Assembly (NCBI RefSeq): GCF_026226615.1
Contig: NZ_JAJAPB010000002.1
Coordinates: forward strand, 310,001 to 374,000
Direction of reading: 5' to 3'
Length of the DNA stretch: 64,000 bases
From: Geovibrio ferrireducens
GTDB taxonomy: Bacteria; Chrysiogenota; Deferribacteres; Deferribacterales; Geovibrionaceae
The notes beneath the pieces were generated by a model. It was not told where the DNA came from and searched no databases. It was given only the letters and a program-made list of their open reading frames with translations. This document shows positions 1-64,000 of the stretch, one piece after another. Both the position numbers and the translations under genes were made by a program. How positions within the stretch are numbered: position 1 is the first letter of the stretch; every line of letters starts with the position of its first letter.

Positions 1-9
1 GGACTTTTT

Positions 10-3000
10 TCATCCACCCGCTCCGTATTTTTCAGCCACATTGGCGAAGGATTCTATCATCACATTAAACGGAACGAGAGAATCTATCTCGTCCTTTGCT
101 GCCGAATCCATAAACTTATCATAGTTTTCTACAAAGCGCTTTTCAGTGTCAAGCAGATTTTTCAGCCACCCCTTGTTCCCCGCGCTGTAGGCGAAGGCAA
201 GGTTCATCTGAATTTTTTTGAGCTTAAGCAGGAGCCCGTCACGGTTTATGCGCTCCCACTCATCTCTTATTTTTATATGCTTCATCTTGAGAGTGAGCAT
301 ATTTATTCCGAATCTGCCGCCAATCTCATAGTACCGTTTGAGAACATCTTTGGCATCCGCACCTGTTTCGGCGGTTATGCGGAAAACATCAAACGCAGGC
401 TTGGAGTAGCGCACAACGCACACAGCGGTCGCAAGGGAGGCGGGCAGACCGCCTTTTCTGAACTCTTCCGTCATGGCTGTGTACTTTTCTTTCATGCCAG
501 TTGTCATATATTTGGTAACAAGGGGGAATATTTCTCTGAGAACATCCCCTTTCCTCTTATAAAGGTTCATATTGCGCGGGTCAATCAGCCACTCAACAGC
601 GACTTTCAGGGTTTTATCAAGCTCTATGAGCGCCCTGTACTGAGCCTCCGTCTCCGCTTTGCCGTCAAGGGCGCATATCTCATCCCTGAGCCTGCGGCAG
701 CCGACTATCTCCTCAGCGAGGAGGTAGCACTCCAGTATCTCGTTCAGCGGTCTGTTCGTACCTTTCAACAGCTCATAGAAAAAGGATATGCCTGTCTGGT
801 TCAAGGCCCTGTTTACCGTCACAGTGGCGGCTATCTGCCTGAACAGCTTGTGGCTGAAAAGCTTATCGCCGAACTTTTCCACAGTATCCTTCGGGTAGTA
901 ATCCAGATACTCCTTCCTGACCAGCGGGTTATCAAGATTCAGCGTATTCTCCACATTGTTGTAGAGGTATATTTTCATATATGCCAGAAGCACGGCAAGT
1001 TCAGGAGATGTCGCACTTTTATCCTTATTGGGGAATGCGAGTTTTTCTATGCGGAAATCAAGCAGACCTTCGTTTCTCAGGTGTTTTGCGGCCTCGCGGA
1101 ATGTCACAGGATTGGAGCCGTAGCGTATCAGGTCGCTGCTAACCGCCAGAGACTGACGGTAGTTTGTGGCAAGCACAAGATCGGTCACCGCAGGGGTGAG
1201 CTTTTTGATATATGCGTTGCGCTCCTTCATATCCTTAATGGTTTTTGTTTCCACAAGGTAGTTGAAGATGATTTTGAGGTTAACCTCATGGTCGGACATA
1301 TCAACCCCGCCGGAGTTATCCAGAGCATCGGTGTATATGTGTCCGCCGTCTTCTGCGAACTCTATCCTTGCTGACTGGGTGAAACCGAGGTTTCCGCCCT
1401 CACCCGCAACCTTTACCCTGAGTTCGCTGGCATTCACACGCACATCATCATTTGTGGAATCGCCCACATCCCTGTCTGTCTCGCCGGAGGCCTTCACGTA
1501 GGTTCCTATGCCGCCGTTCCAGAGCAGTTCCGCCTCAGCCTTAAGAATAAGACGTATCAGTTCCGCCCCGGTGACAACTGTTTCGCTGCACCCCAGCATC
1601 AGGCGGACTTCCGGTGAAAGCTCAATGCGCTTGGCTGTTCTCTCGAACACGCCGCCGCCCTTTGAAATGAGTTCAGTATTGTAGTCCCTCCATGTGAGTG
1701 AGGGGTTTTTGAAAAGCCTCTGCCTTTCGGCGTAACTTTTATCTGCATCCGGAGCGGGATCAAGGAATATGTGAACGTGGTTGAACGCGGCAAGGAGGTT
1801 TATCTTAGTGGAGAGCAGCATTCCGTTTCCGAAAACGTCACCAGCCATGTCGCCTATGCCGATTACGGTAAATTCCTCTTTCTGAATATCTTTTCCGAGT
1901 TCGCGGAAATGCCTCTTAACACTCTCCCACGCGCCCTTGGCGGTTATTCCCACCTTTTTATGGTCATAGCCCACACTCCCGCCGGAGGCAAAGGCATCAC
2001 CCAGCCAGAAGCCGTAGCTGACGGATATTCCGTTGGCTATGTCACTGAAAGTCGCCGTGCCCTTATCCGCAGCCACAACGAGGTAAGGGTCACTCTCATC
2101 ATACATGCGCACCCTGTTCGGATGAACTATCTTATTCCCCTTGTAATTGTCGGTTATATCAAGCAGACCTTTAATCAGCGTGCTGTACTGTTTTATAGTA
2201 TTCGCCCTATCCTGCTCCCTGTCCTTAAAGCGCTTCTTCACTATAAAGCCGCCCTTTGAACCGACGGGAACAATGACGGAGTTTTTAACCATCTGGGTTT
2301 TCACAAGCCCCAGAATCTCCGTGCGGAAGTCGTCATTACGGTCACTGAAACGGATTCCGCCTCTGGCGACCTTGCCGCCTCTGAGGTGCACTCCCTCCAT
2401 CTCGGCACTGTGGACATAAACCTCAAACATCGGTCTGGGTTCTGCGATAATCGGCATCTCACGGCTTTTCACCTTGATCGAGATGTAGTCACGCATGGGC
2501 TGCATAAAATAGTTTGTACGCACTGTGCCCTGAATAATGCGTATGAAATAACGGAGCGCCTTGTCCTCACTCACTGAGATTACGCCCTCTATCCGGCTCA
2601 GAATATCCTGCTCTATCTCCGCTGAGGATGTTTTCCTGCTCTCAGGGTCAAACTTAGCCTCGAAGAAGTTAACCAGTTTCTCGGCTATCTCCGCATTATT
2701 GATAAGTGCGGACATGAGCGATTTTATCAGGAAGCTGCTTTCAATCTGCTTGGCGAAATATACAAAGGTGCGGAGTATATCCGTCTGCCGCCATGTGAGC
2801 TTTCTTGTTACGCTGAGGGAGTTGAGCCTGTCGTTCTCAGCGCGCCCGGAGATTACCGCTGTTATCAGCTCCGGCAGAATTACTCTGTAAGTTTCCGCAA
2901 AGCTCCCCGGATCGTCTATATTGGTGAGGTAAACCACGTTTATGTAAAGTCCGTGCCCGTCTGCGGATGGTTCAAAGATGTCCTGTTCGTAAACGTTCAG

Positions 3001-4713
3001 CCCAAGGTTGTCTATGATGGGCATAAGCTCGGTGAGGAGAAGGCGCTTTTTGGAATATATCCTAAGAACAGCCTTGCCTCCGCTGAAATGCAGCAGGGAT
3101 GATGTGTCCTCCTGTCTGCGGATGCGAACTATGTCAAGGTACGCATCCTCCGGCGTGTTTTTGCTTTTGTACGCCTCGCCGAAATATGATTCGAACCCGG
3201 CGAAAACTTCATCGCACTCATGCCCCAGCCTGTCCCGCAGAACTTCATACAGTGCGGAATCCCAGTCCTTAAGCATTGATGTAATTTTGTTTTTAAGCTC
3301 TTTTTCATCTATGTGCTCAAGTACATCAACATCATTCAGCATCATGTGGAAATGCAGGAAGCTGCGCTTGTGCTGATCCTCGCGGATAGAAATATCCATC
3401 ATTCTGCCGCCGAAGTACTCCTCAAGAAAATCCTTAATGCTCATCACAAGCTCGGATGAATAGCGGGAAAGCGGCATAGCCATGAAGAATATAAGATTTT
3501 TCAGGGGGCGGAAGTCATGGTAGGAGATGCGTATCTGGTTTGCCCCCTGCATGGTGAGAATAAGCTCCAGAAGCTCGGTCAGAGCACGGCTTGAAAGGTT
3601 AAAGATCTCTATCTTCGGGTATTCGTCCAGAATGTCCCGTATCCATTTATAGTCGTGCGAACCGGTGACAAAGTTGAAGTAATCAAGGGTGGCTTTGATT
3701 TTGTCCCGCAGAATGCTTATTTCATAAGGCGGGCATTTGTGCGCCTTGCTGGAGAACAGCCCCGCAAGATAAAAGAGGCGGATTTTTGTCCCCTGCCTGT
3801 CAACAAACATTACCCTGTCAAAGTTGGTGCGGCGCTTAACCTTGCTTATGCCCACAGCCTTGTCCACTATAACCGGGTAGCCGTCCACTGTGTTAAGCCT
3901 GCCGTCCTTAACAGAACGGGCAAGCAGCGCATAGTTCGGGTCCTGCCCCATAAGGGTGAACACGCCTGTATCTGAGAATGATTTAAAATCCTTGGACTCA
4001 TCAATCTCCACAATGCGGGTTCCCTGAAATATGAAGTTTTCGTCCATCAGCCACTGAATAAACTTTGCCACATCCCCGTTGCGCTCGCGGTATTCCATGA
4101 AAAGGGCGCTCATCGCCTCTTTCATTTTCGGGAAATCGTCCACGGCTGCGGCCACGTTTTCATATATGGAGCCTATTTCTTTCTTTATATCAGAAACTTC
4201 GTTCTTGTTCAGCCCTTCGAGGAATACCACCACGAATGACTCATTGCTTACTCCGAGGCGTGACTCGCTTATTTTATCAATTTCACCGTTACGCCCTCTT
4301 TCTATACCGAATATGGGGTGTATCACGAATATTTTATGTTCACGAATGTTTTGCAGGTATTCCCAGAGAGAATCGAATATGAAAGGCCTGTCATCAGTCA
4401 CAATGGAGAAAATGCAGAAATTGCCTATGAAAAACGGCAGATCCTCCGTCATATCCGCACTGACGGCTATCTTTTTCTTTTTTCTCCCCTCAAGGCCGGA
4501 ATAGAGGTGTCTGTAAAGCCCCACCATGTCCTCATCAGAAAGGAAGCCCACAAAATTCTGCGGCAGATGGCTCATAAGAACCTTGGCAAATTCATAAAAA
4601 GGCGTGCCTTTGTATTCCGCAAAAACCTTTTTATGTCTTTGGTCAAACTGGGTTCCTTTGTATTTGGCAAGGTCATTTCTGGTGAGGCAGGAGATAGCCG
4701 AAAAACTGTTCAT
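10..4713 (-). CDS. gdhB: NAD-specific glutamate dehydrogenase, large (L_180) class
   Basis: Catalyses oxidative deamination of glutamate to 2-oxoglutarate and ammonia with NAD, in the cytoplasm. At 1567 residues it has the size of the ~180-kDa bacterial class (PF05088), far larger than the ordinary ~450-residue GDH. The long N-terminal half carries the regulatory regions; the catalytic core is recognisable around residues 780-825 by RGGIRFSDRNDDFRTE followed by a Lys/Gly-rich segment (VPVGSKGGF). The ATG is preceded by a CGGGGTG ribosome-binding site five bases upstream. The gene is complete, with its stop nine bases from the window edge. It stands alone behind its own promoter. The family is allosteric in other bacteria; nothing here shows which effector applies. 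Confidence 0.95.
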   Translation of the reverse strand: MNSFSAISCLTRNDLAKYKGTQFDQRHKKVFAEYKGTPFYEFAKVLMSHLPQNFVGFLSDEDMVGLYRHLYSGLEGRKKKKIAVSADMTEDLPFFIGNFCIFSIVTDDRPFIFDSLWEYLQNIREHKIFVIHPIFGIERGRNGEIDKISESRLGVSNESFVVVFLEGLNKNEVSDIKKEIGSIYENVAAAVDDFPKMKEAMSALFMEYRERNGDVAKFIQWLMDENFIFQGTRIVEIDESKDFKSFSDTGVFTLMGQDPNYALLARSVKDGRLNTVDGYPVIVDKAVGISKVKRRTNFDRVMFVDRQGTKIRLFYLAGLFSSKAHKCPPYEISILRDKIKATLDYFNFVTGSHDYKWIRDILDEYPKIEIFNLSSRALTELLELILTMQGANQIRISYHDFRPLKNLIFFMAMPLSRYSSELVMSIKDFLEEYFGGRMMDISIREDQHKRSFLHFHMMLNDVDVLEHIDEKELKNKITSMLKDWDSALYEVLRDRLGHECDEVFAGFESYFGEAYKSKNTPEDAYLDIVRIRRQEDTSSLLHFSGGKAVLRIYSKKRLLLTELMPIIDNLGLNVYEQDIFEPSADGHGLYINVVYLTNIDDPGSFAETYRVILPELITAVISGRAENDRLNSLSVTRKLTWRQTDILRTFVYFAKQIESSFLIKSLMSALINNAEIAEKLVNFFEAKFDPESRKTSSAEIEQDILSRIEGVISVSEDKALRYFIRIIQGTVRTNYFMQPMRDYISIKVKSREMPIIAEPRPMFEVYVHSAEMEGVHLRGGKVARGGIRFSDRNDDFRTEILGLVKTQMVKNSVIVPVGSKGGFIVKKRFKDREQDRANTIKQYSTLIKGLLDITDNYKGNKIVHPNRVRMYDESDPYLVVAADKGTATFSDIANGISVSYGFWLGDAFASGGSVGYDHKKVGITAKGAWESVKRHFRELGKDIQKEEFTVIGIGDMAGDVFGNGMLLSTKINLLAAFNHVHIFLDPAPDADKSYAERQRLFKNPSLTWRDYNTELISKGGGVFERTAKRIELSPEVRLMLGCSETVVTGAELIRLILKAEAELLWNGGIGTYVKASGETDRDVGDSTNDDVRVNASELRVKVAGEGGNLGFTQSARIEFAEDGGHIYTDALDNSGGVDMSDHEVNLKIIFNYLVETKTIKDMKERNAYIKKLTPAVTDLVLATNYRQSLAVSSDLIRYGSNPVTFREAAKHLRNEGLLDFRIEKLAFPNKDKSATSPELAVLLAYMKIYLYNNVENTLNLDNPLVRKEYLDYYPKDTVEKFGDKLFSHKLFRQIAATVTVNRALNQTGISFFYELLKGTNRPLNEILECYLLAEEIVGCRRLRDEICALDGKAETEAQYRALIELDKTLKVAVEWLIDPRNMNLYKRKGDVLREIFPLVTKYMTTGMKEKYTAMTEEFRKGGLPASLATAVCVVRYSKPAFDVFRITAETGADAKDVLKRYYEIGGRFGINMLTLKMKHIKIRDEWERINRDGLLLKLKKIQMNLAFAYSAGNKGWLKNLLDTEKRFVENYDKFMDSAAKDEIDSLVPFNVMIESFANVAEKYGAGG

Positions 4714-4752
4714 AAAAACACCCCGTTACATCAAGTTAATAAGACGCGGACA

Positions 4753-4798
4753 AAATACACCCGTCCGGCGTATTTACACTAAAATGATGTTAACACAA
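4753..4798 (-). promoter_or_regulatory. Candidate promoter and operator of the glutamate dehydrogenase gene
   Basis: On the minus strand TTGTGT (4798-4793) and TAAATA (4776-4771) are 16 bases apart, a plausible sigma-70 promoter. Just downstream, over the expected transcription start, lies an inverted repeat AAATAC-N11-GTATTT (4753-4775), which could be a regulator site. Prediction by eye only. Confidence 0.4.
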
Positions 4799-5149
4799 GG
4801 AGATTACTTTGAAAACAATATAAGATCAGAGCGGGTTTCATGCATACTGTTAGCTTTTTTGGTTCATAATACCTGAAAAATAAATGTAAAATTTCCCAAG
4901 GAAAAGAAGATTAAGGCAGATTCAGAAATAAGAATAAGGAAGAAAGAAAACCGCAGAGGAAAAAATAATGTTCTGACGTAAATTTTTTTTATTTTTTCAG
5001 CAAAAACTGTGTCTTTCTGAGATTCACGATAAACCAATTTAACCAAGGGTTGAATTATTTTCACATGAAATAACAGAAGGAACTAAGACCCCACAGAGGT
5101 CAGTACGTATTCGCAATGACACACAGCCCCAAGGAAAAACTTAAATAGA
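4799..5149. other. AT-rich intergenic stretch without a convincing gene
   Basis: About 350 bases between the dehydrogenase promoter and the cheX stop codon. The only open frame of note (minus strand, 66 codons, 4864-5064) is low-complexity, lacks a ribosome-binding site and resembles no family. No RNA gene, repeat or clear terminator was recognised. Part of it may be the untranslated end of the cheX transcript. Confidence 0.5.
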
Positions 5150-5617
5150 CTATACTTTTTCTTTCAGGGCAACTTCGAGAACGAATATCTTATTATTGAG
5201 ATGGAACTTAACGCCTATGCAGATAAGGTTAGCGGGGCGCTGGATGGTGTGGCCTTTACCGACGATTACGTTAGGGACGGATATATTGAATCTTCTGCCT
5301 TTGTCAGAGAAGTGTTTCTTTGTGCTGCCTGCTATCATGTTTATAAGCTCACCGACGGCATCCCCGGCATCGTTATTAAGCTCTGTAAGGGGTTCGCCTA
5401 TGAACTTGCTGGTGACTTCCAGCGCAAGGTCTTCCGGAAAACTTATGGAGACGAAGCCTATGAAATCCCCAACAACGCCGATTGCGCCTGAGATGTCATA
5501 GTAAAGCCGTTCGTCCGACTTTATGTAAAGATCCCCTTTTTTTACCTCAAATCCGACCATAGTGTCGAAAACACTGATTGTTGAAGATATAAAGGGATTT
5601 ACAAGTTCGGCCTTCAT
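5150..5617 (-). CDS. cheX: CheX-like CheY-P phosphatase
   Basis: 155-residue protein of the CheC/CheX/FliY phosphatase family, which removes phosphate from CheY in the cytoplasm. The diagnostic helix is visible around residues 90-105 (DAVGELINMIAGSTKK) with the ExxN catalytic pair in GELINMI. The length is typical of CheX, with no receptor-binding extension. It starts at an ATG behind a strong GGAGGGGG site and lies 45 bases after the NUDIX gene in the HNH-alaS-NUDIX transcription unit, about 14 kb from the chemosensory operon. The phosphatase role is inferred from the motif; a few homologues are simple CheY-binding proteins. Confidence 0.85.
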   Translation of the reverse strand: MKAELVNPFISSTISVFDTMVGFEVKKGDLYIKSDERLYYDISGAIGVVGDFIGFVSISFPEDLALEVTSKFIGEPLTELNNDAGDAVGELINMIAGSTKKHFSDKGRRFNISVPNVIVGKGHTIQRPANLICIGVKFHLNNKIFVLEVALKEKV

Positions 5618-5662
5618 CGGGTCCCCCTCCGTAAGGTTTTAGATAAACTAAATCAAAAAAAT

Positions 5663-6238
5663 CTAAATGTCCAATGCTTTTATGCTTCTAAGAAAGTTAT
5701 CAACAAACTTGGCTGTGAGACCCCAGATGATGTCATCGTCATATCTGTGGAAATATACCGTTCTGGCCTCGCCCTCTCTCACCCATTTTTCTGTCCACGA
5801 TGTGCGTGTGTCGGTGAAATAAGCCACGGGAACTTTGTAGATGCGCTCCACTTCATCAGGGGAGACATTCATATTAAACGGCTTGTTTATGAGCCCTACA
5901 AACGGAGTGACACGGAAGCCCGCCTTGGAAAGCTGGTCATCAAGAGCGCCGATAATTGAGATCTGCTCTCTTTTTATGCCCACTTCCTCAAAGGTTTCCC
6001 GCAGGGCGGTTTCTTCTAGGTTTGCGTCCTCAGGCTCGCAAACTCCGCCGGGGAAAGAGACTTCCCCTCCGTGAGCATTGAGCATAACGGGACGCTTGGT
6101 AAAAAGTATCTCCGCACCGCAGCCGCCTGATATAACAGGCAGCAGTACAGCGGCCCTGACAGGGGTTTCGGGCAGGGTACGTCTTTTATACCCCGCCAGC
6201 GCCTCTTTTATATCCTCAGCCGAGCATTCCTTCAACAA
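5663..6238 (-). CDS. CoA-type NUDIX hydrolase
   Basis: NUDIX hydrolase of the NudL/CoA-diphosphatase branch, expected to cleave CoA or its derivatives into 3',5'-ADP and phosphopantetheine products. The NUDIX box is complete (GGVCEPEDANLEETALRE plus EEVGI), and the upstream segment FTKRP..L..HGGEVSFPGG matches the UPF0035 signature of the CoA branch. The start is a TTG inside the last codons of alaS, with AAAGG five bases upstream; no later ATG would preserve the fold. The 23-base overlap with alaS implies translational coupling. CoA specificity is inferred from the signature only. Confidence 0.85.
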   Translation of the reverse strand: MLKECSAEDIKEALAGYKRRTLPETPVRAAVLLPVISGGCGAEILFTKRPVMLNAHGGEVSFPGGVCEPEDANLEETALRETFEEVGIKREQISIIGALDDQLSKAGFRVTPFVGLINKPFNMNVSPDEVERIYKVPVAYFTDTRTSWTEKWVREGEARTVYFHRYDDDIIWGLTAKFVDNFLRSIKALDI

Positions 6239-8849
6239 TGCCTTTCACCGCAGAGAGAGCAGCATCGGTCTTGCCGGGGTTTTTACCGCCTGCCTGAGCC
6301 ATATCCGGCCTGCCGCCGCCGCTTCCGCCTGCTATTGCGGCAACCTCTTTTATGATGCTGCCTGCTTTTATTTTATCCGTGAGGTCTTTAGTAACCCCGC
6401 AGAGGAACATTACTTTCTCGCTGTCCGCTGATGCGGCAACCACAACGCCTGAGCCCATTTTGTCCCTTGCAGTGTCCGCAAAGTTGCGGAGGGAGTCAAC
6501 ATCAGCGCCGTCCATGCGGGAAACAAGAAGCTTAACACCCTTCACTTCCACAACATCTTTCATCATATCGCCAGCTTTGGCGGAGTTCAGTTTGTCGGAG
6601 AGTTTGCGGATCTCTTTTTCCTGCTCTTTTATGGTGGCGTAAAGCTCGCTTATTTTATCCTCTATCCCTTCCACACCGGCTTTGAGGGTGAGGGAGACGT
6701 TTTTAAGCACTCTCTCGCTGCGGCTGACATGCTCAACCGCGCCCGCGCCCGTGAGCGCCTCAATCCTGCGCACGCCGGAGGCTACGGAGGTTTCAGTAAC
6801 TATTTTAAACAGACCTATGTCGCCTGTTCTGTCAACGTGGCAGCCGCCGCAGAGCTCCACGGAGAATCCGGGAACCTCAATAACGCGCACAGTGTCGCCG
6901 TATTTCTCACCGAAGAGAGCCATAGCCCCCTTCTTCATGGCAGCTTCCTTGGTCTCCAGAGCGGCGCTTACGCCCCTGTTTTCCATTATGCGTCTGTTGA
7001 CTATTTCTTCTATTTTTTCAATCTCTTCCGCTGTAACCTGAGTGTAGTGGCTGAAATCGAAACGGAGCCTGTCCGGGGAAACCATTGAGCCCGCCTGACG
7101 GACATGATCCCCAAGCACCATCTGAAGCGCCTTGTGGAGAAGGTGAGTAGCTGTGTGGTTGCGTTCCGTTGCCTGTCTGGCTTCTTCGTCCACAGCGGCG
7201 AAAACCTTGTCACCTGTTTTTATGGAACCGACTTCCACCACTCCCTGATGAACAATCAGCCCGTCACCGAACTTTTTGGTATCAGTCACACGGAAAAGCG
7301 ATGTGGCTGTCCTGATAACGCCCTTGTCGCCGGTCTGGCCGCCGCCTTCGGGGTAAAACGGGGTCTGTTCAAGGACAATCTCCGCCTCTTCGCCGTCCTT
7401 TATCATGTCGCAGGTATCGCCGTTTCTGATGATGACGCTTACTGTTTCTTCCGCCTCAAGCTGCTCATATCCCACAAACTCGGATGAGATTTTTGATTTG
7501 AGCTTCCTGTATATAGTGGATACGCTCTCCTCTCCGCTTCCTGCCCATGACTTTTTCGCCCTTTCCTGCTGTGCGGCCATTTCAGCGTTAAAGCCCGTGA
7601 CATCAAGCTCAAAGCCTGCGTCCTCGGCTATATCGGTAAGCAGATCCGTCGGGAATCCGTATGTATCGTAAAGTCTGAAAATTTCTGTTCCGGGAATGAG
7701 TTTCTGAGCCTGATACTTAACAAAAAGCTCATCAATAAGCTTCATTCCGATGGCAAGGGTTCTGCCGAACTGCTCTTCCTCTGTTGAAACAACCTTCTGG
7801 ACATAGCTTTTCTTGTCCGCAAGCTCGATGTAATGCCCTTTCATGAAGTCCGCAACGAAGCCGCAGACCTTATTGAAGAATGTGCCTTCAAAACCGAGCA
7901 TTTTGCCGTGGCGCATCGCTCTTCTCATTATTCTGCGGAGAACGTAGCCTCTGCCTTCGTTTGAGGGGAGAACACCGTCAGAGATAAGGAAAGTGGTTGA
8001 ACGCGCGTGATCCGCAATAACCCTGAGGGAAACATCACTCTCCTTGTCTGCGCCGTATTTAACTCCGGCAAGTTCCGCCGTGAACTGTATTATAGGCTGA
8101 AAAATATCAGTGTCGTAGTTGCTGGTAACACCCTGAACAACAGAGGCGATGCGCTCAAGCCCCATGCCTGTGTCTATACTGGGTTTGGGAAGCGGTGTCA
8201 TAGTGCCGGAGGCATCACGGTTGAACTGCATGAAAACAAGGTTCCAGAGCTCAAGGTGGCGGTCACAGTCGCAGTTGCGGTCACACTCAGGGCGTCCGCA
8301 TCCTGTGCCTTCGCCCTGATCTATGTGGATCTCCGAACAGGGGCCGCAGGGGCCGGTATCGCCCATTGACCAGAAGTTGTCCTTCTCGCCTCTGCGCTCT
8401 ATGTTTTCTTCCTTAACGCCGATGACATCGCGCCAGATTTTAAACGCTTCCTCATCATCAAGGTATATAGATACGAACATTTTATCAGCGGGAAGACCCA
8501 TACGGTTCACAAGGAAGTCCCAGCCGAATTTTATGGCATCCTCTTTGAAGTAATCGCCGAAGGAGAAGTTGCCGAGCATTTCAAAGAATGTGTGATGGCG
8601 TGATGTTCTGCCTACGTTTTCAAGGTCGTTGTGCTTTCCGCCCGCGCGCACAACCTTCTGGCATGTGGCCGCTCTGGTGTAGCTGCGTTCGTCCAGCCCA
8701 AGGAAGGTGTCCTTAAACTGGTTCATTCCTGCGTTGGCGAAAAGAAGCGTGGGGTCATTATGGGGAACGAGAGAGGACGAAGCTACAACCTCATGCCCCT
8801 TCTCCTTAAAATATTCAAGAAACTTAGCTCTGATCTCGCTGCCTGTCAT
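6216..8849 (-). CDS. alaS: Alanyl-tRNA synthetase
   Basis: Charges tRNA-Ala with alanine. The 877 residues include the class II catalytic domain at the N terminus (motif region PHNDPTLLFANAGMNQFKD), a central tRNA-binding part, the editing domain with zinc ligands in HTATHLLH and CGGCHV, and the C-terminal glycine-rich DHHA1 segment (GGSGGGRPDMAQAGG). Length is normal for bacteria. ATG with AAGGAGAA ribosome-binding site. Its first 26 bases overlap the end of the HNH gene and its end overlaps the NUDIX gene, so the three are probably one transcript. Confidence 0.98.
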   Translation of the reverse strand: MTGSEIRAKFLEYFKEKGHEVVASSSLVPHNDPTLLFANAGMNQFKDTFLGLDERSYTRAATCQKVVRAGGKHNDLENVGRTSRHHTFFEMLGNFSFGDYFKEDAIKFGWDFLVNRMGLPADKMFVSIYLDDEEAFKIWRDVIGVKEENIERRGEKDNFWSMGDTGPCGPCSEIHIDQGEGTGCGRPECDRNCDCDRHLELWNLVFMQFNRDASGTMTPLPKPSIDTGMGLERIASVVQGVTSNYDTDIFQPIIQFTAELAGVKYGADKESDVSLRVIADHARSTTFLISDGVLPSNEGRGYVLRRIMRRAMRHGKMLGFEGTFFNKVCGFVADFMKGHYIELADKKSYVQKVVSTEEEQFGRTLAIGMKLIDELFVKYQAQKLIPGTEIFRLYDTYGFPTDLLTDIAEDAGFELDVTGFNAEMAAQQERAKKSWAGSGEESVSTIYRKLKSKISSEFVGYEQLEAEETVSVIIRNGDTCDMIKDGEEAEIVLEQTPFYPEGGGQTGDKGVIRTATSLFRVTDTKKFGDGLIVHQGVVEVGSIKTGDKVFAAVDEEARQATERNHTATHLLHKALQMVLGDHVRQAGSMVSPDRLRFDFSHYTQVTAEEIEKIEEIVNRRIMENRGVSAALETKEAAMKKGAMALFGEKYGDTVRVIEVPGFSVELCGGCHVDRTGDIGLFKIVTETSVASGVRRIEALTGAGAVEHVSRSERVLKNVSLTLKAGVEGIEDKISELYATIKEQEKEIRKLSDKLNSAKAGDMMKDVVEVKGVKLLVSRMDGADVDSLRNFADTARDKMGSGVVVAASADSEKVMFLCGVTKDLTDKIKAGSIIKEVAAIAGGSGGGRPDMAQAGGKNPGKTDAALSAVKGIVEGMLG

Positions 8850-9156
8850 CTATGTTCTCCTTATCTTTGAATCCGCTGAGGTAATCCTCCCACTCAAGGG
8901 GGAGCAGGTATTTCTTTTTACTGTTGCATTCCTTGCAGGCGGGAACAACATTTCCCTTAGTGCTCATTCCGCCTCTGGCTATGGGCACTACGTGATCCAT
9001 AGTTATCTCCTCAGGAGGAAATTTCCTGCCGCAGTAGTGGCATATGCCCTGATCAACCTTGCCGCGCCACCATTGTTTGCGCCGCAGTTCACGGGCTTTT
9101 TCTTTCTCCCTGCGGATATGCTTTTCATCCGCAGTATCAAAAAAGTGTATGTCCAT
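8824..9156 (-). CDS. Small HNH endonuclease-family protein
   Basis: 110 residues with a zinc-stabilised HNH fold: CHYCG near residue 40, DHVVPIARGG at the centre, and N..PACKECNSKK after it. Such single-domain HNH proteins nick or cut DNA, but many chromosomal copies have no known role. The N terminus is rich in Lys/Arg/Glu, as often seen in this group. It is the first gene of the alaS unit and overlaps the alaS start by 26 bases. The ribosome-binding site is poor (CGGATATACA before the ATG). No phage or restriction genes are nearby, so it looks like a resident gene rather than a mobile one. Confidence 0.85.
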   Translation of the reverse strand: MDIHFFDTADEKHIRREKEKARELRRKQWWRGKVDQGICHYCGRKFPPEEITMDHVVPIARGGMSTKGNVVPACKECNSKKKYLLPLEWEDYLSGFKDKENIDDRQRDQS

Positions 9157-9180
9157 TGTATATCCGAAAACTCAGCAAAA

Positions 9181-9200
9181 GCACATAGGTACGCATGTGC
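9181..9200. repeat. Inverted repeat upstream of the HNH gene
   Basis: GCACAT (9181-9186) and ATGTGC (9195-9200) are perfect inverted arms separated by eight bases, 25 bases upstream of the HNH start codon. Possible regulator site or small hairpin; no partner is evident. Confidence 0.3.
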
Positions 9201-9287
9201 CTGTTTATGTAATCGATGAGTATATAATAGAGGTTTAACATTATCAATACCTTAATTTAAAAGCCTTTCAGCATTCAAAATCCTTGA

Positions 9288-9316
9288 TTGCCAAATATTT
9301 AACACAGCGGTATAAA
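9288..9316 (+). promoter_or_regulatory. Sigma-70 type promoter of pckA
   Basis: TTGCCA (9288-9293), a 17-base spacer, and TATAAA (9311-9316). This is the best consensus match in the pckA/HNH intergenic region and predicts a 5' leader of about 105 bases. The leader shows no recognised riboswitch. Confidence 0.6.
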
Positions 9317-9426
9317 AAAATGCCAAAAAAATGCAAAATCATTACGATTTTCTATAGATCAGAAACAAGTAATCCGCTAGAATCCGTTTGCCTTTTTCAG
9401 ACCACAAAATAACCTTGGAGGGGTTT

Positions 9427-11016
9427 ATGAAAACCGAACATACCGGACTTGAGGAGTACGGTTTCAGGAACCTGGCTCGCATAAACTGGAATCTGCCTAC
9501 GCCCGCCCTGTATGAGCAGATCATTATGAGAAAGGAAGCTATCCTCTCTCATCTCGGCCCAGTTGTAGCCAGAACCGGACACCATACCGGCCGCTCGCCT
9601 AACGATAAATTCGTGGTGGATGAGCCTACTACGACCAACGATGTATACTGGTCAAAGGATAACAAAAAATTTACCGAAGCGCAGTTTGACAAGCTCTTCA
9701 GCAAAATGGCCTCATACCTGCAGACGAAAGAGGTTTTCGTTCAGGAATGCTACGCAGGTGCAGACGCAAACACCAGACTGAAAGTGCGCGTTGTAACCGA
9801 AACAGCATGGCACAGCCTTTTTGCGAGAAACATGTTCATCACAGAAAGGGATCAGGAAGTTCTTAAAGACTTCGCACCCGATTTCACAGTGGTAAACTGC
9901 CCCCGCTTCCACGCAATTCCCGAAGAGGACGGAACAAATTCCGAAACCTTCATAATAGTAAACTTTAAAAGAAAAATCGTCATCATCGGCGGTACAAGCT
10001 ATGCGGGAGAGATCAAAAAATCGATCTTCACCGTTATGAACTACCTGCTCCCCAAACAGGGCGTAATGAGCATGCACTGCTCCGCCAACATAGGCGAAGA
10101 AGGGGATACGGCTGTATTCTTCGGTCTTTCAGGAACGGGCAAAACCACCCTTTCCACAGATCCCGAAAGATACCTCATCGGCGACGATGAGCACGGCTGG
10201 AACAATGACGGCGTTTTCAACATAGAAGGCGGCTGCTACGCCAAGGTTATCAACCTTTCCAAAGAAGCAGAGCCCGATATTTACGAATGCACAAGAAAAT
10301 TCGGCACTATCCTTGAGAACGTTGCCGTTGATATGACTTCAAGAGCAATCGACCTTGACGATAACAGCCTTACGGAAAATACAAGGGCATCCTACCCCCT
10401 GAGCCAGCTTCCTAAAATTGTGGAATCAGGCAAGGGCGGACATCCCAACAACGTAATTTTCCTTACTTACGATGCGTTCGGAGTGCTTCCTCCCGTTTCA
10501 AGGCTCAGCATTCCCCAGGCTATGTACCACTTCATCTCCGGCTACACAGCAAGGGTTGCAGGCACTGAAAAAGGGGTTACAGAGCCCAAAGCTGTTTTCT
10601 CAACATGCTTCGGCGCGCCTTTCATGGTATGGCATCCCTCCGTTTACGCAAAACTCCTCGGTGACAAGGTCAAAGAGAAAAATGTTCAGTGCTGGCTTGT
10701 TAACACAGGTCTCACAGGCGGACCTTACGGAGTGGGCAAACGTTTCTCCATCAAGTACACAAGGGCGATAATAAAAGCTATCCTCACAGGTGAGCTCAAC
10801 AAAACTGAGTTCAAAACCGATCCCATTTTCGGATTCGGCATCCCTCAGTTTATCCCCGGCGTACCCGCGGAGGTTCTTGATCCCTCCTTCGGATGGTCGA
10901 GCAGACAGGCATACGATGATATGCACAGAAGCCTCGCCTCCAAGTTTGCCGAGAACTTCAAAAGATTTGAAGACGGTATGGATCCCGAAATTACAAAAGG
11001 CGGACCTACCCTTTAA
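9427..11016 (+). CDS. pckA: Phosphoenolpyruvate carboxykinase (ATP)
   Basis: Interconverts oxaloacetate + ATP with PEP + CO2 + ADP; first step of gluconeogenesis or, in anaerobes, a route for CO2 fixation. The ATP type is shown by the P-loop GLSGTGKTTLSTDP, the metal-binding IGDDEHGWNNDGVFN and the substrate motif RTGHHTGRSPNDKF near the N terminus. 529 residues, close to the ~540 usual for the family. I place the start at the ATG behind TTGGAGGGG; a longer reading from a TTG at 9388 would lack a ribosome-binding site. Monocistronic: own promoter upstream and a strong terminator just after the stop. Confidence 0.97.
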   Translation: MKTEHTGLEEYGFRNLARINWNLPTPALYEQIIMRKEAILSHLGPVVARTGHHTGRSPNDKFVVDEPTTTNDVYWSKDNKKFTEAQFDKLFSKMASYLQTKEVFVQECYAGADANTRLKVRVVTETAWHSLFARNMFITERDQEVLKDFAPDFTVVNCPRFHAIPEEDGTNSETFIIVNFKRKIVIIGGTSYAGEIKKSIFTVMNYLLPKQGVMSMHCSANIGEEGDTAVFFGLSGTGKTTLSTDPERYLIGDDEHGWNNDGVFNIEGGCYAKVINLSKEAEPDIYECTRKFGTILENVAVDMTSRAIDLDDNSLTENTRASYPLSQLPKIVESGKGGHPNNVIFLTYDAFGVLPPVSRLSIPQAMYHFISGYTARVAGTEKGVTEPKAVFSTCFGAPFMVWHPSVYAKLLGDKVKEKNVQCWLVNTGLTGGPYGVGKRFSIKYTRAIIKAILTGELNKTEFKTDPIFGFGIPQFIPGVPAEVLDPSFGWSSRQAYDDMHRSLASKFAENFKRFEDGMDPEITKGGPTL

Positions 11017-11023
11017 TGAATAC

Positions 11024-11055
11024 GAAGCGGGCTTAACAGCCCGCTTCACTTTTTT
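11024..11055 (+). terminator. Rho-independent terminator of pckA
   Basis: A perfect 9-bp stem, GAAGCGGGC / GCCCGCTTC, with loop TTAACA, followed by ACTTTTTT. It begins eight bases after the pckA stop and works in the plus direction only; the opposite side has no T-run for the converging GntR gene. Confidence 0.9.
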
Positions 11056-11061
11056 ATCTGT

Positions 11062-11784
11062 TTATTTCTTTGAAAGCCTCGTTGAAAAGACAAACCTGCC
11101 CGCTGGATGTATTGTCACCGACACTTCCGCAGCCTTGTTAGCCGAATCGTAATAATATCTTATAATCTTAAGCGCCGGAGTTGAGGCATCCGCCTGAAGG
11201 ACATCAACAAGATGTTCCGGCACTGTTACTGCGTATATGTCCTGTTTTATACTTGAGATCCTTCTTCCGTACCTTGTTTCAAGAAGAGAGCTGACAAGCA
11301 TTTCGGGAGACTCTTCCATAATAGCAGGCAGCTCGGTGTAGGAAGGATCAACATAAACATCAGTCCACCCCACAGGCGGAGTATCGCCCTCGTCAAGCCT
11401 CAAGCTAGATATGCGGAGCTTGCGCACGCCGGGGGAACAGGCAATCTCTTTACTGAGTGTCTGATCAACTACAATAGTTTCTATTTTCTGAACAGAACGT
11501 TTGTGCCTTGTACCGAAGTCAGAGAGTTCTTCCTGCGATGCCAGTGAATAGCTGTATTTAGAGGATGTGGAGGCTTCTTCTATTTTAGTTCCTGCTTTTT
11601 TATTTCTGGATACAAGCCCAAGCTCCTGAAGCTCTCTTATCGCCGCTCTGATTGTGTGGCGGCTAACCTGAAATTCTTTGCATAACTCCATTTCAGTGGG
11701 AAGAAGAGAGTCCTTCGGATAGTGACCGGAGGCAATTCTTTCAGCAAGAATGCGTGCGGTCTGCACGTAAAGTGCTTCTTTCAT
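11062..11784 (-). CDS. GntR-family (HutC/UTRA) transcriptional regulator
   Basis: 240 residues. The N-terminal winged helix-turn-helix is clear (ASGHYPKDSLLPTEMELC followed by QVSRHTIRAAIRELQELGLV), and the rest fits the UTRA effector-binding domain of the HutC subfamily. Proteins of this type usually repress a divergent or adjacent catabolic operon until a small ligand, often the substrate or an intermediate, binds UTRA. It is divergent from the lyase/transporter pair with a palindrome in between, so control of that pair and of itself is likely. ATG start with an AAGGTG site. The ligand cannot be read from sequence. Confidence 0.92.
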   Translation of the reverse strand: MKEALYVQTARILAERIASGHYPKDSLLPTEMELCKEFQVSRHTIRAAIRELQELGLVSRNKKAGTKIEEASTSSKYSYSLASQEELSDFGTRHKRSVQKIETIVVDQTLSKEIACSPGVRKLRISSLRLDEGDTPPVGWTDVYVDPSYTELPAIMEESPEMLVSSLLETRYGRRISSIKQDIYAVTVPEHLVDVLQADASTPALKIIRYYYDSANKAAEVSVTIHPAGRFVFSTRLSKK

Positions 11785-11833
11785 TATGTTTTCACCTTAT
11801 CATTTGTTTCTGAGAAATAAGATAACAAGTAAC

Positions 11834-11877
11834 TTGACAGAATGTCCAGTCATAATATAGTATATTATGTACGTACA
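11834..11877 (+). promoter_or_regulatory. Lyase promoter overlapped by a perfect 19-bp palindrome (candidate GntR operator)
   Basis: TTGACA at 11834-11839 is followed 18 bases later by TAGTAT (11858-11863). CATAATATA-G-TATATTATG (11851-11869) is a perfect inverted repeat over the spacer and -10 region, where a bound repressor would exclude polymerase. A second perfect palindrome, TGTACGTACA (11868-11877), abuts it. The gap lies between the divergent gntR and lyase genes, the usual place for a HutC-type operator. Confidence 0.65.
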
Positions 11878-11922
11878 AATTTTATTGTATGGACATGCGC
11901 AGTCCAAACAGGAGCAGATCTG

Positions 11923-13296
11923 ATGATGAACAACAAACATCAATCAACAACCGTAATGGATTCTATCCTTTACAGAGATGCATTCGGAACTTCGGAGATG
12001 AGGGATATTTTCTCCGACTTTTCGCTGATCAGACGTTATGTGGAGGTGGAAACTGCACTTGCCAGAGCAGAGGCAAAATGCGGAGTCATACCTGCTGATG
12101 CGGCACAGAAAATTACAGAGCTAGCCGACATTGAAAAGCTTGATTATGACCTTCTGCGTCAGGAGACAGACATAGTCGGTTACCCTATTCTCCCTCTGGT
12201 GCATCAGCTTGTGAAGCAGTGCGGTGAAGCCGGCAGATACATCCACTGGGGAGCTACAACGCAGGATATAATGGATACGGCAGTTGTTCTTCAGGTTCGT
12301 GACGGGCTTGAAGTAATCGAGCGTGACATCAATGAGCTGCGCAGAATTCTTACATCACTCACAGAGCGATATAAAGACACAATCATGGCGGGGCGTACCC
12401 ACCTTCAGCATGCGCTTCCCATCACCTTCGGTCATAAAACATCCATCTGGCTTGCAATGTTTGACAGGCACTCAGAAAGGATAAAACAGCTCCGCCCCAG
12501 AGTCCTCACGGGAGAATTCGCAGGGGCAGCAGGAACACTTGCATCTCTTGATAATAAAGGACTTGAAGTTCAGAAAGCACTTATGGACGAACTAGGTCTC
12601 GGCGTGCCGCAGTCAACATGGCATGTGGCAAGGGACGGTTTTGCCGAAGCGCTGAATTTTCTCGGTCTGGTGACAGGCACTATGGGGAAAATTGCCTACG
12701 ATGTGATGATTATGGCATCCAATGAATTTGGTGAGGTTTTTGAACCCTTCGTCACAGGAAGAGGCGCCAGCAGCACAATGCCCCAGAAACGCAACCCTAT
12801 TTCAAGCGAATTGATGCTTGCCAGTGCCAAAGGGGTGAGGCAGCACGCAGGACTTATGCTCGACTCCATGATTCAGGACTTTGAAAGAGCAACAGGTCCA
12901 TGGCACACGGAATGGATAGCAATCCCTGAAAGTTTCGTACTCACAGCCGGAGCGCTCAAACAGGCAAAATTTATGCTTGGTGGGCTTATTGTTGATGAAG
13001 ACAGAATGAGGAAAAACCTTGATATAACAAACGGGTTGATAGTGGCTGAGGCTGTTATGATGGGTCTTGCCCCCTATACGGGAAGGCAGCAGGCACACGA
13101 TATTGTTTATGCAGCGTGCAGAACAGTGAATGAGAAAGGCGGGAGTCTTTCTGAAGCACTTGCCGATGTGCCGGAAGTCACTGCTCACCTTAAACGTGAG
13201 GAGATAAATGAACTCACTAATCCGGCAAACTATCTCGGTGTAACCTCTGAGATGATCGAGCACACTCTTGCTTACTCAAAAAAGCAGGGCTTTTAA
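11923..13296 (+). CDS. Fumarase/aspartase-superfamily lyase (PcaB/PurB-like), substrate unknown
   Basis: Cytoplasmic enzyme of the superfamily that includes adenylosuccinate lyase, argininosuccinate lyase and 3-carboxy-cis,cis-muconate cycloisomerase. Most members break a C-N or C-O bond and release fumarate. The signature GASSTMPQKRNPIS carries the catalytic-loop Ser; the conserved HWGATTQDIMD and GRTHLQHALPITFG regions are present. The closest style is PcaB/PurB-like. The start is the ATG with AGGAG eight bases upstream (457 residues). Its place between a GntR regulator and a DASS transporter argues for a catabolic lyase acting on an imported carboxylate rather than purine synthesis. Substrate not identifiable from sequence. 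Confidence 0.8.
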   Translation: MMNNKHQSTTVMDSILYRDAFGTSEMRDIFSDFSLIRRYVEVETALARAEAKCGVIPADAAQKITELADIEKLDYDLLRQETDIVGYPILPLVHQLVKQCGEAGRYIHWGATTQDIMDTAVVLQVRDGLEVIERDINELRRILTSLTERYKDTIMAGRTHLQHALPITFGHKTSIWLAMFDRHSERIKQLRPRVLTGEFAGAAGTLASLDNKGLEVQKALMDELGLGVPQSTWHVARDGFAEALNFLGLVTGTMGKIAYDVMIMASNEFGEVFEPFVTGRGASSTMPQKRNPISSELMLASAKGVRQHAGLMLDSMIQDFERATGPWHTEWIAIPESFVLTAGALKQAKFMLGGLIVDEDRMRKNLDITNGLIVAEAVMMGLAPYTGRQQAHDIVYAACRTVNEKGGSLSEALADVPEVTAHLKREEINELTNPANYLGVTSEMIEHTLAYSKKQGF

Positions 13297-13329
13297 TTCA
13301 TTTAACGACAATCGGACCGGGAGGTCAAT

Positions 13330-14742
13330 ATGTCAGGTAAATTAAAAAGTTCATTATCAGCGGCAGTTCCACTTGCGGTCCTTGCTGTATTATGGTTAAT
13401 TCCTGCTCCGGAAGGGCTTACGGCTCAGGCATGGCACATGTTTGCCATATTCATCGCAGTTATCATAGCTATACTCACACAACCTCTTCCCTCCGGTGCA
13501 ATAATGCTCATAGGTCTTTGCGTTGCAATCGTAACAACCACTCTTTCGCAGGCTAAAGCCCTTGCAGGTTTTGCCAGCGGCACTGTATGGCTTATTTTCA
13601 GCGCATATGTGCTTTCTCTGGGATTCGTGGAAACAGGGCTGGGACGACGCATAGCATACAAGATGCTCTCAATGTTCGGCGGCAGCAGCCTTGGTATAGC
13701 TTACGCCCTCGGAATAGCGGATCTGTTCATAGCACCCGCCACACCTTCTGTGACTGCACGTTCCGGCGGGGTTATCCTGCCTATAGCAAAATCAATAAAT
13801 GATGCACTGGATTCCAAGCCGGGTCCCACAGGCAAGAAGATAGGCGACTTCCTTATTCTCTCCTGCTTCCAGATCACCCCTGTGACCGGTGCTATATTTA
13901 TGACAGGGATGGCGGCAAACCCCCTTGCCACTAGCCTTGCAGAAAAGACGCTTGGTATAGAGATAACTTGGGCGGGCTGGGCAGCGGCGGCTATTGTCCC
14001 CATGCTTCTGTGCTTTGCCGTTACTCCTTATGTTATTTACAAGCTTGTTAATCCGGAAATGAAACACACGCCGGAAGGCAAGGAGATGGGCAAAAAATCC
14101 CTTACATCTCTGGGTTCAATGAGCAGGAAAGAGGTAGCCCTCACAATCATATTCCTTCTGGCTCTTCTTGGTTGGGCAACAAGCCTAATAACCAAACTCA
14201 GCGCAACAACCGTCGGTTTATGCGTTGTCGCACTGCTGTTTATTTTCAGAGTTGTTGACTGGAAATCAGTTCTCCGTGACTATGCAGCGTGGGATACAGT
14301 TATATGGTTCGGAGCAATTATCAGCCTGGCAACAGGTCTTTCAGATCTCGGATTCATATCATGGATGACGAACTACTTCGGACACATATTCTCAGGCTGG
14401 TCATGGATTTGGACATTCATAGCTCTGGGTCTGATTTATATCTATATTCACTATTTCTTCGCAACAGCCAGCGGACACGTCGCCGCTATGTACCCCATGT
14501 TCCTCGCCACAGCAATAACAGCGGGTGCGCCGTCTGTAATGGTGGCTATATGTTTCGGTATCTTCGGTAACCTGATGTGGGGTCTTACAGAATACGGCGG
14601 AGGACCCGGTCCTATCTATTTTGCTCAAGGGTATTATGAGCGTCCGAGGTTCTATAAACTGAATTTCGCCGTTGTAAGCATTAATGTTCTTATCACTTTC
14701 ACAGTCGGTCTTGCATGGTGGAAGGTTATCGGACTCTGGTAG
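13330..14742 (+). CDS. DASS-family (SLC13) anion transporter
   Basis: 470-residue integral membrane protein with about 12 hydrophobic segments. The stretch APATPSVTARSGGVILPI matches the conserved substrate/sodium-site region of the DiT/CitT/YbhI branch of the divalent-anion:sodium symporter family, whose members move di- and tricarboxylates such as succinate, malate, 2-oxoglutarate, citrate or tartrate. Good GGGAGG ribosome-binding site. It begins 33 bases after the lyase and is presumably its transcriptional partner, supplying the lyase substrate. Which anion, and whether import or exchange, is not determined. Confidence 0.88.
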   Translation: MSGKLKSSLSAAVPLAVLAVLWLIPAPEGLTAQAWHMFAIFIAVIIAILTQPLPSGAIMLIGLCVAIVTTTLSQAKALAGFASGTVWLIFSAYVLSLGFVETGLGRRIAYKMLSMFGGSSLGIAYALGIADLFIAPATPSVTARSGGVILPIAKSINDALDSKPGPTGKKIGDFLILSCFQITPVTGAIFMTGMAANPLATSLAEKTLGIEITWAGWAAAAIVPMLLCFAVTPYVIYKLVNPEMKHTPEGKEMGKKSLTSLGSMSRKEVALTIIFLLALLGWATSLITKLSATTVGLCVVALLFIFRVVDWKSVLRDYAAWDTVIWFGAIISLATGLSDLGFISWMTNYFGHIFSGWSWIWTFIALGLIYIYIHYFFATASGHVAAMYPMFLATAITAGAPSVMVAICFGIFGNLMWGLTEYGGGPGPIYFAQGYYERPRFYKLNFAVVSINVLITFTVGLAWWKVIGLW

Positions 14743-14805
14743 CCGCTGTCATGTATTGAGTTCATCTGACATTGCATTCATCTGACGTAAGGTGATATAT
14801 CTGAA

Positions 14806-14841
14806 GAGCAGACTCCCTGACGGGGGTCTGCTCACTTATTT
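14806..14841 (+). terminator. Terminator-like hairpin after the transporter
   Basis: GAGCAGACTCCC (14806-14817) pairs with GGGGGTCTGCTC (14822-14833) across a TGAC loop, 12 bp with one G-U pair, followed by ACTTATTTT. The T-run is imperfect, so partial termination is possible. The DUF1847 gene begins 15 bases further on, so the hairpin may attenuate rather than fully separate it. Confidence 0.6.
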
Positions 14842-14855
14842 TCAAGGAGTATGAA

Positions 14856-15446
14856 ATGTACAACTGCTCAAACTGTAAATCAAATGTGTGCTATCAGGGA
14901 AAAGACTGCGCAAAAGGGTATGACTTCAGTTATGCTGCCGCAAAGGCACGTAATATATACGAACAGGAGGAGGATAATAAAATCCTCACTGTTGCAGGGA
15001 GAATTGAAGTTGAACATTATATGAAATACACCCGTCTGGAAGAGATAATGGAGTTCTGCCGCCTGATGGAATACAGAAAAATAGGCATAGCATCATGTGT
15101 GGGGCTCTCTGCGGAAGCAGATATTCTGACAAAGATTCTGTCGAAGGAATTTGAGGTACACTCCGTGTGCTGCAAAAGCGGAGGAATAAATAAGGACGAC
15201 TACGGCATTCCCCATCTGAAAAAGGAAAGATATGAGGCAACCTGCAATCCTGCCGGGCAGGCGGAAGCGCTCAACAGTATAGGCACGGATATTAATCTTA
15301 TAGTCGGTTTATGCGTGGGGCACGACATTTTATTTTCCAAATACTCCAAGGCTCCCTGTACGACCTTTATTGTGAAGGACAGGGTGCTGGCGCATAATCC
15401 GGCTGCCGCCATATATTCAAACTATTACAAACGTAAGCTGCTGTAA
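14856..15446 (+). CDS. DUF1847 cysteine-rich metal-binding-like protein
   Basis: 196 residues. The N terminus has clustered cysteines (CSNCKSNVCYQGKDC), consistent with a bound metal or Fe-S centre, and further Cys occur in the core (SCVG, VCCKSGG, GLCVGHD). This matches DUF1847, a family seen mainly in anaerobes and of unknown function. No signal peptide, so cytoplasmic. AAGGAG ribosome-binding site. It follows the lyase/transporter pair in the same direction behind a hairpin, so co-expression is possible but not shown. Confidence 0.75.
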   Translation: MYNCSNCKSNVCYQGKDCAKGYDFSYAAAKARNIYEQEEDNKILTVAGRIEVEHYMKYTRLEEIMEFCRLMEYRKIGIASCVGLSAEADILTKILSKEFEVHSVCCKSGGINKDDYGIPHLKKERYEATCNPAGQAEALNSIGTDINLIVGLCVGHDILFSKYSKAPCTTFIVKDRVLAHNPAAAIYSNYYKRKLL

Positions 15447-15453
15447 AAAAAGC

Positions 15454-15945
15454 TTATTCAAAAACCACGCTTTTGTAAGGCTTAAGCTCCTCTATCTGCT
15501 TGTGAATGGCGGGTTCATCCACCCATTTGTGGGCACGCTCAAGGAGGTACTTTGCCTGTCCGGCGAGCTTTTCCCTCTGGTTCGTGTCATCATTGGCTTT
15601 TTCCAGCATAACTATAGACTGTCTGCACAGGCAGGAGACCATGTAGCGGATCTGCTTTGCCTTGTCCACCTTGAGAGCAAAGCGGATTATCACCGCTGCG
15701 AGAAAGAGATGAGCCGCCCAGATGAACACATTGAAAGGCAGGGTGACCAGATAGACAGTGATAACAAGCAGAATGGACATGACTATTGCCACTGTCAGTC
15801 CGGGAACCCCGACAAAAAAAACGGGAACGTTCCTGCCCTGTACGCTTTTGTAATATTTAAAAGGCCTGAATGAGCTTCCTTTGCTCACAGTGTCTGATGC
15901 TTTGCACAGGTTTTCCAGTTCAGCGACTATATTGATTTTTTCCAT
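15454..15945 (-). CDS. Small membrane protein, unknown function
   Basis: About 163 residues with two adjacent hydrophobic segments (roughly residues 43-65 and 70-88) and a charged, helical C-terminal half. No family recognised. I chose the ATG behind GGAGGT; an in-frame ATG 27 bases further upstream has no ribosome-binding site. Convergent with the DUF1847 gene (stops eight bases apart) and divergent from the ABC ATPase gene. Two membrane spans plus a soluble helical tail would fit a small membrane-anchored scaffold, but there is no evidence of a role. Confidence 0.6.
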   Translation of the reverse strand: MEKINIVAELENLCKASDTVSKGSSFRPFKYYKSVQGRNVPVFFVGVPGLTVAIVMSILLVITVYLVTLPFNVFIWAAHLFLAAVIIRFALKVDKAKQIRYMVSCLCRQSIVMLEKANDDTNQREKLAGQAKYLLERAHKWVDEPAIHKQIEELKPYKSVVFE

Positions 15946-16012
15946 CCGTTCATTACCTCCGCTTTCAGGCATGATAAATGAATACTGATTTTTCGCAAAG
16001 GGGAAAATGCCT

Positions 16013-16046
16013 TTGCCCTCTGCGTTTGTTTGTGTAATATAACATC
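16013..16046 (+). promoter_or_regulatory. Promoter of the OppF-type ATPase gene, possibly giving a leaderless mRNA
   Basis: TTGCCC (16013-16018), a 16-base spacer, and TAATAT (16035-16040). The ATG follows only six bases after the -10 element, and no Shine-Dalgarno sequence precedes it, so transcription would begin at or next to the start codon. Confidence 0.45.
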
Positions 16047-16826
16047 ATGAAACTGTTGGAACTGAAAGACACAACCAAAATCTACACAGCCTTTGAAGGG
16101 CTTTTCGCAGGCTCAGGCACAAGCTTCAAAGCGGCAGACGGCATAAGCCTCACCCTTGAGCACGGAAAAACCCTCGGAATAGTGGGTGAATCTGGCAGCG
16201 GGAAGACAACCACTGCAAAAATCATCTGTGATATAATCCGCCCGGACTCCGGGGAAGTTTTGTATAAGAGCGAAAACATCCGCACACTTGGCAGAAAGTA
16301 CGGGGAATACAGAAAAAACGTACAGATGATTTTTCAGGACCCGTACACCAGCCTGAACCCGAAACTGACCGTATTCTCCGCTATGTATGACGGAATAGCT
16401 GCGCACTCCCCCCTCTCCAAGGCGGAGATAAGAGCAAAATGCGAAGCCCTCATGGAGATGGTCGGCCTTGAGAAGGAGCATCTGGACAGGTTTCCCCATG
16501 AGTTTTCCGGCGGGCAGAGGCAAAGGGTGGCAATAGCCCGTGCTCTCAGCCTTGAGCCTGAAATTATTGTGGCTGACGAACCGGTGAGCTCGCTGGATGT
16601 TTCTGTTCAGGCGCAGATACTGAACCTGTTGAAAAAATTGACAAAAGAAAATAATATAACTCTTGTCCTCATTTCCCATGACCTTGCCGTGGTATCATTT
16701 CTTTGTGATGAAGTCATTGTGATGAATAAGGGAAAAATTGTGGAAAGAGGAACAGCGGAAGAAGTGATCCGCAGACCGAAGGAAGAATATACCAAAAAGC
16801 TTCTTGAAGCCTGCGTTTACCGCTGA
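16047..16826 (+). CDS. Orphan OppF/DppF-type ABC transporter ATPase
   Basis: 259-residue ATP-binding subunit: Walker A GESGSGKTTT near residue 50, signature FSGGQRQRVAIARAL, Walker B IIVADEPVSSLD and the switch His in LISHDLAVV. The sequence is that of the oligopeptide/dipeptide/nickel importer group. It lacks the usual C-terminal CPxGCxF cluster found in many OppF proteins. No permease, binding protein or OppD partner lies beside it; the Yej importer 27 kb away already has its own fused ATPase. It probably serves permeases encoded elsewhere. cysS begins 17 bases downstream and is likely co-transcribed. Confidence 0.88.
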   Translation: MKLLELKDTTKIYTAFEGLFAGSGTSFKAADGISLTLEHGKTLGIVGESGSGKTTTAKIICDIIRPDSGEVLYKSENIRTLGRKYGEYRKNVQMIFQDPYTSLNPKLTVFSAMYDGIAAHSPLSKAEIRAKCEALMEMVGLEKEHLDRFPHEFSGGQRQRVAIARALSLEPEIIVADEPVSSLDVSVQAQILNLLKKLTKENNITLVLISHDLAVVSFLCDEVIVMNKGKIVERGTAEEVIRRPKEEYTKKLLEACVYR

Positions 16827-16843
16827 TTAATGAGAGGTGGGCA

Positions 16844-18280
16844 ATGCTCAGGGTTTTCAATACATTAAAGAAAGAAAAGGAAGATTTTCATCCTATTAAC
16901 GATAAAAAAGTCGGTATGTATGTGTGCGGGGTCACTGTTTATGATCTCTGCCACATAGGCCACGCCAGAAGCGCAGTGGTTTTTGATGTCATACGCCGTT
17001 ACTTTGCCTTCAGCGGCTATGATGTCACCTTCGTGAAAAACTTTACAGATATAGATGACAAAATCATAAAAAGAAGCAACGAATCCGGCACGGACTGGCG
17101 CGAGCTCACCAAAACATACATGGAAGCCCATGACGCTGATATGGATTCCCTCAATGTTAAAAGGCCGGATCAGGCGCCGAAGGCCACTGACTTCATCCCC
17201 GAAATGATCGCCATGTGCGAAAACCTCATAGCCAAAGGGCACGCATACGTTTCAGACGGCGATGTATACTACAGGGTAGAAAGCTTCAGCGAATACGGCA
17301 AGCTCTCCCACCGCCATCTTGATGAAATGATGGCCGGTGCGCGGGTCGAGGTGAATGAGCGCAAGGAAAACCCTTACGATTTCGTACTCTGGAAAAGCTC
17401 CAAACCGAACGAACCTTCATGGGAAAGCCCGTGGGGACCCGGCAGACCGGGCTGGCACATTGAGTGCAGCGTCATGAGTGAGAAAATCCTCGGCCTCCCC
17501 TTTGACATACACGGCGGCGGCAAAGACCTTGTTTTCCCCCACCATGAGAATGAAATAGCCCAGTCTGAGGCGGCCTGCGGATGCGAATTTGCCCGTTACT
17601 GGATGCACAACGGATTTGTGAACATCAACGAGGAAAAGATGTCCAAATCCCTCGGAAACTTCTTCACTATCAGAGATGTCACGGCTAAGTTTGACCCTGA
17701 GATTATCCGTTTCTTTCTCCTCACCACACATTACAGAAGCGCTCTGGATTTCAGCGATGAGAAACTGAAAGATGCGGAAAGCTCGCTGGACAGAATATAC
17801 ACCATGCTTGATGAGCTTAACGGATTTACAGCCGGGAAAAAGGGTGTAAATGCAGTAAACGCTGCCGAAACCGTGGCGGCTGAGTTTACCGCCGAGTTTG
17901 ACCGGGCAATGAATGATGACTTCAACACGCCCGTAGCCCTTGCCGCCATATTTGAGGCTGTGCGCAAAATAAACAAGATTCTCGCAGATAAACCGGACAT
18001 GGATTCGCTGGAGGCTCTCCGCAAAGCTGCGGAAAAAGTTTTCGGCGCTGTTCAGGAAGTGCTCGGCGTTATAGTTAAAACACCCGAAGAGTGGTTCAAG
18101 GCTAACCTTGAAATACCCCTCAGTGAGCTTGAAATATTTATCGAGGAAAGGCAGATCGCAAGAAAAAACAAGAACTTTGAACGTGCGGATGAGATACGTA
18201 ATCTTCTGTCGGCAAAAGGGATAGAGCTTCTTGATACTCCGGCGGGAACAAAATTCAGAGCAAAAAAGATAAGGGATTAG
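16844..18280 (+). CDS. cysS: Cysteinyl-tRNA synthetase
   Basis: Charges tRNA-Cys. Class I features are all present: the HIGH-like motif CHIGHARSA after the zinc-ligand region YVCGVTVYD, further zinc ligands in WHIECS and [11 protein letters not shown], and [10 protein letters not shown] as the KMSKS loop. 478 residues, normal length. The C-terminal helical anticodon-binding part is intact. The ribosome-binding site GAGAGGTGGG lies just before the ATG. It follows the orphan ABC ATPase gene closely and ends at a hairpin. Confidence 0.98.
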
Positions 18281-18289
18281 AAAATGAAA

Positions 18290-18309
18290 AGCAGGCCTTG
18301 CGGCCTGCT
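18290..18309 (+). terminator. Hairpin after cysS
   Basis: AGCAGGCC-TTGC-GGCCTGCT, an 8-bp perfect GC-rich stem, starts ten bases after the cysS stop. It is followed by ATTCCATAATAT rather than a T-run, so it is a weak or Rho-assisted terminator at best. Confidence 0.5.
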
Positions 18310-18607
18310 ATTCCATAATATAACCTACAGGGGAAATATGCGGTTTTACCCGCGGGAAAGTTCAGTTTATAAAGCTAAGATAGATCACTTCTATAATAGT
18401 TCAATCAGAATTTTAATATTTTTTTTATTTCTCATCACAGTTTTTTACCTTATATTTAATTAATCTCTATTATCAATAGCTTATCCTCTGTAATAAATAT
18501 TACATCCATATTGAAAATTCTGAACGGAAATGCGGACTTTTTTATACCGCATCAGCAGGGTTGCCCCGAAAGGGTTATTGTTATAAGATTTTATTTCCGG
18601 AGGAATC
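18310..18607 (+). promoter_or_regulatory. Intergenic region holding the hesA-like gene promoter
   Basis: About 300 bases without a coding frame. It is AT-rich up to 18520; then a small hairpin ATGCGG-N11-CCGCAT (18530-18552); then TTGCCC (18561-18566) and TAAGAT (18584-18589) 17 bases apart, a plausible promoter. A strong GGAGG site precedes the ATG. I looked for thiamine or molybdenum-cofactor riboswitch signatures and did not recognise one. Confidence 0.4.
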
Positions 18608-19345
18608 ATGGAAAACTATTTCAGAAGATACAAAAGACAGATGATAATTGAAAATTTCGGTGAGGAAGCACAGCTCAGACTGAAAAACGCCTGTGTATTC
18701 ATAGGCGGCATAGGCGGTCTGGGCGGAACAGCCGCAGCTTACCTTGCCATGGCGGGAATAGGGAAACTGGTCATAGCGCACTCCGGAAACCTTACAGAAA
18801 CAAATATGAACCGCCAGATACTCATGGACTGCGCCCGCATAGGCGAACCGAGGGTGGACATAGCTGCGGAGGCCTTCCGGAAGCTTAATCCCGACATGGA
18901 GACAGAGATGCACAATGTGCGCCTTCTCCCGGAGAATACTGCCGGGCTTATCAAAGGCTGTCAGGCGGCGGTGTCCGCCAGACCGACTTTCTATGAGCGC
19001 AAAAACCTCAACAGGGCATGTGTGCAGCAGAATATACCCATGATAGAAGCCGCGATGGACGGAATGACCGGCTACCTTTTCACCGTAAACCCCGGAAAGA
19101 CCGCCTGTCTGGACTGCATGGTGGAAAAAGATGTGGACGACTGGCAGGAATTCGGCTTCGGTGTTCTCGGCGCAGTTTCGGGAACCATAGGCTGCCTTGC
19201 GGCAATTGAAGCTATCAAGCTGATAACCGGCTTCGGAGAGCCTCTGGGCAGCAGAATGTTCTATATGGACATGACAGACAACAGAACAAGGCATGTGGAA
19301 CTGAAACGCAATCCCGAATGCAGAACCTGCGGCAGCAGAACCTAG
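18608..19345 (+). CDS. ThiF/MoeB/HesA-family E1-like adenylyltransferase
   Basis: 245 residues. Members adenylate the C-terminal glycine of small sulfur-carrier proteins (ThiS, MoaD) or related acceptors. The nucleotide-binding GGIGGLGGTAA sits near residue 34, with NMNRQIL after it, and two zinc-type Cys pairs occur (CLDC and CRTC at the extreme C terminus). Oddly, the usual DCTDNF-like Mg/adenylate Asp motif before the LNRAC helix is replaced by SARPTFYERKNLN. It may be a specialised clade or have altered chemistry. It stands alone, with no thiS, moaD or cysteine desulfurase nearby, so the carrier is unknown. Its last four bases overlap the convergent chemosensory operon. Confidence 0.8.
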   Translation: MENYFRRYKRQMIIENFGEEAQLRLKNACVFIGGIGGLGGTAAAYLAMAGIGKLVIAHSGNLTETNMNRQILMDCARIGEPRVDIAAEAFRKLNPDMETEMHNVRLLPENTAGLIKGCQAAVSARPTFYERKNLNRACVQQNIPMIEAAMDGMTGYLFTVNPGKTACLDCMVEKDVDDWQEFGFGVLGAVSGTIGCLAAIEAIKLITGFGEPLGSRMFYMDMTDNRTRHVELKRNPECRTCGSRT

Positions 19346-20814
19346 AAAAAGTCTATTGAGGAGTGGTCGTTCTCGTGAGCCATTATGTCAATGATTTCAG
19401 CGGATGAGCGCCCTGCTTCGAAATCAGGATCGGAATACATAGATTGAGGTATCTTCCGTTTCAGATTGTCAAAGCTTCTTTCGAACAGCCTGTTGATGTC
19501 TGCAAAGGATCGGTTTATCTTCGCAAGTCCGCCGTTTAAATGCTGCATAAATTCATCACCGGAGAATTTTCCCCTGAAATGCTCAAGCTCTCCGTCAAGT
19601 TCACCCGACTTTTTAAGCAGGTTGTCTATATGGTCATCCGAGTGGAGTTCCCGCAGACGGCTGATATTGATATTTGCATCCCTAAGAACACTGACAAAGC
19701 CGTTTTTAAGCTCGCCCCAGAGCTTGAGACTTACGGAAAGCTTATCCACCAGACTCATGAGTATGCGCTCAGTCTCGCTCATTGAAACCACAACGCTCTC
19801 AAGGCTTGTATCACCGATTCTGGCCACCTCAACGGCTGTTATAACCACAAGGTTGCGGAATGATTTGCCGAATTTTCTCAGCGTCAGGATTCCGTTCTCG
19901 GCGTTTTTAAGCTCTTTTTCCGTGAGCTTTATCATGCTGATCAGCCCGCCGACTATTGATTCTATGGAATCGCTGTATTCCTTGGCCGTCTCAAACTCCA
20001 TCTTCACAAGGTTTGCACGGCTGACTATATTCTGTATGTCGGTGTTGATGTGGTAGAGGAATTCCTTTATCACATCCGTAATCTCAGTAAATACTTCTGT
20101 GGTTTTTGCCTGTACCTCGTCCATTTTTGCAATGGCGAGTTCATGCACCCCGTAGCTTTTGCCGAGGCAGAAGGGGTCTTTATCCGTACATTCTGTCAGG
20201 GCGCTGCTTATGGCATCTATCTCCTGAATGATGATGTCATGAAACTGGCTGCACTCTATGAGGCGTGAAATATCCGAACTCACCTCAAGCGGCTCTTCCT
20301 TCGCATCGGTTCCGCCAACCATAAGCTCAACCTTGGAACTGTTTGCGCTGAAAGTGGCGTTTATCTCACGGAAGTCATCATAAATACTTGTAAAGGTTTG
20401 GGAAATATTCTCCAGCAGGTTTTTGGCAATAGTGGAGTTTTTCTTAATCTCCTTGCTGATGTGGGCAATTGTAGCCCCCTTTGCTCCCAGAGACATGGTG
20501 GTGCATATTGTGTTGTAGGAAAGAAGCTCAAGGTCATCGGTTATTTTAAGGAAGGTTCCGGAGGCTTCGGTTATTTCATCCTTCATGCTCTTGATGTCTA
20601 TGCTGACTATCTTCTTGTTCAGATCCTCAGAAATTTTAGCGATCAGAACGGCAGTGTCGTCTGTGAAGTTCTTTGCCGATTTTTCAAGGTATGAATTAAT
20701 CTCAAGCATACTCTCGAAGCTGCTTCCGCGCAGCTCCATAAGCTTATTAATAATATCGACTATTTCGATAAAGTATTCTGTAAGCTCGTTTTTAAGCTCG
20801 TTAAGATGAATCAT
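19342..20814 (-). CDS. Coiled-coil chemotaxis protein with MCP-like hairpin tips and a CheZ-like DxxxQ motif
   Basis: 490 residues, cytoplasmic and almost entirely helical, last gene of the chemosensory operon. Two segments look like degenerate receptor signalling tips: residues ~95-125 (LELLSYNTICTTMSLGAKG) and ~318-350 (FRNLVVITAVEVARIGD). Between them, FHDIIIQEIDAI (D193, Q197) matches the DxxxQ catalytic helix of CheZ, where the Asp and Gln act on CheY-phosphate. The C terminus is short, acidic and aromatic (HSSIDFF), reminiscent of CheY-binding tails. I infer a dedicated CheY phosphatase or array component. It starts at an ATGA overlap with the receiver gene upstream. No whole-length family is recognised. 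Confidence 0.65.
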   Translation of the reverse strand: MIHLNELKNELTEYFIEIVDIINKLMELRGSSFESMLEINSYLEKSAKNFTDDTAVLIAKISEDLNKKIVSIDIKSMKDEITEASGTFLKITDDLELLSYNTICTTMSLGAKGATIAHISKEIKKNSTIAKNLLENISQTFTSIYDDFREINATFSANSSKVELMVGGTDAKEEPLEVSSDISRLIECSQFHDIIIQEIDAISSALTECTDKDPFCLGKSYGVHELAIAKMDEVQAKTTEVFTEITDVIKEFLYHINTDIQNIVSRANLVKMEFETAKEYSDSIESIVGGLISMIKLTEKELKNAENGILTLRKFGKSFRNLVVITAVEVARIGDTSLESVVVSMSETERILMSLVDKLSVSLKLWGELKNGFVSVLRDANINISRLRELHSDDHIDNLLKKSGELDGELEHFRGKFSGDEFMQHLNGGLAKINRSFADINRLFERSFDNLKRKIPQSMYSDPDFEAGRSSAEIIDIMAHENDHSSIDFF

Positions 20815-21173
20815 CTGGAATATTTTCCCACAATTTCCTTCAGCATATTTTCAGTTACGGGTTTAAGAATAATTGTGTCAAACCCGCCCGCCCTGAGCTG
20901 TGATGTTTCTGACACATCCGCAGTGAAGGCGATGCACTTTGCCGAGCTCCATTTGTATTTGTTTTTAACTCTGTCCAACACGTCCAGACCCGTTTCCGTG
21001 GGGCCCAGCCTGTAGTCTATAAACAATATATCAGGGATTGTATCATTTTGCAGAGTAAAATCGTCCAGTTTTTTTAAAGAATCGAAAATATATACTTCAT
21101 GCTCAAGCTTTGTAAGTATAAAATTGCACATTTTCAGGTGCAGACCGTTGTCATCGATAATAAAAATCTTCAT
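20811..21173 (-). CDS. Single-domain response regulator (CheY-like)
   Basis: 120-residue receiver domain: acidic pair in FIIDDNG, phosphoacceptor Asp in LFIDYRLGP, Thr in AFTAD and Lys in ILKPV. It has no output domain. The YRLGPTETGLDVL stretch after the phosphorylation site differs from typical CheY, so it may be a phosphate sink or a partner of the DxxxQ protein with which it overlaps by four bases. GGAG ribosome-binding site. The operon also encodes two more canonical CheY proteins. Confidence 0.88.
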   Translation of the reverse strand: MKIFIIDDNGLHLKMCNFILTKLEHEVYIFDSLKKLDDFTLQNDTIPDILFIDYRLGPTETGLDVLDRVKNKYKWSSAKCIAFTADVSETSQLRAGGFDTIILKPVTENMLKEIVGKYSR

Positions 21174-21187
21174 AGGTTCTCCGTTTT

Positions 21188-24130
21188 CTAAATAAGCTTG
21201 TTAGTATTGAGAACCAAAACCGCCTGCCCGTCTCCCAGAATGGTAATACCGCCGACATATGACAAATGTGCGAAATATTCAGGAACCGGCTTGATAGCTA
21301 TATCTATGCGGTTTATAAGTTCGTCCACCATAAGGCCGACTTTTCCCATGTCGGTGTTGGTGATAACTATGCACACCTCTTCGGGCAGCTCTCCGGGTTC
21401 TTCGTCCAGAAGCCCCTTCATGCTGTAAAGAGGCAGCACCATCCCCCTGTAATGAACTGCAAGGCCGTAGTGCAGATCCTTGATTTTTTCTTTGGGTAAT
21501 TTGATTGTTTCCGCTACATTTTCTATGGGTATGGCATAAACAACTGAACTGAGTTTAACCAGCAGAGCAGTGGAAACGCCTATGGTTACAGGTATTTTCA
21601 GCACAAACCTTGAGCCTTCGCCCATTGTGGACTGTATATCTACAAAGCCGCCCAGGTTCACAACGCATGTCTTCACCACATCCATTCCCACACCGCGGCC
21701 GGATATATCCGTAACCTTTTCCGCTGTGGAGAAGCCGGGTTCAAGTATAAGCTGCATTATCTCCTTCTCACTGAGCTCTGCATCCGCAGCTATCAGCCTG
21801 TTGGATATTGCCTTCGCCCTGACCCTTGCGGTGTCTATCCCCTTGCCGTCATCAATCACTTCGATATAAACAAAACTTCCTTCCTGATAAGCCTTAAGGA
21901 TAATAGTGCCTGATGGGGTTTTCCCGGCCTTCTGTCTGTCCTCCGGCATCTCCACCCCGTGGTCGCAGGAGTTGCGGAGGAGATGCACAAGGGGATCACT
22001 GAGCAGGTCAGCCACTTTTTTATCTATCTCAGTGTCCTCGCCTATTATACGCAGGTCGATCTGCTTGCTCTGTTTTCTTGATATATCTCTGACAACTCTG
22101 GGGAATTTCTGAAAAACCTGCCTGATGGGAATCATCCTGAGCGACATTATATCCCTTTGCAGATCCTGAGAGATCCTCGCAATGAGATTAGCATTGTCCT
22201 TAAGCTCCTTCACAAGGGCGGAAGGAAGGCCGTATTCTCTGGCTATCTTCTGGATCAGGTATTCGTTGGCGTTCTTGGCCACCACAAGCTCGCCTATGGT
22301 GTTGGTAAATTTGTCTATCTTCTCCTGTTCCACCTTCATTGTGCCGCTTCCGGCGTCCTGCTGAGGCAGTCCTGCCGCCTGCTGCTTGGCAGATGTGGGT
22401 ACGCCTTCGCGGGCGCTGCCCGCCACGGCTTTCATAACTTCCTGTTTTTTCAATACCTTATCCAGATCTTCCTTCTCCAGCTTGCCCTCTTCGACAAGTA
22501 TGTCGCCGAGTTTTTTCTGCTTGCTGAGAGCATCCTGAATATCCCCCTCAGTGATTTTACCGTCACGGATAAGGAGCTCGCCCAACATTCTGGGCGGTGA
22601 TTTAAGATCTTCAAGGTATTTGAGAATCCTTTCCATATGCGCGTCAAACGGTTTGGATTCCTTTATACATTTTTCAAGGTCTTCTGCTATTGCGTACAGA
22701 TCATCAAAGCCGATGAATCTGGCTGCGTTTTTCAGGCCGCCCGCTCCCCTGAGCACTTGCCTGACATCTATCTGCCCGTCTTCGGAGGCTATATTTATGA
22801 TTTCGATGAACTGCTCAAGCTGCTTGATGAATATTTTCACTTCCTCATTCACAACGGTCATGGAACTTTTCATGGACTCAAGGCTTGATGTGAGGTTTTT
22901 AAGCGTGCGGTATGAGGAAGGAACAGGTGTGGTTCCCTTCTTGGTGAGGTTTGAGAGCATCTCCCTTATATCACTGACCACAGCGAGGATAATGTCCGCC
23001 GCTTTTTTGTCGAACATAATACGTCCGCTTCTGATGTCATCCAGAACACCTTCCACAAGGTGCGCAAACTCCTCCAGAAAACGGAAGCCCACATAGCCGC
23101 AGTCACCCTTTATTGTGTGGAAAACGCGGAAAAGATCGTCAATGCCGGGGCCTGAGCCGCTGCCGCTCTTCTCAAGTTTAAGCGTTACAGACTCTATGGA
23201 TTCGAAATAATCTTCAATACTGGAAGCCAGTTCACCCAGAAGCTCGGCGTCTATGCCCTCCATTGTTATATCATCTCCGTGGGAGACGGGAGCCGCCGGA
23301 ATGTCTTCTTCCGTGCTATCCGCCGCTTCATCAGCTTCCGCCGCAGGGGCAGGTTCATCAAGGGAAGCTGCTGAGACAGTCACGACTCCGGGCTCAAACC
23401 CGAAGTCAGCCAGATCGGCCGCATCAAGCTCGCTTATTATGTAAACCTCCGGGCGGAGGTAAATTTCAAAGGGGTTAAGCTTATCCAGAGATGGAACAGC
23501 CGCTGCATCCGTTTTGCAGAAATATTCGGCAGAGCTCATTTTCAGGTTGGACATGACGGGAACAGGGTCATAGCCGTTTTCAAGCATTTCGGATGTGAAA
23601 TGGAAATCAGCCCTGTAGATGCTGCCCTGCTTCCTTCCTGCTGCGCGGAGCTTTTCCCGTATATCAGTGCAGGAAACATAAGCAGATGCCCCGTCCGCAC
23701 TCTCCGCAGGTGCAGTCCCCTTCGTCTCCGGTGCGGTGTCAGCCTTCTGGTTCATGTAACTTTCAAGCTCGGCTATTATCCCTGCCTCATCAACAGAATA
23801 CTCCCTGCCCTCTTTGGCGGCTGTGACCATTTCGTAAATCCCGTCTGCTGCTTTGAGAATACTGTCAACAAGTTCGCCCGATACCTCAAGCTCCTTGTTG
23901 CGAAGCCTGTCCAGCAGGGTTTCAAGGTGGTGTGTAAATGCTGATATATGCTCGAAGCCGAAGCCTGCGGCGCTGCCTTTTATTGTGTGAATAGAGCGGA
24001 ATACGGAATTAACAAGCTCCGGATCGTCATCCGCCTCTATCTTAAGAACATCCTCGTTTACCTGTTCCAGAAGTTCCGCCGCCTCGTCAAGGAACGACCT
24101 GCGGAACTTTTCCATATCAATTTCGACCAT
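21188..24130 (-). CDS. cheA: CheA histidine kinase with several Hpt domains and an LGE repeat
   Basis: 980-residue cytoplasmic kinase, larger than ordinary CheA (~650). In order: Hpt 1 (phospho-His H48 in SIHTIKGSA); a linker domain ~150-235; Hpt 2 (H338 in FHTIKGDCG); a third Hpt-like bundle ~425-500 in which the His is lost (VLRGAGGLKNAARFIG); tandem LGELLIRDGKITEGD.. / LGDILVEEGKLEKED.. motifs at ~516-563; the P3 dimerisation helices; a HATPase domain with N and G boxes (LLRNSCDHG, DDGKGID, GRGVGMDVV); and a C-terminal CheW-like domain. Two functional phosphorylation sites suit several CheY partners. The LGE repeat resembles the N-terminal module of GspE/MshE ATPases. GGGGTGGGG before the ATG. 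Confidence 0.93.
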   Translation of the reverse strand: MVEIDMEKFRRSFLDEAAELLEQVNEDVLKIEADDDPELVNSVFRSIHTIKGSAAGFGFEHISAFTHHLETLLDRLRNKELEVSGELVDSILKAADGIYEMVTAAKEGREYSVDEAGIIAELESYMNQKADTAPETKGTAPAESADGASAYVSCTDIREKLRAAGRKQGSIYRADFHFTSEMLENGYDPVPVMSNLKMSSAEYFCKTDAAAVPSLDKLNPFEIYLRPEVYIISELDAADLADFGFEPGVVTVSAASLDEPAPAAEADEAADSTEEDIPAAPVSHGDDITMEGIDAELLGELASSIEDYFESIESVTLKLEKSGSGSGPGIDDLFRVFHTIKGDCGYVGFRFLEEFAHLVEGVLDDIRSGRIMFDKKAADIILAVVSDIREMLSNLTKKGTTPVPSSYRTLKNLTSSLESMKSSMTVVNEEVKIFIKQLEQFIEIINIASEDGQIDVRQVLRGAGGLKNAARFIGFDDLYAIAEDLEKCIKESKPFDAHMERILKYLEDLKSPPRMLGELLIRDGKITEGDIQDALSKQKKLGDILVEEGKLEKEDLDKVLKKQEVMKAVAGSAREGVPTSAKQQAAGLPQQDAGSGTMKVEQEKIDKFTNTIGELVVAKNANEYLIQKIAREYGLPSALVKELKDNANLIARISQDLQRDIMSLRMIPIRQVFQKFPRVVRDISRKQSKQIDLRIIGEDTEIDKKVADLLSDPLVHLLRNSCDHGVEMPEDRQKAGKTPSGTIILKAYQEGSFVYIEVIDDGKGIDTARVRAKAISNRLIAADAELSEKEIMQLILEPGFSTAEKVTDISGRGVGMDVVKTCVVNLGGFVDIQSTMGEGSRFVLKIPVTIGVSTALLVKLSSVVYAIPIENVAETIKLPKEKIKDLHYGLAVHYRGMVLPLYSMKGLLDEEPGELPEEVCIVITNTDMGKVGLMVDELINRIDIAIKPVPEYFAHLSYVGGITILGDGQAVLVLNTNKLI

Positions 24131-24141
24131 ACCCCACCCCG

Positions 24142-24507
24142 TCAGGAAATACCGAGAAGCATTTTTATGTTGATTATAAGTTCCTCAGGTTTCACAGGCT
24201 TGGTTATGTACAGGTTTGCGCCGGACATATAGCCTTTTCTGCGGTTTTCCGCTTCTTCCTGAGTGGTAATAATTATTACGGGCGTTTCTTTCCCTGTTTT
24301 TCTGAGCTCTTTTATAAAGGTGATTCCGTCCATTCTGGGCATGTTCAGATCGCACAGAATGAGGGAAAATGAGCTTCTCACAGCTTTCTCAAGAGCGTCC
24401 ATGCCGTCTATTGCCTGTTCGGTGTCAAAACCGGCAGACTTGAGAATATTGGCGTGAAAGTGCCTCACCATGTCCGAATCATCAACTATCAGAACTTTAA
24501 ACGCCAT
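24142..24507 (-). CDS. CheY-like response regulator
   Basis: 121-residue receiver with VLIVDDSD, phosphoacceptor Asp in LILCDLNMPRMDG, Thr in IIITTQE and Lys in ITKPVKP: all five canonical CheY positions. No effector domain, so it acts by protein contact. The chosen ATG follows AAGGGGTGAG and lies just after the cheR stop; an upstream in-frame start would overlap cheR without a ribosome-binding site. It sits between cheR and cheA, so is probably a direct CheA substrate. Confidence 0.9.
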   Translation of the reverse strand: MAFKVLIVDDSDMVRHFHANILKSAGFDTEQAIDGMDALEKAVRSSFSLILCDLNMPRMDGITFIKELRKTGKETPVIIITTQEEAENRRKGYMSGANLYITKPVKPEELIINIKMLLGIS

Positions 24508-24511
24508 CGTC

Positions 24512-25345
24512 TCACCCCTTGTAATAAACGACATTTCTGCCGTACCGCTTGATGGAGAAAGCTGTTGTTATGCGGCCGACTGATTCGCTGTGGCCAAGAA
24601 AGATGTAGCCGCCCCTGTTGAGGGCTATGTAGTAGTGATCAACAACCTGCTTTCTTGAGATCTCATCAAAATATATAAGCACGTTCCGGCAGAAGATGAA
24701 GTCAAAGCCTCTCTGCCGTCTCATCTGCATTTTATCGTTAAGGTTTATATGCTCAAAGCGAACCATATCCCGCACGGGTTTTATGGGAATGTGGCAGCCG
24801 TCAACGTAATTGAAGTACTTTGAGTAGTACTCCTCCGGCACATCCTTCACGCTTCTGTCGTCATAGCGGGCACTTTTCGCCTTTTCCAGAGCATTAAGGT
24901 CAATGTCCGAAGCGAGTATCTCCACGTTCCAGTTTTCATGCCTGTCCAGAAGTTCGCGCACTATGATCGCCAGAGTGTAAGGCTCCTCGCCTGTGGAGCA
25001 CCCGGCAGACCATATGCGTATGGTGTCGTCTTTATCCTTCTCCTTTTTCTCCGCTATCTCCTGAAGGCAGAATTCGGCAAAGACCTCCAGTGTGGAAAAT
25101 TCCCGGAAAAAGTAAGTCTCATTCACGGTGAGAAGGTTCATCAGCTCCTGAAACTCCTCCCCTTCACGGTCTTTGAATTTGAGAAAGCGTATATAATCCC
25201 TCGCAGATTCTATACCGAGGGAGGAAAGCCTTTTTTCAAGCCTTTTATTAATGAAATAGCGCTTCTTATCCTCAAAATTTATGCCGGACTTCTTGTAGAT
25301 AAAAGCCGTTAAATCTTTGTAATCCTCCAGGGTAACAACGAACAT
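24512..25345 (-). CDS. cheR: CheR chemoreceptor glutamate methyltransferase
   Basis: Transfers methyl groups from SAM to receptor glutamates, opposing CheB. 277 residues: N-terminal helical CheR domain, then TVNETYFFRE, the SAM-binding IWSAGCSTGEEPYTLAI, the DFIFCRNVLIYFD segment and LGHSES, all hallmarks of CheR. No TPR extension. The ATG abuts the HEAT-protein stop directly, so the two are translationally coupled. Confidence 0.96.
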   Translation of the reverse strand: MFVVTLEDYKDLTAFIYKKSGINFEDKKRYFINKRLEKRLSSLGIESARDYIRFLKFKDREGEEFQELMNLLTVNETYFFREFSTLEVFAEFCLQEIAEKKEKDKDDTIRIWSAGCSTGEEPYTLAIIVRELLDRHENWNVEILASDIDLNALEKAKSARYDDRSVKDVPEEYYSKYFNYVDGCHIPIKPVRDMVRFEHINLNDKMQMRRQRGFDFIFCRNVLIYFDEISRKQVVDHYYIALNRGGYIFLGHSESVGRITTAFSIKRYGRNVVYYKG

Positions 25346-26410
25346 CTACTGCTTCGCTATCAGCGCCCTGAGGCTGAGAAGCTCTTCCTTGGAATCACCT
25401 TCAGCAACCTTAAGCCTGCGTTCAATTATTTTAAGCGTTTTTTCCCTGTTGAGTCCGGCCAGCTTGTCCAGCGCGGCAAGCATCACATTCATATCATCCT
25501 CACCGGCGAACTCTTCAAAGATCTCTTCCTTGTCCTTGATACAGAGCCTGTAGGCAATGCCCATAAAGGTTATGCGGTTGTCGGAATCAAGGTTCTGGTT
25601 TTTGACTCCGTTGATAACGTATTTTTCATATTCGTAAGGGAGCACATCAACATTGTCCCGTATCATTATCTTAAGTATTGAGCCCGATATTTCATTAAAG
25701 AAAAGGGTATTCCTGTTGTTAAGAAAACCGAGCAGAAAAGGCAGATGCTCTCTGGAGCCGCATTCGGCGACCATCCGGAATACAGACGGCTTATAAAAGC
25801 TGTCCATATTCACACCGCCGAGTATATCGAGCACCGTATCCACCACGCTGCGTTTGGCGAGGTGGGTGAAAGTCTCTATGCAGGATATGCGGAGCATGGG
25901 CTCATTCGATGTTTCAAAAATTTCCAGTATATCGTTCAGGGATTCCTCGTCATTTATCTTGCCGAGGTACTCCACTGCGGTTATCTGCACATTAGGCGCT
26001 TTATCCCTCAGAGCCGCACGCAGGGCGGGAATACAGTATTTGGAGCCGGTGGCAACAAGGCTGTCCAGAATGAGCTTACGCACCTCTTTGTCGGAGTGAT
26101 CCATAATAGATGTCAGGTAAGGCACAGCATCCTCACCCTTTGAGCCGAAGATTTCTATTGCGCAGTTTCTTATGAAAGCATCTGTGGATTCGAAAAACTT
26201 GGCCACGGAAGCAAAATGCGGTGAAACATCAAGAAGTTTCAGCCCCTCCACTATGAGTTCCTTCACCATGCGGCTCTCCTCCTTCCGGAGTGCAGCTATA
26301 AGTTCAGGGATAAGCTCATCTGCGCGCAGGCTTATCACATCCTCCACGGCATACAGCCTTTCGGTTTCATCTTCATTCAAAAGAGAGGCTTTTATGCTCT
26401 GAATATCCAT
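25346..26410 (-). CDS. HEAT-repeat protein of the chemosensory operon
   Basis: 354 residues made of repeating helical pairs of ~31 residues with HEAT/PBS-lyase style signatures (for example DKEVRKLILDSLVATGSKYC, then APNVQITAVEYLGKI), running through most of the length. HEAT scaffolds bind proteins. HEAT-repeat genes occur in some other chemosensory clusters, where they are thought to be adaptor or regulatory parts. It is sandwiched between a cheY and cheR with no gap to cheR, so a partner among the methylation enzymes or response regulators is likely. No catalytic residues seen. Confidence 0.8.
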   Translation of the reverse strand: MDIQSIKASLLNEDETERLYAVEDVISLRADELIPELIAALRKEESRMVKELIVEGLKLLDVSPHFASVAKFFESTDAFIRNCAIEIFGSKGEDAVPYLTSIMDHSDKEVRKLILDSLVATGSKYCIPALRAALRDKAPNVQITAVEYLGKINDEESLNDILEIFETSNEPMLRISCIETFTHLAKRSVVDTVLDILGGVNMDSFYKPSVFRMVAECGSREHLPFLLGFLNNRNTLFFNEISGSILKIMIRDNVDVLPYEYEKYVINGVKNQNLDSDNRITFMGIAYRLCIKDKEEIFEEFAGEDDMNVMLAALDKLAGLNREKTLKIIERRLKVAEGDSKEELLSLRALIAKQ

Positions 26411-26441
26411 AACGCATTTCCCCGTGCGTCCGACAAGGCTG

Positions 26442-26804
26442 TCAGGGCACTATTTTTTTAACAACGGCAAGCAGATCCGCAGGTTTAAAAGGCTTCACAA
26501 CCCATGCCTTGGCGCCTGCTTTTCTCCCCTCTTCCTTCTTCTCCGCCTGAGATTCCGTAGTGAGCATGATGATCGGCGTAAACTTGTGCTTCGCCAGATT
26601 CTTCACTTCCTTAATAAGGGTTATGCCGTCCATATTGGGCATGTTAAGGTCGGAGATGATCAGGTTAAACCTGTCATTCTCAAGCTTTGTGAGTGCGTCT
26701 TTGCCGTCGCGGGCATCAACCACTTCATAGCCCGCGGATTTCAGCGTGGCGGCGACAAGCTGCCTCATGGTTATGGCATCATCGACTATCAGTATTCTCT
26801 TCAC
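26442..26804 (-). CDS. CheY-like response regulator
   Basis: 120-residue receiver starting with the sequence KRILIVDDAITMRQL; phosphoacceptor Asp in LIISDLNMPNMDG, Thr in IMLTTES and Lys in VVKPFKP. The start is a GTG with AGGGGG six bases before it; reading further upstream would run into the STAS gene. It is the second canonical CheY of the operon and resembles the regulators that pair with CheA in flagellar or type IV pilus control. Confidence 0.9.
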   Translation of the reverse strand: MKRILIVDDAITMRQLVAATLKSAGYEVVDARDGKDALTKLENDRFNLIISDLNMPNMDGITLIKEVKNLAKHKFTPIIMLTTESQAEKKEEGRKAGAKAWVVKPFKPADLLAVVKKIVP

Positions 26805-26817
26805 GCTGTTCCCCCTG

Positions 26818-27099
26818 TCATATAACCAGCCCGTAAAGCCCGATGACCCTTGAGACTTCACTGCTTTTTCCTGTTATTTCGTATTTTATTCCCTTCTCTT
26901 TCAATGTGTTCAGGAGAGAGACGAGTATATTTACAAAAGTTGTGTCCATCGTGCGCACAGCGGAAAGGTCAATCTCCGCAGCGGGTCTGGAATACAGATC
27001 CGCCCCTTTGAGCGCCTCCAGTGCTTCATCAGCCATGAAATTTTCGCACTCTTCGGGAAAAATGATTCTGACTTTTGATTTAAGAGGCTTTATATCCAT
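26818..27099 (-). CDS. STAS-domain protein
   Basis: 93 residues of STAS fold (anti-sigma antagonist type): AEIDLSAVRTMDTTFVNILVSLL is the conserved strand-helix that in SpoIIAA carries the phosphorylated Ser. Here the position is occupied by MDTTF, with Thr available. Small STAS proteins are common partners in non-flagellar or combined chemosensory clusters. I chose the ATG just after the cheB stop; an earlier TTG is in frame but lies inside cheB. Role as a switch or adaptor is inferred. Confidence 0.8.
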   Translation of the reverse strand: MDIKPLKSKVRIIFPEECENFMADEALEALKGADLYSRPAAEIDLSAVRTMDTTFVNILVSLLNTLKEKGIKYEITGKSSEVSRVIGLYGLVI

Positions 27100-27100
27100 A

Positions 27101-28165
27101 TCACCATCCCTTTTTGACAACTCTGTTAAGTTCCCACGCTATCTTGCCGCTGGGGAGCACAACATCCGCCCCTCCGCGGTCTATGGCTTCCTTGGGCATA
27201 CCGAAAACTATGCAGCTTTCCTCTGATTCGGCTATGGTATAGCCTCCTCCCTTTCTGATTTTCACCATGCTGTCTGCGCCGTCGTCACCCATGCCGGTCA
27301 TCAGAATGCCGACTGTTCTTGCGCCGAAGCAGTTTCTGACGGAATCCATCATTACATCCACACTGGGTACAAAGTGGTGTTCAGGCTTTTTTGTGAGCCT
27401 TATAATAATTTTGCCGCCGGGCTTTTTGTATAGTGTCATGTGGAAGCCGCCCTTGCCGAGATAGCATACACCGGGGCGGATCTCCTCCCCTGCTTCGGCT
27501 TCCTTAACATGTATCTTGCAGTATTCGTTCAGTCTTTTTGCATAGGTCGCCGTAAATGTAGGCGGCATATGCTGAACCATGAACAGTGCCGCGGGAAAGT
27601 TTTTGTCCAGTTCAGGCAGCACATCAAAAATAGTCTTGGGCCCCCCGGTGGATATTCCTATGCACACCGCCGGGTAGTCATCCAGTTCAAGAGGCTCAGG
27701 CTCTTCCGCTGTTTCCACGGTCAGCTTTTTCTTCATCGGTTTGGAGGTCTTCCGCCTGAGCTTCTTCACCCCTGTACCCGCTGCGGCCTTCACTTTCCAT
27801 ATGAGGTCGTCCATGACCTCGCCTATATTTACAGATACCGTTCCGCCCGGTTTTGCCACATAGTCAAACGCACCAAGCTCCATAGCCTCGAACGTGGTGG
27901 CCGCCCCTTCCTGAGTCAGAGAGCTCAGCATGATAACCGGACATATCTCTTCTTCTATGATAATGCACAGGGCAGTCAGTCCGTCCATGACAGGCATGTT
28001 TATATCCATGGTGATGACATCCGGCCTGAGAGCACGCGCTTTTGTCACACCGTCCTGTCCGTCTCTGGCTGTTCCGATAACCTCTATGTCCGGATCGGAT
28101 TCCAGCATTTCCCTGACTTTTTTCCGCATCAGAGCGGAATCATCCACAATAAGAACTTTTATCAT
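27101..28165 (-). CDS. cheB: CheB receptor methylesterase/deamidase
   Basis: Removes receptor methyl esters when phosphorylated. 354 residues: receiver domain with phosphoacceptor D54 (VITMDINMPVMDG), basic linker ~130-160, and the catalytic domain with Ser in GISTGGP (S172), His in VQHMPPTFT (H199) and Asp in GMGDDGA (D295), a complete triad. With cheR it makes this pathway capable of methylation-based adaptation. It follows the triple-CheW gene by 43 bases, the largest gap in the operon. Confidence 0.96.
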   Translation of the reverse strand: MIKVLIVDDSALMRKKVREMLESDPDIEVIGTARDGQDGVTKARALRPDVITMDINMPVMDGLTALCIIIEEEICPVIMLSSLTQEGAATTFEAMELGAFDYVAKPGGTVSVNIGEVMDDLIWKVKAAAGTGVKKLRRKTSKPMKKKLTVETAEEPEPLELDDYPAVCIGISTGGPKTIFDVLPELDKNFPAALFMVQHMPPTFTATYAKRLNEYCKIHVKEAEAGEEIRPGVCYLGKGGFHMTLYKKPGGKIIIRLTKKPEHHFVPSVDVMMDSVRNCFGARTVGILMTGMGDDGADSMVKIRKGGGYTIAESEESCIVFGMPKEAIDRGGADVVLPSGKIAWELNRVVKKGW

Positions 28166-28208
28166 CCGGCAACCCGCAGAAGTTTTTTAAAAGTCTCTGA
28201 TGTATTTT

Positions 28209-29738
28209 TTATGATCCTATTTTCTCAAGCTTTTTCTTTTCCGCTTTGCTGAAAAGCTCATCAACATTAAGCAGAAGAATCATCCTCTGCCTGCTGCTGA
28301 GATTGACCACGCCGTCCAGAAACTGGCTGTCCACTCCGGCACTGAGCACAGCGGGCACGGAATCTATGCTGTCTGCCGGAACCCGGAGCACTTCGTCCAC
28401 AAAATCCACAACAAAGCCTACGCGTATATTCGCAAGGTTTACTATTATGACTCTGGTGAACTCATCCTTCTCACGCACGGGGAGTTCAAAGCGCCTTCTT
28501 AAATCTATAAGCGGCATAACCTCACCGCGGAGGTTAATTATCCCCTCCACAAAGGAAGGTGTTTTCGGCACTTTGGTAACATTGGTGTATCTGTTTATTT
28601 CCTGCACCTTTTCAATGAAGATTCCGTATTCCTCATCCTCAATGGTAAAGGTGACTATCTGTTTCTCCTCATCAGAAGAAGCTGATGCAGCGGTCATAGG
28701 GAAATTCCCTCCTTCCTGTCCGGCAAGTTTTTTAAGGGCTTCCACCTCTTTTTCATGGAGCAGGTTGGCACACTCCAGAATCATAACGAGCCTTTCACCC
28801 TGAGCAGCCTTGATTATGGAGGAGATCTCAGAGGCTCCGTTTCCTGCGAACACCTTCGGGGGCTCTTCAATGCAGGACTCCGTCACACTGAGCACTTCGC
28901 TCACTTTATCTGCTATGAAACCGACAAGGGTGTTTTCAATCTCGATTATTACTACTCTGGTATCTTCCGTTTCGCTTCTGTCCTTCTTCCCGAACTTTCT
29001 GTGGAGGGACATAAGCGGGATAACCCGCTCTCTCAGGGAGAAAATGCCCATTACATAGCTCTCCAGTCCCGGAACAGCCACATAATCAGGCAGGCGTATT
29101 ATCTCATTTATTTTGTGAATCTCTATTGCGTAGCCGTGTCCGTCTATTTCGAAACTGATGAAGCGCCTGTAATCGGAGGTTTCCTTTTCAGCCGCGTCAT
29201 TCTTGACGGCAAGCCCTCTCTGCGGGGAGCTGTCATCAAGCCTGCGCTGGATTTCCGCTATGTTCACAAGCTCTTTGGAATCCAGAACCTGAACAAGCCT
29301 TATGCCGTCCTTTGTGCTCATCTTGAGAACGCCTGAAATAAACTTTTTATCCGCGCCGCTGTTCAGCACCTCCGGCAGCTCTTCATATGTGCCGGATTCA
29401 GTGGATTTCACCTCGCTGACGGTTTCAACCACAAAGCCTATTTCAAGTCCGTTTTTTTCTGTGACAATCACCCTTGTGTCCTCTCCGCAGGTGCACGGGG
29501 TCTGATACCCCAGACGGAGAGAAAGATCCAGCACAGGGAGAACACTCCCCCTCAGATTGCTGATGCCGAGCACAAAGCCCGGCATTTTAGGCACACGGGT
29601 AATTTTAGGCATACGTATAATCTGCCTGACTTCATCTATTGCTATTCCGAAATACTCTGAACCAACAGTGAACGAAACATACTTTTTATCGGTATATTCC
29701 GCTCCGTCTACAGCCGCTGCCGGGCTCATTTCAGCCAT
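28209..29738 (-). CDS. Triple CheW-domain coupling protein
   Basis: 509 residues containing three complete CheW domains in series: ~18-170 (YVSFTVGSEYFGIAI..., ISNLRGSVLPVLDL), ~195-340 (FISFEIDGHGYAIEI..., FSLRERVIPLMSL) and ~355-505 (IVTFTIEDEEYGIFI..., IINLRGEVMPLIDL). Ordinary CheW is one domain (~165 residues) and bridges receptor tips to CheA. Three linked domains could crosslink neighbouring receptor trimers or CheA rings and stabilise an array. No separate single CheW lies in this operon, so this is presumably its sole coupling protein. GGAG ribosome-binding site before the ATG. Confidence 0.92.
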   Translation of the reverse strand: MAEMSPAAAVDGAEYTDKKYVSFTVGSEYFGIAIDEVRQIIRMPKITRVPKMPGFVLGISNLRGSVLPVLDLSLRLGYQTPCTCGEDTRVIVTEKNGLEIGFVVETVSEVKSTESGTYEELPEVLNSGADKKFISGVLKMSTKDGIRLVQVLDSKELVNIAEIQRRLDDSSPQRGLAVKNDAAEKETSDYRRFISFEIDGHGYAIEIHKINEIIRLPDYVAVPGLESYVMGIFSLRERVIPLMSLHRKFGKKDRSETEDTRVVIIEIENTLVGFIADKVSEVLSVTESCIEEPPKVFAGNGASEISSIIKAAQGERLVMILECANLLHEKEVEALKKLAGQEGGNFPMTAASASSDEEKQIVTFTIEDEEYGIFIEKVQEINRYTNVTKVPKTPSFVEGIINLRGEVMPLIDLRRRFELPVREKDEFTRVIIVNLANIRVGFVVDFVDEVLRVPADSIDSVPAVLSAGVDSQFLDGVVNLSSRQRMILLLNVDELFSKAEKKKLEKIGS

Positions 29739-29756
29739 GATGCGCTCCTATAAAAA

Positions 29757-31997
29757 TCAGTAAGCCTGCATCTCGTCTGCGAGAGAAGCAACCTCTTCCG
29801 ATGCGGCGGCTATTTCGTTAAGCCCTTTCACCTGCTCATCGGCTGCGAGCTTGGCTTCGTCTGTAAGTTTCCTGAGTTTTTCAGCAACTCCCAGACTCTC
29901 ACCGCAGGCAGTGTTGACTCTCACTACCATCTGACCGCCCTCTTCAAAGAATGCCTGAGAAACCCTGCGGGTTTCGGCGGCCGCAGCCCTGAGCCTTACA
30001 GTTTCCACAAGGTTCACCACTGCCACCTCAGACTTTTCGATCTGCACGCGGATAAGCTGACCTATCTCATGGAGCTCTGTCTGAAAGTTGTCAGTCTGCT
30101 CATACATCTCTTCAAGAATGTCCTTCATCTTATCAGCGTTATCGGCGGATTCGCTTGCCAGAGAGCGGATGTCTGCGGCTACCACGGAGAAACCTCTGCC
30201 GAATTCGCCGGAGCGGGCTGCCTCTATACTGCCGTTAACGGCGAGCATATTTGTCTGTATAGCGACATTATTTATGGTATCAACAATTTTTCTTATATTG
30301 CTAAATGATTTATAAAGCTGTTTAACCTCAGCGCTTATTTCCCTGATGCTTTCTATACTTTTGACAAAGCCCAGTGCCACAAGCTCTATACCGTTATGGA
30401 AGCCTCTGTATTCTTTTTTAAAGCCGTCAACTCCGGGAAGAACCTTGAGTTTAAAGACCTCCCTTGCTTCGCCGAGTTTCCCCTCTGCCATAAGCCGGAC
30501 TATCTCTCCCGCACCGAGGTGAACATGGTTGTGAGGCTCACGGATTGAGTGATAGCATTTCTCTTCATCATGGTCGTGGGGCTTATAGGTAAGATACCAT
30601 GCGCCGAACGCGCATTTTGTCGGGTCAAGCTGACCTTCAAAGGGCGTGTTGTTGTTGATAGCCGCTTCAAGCTGGTTTATGAAAACAATATGGTCAAGCG
30701 CTTTGATTTCCTCAAGATCCACAAGGATTTTCTCGCCTTCAACCATCATAATCGCCCAGCACTCGTTCCCTTCGTCAAGGAGTTTCTGCATGGTGTTGAA
30801 CTCATGCTTGATGCCGTCGAGTTCATCCCCCATTTCCTGAGTGCCTGTATCTATCTGGTCTATGGCCTTGAGTATCTCTTCCGCAGATGCGTTAAGTTCT
30901 TCTATCGTGGCCGAAAGCTCTTCTGCTGCCGCTGCCACTTCCTCGGATGATTTTGACATATCTGTCGAGTTTTTAAGCTCCTCTGACATTTCAGCTATTT
31001 CATTGGCGGCTGCGGTAAGCTCTGCGAATGCCTTTGCCTGCTCTTCGGTAAACTTGCTCACTTCCTCGGAGGCTGTGGCGTTCTGCTCCGTAGCGGCGGC
31101 AAGACGGTTCACTATGTCGAGGGATTTTCCGGATTCGATGCAGATGCTCTCTGAATCCTTCTTGATTTTCCCGACCTGCTCACGCATTATTTTGGCTGCT
31201 TCGTTTATGGCGATGCATTTATTGCTGATAAAATCCGCCTTGAAAAGGTTGGTTTTTGAGCCTTTTGTAAAGGTATTCACCTTTTCCACCACCCGGACAA
31301 CCTGTTCAAGGGAGGAATCGATTACTATTTTAATATCCTTTGCCGCTCCTTCAGAGACTTCCGCAAGGGTTCTCACCTCATCAGCCACAACGGCAAAGCC
31401 TTTTCCGTGTTCACCCGCTCTGGCGGCCTCAATGGCTGCGTTCAGCGCAAGAAGGTTGGTCTGATCCGCTATTTTTTTTACAACCTGAACTATCTGCTCT
31501 ATGGAGCCGGCCTTCTCTTTAAGCTGCTCCACAAGGGATGTGGATTCCACAACCTTGTTGGTGGTGTTGTCCACGCTTTCCCTGAGCTCCTTAACGGCGC
31601 CGACAGTGTTCTCCACGCGGTCGTTCATTTTGCTGATAGCAACATCATACTTGTTTGAGTTGTCATAAACCTTACGGCTCACCTGCTCAAGCTGAACAGT
31701 TTCGTTTTTGATGTTGTCGGAGGTTCTGCTGACCTGAGCAGAGGCAACCGTAACCTGAACCATAGCATCGCCAAGCTGATTAGCCGCACTGCTTGACTGT
31801 TCAATGGCAGAGGCCATCTCCTCAGATGCGGCGGCAAGCCTCTCCGCGTTTGCCTGCTGTTTGGCAAGGGTTCTGGTGCGCGCTTTTTCTGCGGCGGTTC
31901 TTTTGGCTTCATCACGCTTTTTCTGAAGCTCGACTCCCTCTTTTTTCACAAGCCCGGTTCTGCCTTCAAGGCTTGACGGCTTAGCCAGTTTTTTCAT
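29757..31997 (-). CDS. Soluble chemoreceptor with two signalling hairpins and a central CZB zinc-binding domain
   Basis: 746 residues with no transmembrane segment or signal peptide. Tip 1 lies at ~170-212 ([20 protein letters not shown]... [14 protein letters not shown]), between long coiled-coil arms ~50-165 and ~215-390. A chemoreceptor zinc-binding (CZB) domain follows at ~430-540, with H436, C462 in KCAFGAWY, the EPHNHVH cluster at 487-493 and H535 as likely ligands. Tip 2 lies at ~565-612 ([20 protein letters not shown]... [13 protein letters not shown]). Ordinary receptors have one tip. V. cholerae DosM is the known precedent for two. CZB domains in other receptors bind zinc and respond to oxidants such as HOCl. 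Strong GGAGG start. No CheR-docking pentapeptide at the C terminus. Confidence 0.92.
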
Positions 31998-32016
31998 AGT
32001 TTTCCTCCGAATAATT

Positions 32017-33516
32017 TCAGAATATTTCCAATGTATTCAAAATTTCGTTTTCGATTTTAAGCCTGAGTGTGAAGTCTGTTTCTTTTTCATTGCGGACATC
32101 TCTGGCCTTGACGCTTATTATTCCGCTTTCGTCGATCATAAATGAAATATCAATTAAAGGCTCGCCGTCTTCCGGCACATCCAGTTCCACCGAGAACCTG
32201 CCCAGACTGACGAAGTGTTCGGGATTCTCCCTGACTGAATCCCCTGTATTAAGTGAAGATTTTGCCATATCCTGCAAAACATGAACAGTAATATTTTTCC
32301 GTTCCGGCTCAGAAGTGGTGAAAACCATACTGAACTCCACGGGGTAAACCTCGTTTTTCTTTAATATTACTTCGAAATTTCCGCTGTCATCCTCTATGCC
32401 GAGGTTATGGGAAGTGACATCATGGAACACCTTGTCGCTTATGAGCCCGGAAAGCATGGCGGCATTCACCGCAGCCCCGCTTACCACGGCCTCCTCCGGG
32501 TTCATGTCTTTTCTCACTCTGTCACCGAAAATGTCCGAAACAAGTCTGCGCACGCTGTGTATGCGTGAAGCTCCGCCCACGGGCAGAACTCTGGCTATAT
32601 CCTCAATACTGAGGCTGTTTGACTCAAGCAGGCTGTCGATAATGCTCTTTATCCCCTTGGTGAGGGGGGCTGTTATTTTGTCAAAGGTTTCTCTGGTTAT
32701 TGTTTCCTTGAAATGGAGTGCGCCGTTTTTGGTTACTGTGATGTAGGGAACCACAAGGTTAACCTCATTCAGGGAGGAAAGCTCCATCTTGGCTTTTTCG
32801 GCCTGAAAAAGAAGCTGCTGATAGGCTATGGGGTCGCTTTTAAGGTCTATGCCGTGCTGTCTGCGGAAGTTCTCTATGAAATAGTCCGCCACCATGACAT
32901 CAAAATCCACTCCGCCGATTTCGGTGGAGCCTCCGGTGAAAAGCACCTTGCAGCAGTCCGCCTTCATCTCGATAAGGCTTATATCCAGCGTGCCGCCGCC
33001 CAGGTCAAAAACCATGCACACGTCACCTGTGTTTTTCCCTATGTTATTATAAAAAAGAGCAGCCGAGGTGGGCTCATTCAAGAGGCGCAGGACATTAAAC
33101 CCAGCATTCTCAGCGGCTGAGCGCACCGCTTCCCTCTGGTAATGGTCAAAATAAGCGGGAACAGTGACAACCGCGTCCGCCTCTTTCTCGCCGGAGTAAT
33201 CTTCAAAGCTTTTCTTAAGCTTGCGGAAAATAAGCGAGGCGAGTTCCTCCGCCCTGTACTCCCTTCCGTAAAGAGGGAACAGCATATCTGTTCCCATGTA
33301 TCTCTTTATGTTGGCAATGGTATGCTCTGATTCGAGAAGCTGCATACTCTTTGCATTATCGCCAATTACAGCCTCGTTTTCGTTTTTGAAATATATCACA
33401 GACGGCAGGTATCTCTTGCCGCTTTCGGAGCTTATTATGTCTATTATTCCGCCGTCCCTGCATACGGCTATCATGGAGTTGCTTGTTCCGAAATCTATCC
33501 CGACGCAGCGTTTCAT
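32017..33516 (-). CDS. Short Hsp70 (DnaK-like) protein
   Basis: 499 residues against ~640 for DnaK. The nucleotide-binding domain is complete: phosphate loops [14 protein letters not shown] and [29 protein letters not shown], and adenosine motif [16 protein letters not shown] beta-sandwich substrate domain follows (~385-490), but the C-terminal helical lid is missing. The interdomain linker, DVLLLD-like in DnaK, reads [14 protein letters not shown] here. No grpE or dnaJ is adjacent. It overlaps parA by four bases and leads into the chemoreceptor gene, so it is a dedicated member of the chemosensory operon, perhaps for assembly or remodelling of the array. That role is inference. Confidence 0.88.
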
Positions 33517-34301
33517 TTCTTTGCTCCCGCTTCTTCCTCGATTTTACTGAGGATGTAATCGGTCAGAATGCTGAAATCCATAGCCCCTCTGCTGGCGGGA
33601 GCGTAAAGATTCATGGGAAGCCTGGCCTCCGGCGCCTCGGCGATTTTGACATCGCTCCTTATTCTGGGAGTTACCATGTCCTCCCCGAAGTTTTCATAAA
33701 GCTCCTTCATAACCTTTTTGGCGTGGTTGCTTCTTATATCATGCTGATTGGGGATGATGCCCATAATCCGCAGATCCGGATTGTGCGCCATGTTTATGCG
33801 GTAAATATTCTGGGCAAGCTGCGCCAGCCCTTCAATGGCAAGAAAATTCAGGAGAACGGGAATAAGCACGAATCTGGAAGCCACAAGGGCGTTCAGCGTG
33901 AGCACCGCAACAGTCGGGGGCGTATCAATGAGAACATAGTCATACTTCTCTTTGATATTCATGAGACATTTTGTGAGCTTGGCCTCTACGCTTACTCCGT
34001 CAAGGAGCCTGCGCAGGTCATGGTGAGAGAAGCCCGTGGATGCAGGTATAATGTCATACAGCCCGTGAGGGGGTCTGAAAACCGCGTCCTGCGCGGAATA
34101 TTCACCCAGCACCGCACCGTAGATATTGGGATAGGTGTCATAGGTGTTCACGCCGGACCAGTAGGAGAGATGCGCCTGCGGGTCAAGATCTATGAGAAGA
34201 ATCTTTTTCCCCCTGCCGCCTGCCGCCGCGCCTATATTAAGAACAGCGGAGGTTTTGCCGCTCCCTCCTTTTTTATTTGCGAAAGTAATTATTTCTCCCA
34301 T
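33513..34301 (-). CDS. ParA-family partition ATPase
   Basis: 262 residues. Deviant Walker A NKKGGSGKTS near residue 10 with the signature Lys, switch I DLDPQAHLS and Walker B YVLIDTPP mark the ParA/MinD group. Without a MinD amphipathic tail, it is more ParA-like. No ParB gene or parS-like repeats are present. ParA homologues in chemosensory loci (PpfA, ParC) place receptor arrays in the cell, and being first gene of this operon suggests the same. I chose the ATG giving the N-terminal GEIITFANKK; an upstream TTG would add 13 unlikely residues. There is no Shine-Dalgarno site. Confidence 0.87.
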   Translation of the reverse strand: MGEIITFANKKGGSGKTSAVLNIGAAAGGRGKKILLIDLDPQAHLSYWSGVNTYDTYPNIYGAVLGEYSAQDAVFRPPHGLYDIIPASTGFSHHDLRRLLDGVSVEAKLTKCLMNIKEKYDYVLIDTPPTVAVLTLNALVASRFVLIPVLLNFLAIEGLAQLAQNIYRINMAHNPDLRIMGIIPNQHDIRSNHAKKVMKELYENFGEDMVTPRIRSDVKIAEAPEARLPMNLYAPASRGAMDFSILTDYILSKIEEEAGAKK

Positions 34302-34310
34302 AATGTCTGA

Positions 34311-34340
34311 ATAATAGCATGCCGAAGGTGTTCCGCGCAA
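34311..34340 (-). promoter_or_regulatory. Candidate promoter of the chemosensory operon
   Basis: Minus-strand TATTAT (34316-34311) ends nine bases before the parA ATG; 18 bases upstream is TTGCGC (34340-34335), a weak -35. A start here would leave only ~2-4 untranslated bases, consistent with the absence of a ribosome-binding site. Confidence 0.35.
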
Positions 34341-34467
34341 GATAAGTATGCCCTAAGCCTCTGGAAAAAAAGGCATAGTTTATGATGTGAGTTTAGCATC
34401 ACTATATCACCATAAGCTATTACTTCTCTGTTCAATCTGTAAAATATCCCCCTCGCGGGATTATTTC

Positions 34468-34494
34468 TTGACAATGATTTTGCCTTGTTATAGA
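34468..34494 (+). promoter_or_regulatory. Promoter of the tRNA-Arg gene
   Basis: A perfect TTGACA (34468-34473) precedes TATAGA (34489-34494) with a 15-base spacer; TAGAAG at 34491-34496 would give 17. Either starts transcription within ten bases of the mature tRNA. Confidence 0.55.
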
Positions 34495-34506
34495 AGTTTT
34501 TCTCAC

Positions 34507-34580
34507 GCCCTCGTAGCTCAGGAGGATAGAGCGATTGATTCCTAATCAATAGGCCACATGTTCGAATCATGTCGAGGGCG
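34507..34580 (+). tRNA. tRNA-Arg (anticodon CCU)
   Basis: 74 bases fold into a full cloverleaf: acceptor GCCCTCG/CGAGGGC, D stem GCTC/GAGC, anticodon stem ATTGA/TCAAT with loop TTCCTAA (anticodon CCT, reads AGG), T stem ACATG/CATGT with TTCGAAT loop, discriminator G. CCA is not encoded. It is a lone tRNA between the chemosensory and nitrate loci, followed at once by a terminator. Confidence 0.97.
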
Positions 34581-34583
34581 TTT

Positions 34584-34617
34584 AAAAAGCGGGCGGGCTG
34601 TTCCACCCGCTTTTTTT
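34584..34617. terminator. Bidirectional terminator between tRNA-Arg and the PAS gene
   Basis: AAAAAGCGGG (34584-34593) pairs with CCCGCTTTTT (34606-34615), flanked by A-runs on one side and T-runs on the other, so it can end both the tRNA transcript and the nar/PAS transcript from the opposite strand. The PAS stop codon lies inside its T-run. Confidence 0.9.
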
Positions 34618-34979
34618 TATCTCTGGGTAACATCTCTGACAATTGCGGTGAATCCCGCGCTTTTACCTTCCTGTTCAATAATCTGCATACTGAACTCTAT
34701 TATAAGCTTTTCGCCGTCTTTCCGTATGGCCGGAACCTTGAGCATTCTGCCGGAATAGGCTGTCCGCCCGGTTTCAAGAACCTTGTAAAAACCGTCCCAG
34801 TGTCTTTTCCTGTGTTTTTCGGGGATAATAATATCAAGATTCGCCCCCGCGGTCTCAGCGGCGGAAAAGCCGAAAATTCTTTCACAGCCTCTGTTCCAGT
34901 AAGCAATATTTCCGTCCGCAGTTACATACATTATTCCGTCGTCCGCCTTCTCAGCCATCTGAAAAATAATATCCTTCAT
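34617..34979 (-). CDS. Stand-alone PAS-domain protein at the end of the nitrate operon
   Basis: 120 residues consisting of one PAS domain: EKADDGIMYVTADGNIAYWNRGCERIFGFSAAE at the start, the P-x-x-H-R-x-x-H segment (IPEKHRKRHWDGF) typical of sensor PAS folds, and a C-terminal IVRDVTQR cap. No kinase, cyclase or DNA-binding part follows. It could bind heme, flavin or a small ligand and act through another protein. Its start overlaps the narK stop by four bases (ATGA), which ties it to nitrate respiration. Function unknown. Confidence 0.85.
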   Translation of the reverse strand: MKDIIFQMAEKADDGIMYVTADGNIAYWNRGCERIFGFSAAETAGANLDIIIPEKHRKRHWDGFYKVLETGRTAYSGRMLKVPAIRKDGEKLIIEFSMQIIEQEGKSAGFTAIVRDVTQR

Positions 34980-36280
34980 CTGCCGCCTCTCTTCTCTGAC
35001 CTTTTAAGGAAAAATATCAGCAGCACCGACAAAGCCGCCATCAGGGTATAAACCATGAAGCCCTGTCTGTAGCCCGCGTCGCCGTTTCTGCCCACATATG
35101 AGGCGAGAACAGGGGGCAGCACAAAGCCGCCGAAGGCTCCAAGTCCGCCGACCCAGCCCGCCGCACCGCCTATGGCTTCGGGAATATATTTCGGAACGAG
35201 TTTGAAAACTGCCGCATTATTAACCCCCATGCCTATCGCCATAAGCATTATGCCGAAAACGGTGAGAGCGAAGTTTCCGGTGAACACCACAATAACCGAA
35301 CCTGCGCCCAGAACGGCAACAGATATGAGCGATGCCGCCGTTCCCCCTATTTTATCAGCAAAACTGCCCCCCGGCACACGGAAAAGCGAAGTGAGCACCG
35401 CATAAAACGCAGTGAGGAAACCTGCCGCAGTGACGGAAAAGCCGTACAGCGACTGCCAGAATGTCGGGAACCACGCAGTGAGTGCGATAAACCCGCCGAA
35501 GGTTACGAAATAAAGCAGCACGAGCATCCACGTATACGGATTGGAGGCTGATTTGACAAGGGTGTACACCACGCCGCCGGAAGGGAAAAGCTCCTGCTTC
35601 TGCGAAGCCTCAGAGTAAAGGTCAGCGGCAAATCCCTTCGCATCCTCGGCTGAAGCCCCCTGTGACAGTGCCTGAAAATACGGCGCATTGAACGCGGTAA
35701 ACCAGTAAACGCACACCCCGGTGAGGAGGATCAGGCTCCAGACGACATAAGCAGCAGGAAGGGACATTACGGATAAAGCCAGAGGCAGCAGGAACGAAAA
35801 TATCCCCGGAGCGAGGTTCCCCAGCCCGCCGAAGGTTCCAAGAGCCCAGCCCTGCTTCTTCTGCGGAAACCAGTAGGCCACCTGACTTATCCCCACTGAG
35901 AATGTGGCTATGCCGCAGCCGCTGAGAAAACCGAAGAAAAGGATCAGCGGGTAAAGTTCCGCTGTCATGTTGTCCGGGTATCTGGTGAGAAAAAGGGCAG
36001 ACAGCCCCACCATTCCGGTAAGCGCAAGCAGAAGGAGAACCATAAACGGTTTCCGCCCGCCGTCCTTATCCACCCATGCGGAAAAAGGGATGCGCAGAAG
36101 CGAGCCGGACAGGGCGGGGATAGCCACCAGCAGCCCCACCTGCGCAGGGCTTATGCCCATTATCACCTGCAGTTTTTTTGCCGTCGGCCCGAAAAGGGCA
36201 ACCGCCGCAAAACCGAAGAAGAAACCAAGAGTGGCTCCCGTAAGCCCCTTGAGGGGTGAGCCTTTTGCTGTGTAGTTCAT
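34976..36280 (-). CDS. narK: NarK-type nitrate/nitrite transporter
   Basis: 434-residue major facilitator with 12 predicted membrane spans. The nitrate-signature glycine segments are present: FGGLGNLAPGIFSF in the first half and the counterpart near GGAAGWVGGLGAFGGFVLPP in the second; FVTFGGFIALTAWFPTFWQ is the usual helix-7 region. It brings nitrate in for NarG or exports nitrite. A single NarK domain, not the fused NarK1-NarK2 seen in some denitrifiers. AAGGAGAGG ribosome-binding site; 12 bases after narI. Confidence 0.92.
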   Translation of the reverse strand: MNYTAKGSPLKGLTGATLGFFFGFAAVALFGPTAKKLQVIMGISPAQVGLLVAIPALSGSLLRIPFSAWVDKDGGRKPFMVLLLLALTGMVGLSALFLTRYPDNMTAELYPLILFFGFLSGCGIATFSVGISQVAYWFPQKKQGWALGTFGGLGNLAPGIFSFLLPLALSVMSLPAAYVVWSLILLTGVCVYWFTAFNAPYFQALSQGASAEDAKGFAADLYSEASQKQELFPSGGVVYTLVKSASNPYTWMLVLLYFVTFGGFIALTAWFPTFWQSLYGFSVTAAGFLTAFYAVLTSLFRVPGGSFADKIGGTAASLISVAVLGAGSVIVVFTGNFALTVFGIMLMAIGMGVNNAAVFKLVPKYIPEAIGGAAGWVGGLGAFGGFVLPPVLASYVGRNGDAGYRQGFMVYTLMAALSVLLIFFLKRSEKRGGR

Positions 36281-36292
36281 AGCTGCCTCTCC

Positions 36293-36952
36293 TTATTTAT
36301 TCCATCTGAATATTATGTGCGGGCGGAAAGGATATTTCAGCGGCACGGCAAAAACATGAATCAGCCTTGTGAACGGCAGAGCCGCAATAATCAGGAACAT
36401 GTTAAGAACATGGAGCCTGACGACAAGGGGCAGAGCGGTTATCACATCCCCCTGCGGGCTGAATTTCAGCACGGAGAGAACATAAACAGAGGCGTTCGAG
36501 GCATACCAGTTGATGCCCCATTTGTGAAATGCCGAAATATAAAGCCCGCTGAGCACCTGAAAAACAAGGAGTACAAGCACAAGCCAGTCTCCCGCCTGAG
36601 TCTGGGAGAGTGCGTATCTGTCCGAAAGTTTCCTCAGAATCAGCGCGCCAAGCCCGAAAAGGCAGAGAAGACCCGCCGAAAAGGCAAGGGTTTCAAGGGC
36701 TGCGAGCACCCCCAGATTTCCAGTGAGCCTCAGCACAAAAGACGGCGCAATAATTCCGATCACGTGTCCGGTGAGGACAATGATTATTCCGTAATGCCAC
36801 GGAACAGAGCCCCACAGCTTTCTGTTTTCCAGAAACCCGCCTGCGCGGGTGCTTATTCTGTACCTGTTGTTCCCGTAAGCAGTCACTGTACCGAAAACAG
36901 CAGCGGCCAGAGCAATATATGGGAATATATTAAAGAATGTGTTCCAGTTCAT
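36293..36952 (-). CDS. narI: Respiratory nitrate reductase gamma subunit, cytochrome b
   Basis: Membrane diheme cytochrome b that oxidises quinol and passes electrons to NarH. ~220 residues with five hydrophobic helices. Likely heme ligands are the His residues in HYGIIIVLTGHVIG and those in RLHVLNMF...TRLIHVF, spaced as in the family. The ATG follows GGGAGGGG and overlaps the end of narJ by 23 bases; an earlier in-frame start lacks a ribosome-binding site. Confidence 0.95.
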   Translation of the reverse strand: MNWNTFFNIFPYIALAAAVFGTVTAYGNNRYRISTRAGGFLENRKLWGSVPWHYGIIIVLTGHVIGIIAPSFVLRLTGNLGVLAALETLAFSAGLLCLFGLGALILRKLSDRYALSQTQAGDWLVLVLLVFQVLSGLYISAFHKWGINWYASNASVYVLSVLKFSPQGDVITALPLVVRLHVLNMFLIIAALPFTRLIHVFAVPLKYPFRPHIIFRWNK

Positions 36953-37457
36953 CTTCCCCTCCCTTGAGGCATTCATCAGCAAATTTCTGCAAAGAGCGGT
37001 AAATCAGCCCGTAGGCGCTTTTTTCAACAGCAGATGCGGAGGCGATGCATTCCGCCGCGCGGGAGACCGCCTCTGTCAGCTCCGTACATTCCCTTTCTCC
37101 CCTGAAACTTATAAATTCCAGCAAAATCGGGATGTAATCCGGCAGTTCGCCCTGTGTCCGTTCAAAACCGGCAGAGGCGTATTTACCCGCCAGTTCCGCC
37201 ATAAAGCCCGCCCGCCTTCTTTCATCGCTGAAAAGGTGAAAGGCGGCATAGGGCGCTGTGTCCTTTCCGAAATCGAAAATCCTTGTAAACTCCTCCTGAA
37301 GTGCGCCTGTATCCGGCGGTATAAGGGCGAAGCACCCTTCCGCCAGCCCTGCGTATTCCAGTCTGCGGCAGTGTTCCCTCACAGCGGACAGGTCAGACGG
37401 ATAATCCGTCAGTACGGAGAAGGATTTAAATATATTTTCAGCGCTTGTTTTTTCCAT
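36930..37457 (-). CDS. narJ: Nitrate reductase assembly chaperone NarJ
   Basis: 175-residue, soluble, helical protein of the NarJ/TorD/DmsD family, needed to insert the molybdenum cofactor into NarG before membrane attachment. Family features seen are the SVLTDYPSDLSAVREH start, the LQEEFTRIFDFGKDTAPYA segment and the acidic C terminus. Length and position between narH and narI are standard. It overlaps narH by 20 bases. Confidence 0.92.
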   Translation of the reverse strand: MEKTSAENIFKSFSVLTDYPSDLSAVREHCRRLEYAGLAEGCFALIPPDTGALQEEFTRIFDFGKDTAPYAAFHLFSDERRRAGFMAELAGKYASAGFERTQGELPDYIPILLEFISFRGERECTELTEAVSRAAECIASASAVEKSAYGLIYRSLQKFADECLKGGEDELEHIL

Positions 37458-38862
37458 GGTTCAAAAACCCCTCTGCACCCTGCATTTCGTATGAGCAGCC
37501 GTTCTCCCTGCGGGACTTGGGTATCACGAATCTTCCTGCAAAATTGGTAAGGGACGTAAGCCTGTAAGCCTTTTCGAGATCCTGCCCGTTCCAGCCGGAA
37601 AGAGACACGCCCTTTTCCATAAGCTCATTGTCATCAAGCCCCTTGCCGCGCATGTAACTCCTTATGCCCAGCAGTTTTTTCAGCGTATCCTCCACAGCAG
37701 CCTCGTTGCCTGCGGTGAACACCGAAGCCAGATACTTAACCGGAATGCGGAAGTTTTCCATTGTCATATCCGTTTCCGCCTTGCGCAGAACAGGCGACAG
37801 GGAAGGAACATAAAACACCATGGGGAATGTCCTGAACTCCGGGTGGAGCGGCAGGGCAAGTCCGAACTCCTTCACGAAGGCATACACAGGGGAATTTTCC
37901 GCCGCCTGAATCCAGTCCGGTTCTATGCCCGCCTTTTTCGCGTTCTTTCTGACCTCCGGATCGGAAGGGTCGAGGATACAGCTTCTCAGAGCATCAACAA
38001 GGCTTTCCTCCGGCGCGTCCAGAACCTGAATGAGCCTGTCGTAATCGTAAAGGAGAACTCCCGTGTAGCGGATGCGCCCTACGCATGAATGAGCGCAGGC
38101 GGAGGGTTCGCCGTTTTCGCTTTTCGGATAGCAGAAGATGCACTTCTCCGACTTGCCCCTGTCCCAGTTGTAATAGATTTTTTTGTAGGGGCATGCGCTG
38201 ACACAGTATCGCCACGCACGGCATTTTTCCTGATCGTTCAGGACTATGCCGTCCTCCCCCCGCTTATAGATCGAGCCGGAGGGGCAGGCAGCCGCGCACG
38301 CCGGATTGAGGCAGTGGTTGCACAGACGGGGAAGGTACATCATAAAAATTTTCTCAAACTCGCCGAAAAGCGCCCTGTCCTCATCTGTGAGGTTGGGGTC
38401 ATTCGCCGCGTATTTCTTTGAACCGCCGAGGTCATCGTCCCAGTTGGGGCCTGCCTCAATATTCATGCTTTCGCCCGTTACGCGGGATTTGGCTCTGGCT
38501 ATGGGCTGGTTAGCACTTTCCGGAGCGTCCATGAGATTGGCGTAGTCATATGTGAAAGGCTCGTAGTAATCTTTCATCACTGGCTGGTCGGGATTATGAA
38601 AAATACGTGAGAGTATTCCCCATTTGGAGCCCGCCCTGAGCACGGGGGAGCCGTCCTTTATCTCCCAGCCGCCGCGGAATTTTGCCTGATCCTCCCAGTT
38701 TTTCGGGTAGCCGGTGCCGGGACGTGTCTCAACATTGTTCCACCACATGTATTCCGTCCCTTTTCTGTTTGTCCAAAGGTTCTTGCAGGTGACGGAGCAG
38801 GTGTGGCAGCCTATGCATTTATCAAGATGAAGAACCATCGAAAGTTGCGCCCTGACATCCAT
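37438..38862 (-). CDS. narH: Respiratory nitrate reductase beta subunit
   Basis: Iron-sulfur subunit linking NarI hemes to NarG. 474 residues with four cysteine groups: CIGCHTCSVTC near the N terminus, CNHCLNPACAAACP, CRAWRYCVSACP (Trp in place of one Cys, which gives the family's [3Fe-4S] cluster), and CIFC with ACAHSC. The W substitution and the GTEYMWWNNVETRPG insert are diagnostic for NarH. Two bases separate it from narG. Confidence 0.97.
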   Translation of the reverse strand: MDVRAQLSMVLHLDKCIGCHTCSVTCKNLWTNRKGTEYMWWNNVETRPGTGYPKNWEDQAKFRGGWEIKDGSPVLRAGSKWGILSRIFHNPDQPVMKDYYEPFTYDYANLMDAPESANQPIARAKSRVTGESMNIEAGPNWDDDLGGSKKYAANDPNLTDEDRALFGEFEKIFMMYLPRLCNHCLNPACAAACPSGSIYKRGEDGIVLNDQEKCRAWRYCVSACPYKKIYYNWDRGKSEKCIFCYPKSENGEPSACAHSCVGRIRYTGVLLYDYDRLIQVLDAPEESLVDALRSCILDPSDPEVRKNAKKAGIEPDWIQAAENSPVYAFVKEFGLALPLHPEFRTFPMVFYVPSLSPVLRKAETDMTMENFRIPVKYLASVFTAGNEAAVEDTLKKLLGIRSYMRGKGLDDNELMEKGVSLSGWNGQDLEKAYRLTSLTNFAGRFVIPKSRRENGCSYEMQGAEGFLNHGKNKR

Positions 38863-38864
38863 AA

Positions 38865-41800
38865 TCAGTACCTCACTTCATTAAGTTTTCTTATTTTCAC
38901 AAAGGTTTCCCTGTTTACACCTATGGGGCCCCAGTAGTTGAAATAGTATGTGAACTGCCCGTAGCCGCCCGCCATGAGGGTGGGTTTGAGCCGCACACGG
39001 GAGAGGCTGTTGTGCACGCCGCCCCTTTTGCCTGTTGACGGGCTCAAGGGGACATCTATGGTGCGTTCCGGCGCATGGTACATCAGGCACATTCCCTCAG
39101 GTATGCGCACACTGACCACTGCCCTGCACACCACATTTCCGTTTCTGTTGCTCATCTCCAGCCAGTCGTTGTCGGTTATGCCCGCTTTTTCCGCGTCCTT
39201 CTCACTGAGCCATACGCACTGGCCTCCCCTTGAGAGGGTGAGCATCCTTTCATTGTCAAAGTATGTGCTGTGAATGTTCCATTTTCCGTGAGGGGTGAGG
39301 AGGTTGAGCACAAGCCCGTCTCCGCCCTCCGTTTCGCCCAGCATTTCCATATCCAGCTCAGGCTTGTAAACCGGAAGGTTTTCCCCCGCCTGAATGTACA
39401 TTTCATGATCCAGATAAAACTGCTGCCTGCCCGTGAGGGTGCGCCACGGCACAAGATCCTCAACATTGAGCGTGTACGGGGCGTAGGTTCTCCCCTTTTC
39501 TATCTTGCCGCTCCAGCAGGGGGAGTTGATTATCCTGCGGGGCTGGCGGGTTATCTCGTCAAATGAAACCGAGTACTGCTCATACCCCTCAACAAGATGC
39601 GCAAGCGGCCTGCCTGTCTTGGCTTCAAGATCCCGGAACGCTTTCAGTGAAACCTGCCCGTTCCCCTCCGGCGCAAGGCGGAGAATTGCGGAAGAGGCTT
39701 TCAGCGCTGTTGACACATCAGCCATCTCCTCACCTTCCATATATCTTGAACCGTTGATCTTTTTCAGGTCGTCATATTCCTCTCTGCTGTTCCAGCTAAC
39801 GCCGTGGGCGCCTATGCCGTTTTCCCTTATGCTTTTGCCGAGGGTTATGTATTTTTCGTGTATTTTTCTGTAATCACGCTCCACAAAGGTAAGCTTGGGC
39901 ATGGTTTTGCCGGGTATGGGGTCTTCGTGGCCGTATTTCCAGTCGGTTACATTTTCCTGAGCTATCTCGTCCGGGGAATCGTGGGCAAGGGGGGTCGCCA
40001 CAAGGTCGTAAACCGGCTTCGGGAAATGCGCCGATGCCGTTTCGGAAAATTTTTCGGCTATGCGGCGGAAGATCTCCCAGTCGCCTGCGGATTCCCAAAG
40101 GGGCGCAACAGCCTCTGTCAGCGGGTGCACAAAGGTATGCATGTCGCTGGTGTTGAGGTCGTTCTTCTCATACCATGTAGCGGCGGGAAGAATTATGTCC
40201 GAATAAACGGCGGAGGTATCCATGCGGAAGTTGAGATCCACTATGAGATCGACCTTTCCTTCCGCCCCCTTTGCTCCTTTTATGTTCTCGAATCCGAAGC
40301 CTGTCTCCTCCGCGTGGACTGAGTGATCCGTGCCGAGAACATGCTTAAGGAAGTATTCATGCCCTTTTGCGCTGGATGATATGGCGTTTCCGCGCCAGAT
40401 GTACCACACGCGGGGAAAGTTCTCAGGATTGTCCGGTTCCTCTACAGCGAACCTCATCTCCCCTTTTTTCAGTTTTGAGGCGGTTATCTTCATGGCTTTT
40501 GTCTTGTCTCCGTCAGCCTCGCGGAGAACCTCCTCTGCTGCGTCTATGGAGCTTCCGCAGAACTGCGGGTAGAAAGGCAGCCAGCCCAGCCGGACAGCTT
40601 TTGCATTGAAATCCGCGGAGTGCTGTTCTTTGAATTTCTCCTTATCAGGCACTGCGAAGTAGTCGAATACCGAGCCCTCATACCTGAACTGATCCGAGTG
40701 GATGTACCAGAAAGACGGAGCGTTCTGGAGCCTCGGAGGCTTGCACCAGTCTCCTGCCATGGCAAGGGCGGACCATGAGGAGAGCATCGCCACTTTCTCC
40801 TGCCCGACATAGTGCGCAAGTCCGCCGCCGTTTACCCCGACGGAACCTGTAAGCATAAGTGCCATTATCGCTGCTCTGTACGAAAGGTCTGAATGATACC
40901 ATTGATTTACGCCCGCTCCGATTATAATCATGGAACGGCCGCCCGTCTTCTCAGCGTTTTCGGCGAACTCACGGGCAACCTTAATAACCGTCTCCGGCTC
41001 TATGCCTGTGAACTGCTGCTGCCATGCGGGGGTGTACGGGGCGTTTTCGTAATAGTTTTCCCCCGCGCCGAGGCTGGCACGGAGTATGTCAAAAACGGTG
41101 GCTACATATACATCACCGTGAACGGTTTTTATCCTTTTCGCTCCCGCTTTTCTTTTAACCGGGGTGTATTCACCCTCCGCGCCGTAGCCGTCCGTGCAGA
41201 GTTCAACCTCGGCATCACTGAAGGTGAGCACGGGCGAACGCTCCGCCCCCTCTATCCCGTCTGTGCTTTCGAGATTCCATTTCCCCTTTTCCTTTGCCCA
41301 TCTGTAGCCTATGGTTCCCTTGGGGGAGTAGAGCGCCCCTGTGGACTCATCCATGAGGAGCATTTTCCACGCCGCGTTCTCCTCGCCCGCAAATGCGTCA
41401 ATGTCCGAGGCGCGGAGATACCTGCCCGCCTTAAAGCCGTCTTTGGTCTCCTCAAGCCTCACGAGGAAAGGAAGGTCGGTGTATTTCTTCACATACTCCG
41501 TGAAGTACGGCGTGTCCTTTTTATTGTAAAACTCATTTATTATCACGTTGTTGACAGCAAGCCAGAATGCTGCGTCCTGCCCTTTTTTTAAAGGAACCCA
41601 GAGATCCGCATGCTTAACCGCCTGACTGTAGTCCGGAGAAAGCACCACAACCTTTGTTCCCTTATATCTTGATTCCGCAAGGAAGTGGGCATCGGGCGTT
41701 CTCGTCATGCTGACGTTGGAGCCCATGAGCACAGTGTACATGGAGTTGTACCAGTCGGCACTTTCACACACGTCAGTCTGCTCGCCCCATATCTGCGGTG

Positions 41801-42446
41801 AGGCCACAGGGAGGTCGCAGTACCAGTCATAAAAGCTGAGGCATGAACCGCCTATGAGCTGCAGAAATCTTGCGCCCGCCGCATAGCTCACCTGAGACAT
41901 GGCAGGGATCGGGGAGAACCCTGTTATCCTGTCCGGGCCGTATTTTTTGACAGTGTAAACTGTTGATGCGGCAATGATGTCAAGAACAGTGTCCCAGTCT
42001 GTGCGCCTTAAGCCGCCCTTTCCTCTTGCCTGCTGAAAGGATTTTCTCGCCGCCTCGTCCGTCATTATGGATTCCCACGCGGCGACAGGATCTGCGAAGC
42101 GTTTTCTGGCGTTAAGCCACAGGTCAAGGAGCCTCCCCCGCACATAGGGGTATTTCACCCTCAGCGGGCTGTAGAGATACCATGAGAATGATGCTCCCCT
42201 CGCGCAGCCTCTTGGCTCATAGTTGGGGATTTCGTGATCAAGCTGCGGGTAGTCCACCGCCTGGAGCTCATTGGTGACAATGCCGTTTTTAACGTAAATA
42301 TTCCAGCTGCAGCTTCCTGTGCAGTTCACACCGTGGGTGCTTCTCACCACCTTGTCATAGGTGCTGCGCACACGGTAAAAATCCTCGCCCGCCCTTTCCG
42401 CGGGTTTATGTATATCCTTCATATGGTCAGTTTTTTTCACTGTCAT
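38865..42446 (-). CDS. narG: Respiratory nitrate reductase alpha subunit
   Basis: Molybdopterin catalytic subunit reducing nitrate to nitrite. 1193 residues, close to the E. coli protein. The FS0 [4Fe-4S] ligands follow the NarG pattern of one His and three Cys: H38, C42, C46 (HGVNCTGSCSW) and C81 (CARGASFSWYLYSPLRVKYP). The segment ESADWYN lies in the molybdenum-ligand region, and the RTPDAHF signature is present. There is no twin-arginine signal at the extreme N terminus, consistent with a cytoplasm-facing enzyme. GGAGGCAGGG precedes the ATG, which overlaps the cytochrome gene by four bases. Confidence 0.98.
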   Translation of the reverse strand: MTVKKTDHMKDIHKPAERAGEDFYRVRSTYDKVVRSTHGVNCTGSCSWNIYVKNGIVTNELQAVDYPQLDHEIPNYEPRGCARGASFSWYLYSPLRVKYPYVRGRLLDLWLNARKRFADPVAAWESIMTDEAARKSFQQARGKGGLRRTDWDTVLDIIAASTVYTVKKYGPDRITGFSPIPAMSQVSYAAGARFLQLIGGSCLSFYDWYCDLPVASPQIWGEQTDVCESADWYNSMYTVLMGSNVSMTRTPDAHFLAESRYKGTKVVVLSPDYSQAVKHADLWVPLKKGQDAAFWLAVNNVIINEFYNKKDTPYFTEYVKKYTDLPFLVRLEETKDGFKAGRYLRASDIDAFAGEENAAWKMLLMDESTGALYSPKGTIGYRWAKEKGKWNLESTDGIEGAERSPVLTFSDAEVELCTDGYGAEGEYTPVKRKAGAKRIKTVHGDVYVATVFDILRASLGAGENYYENAPYTPAWQQQFTGIEPETVIKVAREFAENAEKTGGRSMIIIGAGVNQWYHSDLSYRAAIMALMLTGSVGVNGGGLAHYVGQEKVAMLSSWSALAMAGDWCKPPRLQNAPSFWYIHSDQFRYEGSVFDYFAVPDKEKFKEQHSADFNAKAVRLGWLPFYPQFCGSSIDAAEEVLREADGDKTKAMKITASKLKKGEMRFAVEEPDNPENFPRVWYIWRGNAISSSAKGHEYFLKHVLGTDHSVHAEETGFGFENIKGAKGAEGKVDLIVDLNFRMDTSAVYSDIILPAATWYEKNDLNTSDMHTFVHPLTEAVAPLWESAGDWEIFRRIAEKFSETASAHFPKPVYDLVATPLAHDSPDEIAQENVTDWKYGHEDPIPGKTMPKLTFVERDYRKIHEKYITLGKSIRENGIGAHGVSWNSREEYDDLKKINGSRYMEGEEMADVSTALKASSAILRLAPEGNGQVSLKAFRDLEAKTGRPLAHLVEGYEQYSVSFDEITRQPRRIINSPCWSGKIEKGRTYAPYTLNVEDLVPWRTLTGRQQFYLDHEMYIQAGENLPVYKPELDMEMLGETEGGDGLVLNLLTPHGKWNIHSTYFDNERMLTLSRGGQCVWLSEKDAEKAGITDNDWLEMSNRNGNVVCRAVVSVRIPEGMCLMYHAPERTIDVPLSPSTGKRGGVHNSLSRVRLKPTLMAGGYGQFTYYFNYWGPIGVNRETFVKIRKLNEVRY

Positions 42447-42865
42447 TCCCTGCCTCCTCTGCGGCGGAACACAAACCGCAAAAATAGCGTCAGCACAGCT
42501 GCCAGAACTGCGCCCGCGGCAATATGATTAATACCGAACAGCTTTCCGCCTCCGAAATCCCTGAGCAGCTCCTCAATATCCCCGTCAGTGAGGGGTCTTG
42601 CGGCATAGGCCGCCGCCATAACCTCAATGGGGATATTCTTCAGAAAATCAGCCGCTCCCTCTGCGCCGAAATCCTCTGCAAACCCGCTTATATCGGATGC
42701 CAGATAGCCTCCCTCAAGCCCCATAGCCGAAACGGAATGACATGAAATACACGCAGGAGACCTGCCTGATGATTCAGTTAAGATACCCGCCTGAACAGGG
42801 GAAGGGGAAAAGGCCGTGAAAACCGCAATGAGTGCGGCGAGTAGAAAAATAACCTCGTTTTTCAT
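42443..42865 (-). CDS. Membrane-anchored monoheme cytochrome c at the head of the nar operon
   Basis: 140 residues: signal peptide (1-26, cleavage near VQAG), a single heme c site CISCH (39-43), and one C-terminal transmembrane helix (~110-132) followed by RRRGGRE. It is thus tethered to the inner membrane with the heme in the periplasm. A cytochrome c preceding narG recalls narC of Thermus and some deltaproteobacterial operons, but this one is shorter and single-heme. It may pass electrons between a periplasmic donor and NarI. The start codon is 25 bases downstream of the predicted transcription start. Confidence 0.85.
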   Translation of the reverse strand: MKNEVIFLLAALIAVFTAFSPSPVQAGILTESSGRSPACISCHSVSAMGLEGGYLASDISGFAEDFGAEGAADFLKNIPIEVMAAAYAARPLTDGDIEELLRDFGGGKLFGINHIAAGAVLAAVLTLFLRFVFRRRGGRE

Positions 42866-42874
42866 AAATCACAC

Positions 42875-42903
42875 CTTTAGAATTATGTTCTAAAGAAATA
42901 ATA
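42875..42903 (-). promoter_or_regulatory. nar promoter -10 box and overlapping inverted repeat
   Basis: The -10 TATTAT is at 42903-42898. CTTTAGAA-N5-TTCTAAAG (42875-42895) is a perfect inverted repeat across the predicted start site, and its downstream arm contains part of the AAAGGTG ribosome-binding site of the cytochrome gene. It could be a second operator or an RNA hairpin that hides the ribosome-binding site. The 10-base piece CCTTTAGAAT recurs at 42964-42973, on the other side of the FNR box. Confidence 0.5.
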
Positions 42904-42924
42904 TATTAGATTAGTATGAATAAA

Positions 42925-42938
42925 TTGATCTTGATCAA
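42925..42938 (-). promoter_or_regulatory. FNR/CRP-family binding site of the nar operon
   Basis: TTGAT-CTTG-ATCAA is an exact match to the FNR consensus TTGAT-N4-ATCAA. Its centre lies ~40 bases upstream of the start predicted from TATTAT, the class II activator position. Expression of the nar operon is therefore expected to be switched on by an oxygen- or NO-sensing FNR/DNR protein encoded elsewhere. Confidence 0.9.
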
Positions 42939-43055
42939 TTTTCCGGGTTATGCGGATTTTTATCCTTTAGAATCAACACTATCAAGAAATGTAAAGCTTG
43001 TGAAGGAAATCAAACATTGTTATCTGATAAATTTTGTCAACTGCGGTTGTCTAAA

Positions 43056-44639
43056 TTATATGAAAGCGGCGTTTATCAGCGTCTTCGTGTACTCATTCAC
43101 CGGGGATGACAAAACAGCCTCTGTCAGGCCTTCCTCAACCTTTTCGCCGTTTTTCATCACTATAACCCCGTGACAGAGTGAACGCACCAGATGCAGGTCG
43201 TGGCTGATGAAAATATATGACATATTATAGGTTTTCTGCAAACCTGCCAGAAGATCCATCACCTGAAACTGAACACTGCGGTCAAGGGATGAGGTAGGTT
43301 CATCAAAAATAACAAGCTTAGGGCGGAGTATCACCGCTCTGGCTATGGCTATCCTCTGGCGCTGACCGCCTGAAAACTCATGGGGATAGCGGTTCATCAC
43401 GTCAAAAGGCAGCCCGACATCCTCCAATGCTCTGCGGGCGGCCTGTTCCGTCTTCTCTCTGTCCTTTTCACCGTGGGCAGTGAGCCCTTCTGCCACTATC
43501 ATTCCCACGGTCATCCTTGGGTTAAGACTGCCGAACGGGTCCTGAAACACAGCCTGAATATGCCGCCTTCTGTTTCTCAGCGCATCCGGTTTAAGGGCGG
43601 AAAACTCCCCGTCCATAAACATAACCCTGCCGGAAGATGGTATAAGCCGCAAAACAGCCTTCATTATTGATGTTTTGCCTGAGCCGGACTCACCGACTAT
43701 GCCGAGGCTCTGCCCCTCTCTCACGCAGAAGGAGACAGACTTTACCGCAGCCACATCATTCTTTTTGCCGAATTTTGCCCTGCCCTTATAGGTTACGGAG
43801 AGATTTTCGGCGCTCAGCACAACGTCTCCCGCTGTTACGGGTTCACTGATTTTAACATCGCCCCTGCTCACCAGCTCCGCGGTGTATATGTGTTCGGGGC
43901 TGCGGAAAATTTTCTCAGTGCTCCCCACTTCCGCCACGTACCCGTCCTTGACCACCACAACTCTGTCCGCGTAGGCTCTCACCACGCCAAGGTCATGGGT
44001 AATCAGCAGAACGGACATGTTCAGCTTGGCCTTAAGCTCCGCCAGAAGGTCAAGAATCTGTTTCTGCACAGTCACATCAAGGGCGGTTGTGGGCTCATCC
44101 GCTATGAGCAGCTTGGGACTTGAGGCCAGAGCGGCGGCTATCATTATCCTCTGCCTTTCACCGCCGGAAAAGCAGTGCGGAAAGTCTCCCAGACGCTTTT
44201 CGGGGTTTCTTATGCCGACAAGGCTCAGAAGCTCCAGAGCACGCCGTGCGGAATCCGCCCTGTTCATCCCCTCCACCGCGGTGAGGCGCTCGGTTATCTG
44301 TTTTTCTATGTTATGCAGCGGGTTAAGGGAAACCATGGGCTCCTGAAAGATATAGCCTATCTCCCCGCCCCTCACCCTGCGGAGGGTGTTTTCATCCGCA
44401 TCGGTGAGTTCAAGCCCGTCAAAGACTACGCTTCCGTCTTCTATCACCGCTCCGGCATGCTTCATCAGCCCTGTTATGCTCTGAGCGCATACAGATTTCC
44501 CTGAGCCGGACTCACCTACCACAGCCAGTGTCTCACCCTGATTCATGTGAAAGCTGAAATTTTTTACAGCCTCCACCCTGCCCGCTTCCGTATTGAATGT
44601 TACTTTCAGATTTTTTATTTCAAGGAGTTTATCCGTCAT
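43056..44639 (-). CDS. yejF: Peptide ABC importer ATPase, two fused ATP-binding domains (YejF)
   Basis: 527 residues with two complete nucleotide-binding domains in one chain, as in YejF: Walker A VVGESGSGKSVCAQ and IVGESGSGKTSIMK, signatures FSGGERQRIMIAAAL and FSGGQRQRIAIARAV, Walker B LLIADEPTTALD and LVIFDEPTSSLD. It powers import of peptides by YejB/YejE. Last gene of the 16-gene unit, overlapping yejE by four bases. No hairpin terminator is obvious before the nar promoter region. Confidence 0.93.
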   Translation of the reverse strand: MTDKLLEIKNLKVTFNTEAGRVEAVKNFSFHMNQGETLAVVGESGSGKSVCAQSITGLMKHAGAVIEDGSVVFDGLELTDADENTLRRVRGGEIGYIFQEPMVSLNPLHNIEKQITERLTAVEGMNRADSARRALELLSLVGIRNPEKRLGDFPHCFSGGERQRIMIAAALASSPKLLIADEPTTALDVTVQKQILDLLAELKAKLNMSVLLITHDLGVVRAYADRVVVVKDGYVAEVGSTEKIFRSPEHIYTAELVSRGDVKISEPVTAGDVVLSAENLSVTYKGRAKFGKKNDVAAVKSVSFCVREGQSLGIVGESGSGKTSIMKAVLRLIPSSGRVMFMDGEFSALKPDALRNRRRHIQAVFQDPFGSLNPRMTVGMIVAEGLTAHGEKDREKTEQAARRALEDVGLPFDVMNRYPHEFSGGQRQRIAIARAVILRPKLVIFDEPTSSLDRSVQFQVMDLLAGLQKTYNMSYIFISHDLHLVRSLCHGVIVMKNGEKVEEGLTEAVLSSPVNEYTKTLINAAFI

Positions 44640-45667
44640 TTTCTGTTACCTGTGTATCTGGGATCGAGAGCGTCACGCATCCCCTCCCCTATGAAAACCA
44701 GCAGACTCAGCATAAGCGAAACCGTCACAAAAGCTGAAATACCAAGCCACGGGGCATGCAGATTCGACTTGCCCGCCGCAAGCAGTTCACCTATGGAAGG
44801 CGAACCCGGAGGCATGCCGAAACCTAGGAAATCAAGGGAGGTAAGAACACCTATGGAGCCGCTGAGTATGAACGGCAGGAATGTCATGGCGGCAACAAGG
44901 GCATTGGGGAGTATGTGGCGGAACATTATGACCGAGTCCCGCACGCCGAGAACACGCGCCGCCTGTACATATTCAAGCTCCCGCCCTTTGAGGAACTCAG
45001 CCCGCACCACGCCCACAAGGCTCATCCACCCGAAGACTGACATCAAGAGAAGCAGCCACCAGAACCCCGGCCTGATCATGCTGCTGGCAAGAATAAGCAG
45101 ATACAGCATGGGAATGCCCGACCATACCTCCATGAACCTCTGCCCCCAGAGATCCACTCTTCCGCCGTAGTACCCCTGCAAAGCGCCCACAAGCACGCCT
45201 ATTACGGATGTAACAAGCGTGAGCATGAACCCGAACAGTACGGAAAGCCGGAAACCGTAAAGAAGCCTCGCAAAAACATCCCTCCCCTGATCGTCAAGCC
45301 CCAGAGGGTTGGAAAGGGACGGCGGTGTCGGCGGCGGTGTGTCAGTGTCGTAATTTATGGTGTCGTAGCTGTAGCGTACCGGAGTCCAGACTGCCCAGCC
45401 GTTCTCCTCTATTGATTCCAGCATGAACGGATCACGGTAGTCCGCCTCGGTATCGAAAAAACCGCCGAACTCGCTCTCTGTATATGTGAACAGAACCGGA
45501 AAATACAGCTTTCCGTTGTATGACATTATAAGGGGCTTATCATTGGCTATTATCTCCGCGCAGAGGCTCATCAGAAACAGAAAGGAGAACATGATAAGCG
45601 AGTACCATGCCCGCCTGTTGTAGCAGAAACGCCTGAGCCTTCGTTCGGTAAGGGGCGAAATTCTCAT
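44636..45667 (-). CDS. yejE: Peptide ABC importer permease (YejE)
   Basis: 343-residue inner-membrane subunit. After a first membrane span comes a periplasmic insert of ~100 residues (the YejE-type SYNGKLYFPVLFTYTE region with FFDTEADYRDPF), then the BPD_transp core with the EAA-type loop EFLKGRELEYVQAARVLGV. Pairs with YejB. Two bases after yejB. Confidence 0.93.
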   Translation of the reverse strand: MRISPLTERRLRRFCYNRRAWYSLIMFSFLFLMSLCAEIIANDKPLIMSYNGKLYFPVLFTYTESEFGGFFDTEADYRDPFMLESIEENGWAVWTPVRYSYDTINYDTDTPPPTPPSLSNPLGLDDQGRDVFARLLYGFRLSVLFGFMLTLVTSVIGVLVGALQGYYGGRVDLWGQRFMEVWSGIPMLYLLILASSMIRPGFWWLLLLMSVFGWMSLVGVVRAEFLKGRELEYVQAARVLGVRDSVIMFRHILPNALVAAMTFLPFILSGSIGVLTSLDFLGFGMPPGSPSIGELLAAGKSNLHAPWLGISAFVTVSLMLSLLVFIGEGMRDALDPRYTGNRK

Positions 45668-45669
45668 TG

Positions 45670-46776
45670 TTACCCCCTGTCCGCCGCTTTGAAGGAGATG
45701 CGCGGGTCAACCAGAGTGTATGTAATATCACTGATTATGCCCAGCACAAGCCCCATGAGCGTGAAGATGTAAAGCGTTGAAAACATCACAGGATAATCCC
45801 TGCTCATGGCGGCCTCAAAGCCCATGAGCCCCAGTCCGTCCAGAGAGAATATAACCTCTATGAGAAGGGAGCCTGTGAAAAACATTGATATGAATGCGGC
45901 TGGAAAGCCGGAGATGACAATAAGCATGGAGTTGCGGAAAACATGGCCGTAGAGTATGCGCTTTTCCGTTAACCCCTTTGCTCTGGCGGTGGTTACGTAC
46001 TGTCTGTTTATTTCATCCAGAAACGAGTTTTTGGTCAGCATGGTCAGCGAGGCAAAACCGCCTATCAGCATGGAAACAACGGGAAGGCACATATGCCAGA
46101 GATAATCCAGAACCTTCTCCCACAGGCTCATACCGGCGAACCCGTCGGACACAAGTCCCCTCAGCGGGAACCACGCAAAATAGTTCCCCCCTGCGAAGAA
46201 GATTATGAGGAGAACGGCAAACAGAAACACGGGGATCGCACTCCCCATTATCACAGCAAATGAGCTCCACACATCAAACCTGCTGCCGTGGCGGACAGCC
46301 TTTTTTATGCCCAGAGGAATGCTGATCAAATAGACAAGGATTGTCGTCCACACACCCAGCGAAACTGAAACGGGAAGCTTTTCCTTTATCAGTTCAATCA
46401 CGCTTTTATCACGGAAAAAGCTCTCGCCGAACTCGAACATCACAAAGTCTTTCAGCATTTTGAGGTAGCGCTCATGCACCGGCCTGTCGAAACCGTAGAG
46501 CTTTTTCAGCTCCTCAATGAGCTCAGGGGATATGCCGCCGCCGCGGAACATTTCAGCAGCGGATGAATCCTCCCTGAGAGCGCTGCCGCCGGATGAATCA
46601 TCATCCTGCCGGAGGGCACGCTGCTCCGCTGTGACCTCTTCCCCGGTCATGCGGGCTATCATGGTTTCCATAGGCCCGCCGGGAGCCATCTGCACAAGAA
46701 AAAAGTTTATGGTGACGATCCCCAGCAGAGTGGGGATCACGAGAACCAGCCTCTTCAGAATATACGAAAGCATCAC
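45670..46776 (-). CDS. yejB: Peptide ABC importer permease (YejB)
   Basis: 368 residues, six predicted spans. The N-terminal [33 protein letters not shown] is typical of DppB/OppB/YejB permeases; the EAA loop reads [19 protein letters not shown]. It has the long first periplasmic loop seen in YejB. The start abuts the yejA stop with no spacer. Confidence 0.93.
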
Positions 46777-48591
46777 TTACCTTTTAATCAGACTGTCGAT
46801 CTTTTTCTCTTTTTCAGGCTCTATCCACCATGAGCCGAAGCCGAAACTGTATTCGGGCATCTTTTCCGGTTTGCCGAACTTGTCCCAGTATGCGATCCGG
46901 TATCTGTCGGAATAGCCGGAGGGGATAAAATACCATCCGTTCAGAAGCACCCTGTCCAGCGCTTTGGAATATGTCACAAGGCTTTTTCTGTCCTTTGCGT
47001 TTATTATCATATCCACCAGTCTGTCCACAGCGGGGTCTTTTATGCGGGCGTAGTTTCTGCTGCCCGCCTCGTCCGCCGCCTCGGAGTGCCACATGTTGCG
47101 CTGTTCGTTCCCCGGTGATTCGGATTGCTTTACTGCGGTATAAATCATCATGTAGTCCTTTGCGCGCACCTTATCCACAAACTGGGTGGAATCCATGTAC
47201 CTGATGTAAAAGTCTATGCCTATGCGTTCAAGGGCTTTTTTGAAGGTCATCAGTTCCTTTTCGATGGTTTTGGAGGATGTGGTTATCTCCAGATAAAGGG
47301 GCTTGCCGTCCTTCCCGGTCATTTTTCCGTTCACTGTGCGGTAGCCCGCCTGTTCGAAAAGCTGCACAGCGGTTTTCAGGTTTTCCCTGTTGTTCCCGCT
47401 GCCGTCCGTGGAGGGAAACCTGAACTGCGCCCTGAGCAGTTCATCCCCCGCATCAGGCTTAACCTGTTTTATCACGGCCGCAACATCCGCCGCGGGCACT
47501 GCGCCGCAGGCAAGTTCAGAGTTTGAGAAGAAGCTGTCGTGCCTTTTATCCTGATCGAAGTAGATGTTTTTGTTTATCCAGTCATAATCATAGGCATAGT
47601 TGAGCGCCTTGCGCACAAGTATATTATCCAGAGGCTTAAGTGCCGTGTTGAACACTATGCCTTTCATCCCCTGCGGGTTTTTGTGAGGTATCTCTTCCTT
47701 TCTGATCAGCCCCATGTCGAAATATTTTCCGGTGTAGCCCCTGTACCATCTGCGGCCGGAGCTTTCCGCAGTGAAATCGAAGTGCCCTGCCTTGAAGGCC
47801 TCAAAGGCTACTGTCTGATCCCTGAAATATTCAAAGACAATTGTATCGAAGTTATTCTGACCAACGTTAACCGGAAGCTTCTCACCCCAGTAGTCTTTGA
47901 CCCGCCCGAAGGTTACTCTTTTTCCCGCTTCAAAGGAGGTGATTCTGTAAGCTCCGCTCACAGGCGGGATCTCAAGGGATGATTTGGAGAGATCCCTCGT
48001 CTGCCAGAAATGTTTGGGGATTATGGAAAGCTGACCGGCTATGAGCGGAAGCTCGCGGCTGGTCTCCCCTTTTGCGAAGTGAAACTTAACCCTGTGCTTT
48101 CCCAGTGCCTCAGCCTTTGTTATCAGGTTATAGTAATTACGGTAAAACGGGCTGACCTCCGTGATTTTCTCAAAGCTGAAAACAACATCATCCGCAGTGA
48201 GCGGTGTTCCGTCGCTCCATTTCGCTTCGGGGCGGAGGTTGAATATCACCCATGAATAATCGTCCGGATACTCCATGGTTTCGGCTATGAGGCCGTAATA
48301 ACTCAGTGACTCATCAGCGGAGGAGGTCATCAGGCTGTCATGGAGATAACCTGTGGCCTTTATGGAAATACCCTTCGGCGCAAACGGGTTAAAGCTGTCA
48401 TAAGTGCCGTACATGGCTCTGCGCAGCGTACCCCCTTTCGGAGCTTTGGGGTTTACAAATTCAAAATGCCTGAAATCTGCGCCGTATTTCAGTCCGTCAG
48501 TGAGCGAGAAACCGTGGGTTTTTGTGACACCTGCCTCCGCCTGAGAAAAAAACAGGCAGAGGGCAAGCATCAGAAGCAGAAGTCTATTCAA
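46777..48591 (-). CDS. yejA: Periplasmic peptide-binding protein (YejA-like)
   Basis: ~604-residue solute-binding protein of the SBP_bac_5 family that delivers peptides to YejBEF. Signal peptide MNRLLLLMLALCLFFSQAEA, probable cleavage before GVTKTHG; no lipobox Cys, so soluble in the periplasm. The mature start HGFSLTDGLKYGADFRHFEFVNP and PKGGTLRRAMYGTYDSFNPF are YejA hallmarks. The start is a TTG with GGAGG six bases upstream inside the end of the protease gene; reading from a TTG further upstream has no ribosome-binding site and would lengthen the signal peptide. Confidence 0.92.
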   Translation of the reverse strand: MNRLLLLMLALCLFFSQAEAGVTKTHGFSLTDGLKYGADFRHFEFVNPKAPKGGTLRRAMYGTYDSFNPFAPKGISIKATGYLHDSLMTSSADESLSYYGLIAETMEYPDDYSWVIFNLRPEAKWSDGTPLTADDVVFSFEKITEVSPFYRNYYNLITKAEALGKHRVKFHFAKGETSRELPLIAGQLSIIPKHFWQTRDLSKSSLEIPPVSGAYRITSFEAGKRVTFGRVKDYWGEKLPVNVGQNNFDTIVFEYFRDQTVAFEAFKAGHFDFTAESSGRRWYRGYTGKYFDMGLIRKEEIPHKNPQGMKGIVFNTALKPLDNILVRKALNYAYDYDWINKNIYFDQDKRHDSFFSNSELACGAVPAADVAAVIKQVKPDAGDELLRAQFRFPSTDGSGNNRENLKTAVQLFEQAGYRTVNGKMTGKDGKPLYLEITTSSKTIEKELMTFKKALERIGIDFYIRYMDSTQFVDKVRAKDYMMIYTAVKQSESPGNEQRNMWHSEAADEAGSRNYARIKDPAVDRLVDMIINAKDRKSLVTYSKALDRVLLNGWYFIPSGYSDRYRIAYWDKFGKPEKMPEYSFGFGSWWIEPEKEKKIDSLIKR

Positions 48592-51415
48592 CTTTTGCCT
48601 CCGGGTTGTACGAAGCAACGAAAATACGCATATCCTTCATATATTCCGCCGCAAACGCATTCACGATTTCAAGGCTCAGTCCGCTGACTGTCTCCTTGCG
48701 CTCCGCAACGGAGAGAACGGGCTCATCCCTGATAAAGTCAAAAATAAGGCTGTTAACCCAGAAGCGGTTATCCTCACCTGCTGCGTCATACTGAACATTC
48801 TGCTGGTTTTTCGCAGTTTCCAGTTCCTTTAAGGTTACGCCGTTTTCCGCTATGTCATTTATGATTCCGGCTGCTTCTCTGACTATCTCGTCCCTTCTGG
48901 CCGGGTCGCAGGTGAATGACACTCTGCCGGAGAAGACTGTTTCAGGATAGTCAGAGTAGCTTACAGCCGAGCTTATGGAGTAAACTCCGCCCATGTTCTC
49001 GCGGATGTTCTCACGCATTCTCTGATCCATCACCCGCCTTAAGAGTGACGAGATGTACCTGCCGTTTGCGGTGTACTCCACGTCCTTATCGAAGCGGATC
49101 ATCACCGTGGATCTGTTTTCCACATCGCCGAACCCTTCCGCCGTGCCGGACTTATCTCTGAGCCTTACGCCCCTGTCAACCGCAGCGGCATTAACGTTCA
49201 CCGCAGGCAGACCGCCCAGATATTTGCGCCCCAGTTCCGCTGTTTTGTCTCTGTCAGCATCGCCTGAGATTACAAATATGAAGTTGTTTATATCGCCGAA
49301 GTAAGCTTTATAGATCTTCATCAGCTTCTCAGGGGTGATATTGGGCAGATCCGCAGCCAGCAAATGTCCGCGTCTGTATTTGTCATTAAGCATCTTTTCC
49401 GCAACATCACGGAAAAATACGGTCTTTTTGTCCTTCTCGGCGCTTTCCAGTGAGTTGGCAGTTGATTTCATCAGCGCGTCAAATGCGTTACTGTCTATGT
49501 CCGGAGCGGTTAAATATTTGTAGATAAGCTGAAACATGGTTTCCATGTCCTCGCTGTCCCCGCCTCCGCCGAAGTCAAATGTACTGCCTGTAACTGACGG
49601 GGCGGCGTTCACCCTTTTACCTGCAAGGAATGTCTGGAGTTCTCTCCTGCTGATACCCTGAAAGCCGCTGGAGACAAGCGCTCTCTGCATGAAATCAGCG
49701 TAGAGTATCTCCTCATCCCCCATTACGGAAAAACCGCCGGGCTTCTTCGCTGTAAGCATGAAGCGGTTTTTGTCCACAGGGTTACTTTTTATGAAGAGAC
49801 GCACACCGTTGCCGTAGGTGATAAGCTCGCCGTCAACATTTGCGAAGATTTCCCTTGATTTTATCACTCCGCCTTGCGGCTCTTTATCAATTATTTTATC
49901 CAGAATCCCGCGGGAGGCTTCCGCCTTGATTTCACTTTTTTCCGCTCCAGACTGGATTTTCAGGAATTTTTCCTCTGTGACGGATATTTTATCCGCGTCG
50001 CGCTCAGGCATGGTCAGAATAACCATACGGCTGTTACTCAGCAGAAGCCTGTTGAACGCTTCGTTATAGTCTTTTATATCAGTCTCGCCGAAGATCCTGT
50101 CCAGAAGCGCCTTATCCTGTGTAAACTCTGTAAGGTGTCCGCCGAACGTGTCATAGTCGGCTATCATATCAGCATATTTTGAGGACGGATATTTGTAGTC
50201 GGGGCTGGCTGCACGCTCAATGTTTGTCTTCTGGGATGTTATGAAATCCCTGAGTTCATCCGCATTGAAGCCGTAGCGTCTTACACGCTCAATTTCAGTG
50301 AGCATCTCACTTATGTCCGAATCGATTGTTTCGGGCCGTGTGGTAACGGAAAACCTTGTGAGAGCAAGGCTGTCCGTCATGCCGGATTTTCCGGCACGGA
50401 AAGAGAGGAGCTCACTTTTCTTCTCAAGTATCTTCGCCGAAACACGCTTGTTCAGCATGCTCATTGCACCGCTTTCAAGCACGTTCTGCTTAAGGTGTTC
50501 GTAGGTTTCCACTCTCCCTTCTCTGCTGAAAAGGTTGTAGGAGAGCGAAACAGAAGTCGCTTCGGGGTCGGTTATAGTCCGTACCCTCAGCCCTTCCCTG
50601 AACGGGACCGATGTATCCGCCTTTTCAGGCGTTTTCTTCGCTTTAAGCGATGTAAAGTTCTGTTTGATGAGCTTTTCAGTCTTTTCGGGGTTAATGTTCC
50701 CCACAACTATGACGGACATATTCTCAGGAGTGTACCATTTATCGTAATAGCCTTTGAGGAGTGCCTTATCAGCTGATTCCACAACCTCCATGAGCCCGAT
50801 GGGGTCTCTCAGAGGATAAAGCGAGCCTTCCAGAAGATATTCCCTTGCCATATTGCGTATGCGGCTGCGCACATCATTGCGCATGCGCCACTCTTCCGTT
50901 ATGACACCCTTTTCGCTCTCAATCTCTTTTTCATCAAAAGTTATGCCATCTGCCCAGTCACGCATTATTTTAAATGAGTCTGTAATAAGCTCATCTTTTT
51001 CCGCGGGAACGCTGAGCTGGTAGTTTGTGACCTCTGATGATGTGTAGGCGTTGGTGTGCTGCCCGAAGGTCAGCCCCACTTTTTCCATAAACTTGATCAG
51101 GTCGTTCCCTTCGAAGTTCCTTGTGCCGTTGAACGCCATATGCTCCACAAAGTGAGCCACACCGCGTTCGGCCTCAGTTTCGTTCAGGGAGCCGGTTCTG
51201 ACATTGAGGCGCATCTCCACCTTGTCCAGAGGGAGATCATTCTGCCTGATGTAATATTGAAGGCCGTTTTCGAGTTTGCCGTAAATAATTTTATCGCTGA
51301 AAGGAAGTTTCTCCTGAACTCCCGCCTCGGAGGCAGGGCTCAGCAGACAGACACCCGCCGCTGCAATTACAAATGCGCACAGAAGCCTGCGGACATCCTT
51401 AACTGTTTTTATCAT
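48584..51415 (-). CDS. Periplasmic M16-family zinc protease
   Basis: ~943 residues with a signal peptide (hydrophobic core ~10-30, cleavage near SEAG). The inverted zinc motif HFVEH (about residues 88-92) and the distal E-x-E-KGVITEEW region mark an active first M16 unit; a second, inactive M16 half follows as in pitrilysin, PqqL and FusC. These enzymes form a closed chamber that degrades peptides or small proteins. Two adjacent ATGs follow GGAGGA; the second has the better spacing. It lies between a TonB-dependent uptake system and a peptide importer in one operon, so its natural substrate is probably a polypeptide brought in through the outer membrane. That substrate link is inference. Confidence 0.93.
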   Translation of the reverse strand: MIKTVKDVRRLLCAFVIAAAGVCLLSPASEAGVQEKLPFSDKIIYGKLENGLQYYIRQNDLPLDKVEMRLNVRTGSLNETEAERGVAHFVEHMAFNGTRNFEGNDLIKFMEKVGLTFGQHTNAYTSSEVTNYQLSVPAEKDELITDSFKIMRDWADGITFDEKEIESEKGVITEEWRMRNDVRSRIRNMAREYLLEGSLYPLRDPIGLMEVVESADKALLKGYYDKWYTPENMSVIVVGNINPEKTEKLIKQNFTSLKAKKTPEKADTSVPFREGLRVRTITDPEATSVSLSYNLFSREGRVETYEHLKQNVLESGAMSMLNKRVSAKILEKKSELLSFRAGKSGMTDSLALTRFSVTTRPETIDSDISEMLTEIERVRRYGFNADELRDFITSQKTNIERAASPDYKYPSSKYADMIADYDTFGGHLTEFTQDKALLDRIFGETDIKDYNEAFNRLLLSNSRMVILTMPERDADKISVTEEKFLKIQSGAEKSEIKAEASRGILDKIIDKEPQGGVIKSREIFANVDGELITYGNGVRLFIKSNPVDKNRFMLTAKKPGGFSVMGDEEILYADFMQRALVSSGFQGISRRELQTFLAGKRVNAAPSVTGSTFDFGGGGDSEDMETMFQLIYKYLTAPDIDSNAFDALMKSTANSLESAEKDKKTVFFRDVAEKMLNDKYRRGHLLAADLPNITPEKLMKIYKAYFGDINNFIFVISGDADRDKTAELGRKYLGGLPAVNVNAAAVDRGVRLRDKSGTAEGFGDVENRSTVMIRFDKDVEYTANGRYISSLLRRVMDQRMRENIRENMGGVYSISSAVSYSDYPETVFSGRVSFTCDPARRDEIVREAAGIINDIAENGVTLKELETAKNQQNVQYDAAGEDNRFWVNSLIFDFIRDEPVLSVAERKETVSGLSLEIVNAFAAEYMKDMRIFVASYNPEAKVE

Positions 51416-52556
51416 CATTTTCCTCCATATATTCAAGAAGTTTCATGGCACGTTTGCCGTATTCGCTGTTTTTTCCTGTCATTCTGAGAAAACGGCGCGC
51501 ATTTGCCTTATCACCGGCCTTATAATAGGAAAGCCCGGCCATATAAGAGCCGTACGACCTGTTCCCCTCTTTTTCCGAGGCCATGGCAAAAGTTTCTGCC
51601 GCCCTGCCGTAATCCTTTTTCATAAAATAGGTGACAGCCTTTGAGCTGAGTGCCTTGTCAGAGCATCCGGAGGCTACGGCTTTATCAAATATTTTTATGG
51701 AGTTTTCAAACTGTCCGGCTTTTCTCGACACATTTCCCGCGAAAACCATATCACGGCATTCCAGACGCACCTCATTCATGGCTGCGCCGAAAAACTCAGC
51801 CGCTTCATCATAGACCTTTGCGCGCGCCAGAAGTTTCGCCGCTGTCACCTTATCCGCCCCGCCTATGTTGCCTGTGCGGGCGTATGTTCTCATGGCGGAA
51901 ACACCCTCTTTTGTTTTTCCGTCCTCAAGGGCGAAGGCGGCGTAATATTTCCACCATTCGGGGTTCTGGGTCGCATCTATCCTGCCTTTCAGCATGGAAT
52001 AGAAGGCATCCTTCCTCCCTGCGCGGAAAGTCGCGGCGAGAACAGCCTTCGCATCGGAATCATCCATCCCTTTAAATTCAGCCGGAGTGATCACTGATGC
52101 GGCTTTGCCCCACTGCTGGTCAGCGAAATAGACGGAAAGAAGAATCTTCTTCTGCTGCATATTCAGGCTTGTAAGTGCGGCAAGTCTGTTCAGAAGCTGC
52201 TCCGCCTTTTTGTATTCCTTATTCTCATAAGCAAGAAGAGCTGCGTTTTCCCACATCTGCGTGTTGTCCCCGAAGAAAACCGCGCTGTCCTCAAACTCCC
52301 TCATGGCGCATTTTTTATCCTGCTTTTTAAGGCATATGTTGCCCATCAGCATGCTGTGCAGACCGTGAGGCGCATCGGGGAACTGTTTTCTGTATTCCCG
52401 TACAGCTTCCTCGGCCCTGCCGTTTTCGCCTTTTTCATAAAAGCCGTGAGCCTTGTTATAGGCAGTACGGGCTTCCGCAGTGAGTCCTTTTTCGGCATCC
52501 GAAGCATAAACGCTCACGGACACCGCTGATAAGAGAATTATTAACAGCTTTTTCAT
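51399..52556 (-). CDS. Periplasmic TPR protein (TonB2-cluster type)
   Basis: 385 residues with a signal peptide (MKKLLIILLSAVSVSVYA) and about eight tetratricopeptide-like repeats, the last ones clearest (YFMKKDYGRAAETFAMAS, GLSYYKAGDKANARRFLR). In Vibrio TonB2 loci a TPR protein follows tonB2 in the same place, so this is probably its counterpart, a periplasmic accessory of the energiser. The start overlaps the tonB stop by one base and the end overlaps the protease gene by 17. Confidence 0.8.
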   Translation of the reverse strand: MKKLLIILLSAVSVSVYASDAEKGLTAEARTAYNKAHGFYEKGENGRAEEAVREYRKQFPDAPHGLHSMLMGNICLKKQDKKCAMREFEDSAVFFGDNTQMWENAALLAYENKEYKKAEQLLNRLAALTSLNMQQKKILLSVYFADQQWGKAASVITPAEFKGMDDSDAKAVLAATFRAGRKDAFYSMLKGRIDATQNPEWWKYYAAFALEDGKTKEGVSAMRTYARTGNIGGADKVTAAKLLARAKVYDEAAEFFGAAMNEVRLECRDMVFAGNVSRKAGQFENSIKIFDKAVASGCSDKALSSKAVTYFMKKDYGRAAETFAMASEKEGNRSYGSYMAGLSYYKAGDKANARRFLRMTGKNSEYGKRAMKLLEYMEENDDKNS

Positions 52557-53233
52557 CAGTATTTTTCCAGTGTAAAGTTTACAACAACTATCATGCGCAC
52601 ATTAACCGTTTCGCCCCCTTTGATGGCGGGGGTGAACTTCCATTTCCGCACAGCGGCAAGCGCCGAGCTCTCAAAAACATTAGGCGGTTCTGCCTTAACC
52701 GTCTGCGGGTTAACCACGTTTCCGTTTCTGTCCAGAGTGAAGCTGACAGTTACGCTCCCTTCTATCCTGTTGTTTACGGCGTATCTGGGGTAATCGGGTC
52801 TGACGTTGACAGTCTGTCTCGGTCTGTTGTCCAGTTCGTTCAGGTTGTAAACAGCATCGGAAGGGGCGGAAACAGGCTGCGAGGGAGCGCTTATACTAGG
52901 GAGCGCCGTGGGCTGAACCTTCACCTCTGAAACCTGAATACTTATCCCCGTGTCTCCGGCATCAACATCAGCCTCTATGGGCATTTCCTGCATCAGCGGC
53001 TGCTGGGTGGGCACACGCTCGGTCTCCGGTTCCTTCGGCAGTTCGTGCTTTTCCTGCTGTATTTTTTCCGCAGCCCTCTCATTCATCATCACACGGAAGG
53101 CATCGCCCCGGTCTGATGTGTCGAAATTGTGCTCGCGGTTCATCGTAATGAACAGGGAAAATACCAGCAGCGTCATCACAAAGGCCAGCAGCCATTTGAG
53201 CATATTTATGCCGAAGTAGGAGAGCCTGCTCAC
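52556..53233 (-). CDS. tonB: TonB protein (TonB2-like)
   Basis: 225 residues: cytoplasmic stub, one membrane anchor (~10-30, MLKWLLAFVMTLLVFSLFI), a proline-containing periplasmic spacer that is short and lacks long Lys-Pro/Glu-Pro repeats, and a C-terminal TonB fold (~140-225, YPRYAVNNRIEGSVTVSFTL ... AVRKWKFTPA). It reaches the TonB box of outer-membrane receptors. I take a GTG start that overlaps the exbD stop by four bases; the alternative is the ATG ten codons later, which lacks a ribosome-binding site. Confidence 0.92.
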   Translation of the reverse strand: MSRLSYFGINMLKWLLAFVMTLLVFSLFITMNREHNFDTSDRGDAFRVMMNERAAEKIQQEKHELPKEPETERVPTQQPLMQEMPIEADVDAGDTGISIQVSEVKVQPTALPSISAPSQPVSAPSDAVYNLNELDNRPRQTVNVRPDYPRYAVNNRIEGSVTVSFTLDRNGNVVNPQTVKAEPPNVFESSALAAVRKWKFTPAIKGGETVNVRMIVVVNFTLEKY

Positions 53234-53637
53234 TGTCCGCCCTTCGCCGCCAGACTCACATGGTTTACACCTGCGAGGCGGCATTGATCCATTATTTCAA
53301 CAACTGTTTCAACCCGTGCGTTTTTATCGGCTATAACAACAGCCGCCGCCTTCGGGTTGTCGGAAAGCATTACGGACACCCTGCCCCTTACGCTTCTTAT
53401 ATCCACTTCCTGATTATCCATGAAGATACGCCCGTCACCCGTCACAGCTATGAGCACGGAGGAATCCTCCTTCTTCTGCGCTGTGGCGGCCACGGGTTTT
53501 TCCACCTCTATCCCCGTCTCCTTCACAAAGCTTGTCGTGACTATGAAGAAGATCAGAAGAAGGAATATGAGGTCGATCATCGGTGTCATATCTATTGAGG
53601 ATGAATTCCCTGAGGAACGTCTCGCTATACGCTGCAT
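53230..53637 (-). CDS. exbD: ExbD energy-transducing protein
   Basis: 135 residues: short cytoplasmic N terminus, one transmembrane helix (~21-41) with the proton-relevant Asp in IDMTPMIDLIFLLLIFFIV, and a periplasmic domain (VAVTGDGRIFMDNQEVDI). Forms the proton channel with ExbB. GGAGGG before the ATG; overlaps exbB by 13 bases. Confidence 0.95.
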   Translation of the reverse strand: MQRIARRSSGNSSSIDMTPMIDLIFLLLIFFIVTTSFVKETGIEVEKPVAATAQKKEDSSVLIAVTGDGRIFMDNQEVDIRSVRGRVSVMLSDNPKAAAVVIADKNARVETVVEIMDQCRLAGVNHVSLAAKGGQ

Positions 53638-54170
53638 GACTGCCCTCCGATATAGGTTATTTTTTCTGCATTGATTTTGTTTATCAGCCTGATTTTAAGC
53701 CTCTGGAGAAACGGAAGCGCCACAAGCCCCGGTATAGCCGCCACAAGCCCCCACATAGTGGTGGACAGCGCGCTTGAAATGCCGTGGGCTATCATGGCGG
53801 GCTCGCCTGTTCCGCTTTCCGCCATTACACTGAAAGCTATGAGCATGCCCCATACTGTACCCAGAAGCCCCAGCATGGGGGCCGCTGCTGTGCCTGTCTT
53901 TATCCCTGAAAGCCTGTGTTCAAGCATTCTGATGTATTTGCCGATATACGGCGCAAGCTGTTTTTCGTTCTCATAAACTATGTGCAGAGCGTTCAGTTCC
54001 GCGCGCACCTTCCCGGTGATGCGGGAAACGCTGCTCCCCTTTTCGGGCAGCAGCAGCCAGCCGTATAGAAACAGCCTGTCTATTATGCAGAACCATATGT
54101 ATATGTTCAGGAAGAAGATTATGGTCTGAACAGTATTATCTGTGACTACCCTGAAGATTTCGCCTATCAT
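53625..54170 (-). CDS. exbB: ExbB energy-transducing protein
   Basis: 181 residues of the MotA/TolQ/ExbB family with three predicted spans; the conserved TAAAPMLGLLGTVWGMLIAF and ISSALSTTMWGLVAAIPGLVAL segments line the channel. Compact (TonB2-type ExbB) rather than the longer enteric form. Four-base overlaps on the upstream side with the TtpC gene. Confidence 0.95.
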   Translation of the reverse strand: MIGEIFRVVTDNTVQTIIFFLNIYIWFCIIDRLFLYGWLLLPEKGSSVSRITGKVRAELNALHIVYENEKQLAPYIGKYIRMLEHRLSGIKTGTAAAPMLGLLGTVWGMLIAFSVMAESGTGEPAMIAHGISSALSTTMWGLVAAIPGLVALPFLQRLKIRLINKINAEKITYIGGQSCSV

Positions 54171-55525
54171 TTTTCGGTTCCCGCTGAGTTGAACACCTTC
54201 ATGCCCGCCTCCTGAAGCCTGTCCAGAAGAGTTTCGGCGCGTCTGGCGAAGAATGTGTGCACAAGCATCACAGGTATTGCCACTATGAGGCCGAACATAG
54301 TCGTTATAAGCGCTTCGGAGATACCGCCCGCCATCAGCCGGGGATCGCCCGAACCGTACAGCGTGATCACATGGAAGGTGCTTATCATCCCTGTCACAGT
54401 GCCCAGAAGACCAAGCATAGGCGCAACAGCTGCGCAGGTTGAAAGGTGAGAAAGGTTTCTCTCTATAACCGGCACTTCCTTAAGAAGAGCCTCATTCAGT
54501 ATGTTTTCTCTGGCCTGCAATGTGCATGTGCGGAAAGGGATTATCGCCATGCAGACTCTGCCCAGAGGGGATGATTTTATGCTTTCGGCGCTCTTAAGCG
54601 CCTCGTCCGTTTTTCCGGCCTCAAGGTTTGCGGCTATTTCATCCACTGTGTCCAGAGCGCCGAGCCCTTTGAAGTAAAGGCTGTACGCCCTTTCGAATGC
54701 CAGCAGCAGAGCAAAGACCGCCACAAGGATAATCGGAATTATCAGAAGTCCGCCCTTTTTAAGCTGGGAAAGGAGTGTTATTTTGTTCTCCCACTGTTTG
54801 AACACTGCACCGCCGGAGAAATCCAGAGACATATCGTCTGTTTCCCCTTTGAAATATTTATCTATGAGACTGCGCTCTTTTGAAGGAACGCCCGCAACCT
54901 TCTGGAGCCCCCCCTCAAGATTTCTGGCTAGGTATCCGTATTCGTTTCCGTCTTTATACACATCCGCAAATGTGCCGAGGGAAAGCACCTGAACGTTTTT
55001 CAGGGTTCCGTCGGTATCAGTTACAGACATATCGCGCAGGCTGACCTTTGAAGCATAGCCTATGAAATCCACATAGCTGTCCGCAAGGAAGTTCAGCTTG
55101 AAAAGGGGCTCTTCACCTTTTTTAAAGAAGTCTCCGTCCCCCGGAACAGCGTAAGAAGGATATTCCTGAGACATCACGAAAAAGTCCTGCATAGCCGCCT
55201 CCACAGCGGCCTCAATCTGTGTGAAGCTGCTGTTTTCACGCCCAAGGGCTTCCCTGTTGACGTTGATTGCCTTTATGTAGCCTTCGCTCTCCCTGCGGAG
55301 GGCATCCGCTTCCCTGTCAAGGGCTGCGAGCTGTCTTTCCAGTGCCTCAACCTCGCTCTTCATTTTCGCGCGGTCGTTTCTGAGCGTCTGGAGTTCTTTT
55401 TCTATGGTTCTGGAAACTGTTTCAGATTCCTGAACCAGATCCCTGTATATAACTCTTAAATCTTTGGCAAATACTGCGGCGGGAATAATCAGAAGAACCG
55501 CCATTACGGCTGCGAGTTTTTTCAT
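54167..55525 (-). CDS. ttpC: TtpC-like ExbB homologue with periplasmic coiled-coil domain
   Basis: 452 residues. A signal-like N terminus (1-20), a long coiled coil (~25-95), a periplasmic domain (~110-240), then a MotA/TolQ/ExbB channel domain with spans ~258-280, ~365-385 and ~405-430 (VAPMLGLLGTVTGMISTFH, ALITTMFGLIVAIPVMLV). This architecture and the neighbours match TtpC, the fourth component of the Vibrio TonB2 system, needed there together with ExbB2-ExbD2. It means this motor contains two different ExbB-type channels. Confidence 0.88.
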   Translation of the reverse strand: MKKLAAVMAVLLIIPAAVFAKDLRVIYRDLVQESETVSRTIEKELQTLRNDRAKMKSEVEALERQLAALDREADALRRESEGYIKAINVNREALGRENSSFTQIEAAVEAAMQDFFVMSQEYPSYAVPGDGDFFKKGEEPLFKLNFLADSYVDFIGYASKVSLRDMSVTDTDGTLKNVQVLSLGTFADVYKDGNEYGYLARNLEGGLQKVAGVPSKERSLIDKYFKGETDDMSLDFSGGAVFKQWENKITLLSQLKKGGLLIIPIILVAVFALLLAFERAYSLYFKGLGALDTVDEIAANLEAGKTDEALKSAESIKSSPLGRVCMAIIPFRTCTLQARENILNEALLKEVPVIERNLSHLSTCAAVAPMLGLLGTVTGMISTFHVITLYGSGDPRLMAGGISEALITTMFGLIVAIPVMLVHTFFARRAETLLDRLQEAGMKVFNSAGTEK

Positions 55526-56271
55526 TTTACTTCTATCCTCCCTACGGGCAGAGTCACAAGAGCTGGCATCCTTTTTCTGTTAACCAGTTCACCCGCTATG
55601 ATAACTTCTCCTGAATATTTTGAATCAAGCCTTTCAAACTGCCCTGAGGAAGGGTTGAAAAATGCCGCCGTTGTTCCGTCCGGCGTTGTGAAAAAGGCCG
55701 CAAGCCCGCCTGAGCGAAGTACATAACCGTTGAGGGTTTCACCGCTCACATTCACGCTCATGGTGCGTATTTCTGCGTATCTGGACATGTCAGCCTCCAC
55801 CTTGTACGCCTCCATGACTCTGCGCACTTTTTCAGCGGGGAGGACATCCGGCGCGGCGATGAAAGCGATGAGGCCTTCTATGCGGTCGCGCCTTTCCTGA
55901 ACCGCAGCCTCGTCACCCGCCGCGGCTTCCGCTCCGAGCTTTTCAAGCAGGTAGGAAAGCGAAGTTTCCAGACCTGTTTTCAGCTTCTGCCCTTCGGCTA
56001 TTCTCGTTCTGCTTCTTTCTGCTTCCGTTTTGAGCTCCGCTGCTGAGGATTTCAGGCTTTTCAGATAAGCCTCCTTCTCGGCAACGGCTCTTTTGAGGTG
56101 TATGTACTGCTGTTCGAGATTAATTTTCTCTTCCTGCCATTTTTCATTCTCAGAGTAGAAGCCGCTCTTTTTGTCGTGGATATTCTTCTGCAAATCCAGA
56201 ATCTTATCCGCATCAGCAGCGTAAGCGCTCCCCGCAATCATTACGCATAAGGCAATAAGGGCTTTGTTCAT
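55522..56271 (-). CDS. DUF3450 periplasmic coiled-coil protein
   Basis: 249 residues with a signal peptide (MNKALIALCVMIAGSAYA), a long coiled coil (~20-110) and a C-terminal beta-rich part. It matches DUF3450, which sits directly upstream of ttpC in Vibrio-type TonB2 clusters. The coiled coil suggests pairing with the coiled coil of TtpC. Overlaps both neighbours by four bases. Molecular role unknown. Confidence 0.82.
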   Translation of the reverse strand: MNKALIALCVMIAGSAYAADADKILDLQKNIHDKKSGFYSENEKWQEEKINLEQQYIHLKRAVAEKEAYLKSLKSSAAELKTEAERSRTRIAEGQKLKTGLETSLSYLLEKLGAEAAAGDEAAVQERRDRIEGLIAFIAAPDVLPAEKVRRVMEAYKVEADMSRYAEIRTMSVNVSGETLNGYVLRSGGLAAFFTTPDGTTAAFFNPSSGQFERLDSKYSGEVIIAGELVNRKRMPALVTLPVGRIEVK

Positions 56272-57524
56272 ATTTTATTCCTCCCGAATCCGTCCAGAAG
56301 CAGCAATGCGGCAACAGCGTAGATTCCGCCCGCAAGAACAAGTGCAGTGTCAAAAGGCAACGCCCTGTTCCTTGTTCCGCCGAAAATCCTGAACGCTGCG
56401 TAAAGCGCTGCCAGAACTGCGGAAAATATAAATGCGGCGTGCGGTCTGTCACTGAAATCCATGTTCAGATAGCTGCCGTACTTGTCCGGATGCTTTGTAT
56501 TTATCTGAAAAGGGAACACAGTGTCATAAACTACTCTGAATGCTCCCCTTATTCTTCCTTCATATGGGTAGAAAAACTTCTTTTCAAACCCATAGTTTTT
56601 ATCAGCCACATAGACATGCTCGCCGTTTTCATCAGTAATTTTCACTGTCATGTTCAGCGGATCCTTCACATATCTGAACATCTGCTCAAGAGGTCTGTAG
56701 TTCTCCACGGGAAGTTTTTTTAATCCGTACTCTTCCTTCATCATGTGGTAGACGCCGCCGTCTGAGGTTATGAGGAAACCGTAATAAGGCAGATAGTGGT
56801 TTTCCGCGACTTTGATATAGAGAATCTCACCGTCCGGTTTTATATCTGTCCGTTTTATCAAAGGCTGTCCTTTAACCTGCATAAGATGGAAAACATCCCC
56901 TGCGCCGTCCTGAACAAAGTAGCCGAAGTCATATGACTTTCTCGTTGTGGGGTTTCCGGCAACCATTCTCGGCGGGAAAACAAAGCCCGCATCCCTGAGA
57001 GCGTTTGTAAAGAGTGTGCTCTTCTCCTCATCAACAGCGTTTCTGACACCGTTTATAAACTCCATACGGGACGTTATGCGGAAGAGCTCAGAGGGCATCT
57101 CTATCTTTGTGAAGTCGCTCTCGGCCTCAAAAAGCGGGTAAAGCTTGATTCGCACCTTGTCCCCGTCTATCCAGTAGGAGTGAATATTCACAAAGTCCCT
57201 GTCATTGGATGCCTGCTCCGCCGTAATATGCTCGCCGCCCACTGTTTCGGGGTACATACCCCATTTCTGGAGATCCCTGAACTGTATGAAAGGGATAAGC
57301 TTTGTGTATTCACGCGCGCTGTATTCATTGCCTGCGCCGTCATAATATTTTCTTGAGCCTGACCTGTCCTCAAGGCTGTAGACTATGTCCTCAATCACCT
57401 TGCTGTAGAAGATTGCAGGCCTTTCAGCCCTTTTTCCGAACGTTACAGTGTAGATAAAAGGGATAAGGCTGCTGAACGAAATCACCGCGGCTATGAGGAG
57501 GAGGTATCTTGATAAAAGCTTCAT
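56268..57524 (-). CDS. DUF4857-like membrane protein
   Basis: 418 residues: one N-terminal membrane span (~5-28), a large periplasmic region (~30-360) rich in Tyr/Phe and containing AIFYSKVIEDIVYSLEDR near its start, then two C-terminal spans (~365-383 and ~394-412). The layout and N-terminal motif look like DUF4857, a family found beside ABC transporter genes; this match is from memory and not aligned. With the ATPase and membrane protein before it, it probably completes an ABC complex with a periplasmic sensing or substrate-contact domain. Confidence 0.6.
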   Translation of the reverse strand: MKLLSRYLLLIAAVISFSSLIPFIYTVTFGKRAERPAIFYSKVIEDIVYSLEDRSGSRKYYDGAGNEYSAREYTKLIPFIQFRDLQKWGMYPETVGGEHITAEQASNDRDFVNIHSYWIDGDKVRIKLYPLFEAESDFTKIEMPSELFRITSRMEFINGVRNAVDEEKSTLFTNALRDAGFVFPPRMVAGNPTTRKSYDFGYFVQDGAGDVFHLMQVKGQPLIKRTDIKPDGEILYIKVAENHYLPYYGFLITSDGGVYHMMKEEYGLKKLPVENYRPLEQMFRYVKDPLNMTVKITDENGEHVYVADKNYGFEKKFFYPYEGRIRGAFRVVYDTVFPFQINTKHPDKYGSYLNMDFSDRPHAAFIFSAVLAALYAAFRIFGGTRNRALPFDTALVLAGGIYAVAALLLLDGFGRNKI

Positions 57525-57525
57525 C

Positions 57526-58188
57526 TTACGCCCCCTTCCTGAATCTGAGTGCCGGGTAAAAAAGCACCGGAACGAACATCACGGCTAATATGAAAGACAA
57601 GAGGAGAATCCCTCTGTCGGAGTTGTAGACCGAAACAGCGAAGAAACCGCTGAACGCTCCCAGCATTATGCCCAGCTTGATTTTCTGTTTCCAGACCGGT
57701 TCAAGGGTGAATGCGGAGACAAAGATGTATATCACCACCGCTTTCAGATACCAGTAGAGCATGATCACGGGAGCTTCCGAGTATATTTCATATGGGAAAT
57801 AAACTTTTGAAACAAAATAAACCACAGCCGCATCAAACAGCCACACGGCACTGATGACCATGATTCCGAAGAAGAGCATCCCCGCCGTCATGGCATTTTC
57901 GTTCACCGGAAGGTGGCAGGATATGCGGAAACGCTTCTTCTCGGTTTCGGGGTAAAACTGCATTATCCCCAAGGCTATGGCGGAAACGAGGACGGGAATC
58001 TCAAACCTGCCGAAATAGAAGCTGTGCTTGTCTATTATATCCGACCATATCATGACCGGATTCATCATGGAAAATCCGCCCCTCAGCCTCAGCCAGAAAT
58101 ATACCGCAAGTCCGGCGTTCGCCAGAAATACGGCAAAAATAACTTTATTCAGTTTAATGAACTCTTTGGTCCAGATCTGCCTAATCAT
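57526..58188 (-). CDS. ABC-2-like membrane subunit
   Basis: 220 residues with about six hydrophobic segments and few charges, consistent with an ABC-2 type permease. The cytoplasmic stretch FYPETEKKRFRISCHLPVNE between spans 2 and 3 resembles the coupling-helix region of such permeases. It lies ten bases after the ABC ATPase gene and one base before the DUF4857-like gene. The transported substrate and direction are unknown. Confidence 0.75.
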   Translation of the reverse strand: MIRQIWTKEFIKLNKVIFAVFLANAGLAVYFWLRLRGGFSMMNPVMIWSDIIDKHSFYFGRFEIPVLVSAIALGIMQFYPETEKKRFRISCHLPVNENAMTAGMLFFGIMVISAVWLFDAAVVYFVSKVYFPYEIYSEAPVIMLYWYLKAVVIYIFVSAFTLEPVWKQKIKLGIMLGAFSGFFAVSVYNSDRGILLLSFILAVMFVPVLFYPALRFRKGA

Positions 58189-58198
58189 TGAAAATTAC

Positions 58199-59089
58199 CT
58201 AATACTTTCCGGTAAGCGCGATGAACGCGTCTTCCAGTGTTATGTCAAAATATTCGGGATTAATATCCACTCCGGTTTTTGAAGTGAAGTAGGAGGGAGC
58301 ATCCTTCGGGGGGATGTCGGATATTATCTCATAACCGGCGCTGGTGTGGGAAACATCGCGTATTTCCGCCTCAGCTTCCAGCGGGGTCAGATCCTGAGCG
58401 CATTTTACCCTGTAGCCGTAGAGTCCGTCTTTCAGCTCACTGAGCGGAGCGGAGCGGAGCACCCTTCCCTTGTCTATTATCAGCGCATCATCCACAAACC
58501 TTTCCAGATCCTGAACAATGTGGGATGTAATGAGGACAGTCTTTTTCCGCTCCTTCACATAGAAGTTCAGATGATCAAGAAACAGCCTGCGGTAGCCCGC
58601 ATCAAGCCCCATGGAGAAATCATCCAGTATCAGCACATCTGCGTTCTGCGCCATAAGAACAGCCAGAGCCACCTGAGAACGCTGACCGCAGGACATATGC
58701 TTTATTTTATGCCTGCGGCTGAGGCCGAGCTTTTTCATGAGATAGTCAAAAATTTCCACATCCCATTGAGGATAAAAGCTTTTATAAAACTTTTCCGTTT
58801 GGTTTATGTTCATGAACTCGTAGCACAGATGCCCCTCATGCAGGAGGCCGATGCGCCTTTTCCCTTCCGGGGAAAGGCTGTGCGCAGCCTCCCCCAGAAC
58901 AAGGCATTTACCCTTATCAGGCGCGAGAAAACCCATCATTATGTTGATGGTGGTCGTCTTTCCCGCGCCGTTCTTGCCGAGGAGACCGAAGGTTTTCCCC
59001 TTTTCCACAGTGAAGCTTACCCCGTGGAGCACTTTGTTCTTCCCGTAGGAATGCTCAAGATTCTCTATGCTTATGATCTTATCAGAATT
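58199..59089 (-). CDS. ABC transporter ATPase with atypical signature and Walker B
   Basis: 297 residues: Walker A LLGKNGAGKTTTI, Q-loop region, signature MSCGQRSQVALAVLM (SCGQ where most have SGGQ), Walker B ADVLILDDFSMGLD (Asp in place of the catalytic Glu) and switch His in LITSHIVQDLE. A C-terminal domain of ~70 residues follows. It belongs to the CcmA/NatA-type exporters by overall style. The Asp at the Glu position may slow ATP hydrolysis. The ATG follows GGGGGTGG and overlaps the receptor gene by eight bases; an earlier in-frame start lies deep in that gene. Confidence 0.85.
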   Translation of the reverse strand, partial: NSDKIISIENLEHSYGKNKVLHGVSFTVEKGKTFGLLGKNGAGKTTTINIMMGFLAPDKGKCLVLGEAAHSLSPEGKRRIGLLHEGHLCYEFMNINQTEKFYKSFYPQWDVEIFDYLMKKLGLSRRHKIKHMSCGQRSQVALAVLMAQNADVLILDDFSMGLDAGYRRLFLDHLNFYVKERKKTVLITSHIVQDLERFVDDALIIDKGRVLRSAPLSELKDGLYGYRVKCAQDLTPLEAEAEIRDVSHTSAGYEIISDIPPKDAPSYFTSKTGVDINPEYFDITLEDAFIALTGKY

Positions 59090-61604
59090 CATAAGCCACC
59101 CCCGCCCAGAACTGACGTCCGAGTTCGTATTCTGTTGCAGTGCCGGAGGATTCATCGGATTTTCCTATTTTGTTTTTGGTATCAAAAACATTGTAGACTT
59201 CAACATTAAAAGTCACCTTCTGCTTGCCCTTAAGGGGCTGCACCCACGCCACAGAGCAGTCAAGGGTGTAGGAAACATCCCTCTTTTTTTCTTCATATTT
59301 ATCAGCGTAGTTGTAAATAGGTTCTCCGGAACCGGGATCATATTCTCCGGTGTGTTCAACGGGATAATTGTCATCCACAAGCACTATCTGCCTGTATGCC
59401 CCTCTGAAATTAAAAACAGGGGAGATAACAAGCCTTTCGAAAAATGTTCCGGTGTAGGCGATATTGAAAACAATGGGTCTGTTGAAATTATCCTTCGGCT
59501 TGTCTTTAACCTGTATAATCTTTCCGTTGTAGACGATTAACTTCTCAAGGTCTTCCAGATCGTATTCATCGTTATAGGAGTCATTTGATGTCTCCGATTC
59601 CTGCCACATTGCATTAAACATCACACTGTGGTTTTTCCACGCTCTGTTCCATTTAAGCTGAACTGACCTGTATGTGCTTTCACCGTTATTGTTCAGATAA
59701 TAGTGAAAATAACCGTCCGCCTGTGCATCTGTTCGTGTTGTGGCAAAATCATCCTTCCCATGCCTTTCAATATACTGCAGGCTGAGCAGACCGCCGAACA
59801 GTTCCTGATCCGCCCCGACAGAGTATTCATCGGTGTACGGAGTTTTAAGATCAGCATAGTTGTACTTTATATAGCTGGTATCGGTTGTCGCCATCCAGTC
59901 CACAAGCTGGTTTTGGTAAGTTGTCCTGTACTCAGTATAACTTGGTGTTCTGCCTTCCCTCAGTTTATTAAGAAGGAGCGTTGTGCCGTAGTATCTGTTG
60001 AAACCTGTGAACAGGACTGTCTTTTTGTCGCCGAAAATATCGTAGGAAGCTTTCAGCCTTGGAGCTATATCAAAGTTTTCCATATAGTCGTCATATGAGA
60101 AACGAAGACCTGCCCTCAGCCCGAACCGCCCGACAGAGTAGTCATCCTCAACATAAAAGCTGTACTCATTGAGTTCAGCCTCAACATAAGTTGCGGGTGT
60201 GATTTCACGTTTGCTGAAATACTGTTCCCCGTCAACGCATGTGTCAGTACTGCCGCCGCAGATAACATCCGCATTCAGCACCGCGCCGTTATAAACTATA
60301 CCGTCATTAGCCCTGTCAAAAGTTCCGCCTGAGCGGGTTACGGAGGCTCCGTAGCTGAGGGAGTGCAGACCTGCCAGTTTAAATTTGCCGACAGTGTGAT
60401 CGATTTTAAATGTTGCTGCTTCTTCCGTTTTGTCTATGCTGCCGTAGCCGCCCTCCCTGCTGAAACTTTCACCGGAACCGGATTCGCTGTCAACGGTGTA
60501 ACCCCAGGGTTTGCTGCCGCTTGATATCCATGCCTTGTAAATATCATTTGCCTCTTTACTGTTTTCCGAGGCCGAAATATCAAAGTGCAGGGTCAGCTTG
60601 CTGTCGTTCTTCTCTCTCACATAATTAAGCACACCGGAATATCCGCCGGAATTTACTGTGTAGCGGCTGTTTCTGGTATTCGCGAGAAAGGTTTCTGCCT
60701 CATAGGGAGTGTACGATGCGGAGACTTCAAGATAGCTGGAGCCGTCTATGTTATGTACACCTTTTATGAAGAAGTTCTCTGATCTTCTGTAGTCATTTTC
60801 CCAGCGTCCGAAGCTTCTGAGGGGGATGGAGGATTCATTTCTGGAATAGCTCAGCAGAAAGCCTGTGTTATCAGTCACAGGCACATCAAGGGTAGCTGTG
60901 TAAAAATGCTTCTCGAACTTTGGCTGGTTTTTTGAATTGCTTGAGCTCTCAAAACGCTCACGGTTATCAGGGTCCACATGAAGCTCGGTCCATTCAGAGC
61001 GTGTTGTTCTGTAGGAGATTTTACCGCCGAACTCCTTTGCGGGCATCCTGGTTTTAACATCAACAGCACCGCCGAGAAACCCGCCGTAAGATGCAGGAAC
61101 ATTACTGTCAAATAATGTAATTTTTTCAACGATTGAAGAGTCTATGAAGAACTTCTGCGCATGTCCGCCCACATCGTTTACACGGTAAATGCTGTCACCC
61201 GCAGGGTCAAGAATGCTTGAGTTGTTCATCCCGTCAACCATATAAAGGTTCTGGTAGGGTTTGCCCCCCGAAATTGACAGTTCTTCCGGCTTGATCTCTC
61301 CCGCTGTCAGCGAACTGCGGTACGATTCATCAAACTGAACGGAAGGCGCCATTCTCAGAAGGTCAGTGATGTTGCCGTTCCCTTTCGGCAGAAGGTCTAT
61401 GTATTCTCTGGTGATCTCCGTCTTCCCTGATACATTTTTCTCACGGAAGCGTTCTCTCACTTCAACATCATCAAGTATAAAAACATCGTCAGCGGTATAT
61501 TTTTCCTCTGAGGTGTTGTCCGCGGCTGAGGCGCTCAAACAGTAAAAAGTGATAAGGAGAGCCGTTAAAACGGCTCTCCGAATATGTACTAATGCGCTCA
61601 TCAT
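59082..61604 (-). CDS. TonB-dependent outer-membrane receptor
   Basis: 840 residues: signal peptide (to ~27, LSASA-AD), a candidate TonB box in DDVFILDDVEV (~40-50), a plug domain with LLRMAPSVQFDES and the NLYMVDGMNNSS segment, and a 22-strand type barrel ending in Phe (FWAGVAYEF), as outer-membrane insertion requires. One extracellular region holds a Cys pair (ICGGSTDTC) likely to form a disulfide-closed loop. No ligand can be named by homology here. Placed before an energiser, a protease and a peptide importer, a polypeptide or peptide-like ligand is the best guess. Start ATGATG with only a weak ribosome-binding site. Confidence 0.93.
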   Translation of the reverse strand: MMSALVHIRRAVLTALLITFYCLSASAADNTSEEKYTADDVFILDDVEVRERFREKNVSGKTEITREYIDLLPKGNGNITDLLRMAPSVQFDESYRSSLTAGEIKPEELSISGGKPYQNLYMVDGMNNSSILDPAGDSIYRVNDVGGHAQKFFIDSSIVEKITLFDSNVPASYGGFLGGAVDVKTRMPAKEFGGKISYRTTRSEWTELHVDPDNRERFESSSNSKNQPKFEKHFYTATLDVPVTDNTGFLLSYSRNESSIPLRSFGRWENDYRRSENFFIKGVHNIDGSSYLEVSASYTPYEAETFLANTRNSRYTVNSGGYSGVLNYVREKNDSKLTLHFDISASENSKEANDIYKAWISSGSKPWGYTVDSESGSGESFSREGGYGSIDKTEEAATFKIDHTVGKFKLAGLHSLSYGASVTRSGGTFDRANDGIVYNGAVLNADVICGGSTDTCVDGEQYFSKREITPATYVEAELNEYSFYVEDDYSVGRFGLRAGLRFSYDDYMENFDIAPRLKASYDIFGDKKTVLFTGFNRYYGTTLLLNKLREGRTPSYTEYRTTYQNQLVDWMATTDTSYIKYNYADLKTPYTDEYSVGADQELFGGLLSLQYIERHGKDDFATTRTDAQADGYFHYYLNNNGESTYRSVQLKWNRAWKNHSVMFNAMWQESETSNDSYNDEYDLEDLEKLIVYNGKIIQVKDKPKDNFNRPIVFNIAYTGTFFERLVISPVFNFRGAYRQIVLVDDNYPVEHTGEYDPGSGEPIYNYADKYEEKKRDVSYTLDCSVAWVQPLKGKQKVTFNVEVYNVFDTKNKIGKSDESSGTATEYELGRQFWAGVAYEF
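61556..61579 (-). promoter_or_regulatory. Strong hairpin in the signal-peptide codons of the receptor gene
   Basis: GGAGAGCCG-TTTTAA-CGGCTCTCC (minus strand) is a perfect 9-bp stem about 25-50 bases into the receptor message, followed by TTATCACTTTTT. It has the form of a terminator or attenuator, or could slow early translation. It lies entirely in coding sequence, so may be chance. Confidence 0.4.
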
Positions 61605-61607
61605 TGT

Positions 61608-64000
61608 TTAATCCGCGTAAAATGGGGTGGTATCTGTGGTGTCCGGCTTTCCGTCACCGTCAGAATCATCGTCAAGCACAAGACCGGACGCAGCTATCTG
61701 CTCAGGAGTTGCGGATGGCAGGAAGAAGTCCGGCTTGCCGTCTTTATCCGTATCAACAAAAGCTATGGAACTGTCGGGGAAGTCATCGTGATTAGCGACA
61801 GCGTAAGCAATATCTTCAATAGCTGAATTTAAATCAGCCGTAGTCTCAAAAAGCTCTCTGGCTTTTTCGTAAGCCAGTTCAACAAGACCGAAATCAGAAT
61901 ATTTTCCGATAACGTATTCATAATGGTTCTTTCTTCCGCTGGCTGTTGTAATTTCCTTAGCAGTGGCCGCGGACAGTTCAAGAACATTTTTCGCTTTTTC
62001 AACCTTTTGAAGATCGTTGTACAGAGATGCCATCATGTTAAGGGCTATCACCTCTTTGGAAGCAAGAGTGTTGTCAACTGTTCCTGTGGGGTGTATACCG
62101 AGACCATACGTGATAGATACATCAATGAGCTCTTCCGCTGCTTCGGTGTCGCCGGTCATCAGCTTGTCTTTCGCCAGAATTCTGTAATAGTCAAATTTAT
62201 CGATCGCAGGGTAAGATGACGTATCAATAAGCAGGTTTTTGGCGTAGACCTCGTTCGCTTTTGCTGTGTTGCCGAGCTCAAGATAATATCTCGCAGCCGC
62301 TGAGTAAGCGTTCGCTTTTGCCACAGAATCAACGCATCCGTCGACGTAGGCGTAAGCCTTGTCAACCATGGCTGCTGCCTTAACCGTATTGCCTAAATCC
62401 ATATAGAGTTCGGCAAGTTTCAGATACCCGCCTTCATAGGCGTATGTATCATACCCTGAACTGGAGTAATTGCCTGCGAGACTGTTTATATATGTGTTGT
62501 AGCTGAGGCTGTTGGTATCGATATATGCCTTAAGCGCATCAAACTTCCCTTCAATATATTCAAGAGCGGCAACGGCAAGCTCAGTATCACCTGCTTCGAT
62601 TGCGGAAAGCGCTATACCGGGGTTGCTTTTATTTACCCCCAGATATAGCCATGAATCGATGTAGTCGCCTATGGAAGTAAAATCGCTTCCTATGGGTATT
62701 GCTGCTTCGTAAAAAGAAACTGCGCTGGCAAAATCTTCCTCAAGAGCCTTTATAAACCCTATACCTTTTGCAGCATTCTTTTTACTGGAAGCAGTGGTAA
62801 TTGTGTCAAGAATGGAAGTTGCCGTATCTTTGCCGCCTGCCCAGTAAAGGTTAACAATTATGTATGCTGTGCTGTTCTGCCAGAAGGTCCTTCCGTCGCC
62901 AACGTCAACAAGTCTTTTAGGCTCATATTTATCGTTGTAATACTGAACTGTTTTCGCCTTGAGTCCCAGAGTCCTGTAGTAGTCAAACGCATTTTTGTAG
63001 TAGCCGTAATGTGTCGCGTATTTCCCGTTTGTCCCTGTGGTCATAAGCGGCATATCTTCAAGAAGAACAAACATATAATCAGCAGCGGCCTCAGCTTTGG
63101 CAAGATCTCCGTCTGCTATATGGGACTCCACAACGGTTTTCTGAGCATTCAGAAGTCTGGTATACCCTGTGCGTTTTGTAGCCTCAACTGATATGTTGTC
63201 AACCTGAGTCTTAAGCCAAGCAGTCAGCCTTTCGGTTTCGTCACTTCTGCCAATTGGCGTAAACTCCTGCGCAATATTGGATACAAGGTTAATTTCGGCC
63301 GCAGTCGGGATATTATCGCCCCTTGCTTCATAGATTAAGCGGAAGAATGATTCCGAAGTCTGAAGAAACGTAAACGCCGCACTGTCATTTCCGTAAACAG
63401 AAGTATATTTGCCTAAGTACATATAAGCTTCGGACTTGCTTATTGATTTGACAAGGAATGCATCCGTGAGTTTTTTTGCTTTATCCAGAAGTCCCATAGA
63501 CGCATATGACTCAATAACCTTGAGGTAAATATAATCGTTTATCTCATCATCAAAAACTTTGTTGATAAGCTTTCTGGCTTTATAATTTTGGTCTATGTTT
63601 GAGCTGAAATAGTAGTTCGCCCTCGCTGTGTTATTGTCTCCGGGCAGGTTTGCAGTCTCAAGAGGTACGTTGACGAACTGCACTCCGCTTTCGCTCATAA
63701 TTGTGCTGAGCGCCGATGCGAAACCGTTTGCAGAGAGAAGAGAAGCAAGCTCCGCATCAAAATCCCCTGATATATAGTTATTATAGTCAACAAAGAAGCT
63801 GTTATTGAAAAGAGCAAACCTTACAGCCTGATAAATCGGGAAGCTTTCAAGAGAGAAGCTTACGCCTGATGTGTTTTCGAGCCCTGCAAGAAGCTTATCC
63901 ACATTTGCAGTATAGGTATCTGAAACAGTGGCAGGCAGATTAGTTACAAGGCTTGAAACGGTTCTTCTGAATATTGCGCTCTTTTCCGCTGCCACCAGCT
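61608..64000 (-). CDS. Large TPR-repeat protein with C-terminal calcium-binding Asp repeats (5' end outside window)
   Basis: At least 795 residues, open to the window edge; the first GTG seen is five bases from the edge and has no ribosome-binding site in view, so the true start lies beyond. Many tetratricopeptide-like helical pairs cover the length (AKLTDAFLVKSISKSEAYMYLGK, YLELGNTAKANEVYAKN). The C terminus has two Asp-rich loops, DTDKDGKPDFF and DDDSDGDGKPDTTD, of the thrombospondin type 3 / calcium-binding class. Such loops fold in calcium-rich compartments, so the protein is probably periplasmic or at the cell surface. Its stop is three bases before the receptor ATG, placing it in the same unit, perhaps as a partner of the receptor. 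Confidence 0.8.
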   Translation of the reverse strand, partial: LVAAEKSAIFRRTVSSLVTNLPATVSDTYTANVDKLLAGLENTSGVSFSLESFPIYQAVRFALFNNSFFVDYNNYISGDFDAELASLLSANGFASALSTIMSESGVQFVNVPLETANLPGDNNTARANYYFSSNIDQNYKARKLINKVFDDEINDYIYLKVIESYASMGLLDKAKKLTDAFLVKSISKSEAYMYLGKYTSVYGNDSAAFTFLQTSESFFRLIYEARGDNIPTAAEINLVSNIAQEFTPIGRSDETERLTAWLKTQVDNISVEATKRTGYTRLLNAQKTVVESHIADGDLAKAEAAADYMFVLLEDMPLMTTGTNGKYATHYGYYKNAFDYYRTLGLKAKTVQYYNDKYEPKRLVDVGDGRTFWQNSTAYIIVNLYWAGGKDTATSILDTITTASSKKNAAKGIGFIKALEEDFASAVSFYEAAIPIGSDFTSIGDYIDSWLYLGVNKSNPGIALSAIEAGDTELAVAALEYIEGKFDALKAYIDTNSLSYNTYINSLAGNYSSSGYDTYAYEGGYLKLAELYMDLGNTVKAAAMVDKAYAYVDGCVDSVAKANAYSAAARYYLELGNTAKANEVYAKNLLIDTSSYPAIDKFDYYRILAKDKLMTGDTEAAEELIDVSITYGLGIHPTGTVDNTLASKEVIALNMMASLYNDLQKVEKAKNVLELSAATAKEITTASGRKNHYEYVIGKYSDFGLVELAYEKARELFETTADLNSAIEDIAYAVANHDDFPDSSIAFVDTDKDGKPDFFLPSATPEQIAASGLVLDDDSDGDGKPDTTDTTPFYAD

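Follow-up and report, generated by a model that had tools for sequence, protein, structure and literature searches.

A gene encoding a double-headed soluble chemoreceptor with a CZB domain that is predicted to bind zinc (CZB-DosM) was identified in Geovibrio ferrireducens, within the window of 64,000 nucleotides that was analysed. The receptor consists of two helical hairpins in tandem, each with a signalling tip, and the CZB domain interrupts the second of them. The gene belongs to a cluster of the F9 class, which is defined by the double-signalling-domain receptor (DosM) together with CheW3 (PMC9321776). With somewhat better than even confidence, CZB-DosM is read here as an F9 scaffold receptor with an in-line zinc/redox sensor that acts mainly on head 2; in this way the scaffold would probably be a sensor of zinc or the redox state in its own right. 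The receptor gene and its parts are given below.

29757..31997 (-), CZB-DosM, double-headed CZB chemoreceptor of 746 aa (by ORF, Pfam and orthologues)
31866..31997 (-), basic N-terminal tail, residues 1-44, predicted disordered over 1-21, with the motif MKKLAxP..RTG[IL]xxK
30966..31865 (-), hairpin 1, residues 45-344, arms of 150 + 150 residues
31362..31490 (-), signalling tip 1, residues 170-212 (by the MCPsignal profile)
30702..30959 (-), first part of the ascending arm of hairpin 2, residues 347-432, 86 residues past the helix break at 344-346
30393..30698 (-), CZB domain inserted in the arm, residues 434-535, 102 residues
29760..30392 (-), rest of hairpin 2, residues 536-746 (60 up to the tip, 150 down)
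30156..30284 (-), signalling tip 2, residues 572-614 (by the MCPsignal profile and the Tsr alignment)

The open reading frame (29757-31997, minus strand, stop included) starts with an ATG that is preceded by GGAGG, a ribosome-binding-site-like sequence. The MCPsignal profile of Pfam gives 201.5 bits summed over CZB-DosM. Scored by themselves in a genome search with this profile (cut-off 34.6 bits), tip 1 reaches 115 bits (E 5e-33) and tip 2 reaches 92.2 bits (E 5e-26), and the two MCP tips claimed in an earlier note on this DNA were thus recovered as two signalling domains and not one. The tip turns are R193-A194-G195-E196 and R595-S596-G597-E598, respectively. Tip 2 aligns along its length with the tip of Tsr (PDB 1qu7; E 3e-15); its sequence departs from classical tips, and the variant is common to the DosM relatives and strongly conserved. 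The CZB profile (PF13682) matches residues 436-500 with 44.4 bits against a curated cut-off of 29.4 (Pfam), between the tips as claimed. No membrane span is present in the AlphaFold2 model, and the maximum 19-residue Kyte-Doolittle mean is 0.91, in agreement with the further claim that the receptor lacks one. Over its full length, the protein is conserved (61-95% identity) in 11 of the 12 genomes of Geovibrionaceae, and its arrangement is therefore not a product of chance. The same genome also contains two other CZB open reading frames, of 500 and 651 aa, with one tip each (G000:C20:5912-6103 and G000:C10:65304-65492).

The neighbouring genes all lie on the same strand (-), in the order ParA, Hsp70, receptor, CheW3, CheB, STAS, receiver, HEAT, CheR, receiver and CheA.

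33513..34340 (-), ParA-like ATPase with the deviant Walker A motif KGGSGKT
32017..33516 (-), Hsp70/DnaK paralogue, 499 aa, matching DnaK positions 1-494 of 625
28209..29738 (-), CheW3, three CheW domains, 509 aa, the F9 signature partner (Pfam, 337 bits, 3 stretches)
27101..28165 (-), CheB (Pfam)
26818..27120 (-), STAS-domain protein (Pfam)
26442..26861 (-), CheY-like receiver (by sequence)
25346..26410 (-), HEAT-repeat protein (Pfam)
24512..25345 (-), CheR (Pfam)
24142..24534 (-), CheY-like receiver (by sequence)
21188..24130 (-), CheA with three Hpt stretches (Pfam)

Because the F9 cluster is complete (CheA, CheR, CheB, CheYs and CheW3), the CZB receptor is a DosM, and the likeness to DosM proposed earlier now stands as tested kinship beyond resemblance. 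Among the first 80 database loci, 65 two-tip DosM were tabulated, and each of these has CheW3 nearby. The one member of the family without DosM (G007) lacks CheW3 as well, and a genome of the sister family (G025) contains both.

Several further features of the locus were observed. The Hsp70 gene lies immediately upstream of the CZB-DosM gene in the window, and the paralogue that it encodes within the F9 cluster (32017-33516) is apparently without the lid. The peptide TG[ILVM]xxK occurs, across Deferribacterota, Desulfobacterota and Bacillota, in the N-terminal tail of 14 of the 15 DosM whose locus includes an Hsp70 gene and in none of the 62 without one, loci with at least 1.8 kb upstream being counted; the loci concerned are the window, L064-L069, L071, L131, L204, L208, L216, L218 and L220. 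This peptide may be a docking tag, shared ancestry being an alternative. A role of TG[IL]xxK as a ParA tag was rejected, since the peptide tracks the Hsp70 gene and not ParA. The ParA-like ATPase gene (33513-34340) near the receptor is comparable to PpfA beside TlpT in Rhodobacter sphaeroides, where a ParA-like gene likewise lies beside the receptor of a cytoplasmic cluster and TlpT is proposed to stimulate PpfA through its N-terminus, in the manner of ParB; TlpT differs in having 567 aa, a single MCP coiled coil and no CZB. The ParA-like ATPase may serve to position the array in the cytoplasm. The genes that come next upstream on this strand (34617-38862) encode a small PAS protein, a NarK-like transporter and, apparently, NarI, NarJ and NarH. 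A link of these nar genes to the F9 cluster was discarded, as their linkage is not conserved in relatives: the PAS gene alone is kept upstream in L064, and neither it nor the nar genes are kept there in the other relatives checked.

The anatomy of the rod was deduced from comparison with DosM that lack CZB. In all 96 CZB-less two-tip DosM open reading frames, the tips are separated by exactly 300 residues (a few loci in the comparison represent one gene more than once), whereas the distance is 402 residues in the CZB-DosM of Deferribacterota and 403 in two metagenome-assembled genomes (MAGs). Self-sliding alignment of five CZB-less DosM gave a sharp peak at 300 for each, and DosM is therefore a tandem duplication of a hairpin. 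In CZB-DosM and its family, residues 45-104 are repeated at an offset of 300, and those from about 145 to 344 at an offset of 402. These two offsets confine the insertion to the stretch from about 405 to 547 and give it a length of 102 residues. The methylation-like motifs give the same figure, lying 135 and 128 residues ahead of tip 1 and 237 and 230 ahead of tip 2, distances that become 135 and 128 when 102 is subtracted. As a separate observation, the 300-residue spacing in 96 of 96 CZB-less DosM (L064-L203, five phyla) appears to be a molecular ruler for two-layer arrays.

The AlphaFold2 model (monomer; mean pLDDT 88, pTM 0.65) contains a helix over residues 21-343, a break at 344-346, a helix over 347-432, four CZB helices between 434 and 530, and a helix over 536-745 that contains tip 2. 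Tip 2 is thus predicted to be part of a long helical hairpin; burial in a globular domain, which would have spoken against the earlier note, is not seen in the model. The distance from tip 1 to the helix break is 150 residues, as is that from tip 2 to the C-terminus. Judged from the sequence, CZB interrupts the arm of hairpin 2 that ascends to tip 2 and leaves the 300-residue scaffold unchanged; about 60 residues separate it from tip 2 and about 240, CZB itself not counted, from tip 1. A position of CZB at the midplane of the rod was ruled out, because both the AlphaFold2 model and the internal repeat place it in hairpin 2. In a comparison of the full-length model with the PDB, the matches were MCP coiled coils and otherwise coiled-coil noise.

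V. cholerae DosM, which acts as the scaffold receptor in cytoplasmic arrays of two layers, has been described by cryo-tomography as an extended rod with one tip in each baseplate (PMC7534058). A straight helix of 300 residues measures about 45 nm, which exceeds the baseplate spacing of 35 nm measured in V. cholerae, and the rod may therefore not be fully extended. This excess length, together with the break that AlphaFold2 places exactly at the midplane and the variant sequence that tip 2 shares with the DosM relatives, would fit a receptor that does not bridge two layers and is folded at 344-346, with both heads in one baseplate or with head 1 alone docked. Such an arrangement is considered improbable, since the V. 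cholerae rod is reported to extend across both layers (PMC7534058) and tip 2 matches the Tsr tip along its length and is strongly conserved.

The putative zinc site was examined by conservation, and four residues are predicted as ligands.

30690..30692 (-), H436, predicted Zn ligand (conservation)
30612..30614 (-), C462, predicted Zn ligand (conservation)
30531..30533 (-), H489, predicted Zn ligand (conservation)
30519..30521 (-), H493, predicted Zn ligand (conservation)

All four are conserved without exception in the 11 orthologues of the family and in both MAG sequences, and they form the canonical 3His/1Cys set (H..CxxGxW..HxxxH); their counterparts in TlpD are H315, C340, H368 and H372, respectively (PMC12871147). 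The ligands proposed earlier were accordingly upheld for H436, C462, H489 and H493 and lost for H535, where the residue is N; the adjacent H534 is not conserved and was likewise rejected. A His/Cys cluster at 474-482 was also discarded, being confined to close relatives. The top PDB match of the CZB model in Foldseek is the CZB domain of DgcZ (3t9o), a weak match (E 0.023, TM 0.52/0.56); at the sequence level, the CZB stretch had no PDB match up to E 1.

The strict invariance of the ligands is also what would be expected if CZB were a structural zinc clip that is permanently bound, stiffens the scaffold and senses nothing, and a published survey classes 98% of DosM as scaffolds only (PMC9321776). 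Nevertheless, the 96 CZB-less DosM have the identical 300-residue scaffold and no clip, and CZB sites are described as metastable sensors (PMC12871147), which leaves a purely structural role with little probability beside the sensor reading.

Of the 51 Deferribacterota genomes, 11 contain a full-length orthologue of CZB-DosM, and all 11 are among the 12 genomes of Geovibrionaceae; the DosM of G025 is without CZB. A scan of bacterial genomes with a tip-2 profile identified 412 relatives, and among the best 80 of these 412, CZB-DosM was found in two MAGs, L071 and L070 (labelled Desulfobacterales, Deltaproteobacteria). In phylum samples, with scoring limited to the few best candidates of each genome, DosM-like second tips were present in 14 of 395 Desulfobacterota, 7 of 398 Pseudomonadota and 43 of 398 Bacillota genomes. 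CZB occurred in just one of these sampled DosM genomes, that of L071 itself, and none was found in the sampled DosM of Bacillota and Pseudomonadota. In a tree built without the CZB columns, CZB-DosM forms one side of a branch with 100/100 support that also carries a long-branch warning. One origin of CZB-DosM, in either direction (gain or loss), is the simplest reading. Matches to tip 2 were also found in 10 plasmid records (matched on tip 2).

A mechanism can be proposed by analogy with known families. The CZB-DosM dimer would form an extended rod whose heads dock in two opposed CheA/CheW3 baseplates, as in V. cholerae DosM. The CZBs would bind Zn2+ and flank the continuous arm at about the distance from the tip that is found in TlpD, in which they straddle the coiled coil and begin 68 residues from the tip apex (PMC12871147). 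Loss of zinc, through oxidation or a drop in free Zn2+, would then shift hairpin 2 and the CheA under its control. In TlpD, the zinc-bound form favours active CheA and a distorted zinc site shifts the tip (PMC12871147), and a 2026 preprint proposes that CZBs read the redox state via free zinc (PMC13370339).

CZB lies off the midplane, in the half of the rod that carries head 2, and the main effect of zinc is accordingly expected on that head. Head 1 is some 240 scaffold residues away and past the predicted break, and equal control of the two layers by one molecule is therefore not expected. The suggestion that the receptor alters both baseplates at once has to be modified in this respect, since the short distance between CZB and tip 2 points first to head 2. 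If rods stand in both orientations in the lattice, however, the input would still reach both baseplates. More tentatively, and with rather less than even confidence, zinc occupancy of CZB may set the activity or the assembly of the two-layer array, with head 2 first and a possible coupling, by way of the helix that the heads share, to head 1 in the opposite baseplate.

It has also to be considered that CZB governs how the F9 array is assembled, positioned or dispersed, and not kinase activity: zinc occupancy would stiffen or break the arm of hairpin 2, and arrays would come and go with the zinc or redox state. The array of V. cholerae is reported to require DosM for its formation (PMC7534058), oxidative stress moves TlpD off the pole (PMC12871147), F9 assembly is reported to be conditional on starvation or low oxygen (PMC9321776), and in CZB-DosM it is a structural arm that CZB interrupts. 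The studied CZB domains, on the other hand, are described as tuning kinase or cyclase output by zinc occupancy (PMC12871147), and no feature of the locus points to regulated assembly. Control of assembly in place of kinase activity is for these reasons regarded as unlikely, and an in-line sensor acting on head 2 remains the favoured reading.

CZB-DosM combines features of several known systems. The DosM of the V. cholerae F9/cluster I system (VC1403), compared by description, likewise has two tandem tips, no membrane span and a cluster with CheW3 and CheA/CheR/CheB/CheY, and the CZB-less DosM homologues found here have the same tandem-duplicated 300-residue hairpin. TlpD of Helicobacter pylori and TlpD-like receptors (e.g., Salmonella McpA) are also soluble and contain a 3His/1Cys CZB about 60-68 residues from the tip; TlpD consists of one hairpin with a C-terminal CZB, whereas CZB-DosM has two hairpins and carries CZB on the ascending arm of the second. 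A CZB fold may also be shared with DgcZ of Escherichia coli (PDB 3t9o, 4h54), the best, though weak, PDB match noted above, in which an N-terminal CZB is attached to a GGDEF domain without an MCP part.

The embedded CZB sets the Geovibrio receptor apart from the 98% of DosM that contain two signalling domains only, according to the main text of a survey of 2,781 species (PMC9321776), where CZB occurs only in a reference title. A survey of 10,140 CZB sequences distinguishes seven architectures, none of which has two signalling domains in its text. A CZB between two tips, which the earlier note had regarded as undescribed, is thus absent from the main text of both family surveys; a supplementary table may list such DosM among the approximately 2% of exceptions.

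DosM has been described as sensor-less, and the input of F9 arrays has been assumed to come from other receptors (PMC9321776). The 300-residue spacing of the DosM relatives represents a separate structural constraint. The location of the putative sensor inside the coiled-coil arm, and not at its end, could reveal how far a signal travels each way along the rod, and CZB-DosM suggests zinc, and by way of zinc the redox state, as a concrete candidate stimulus for an F9 array.
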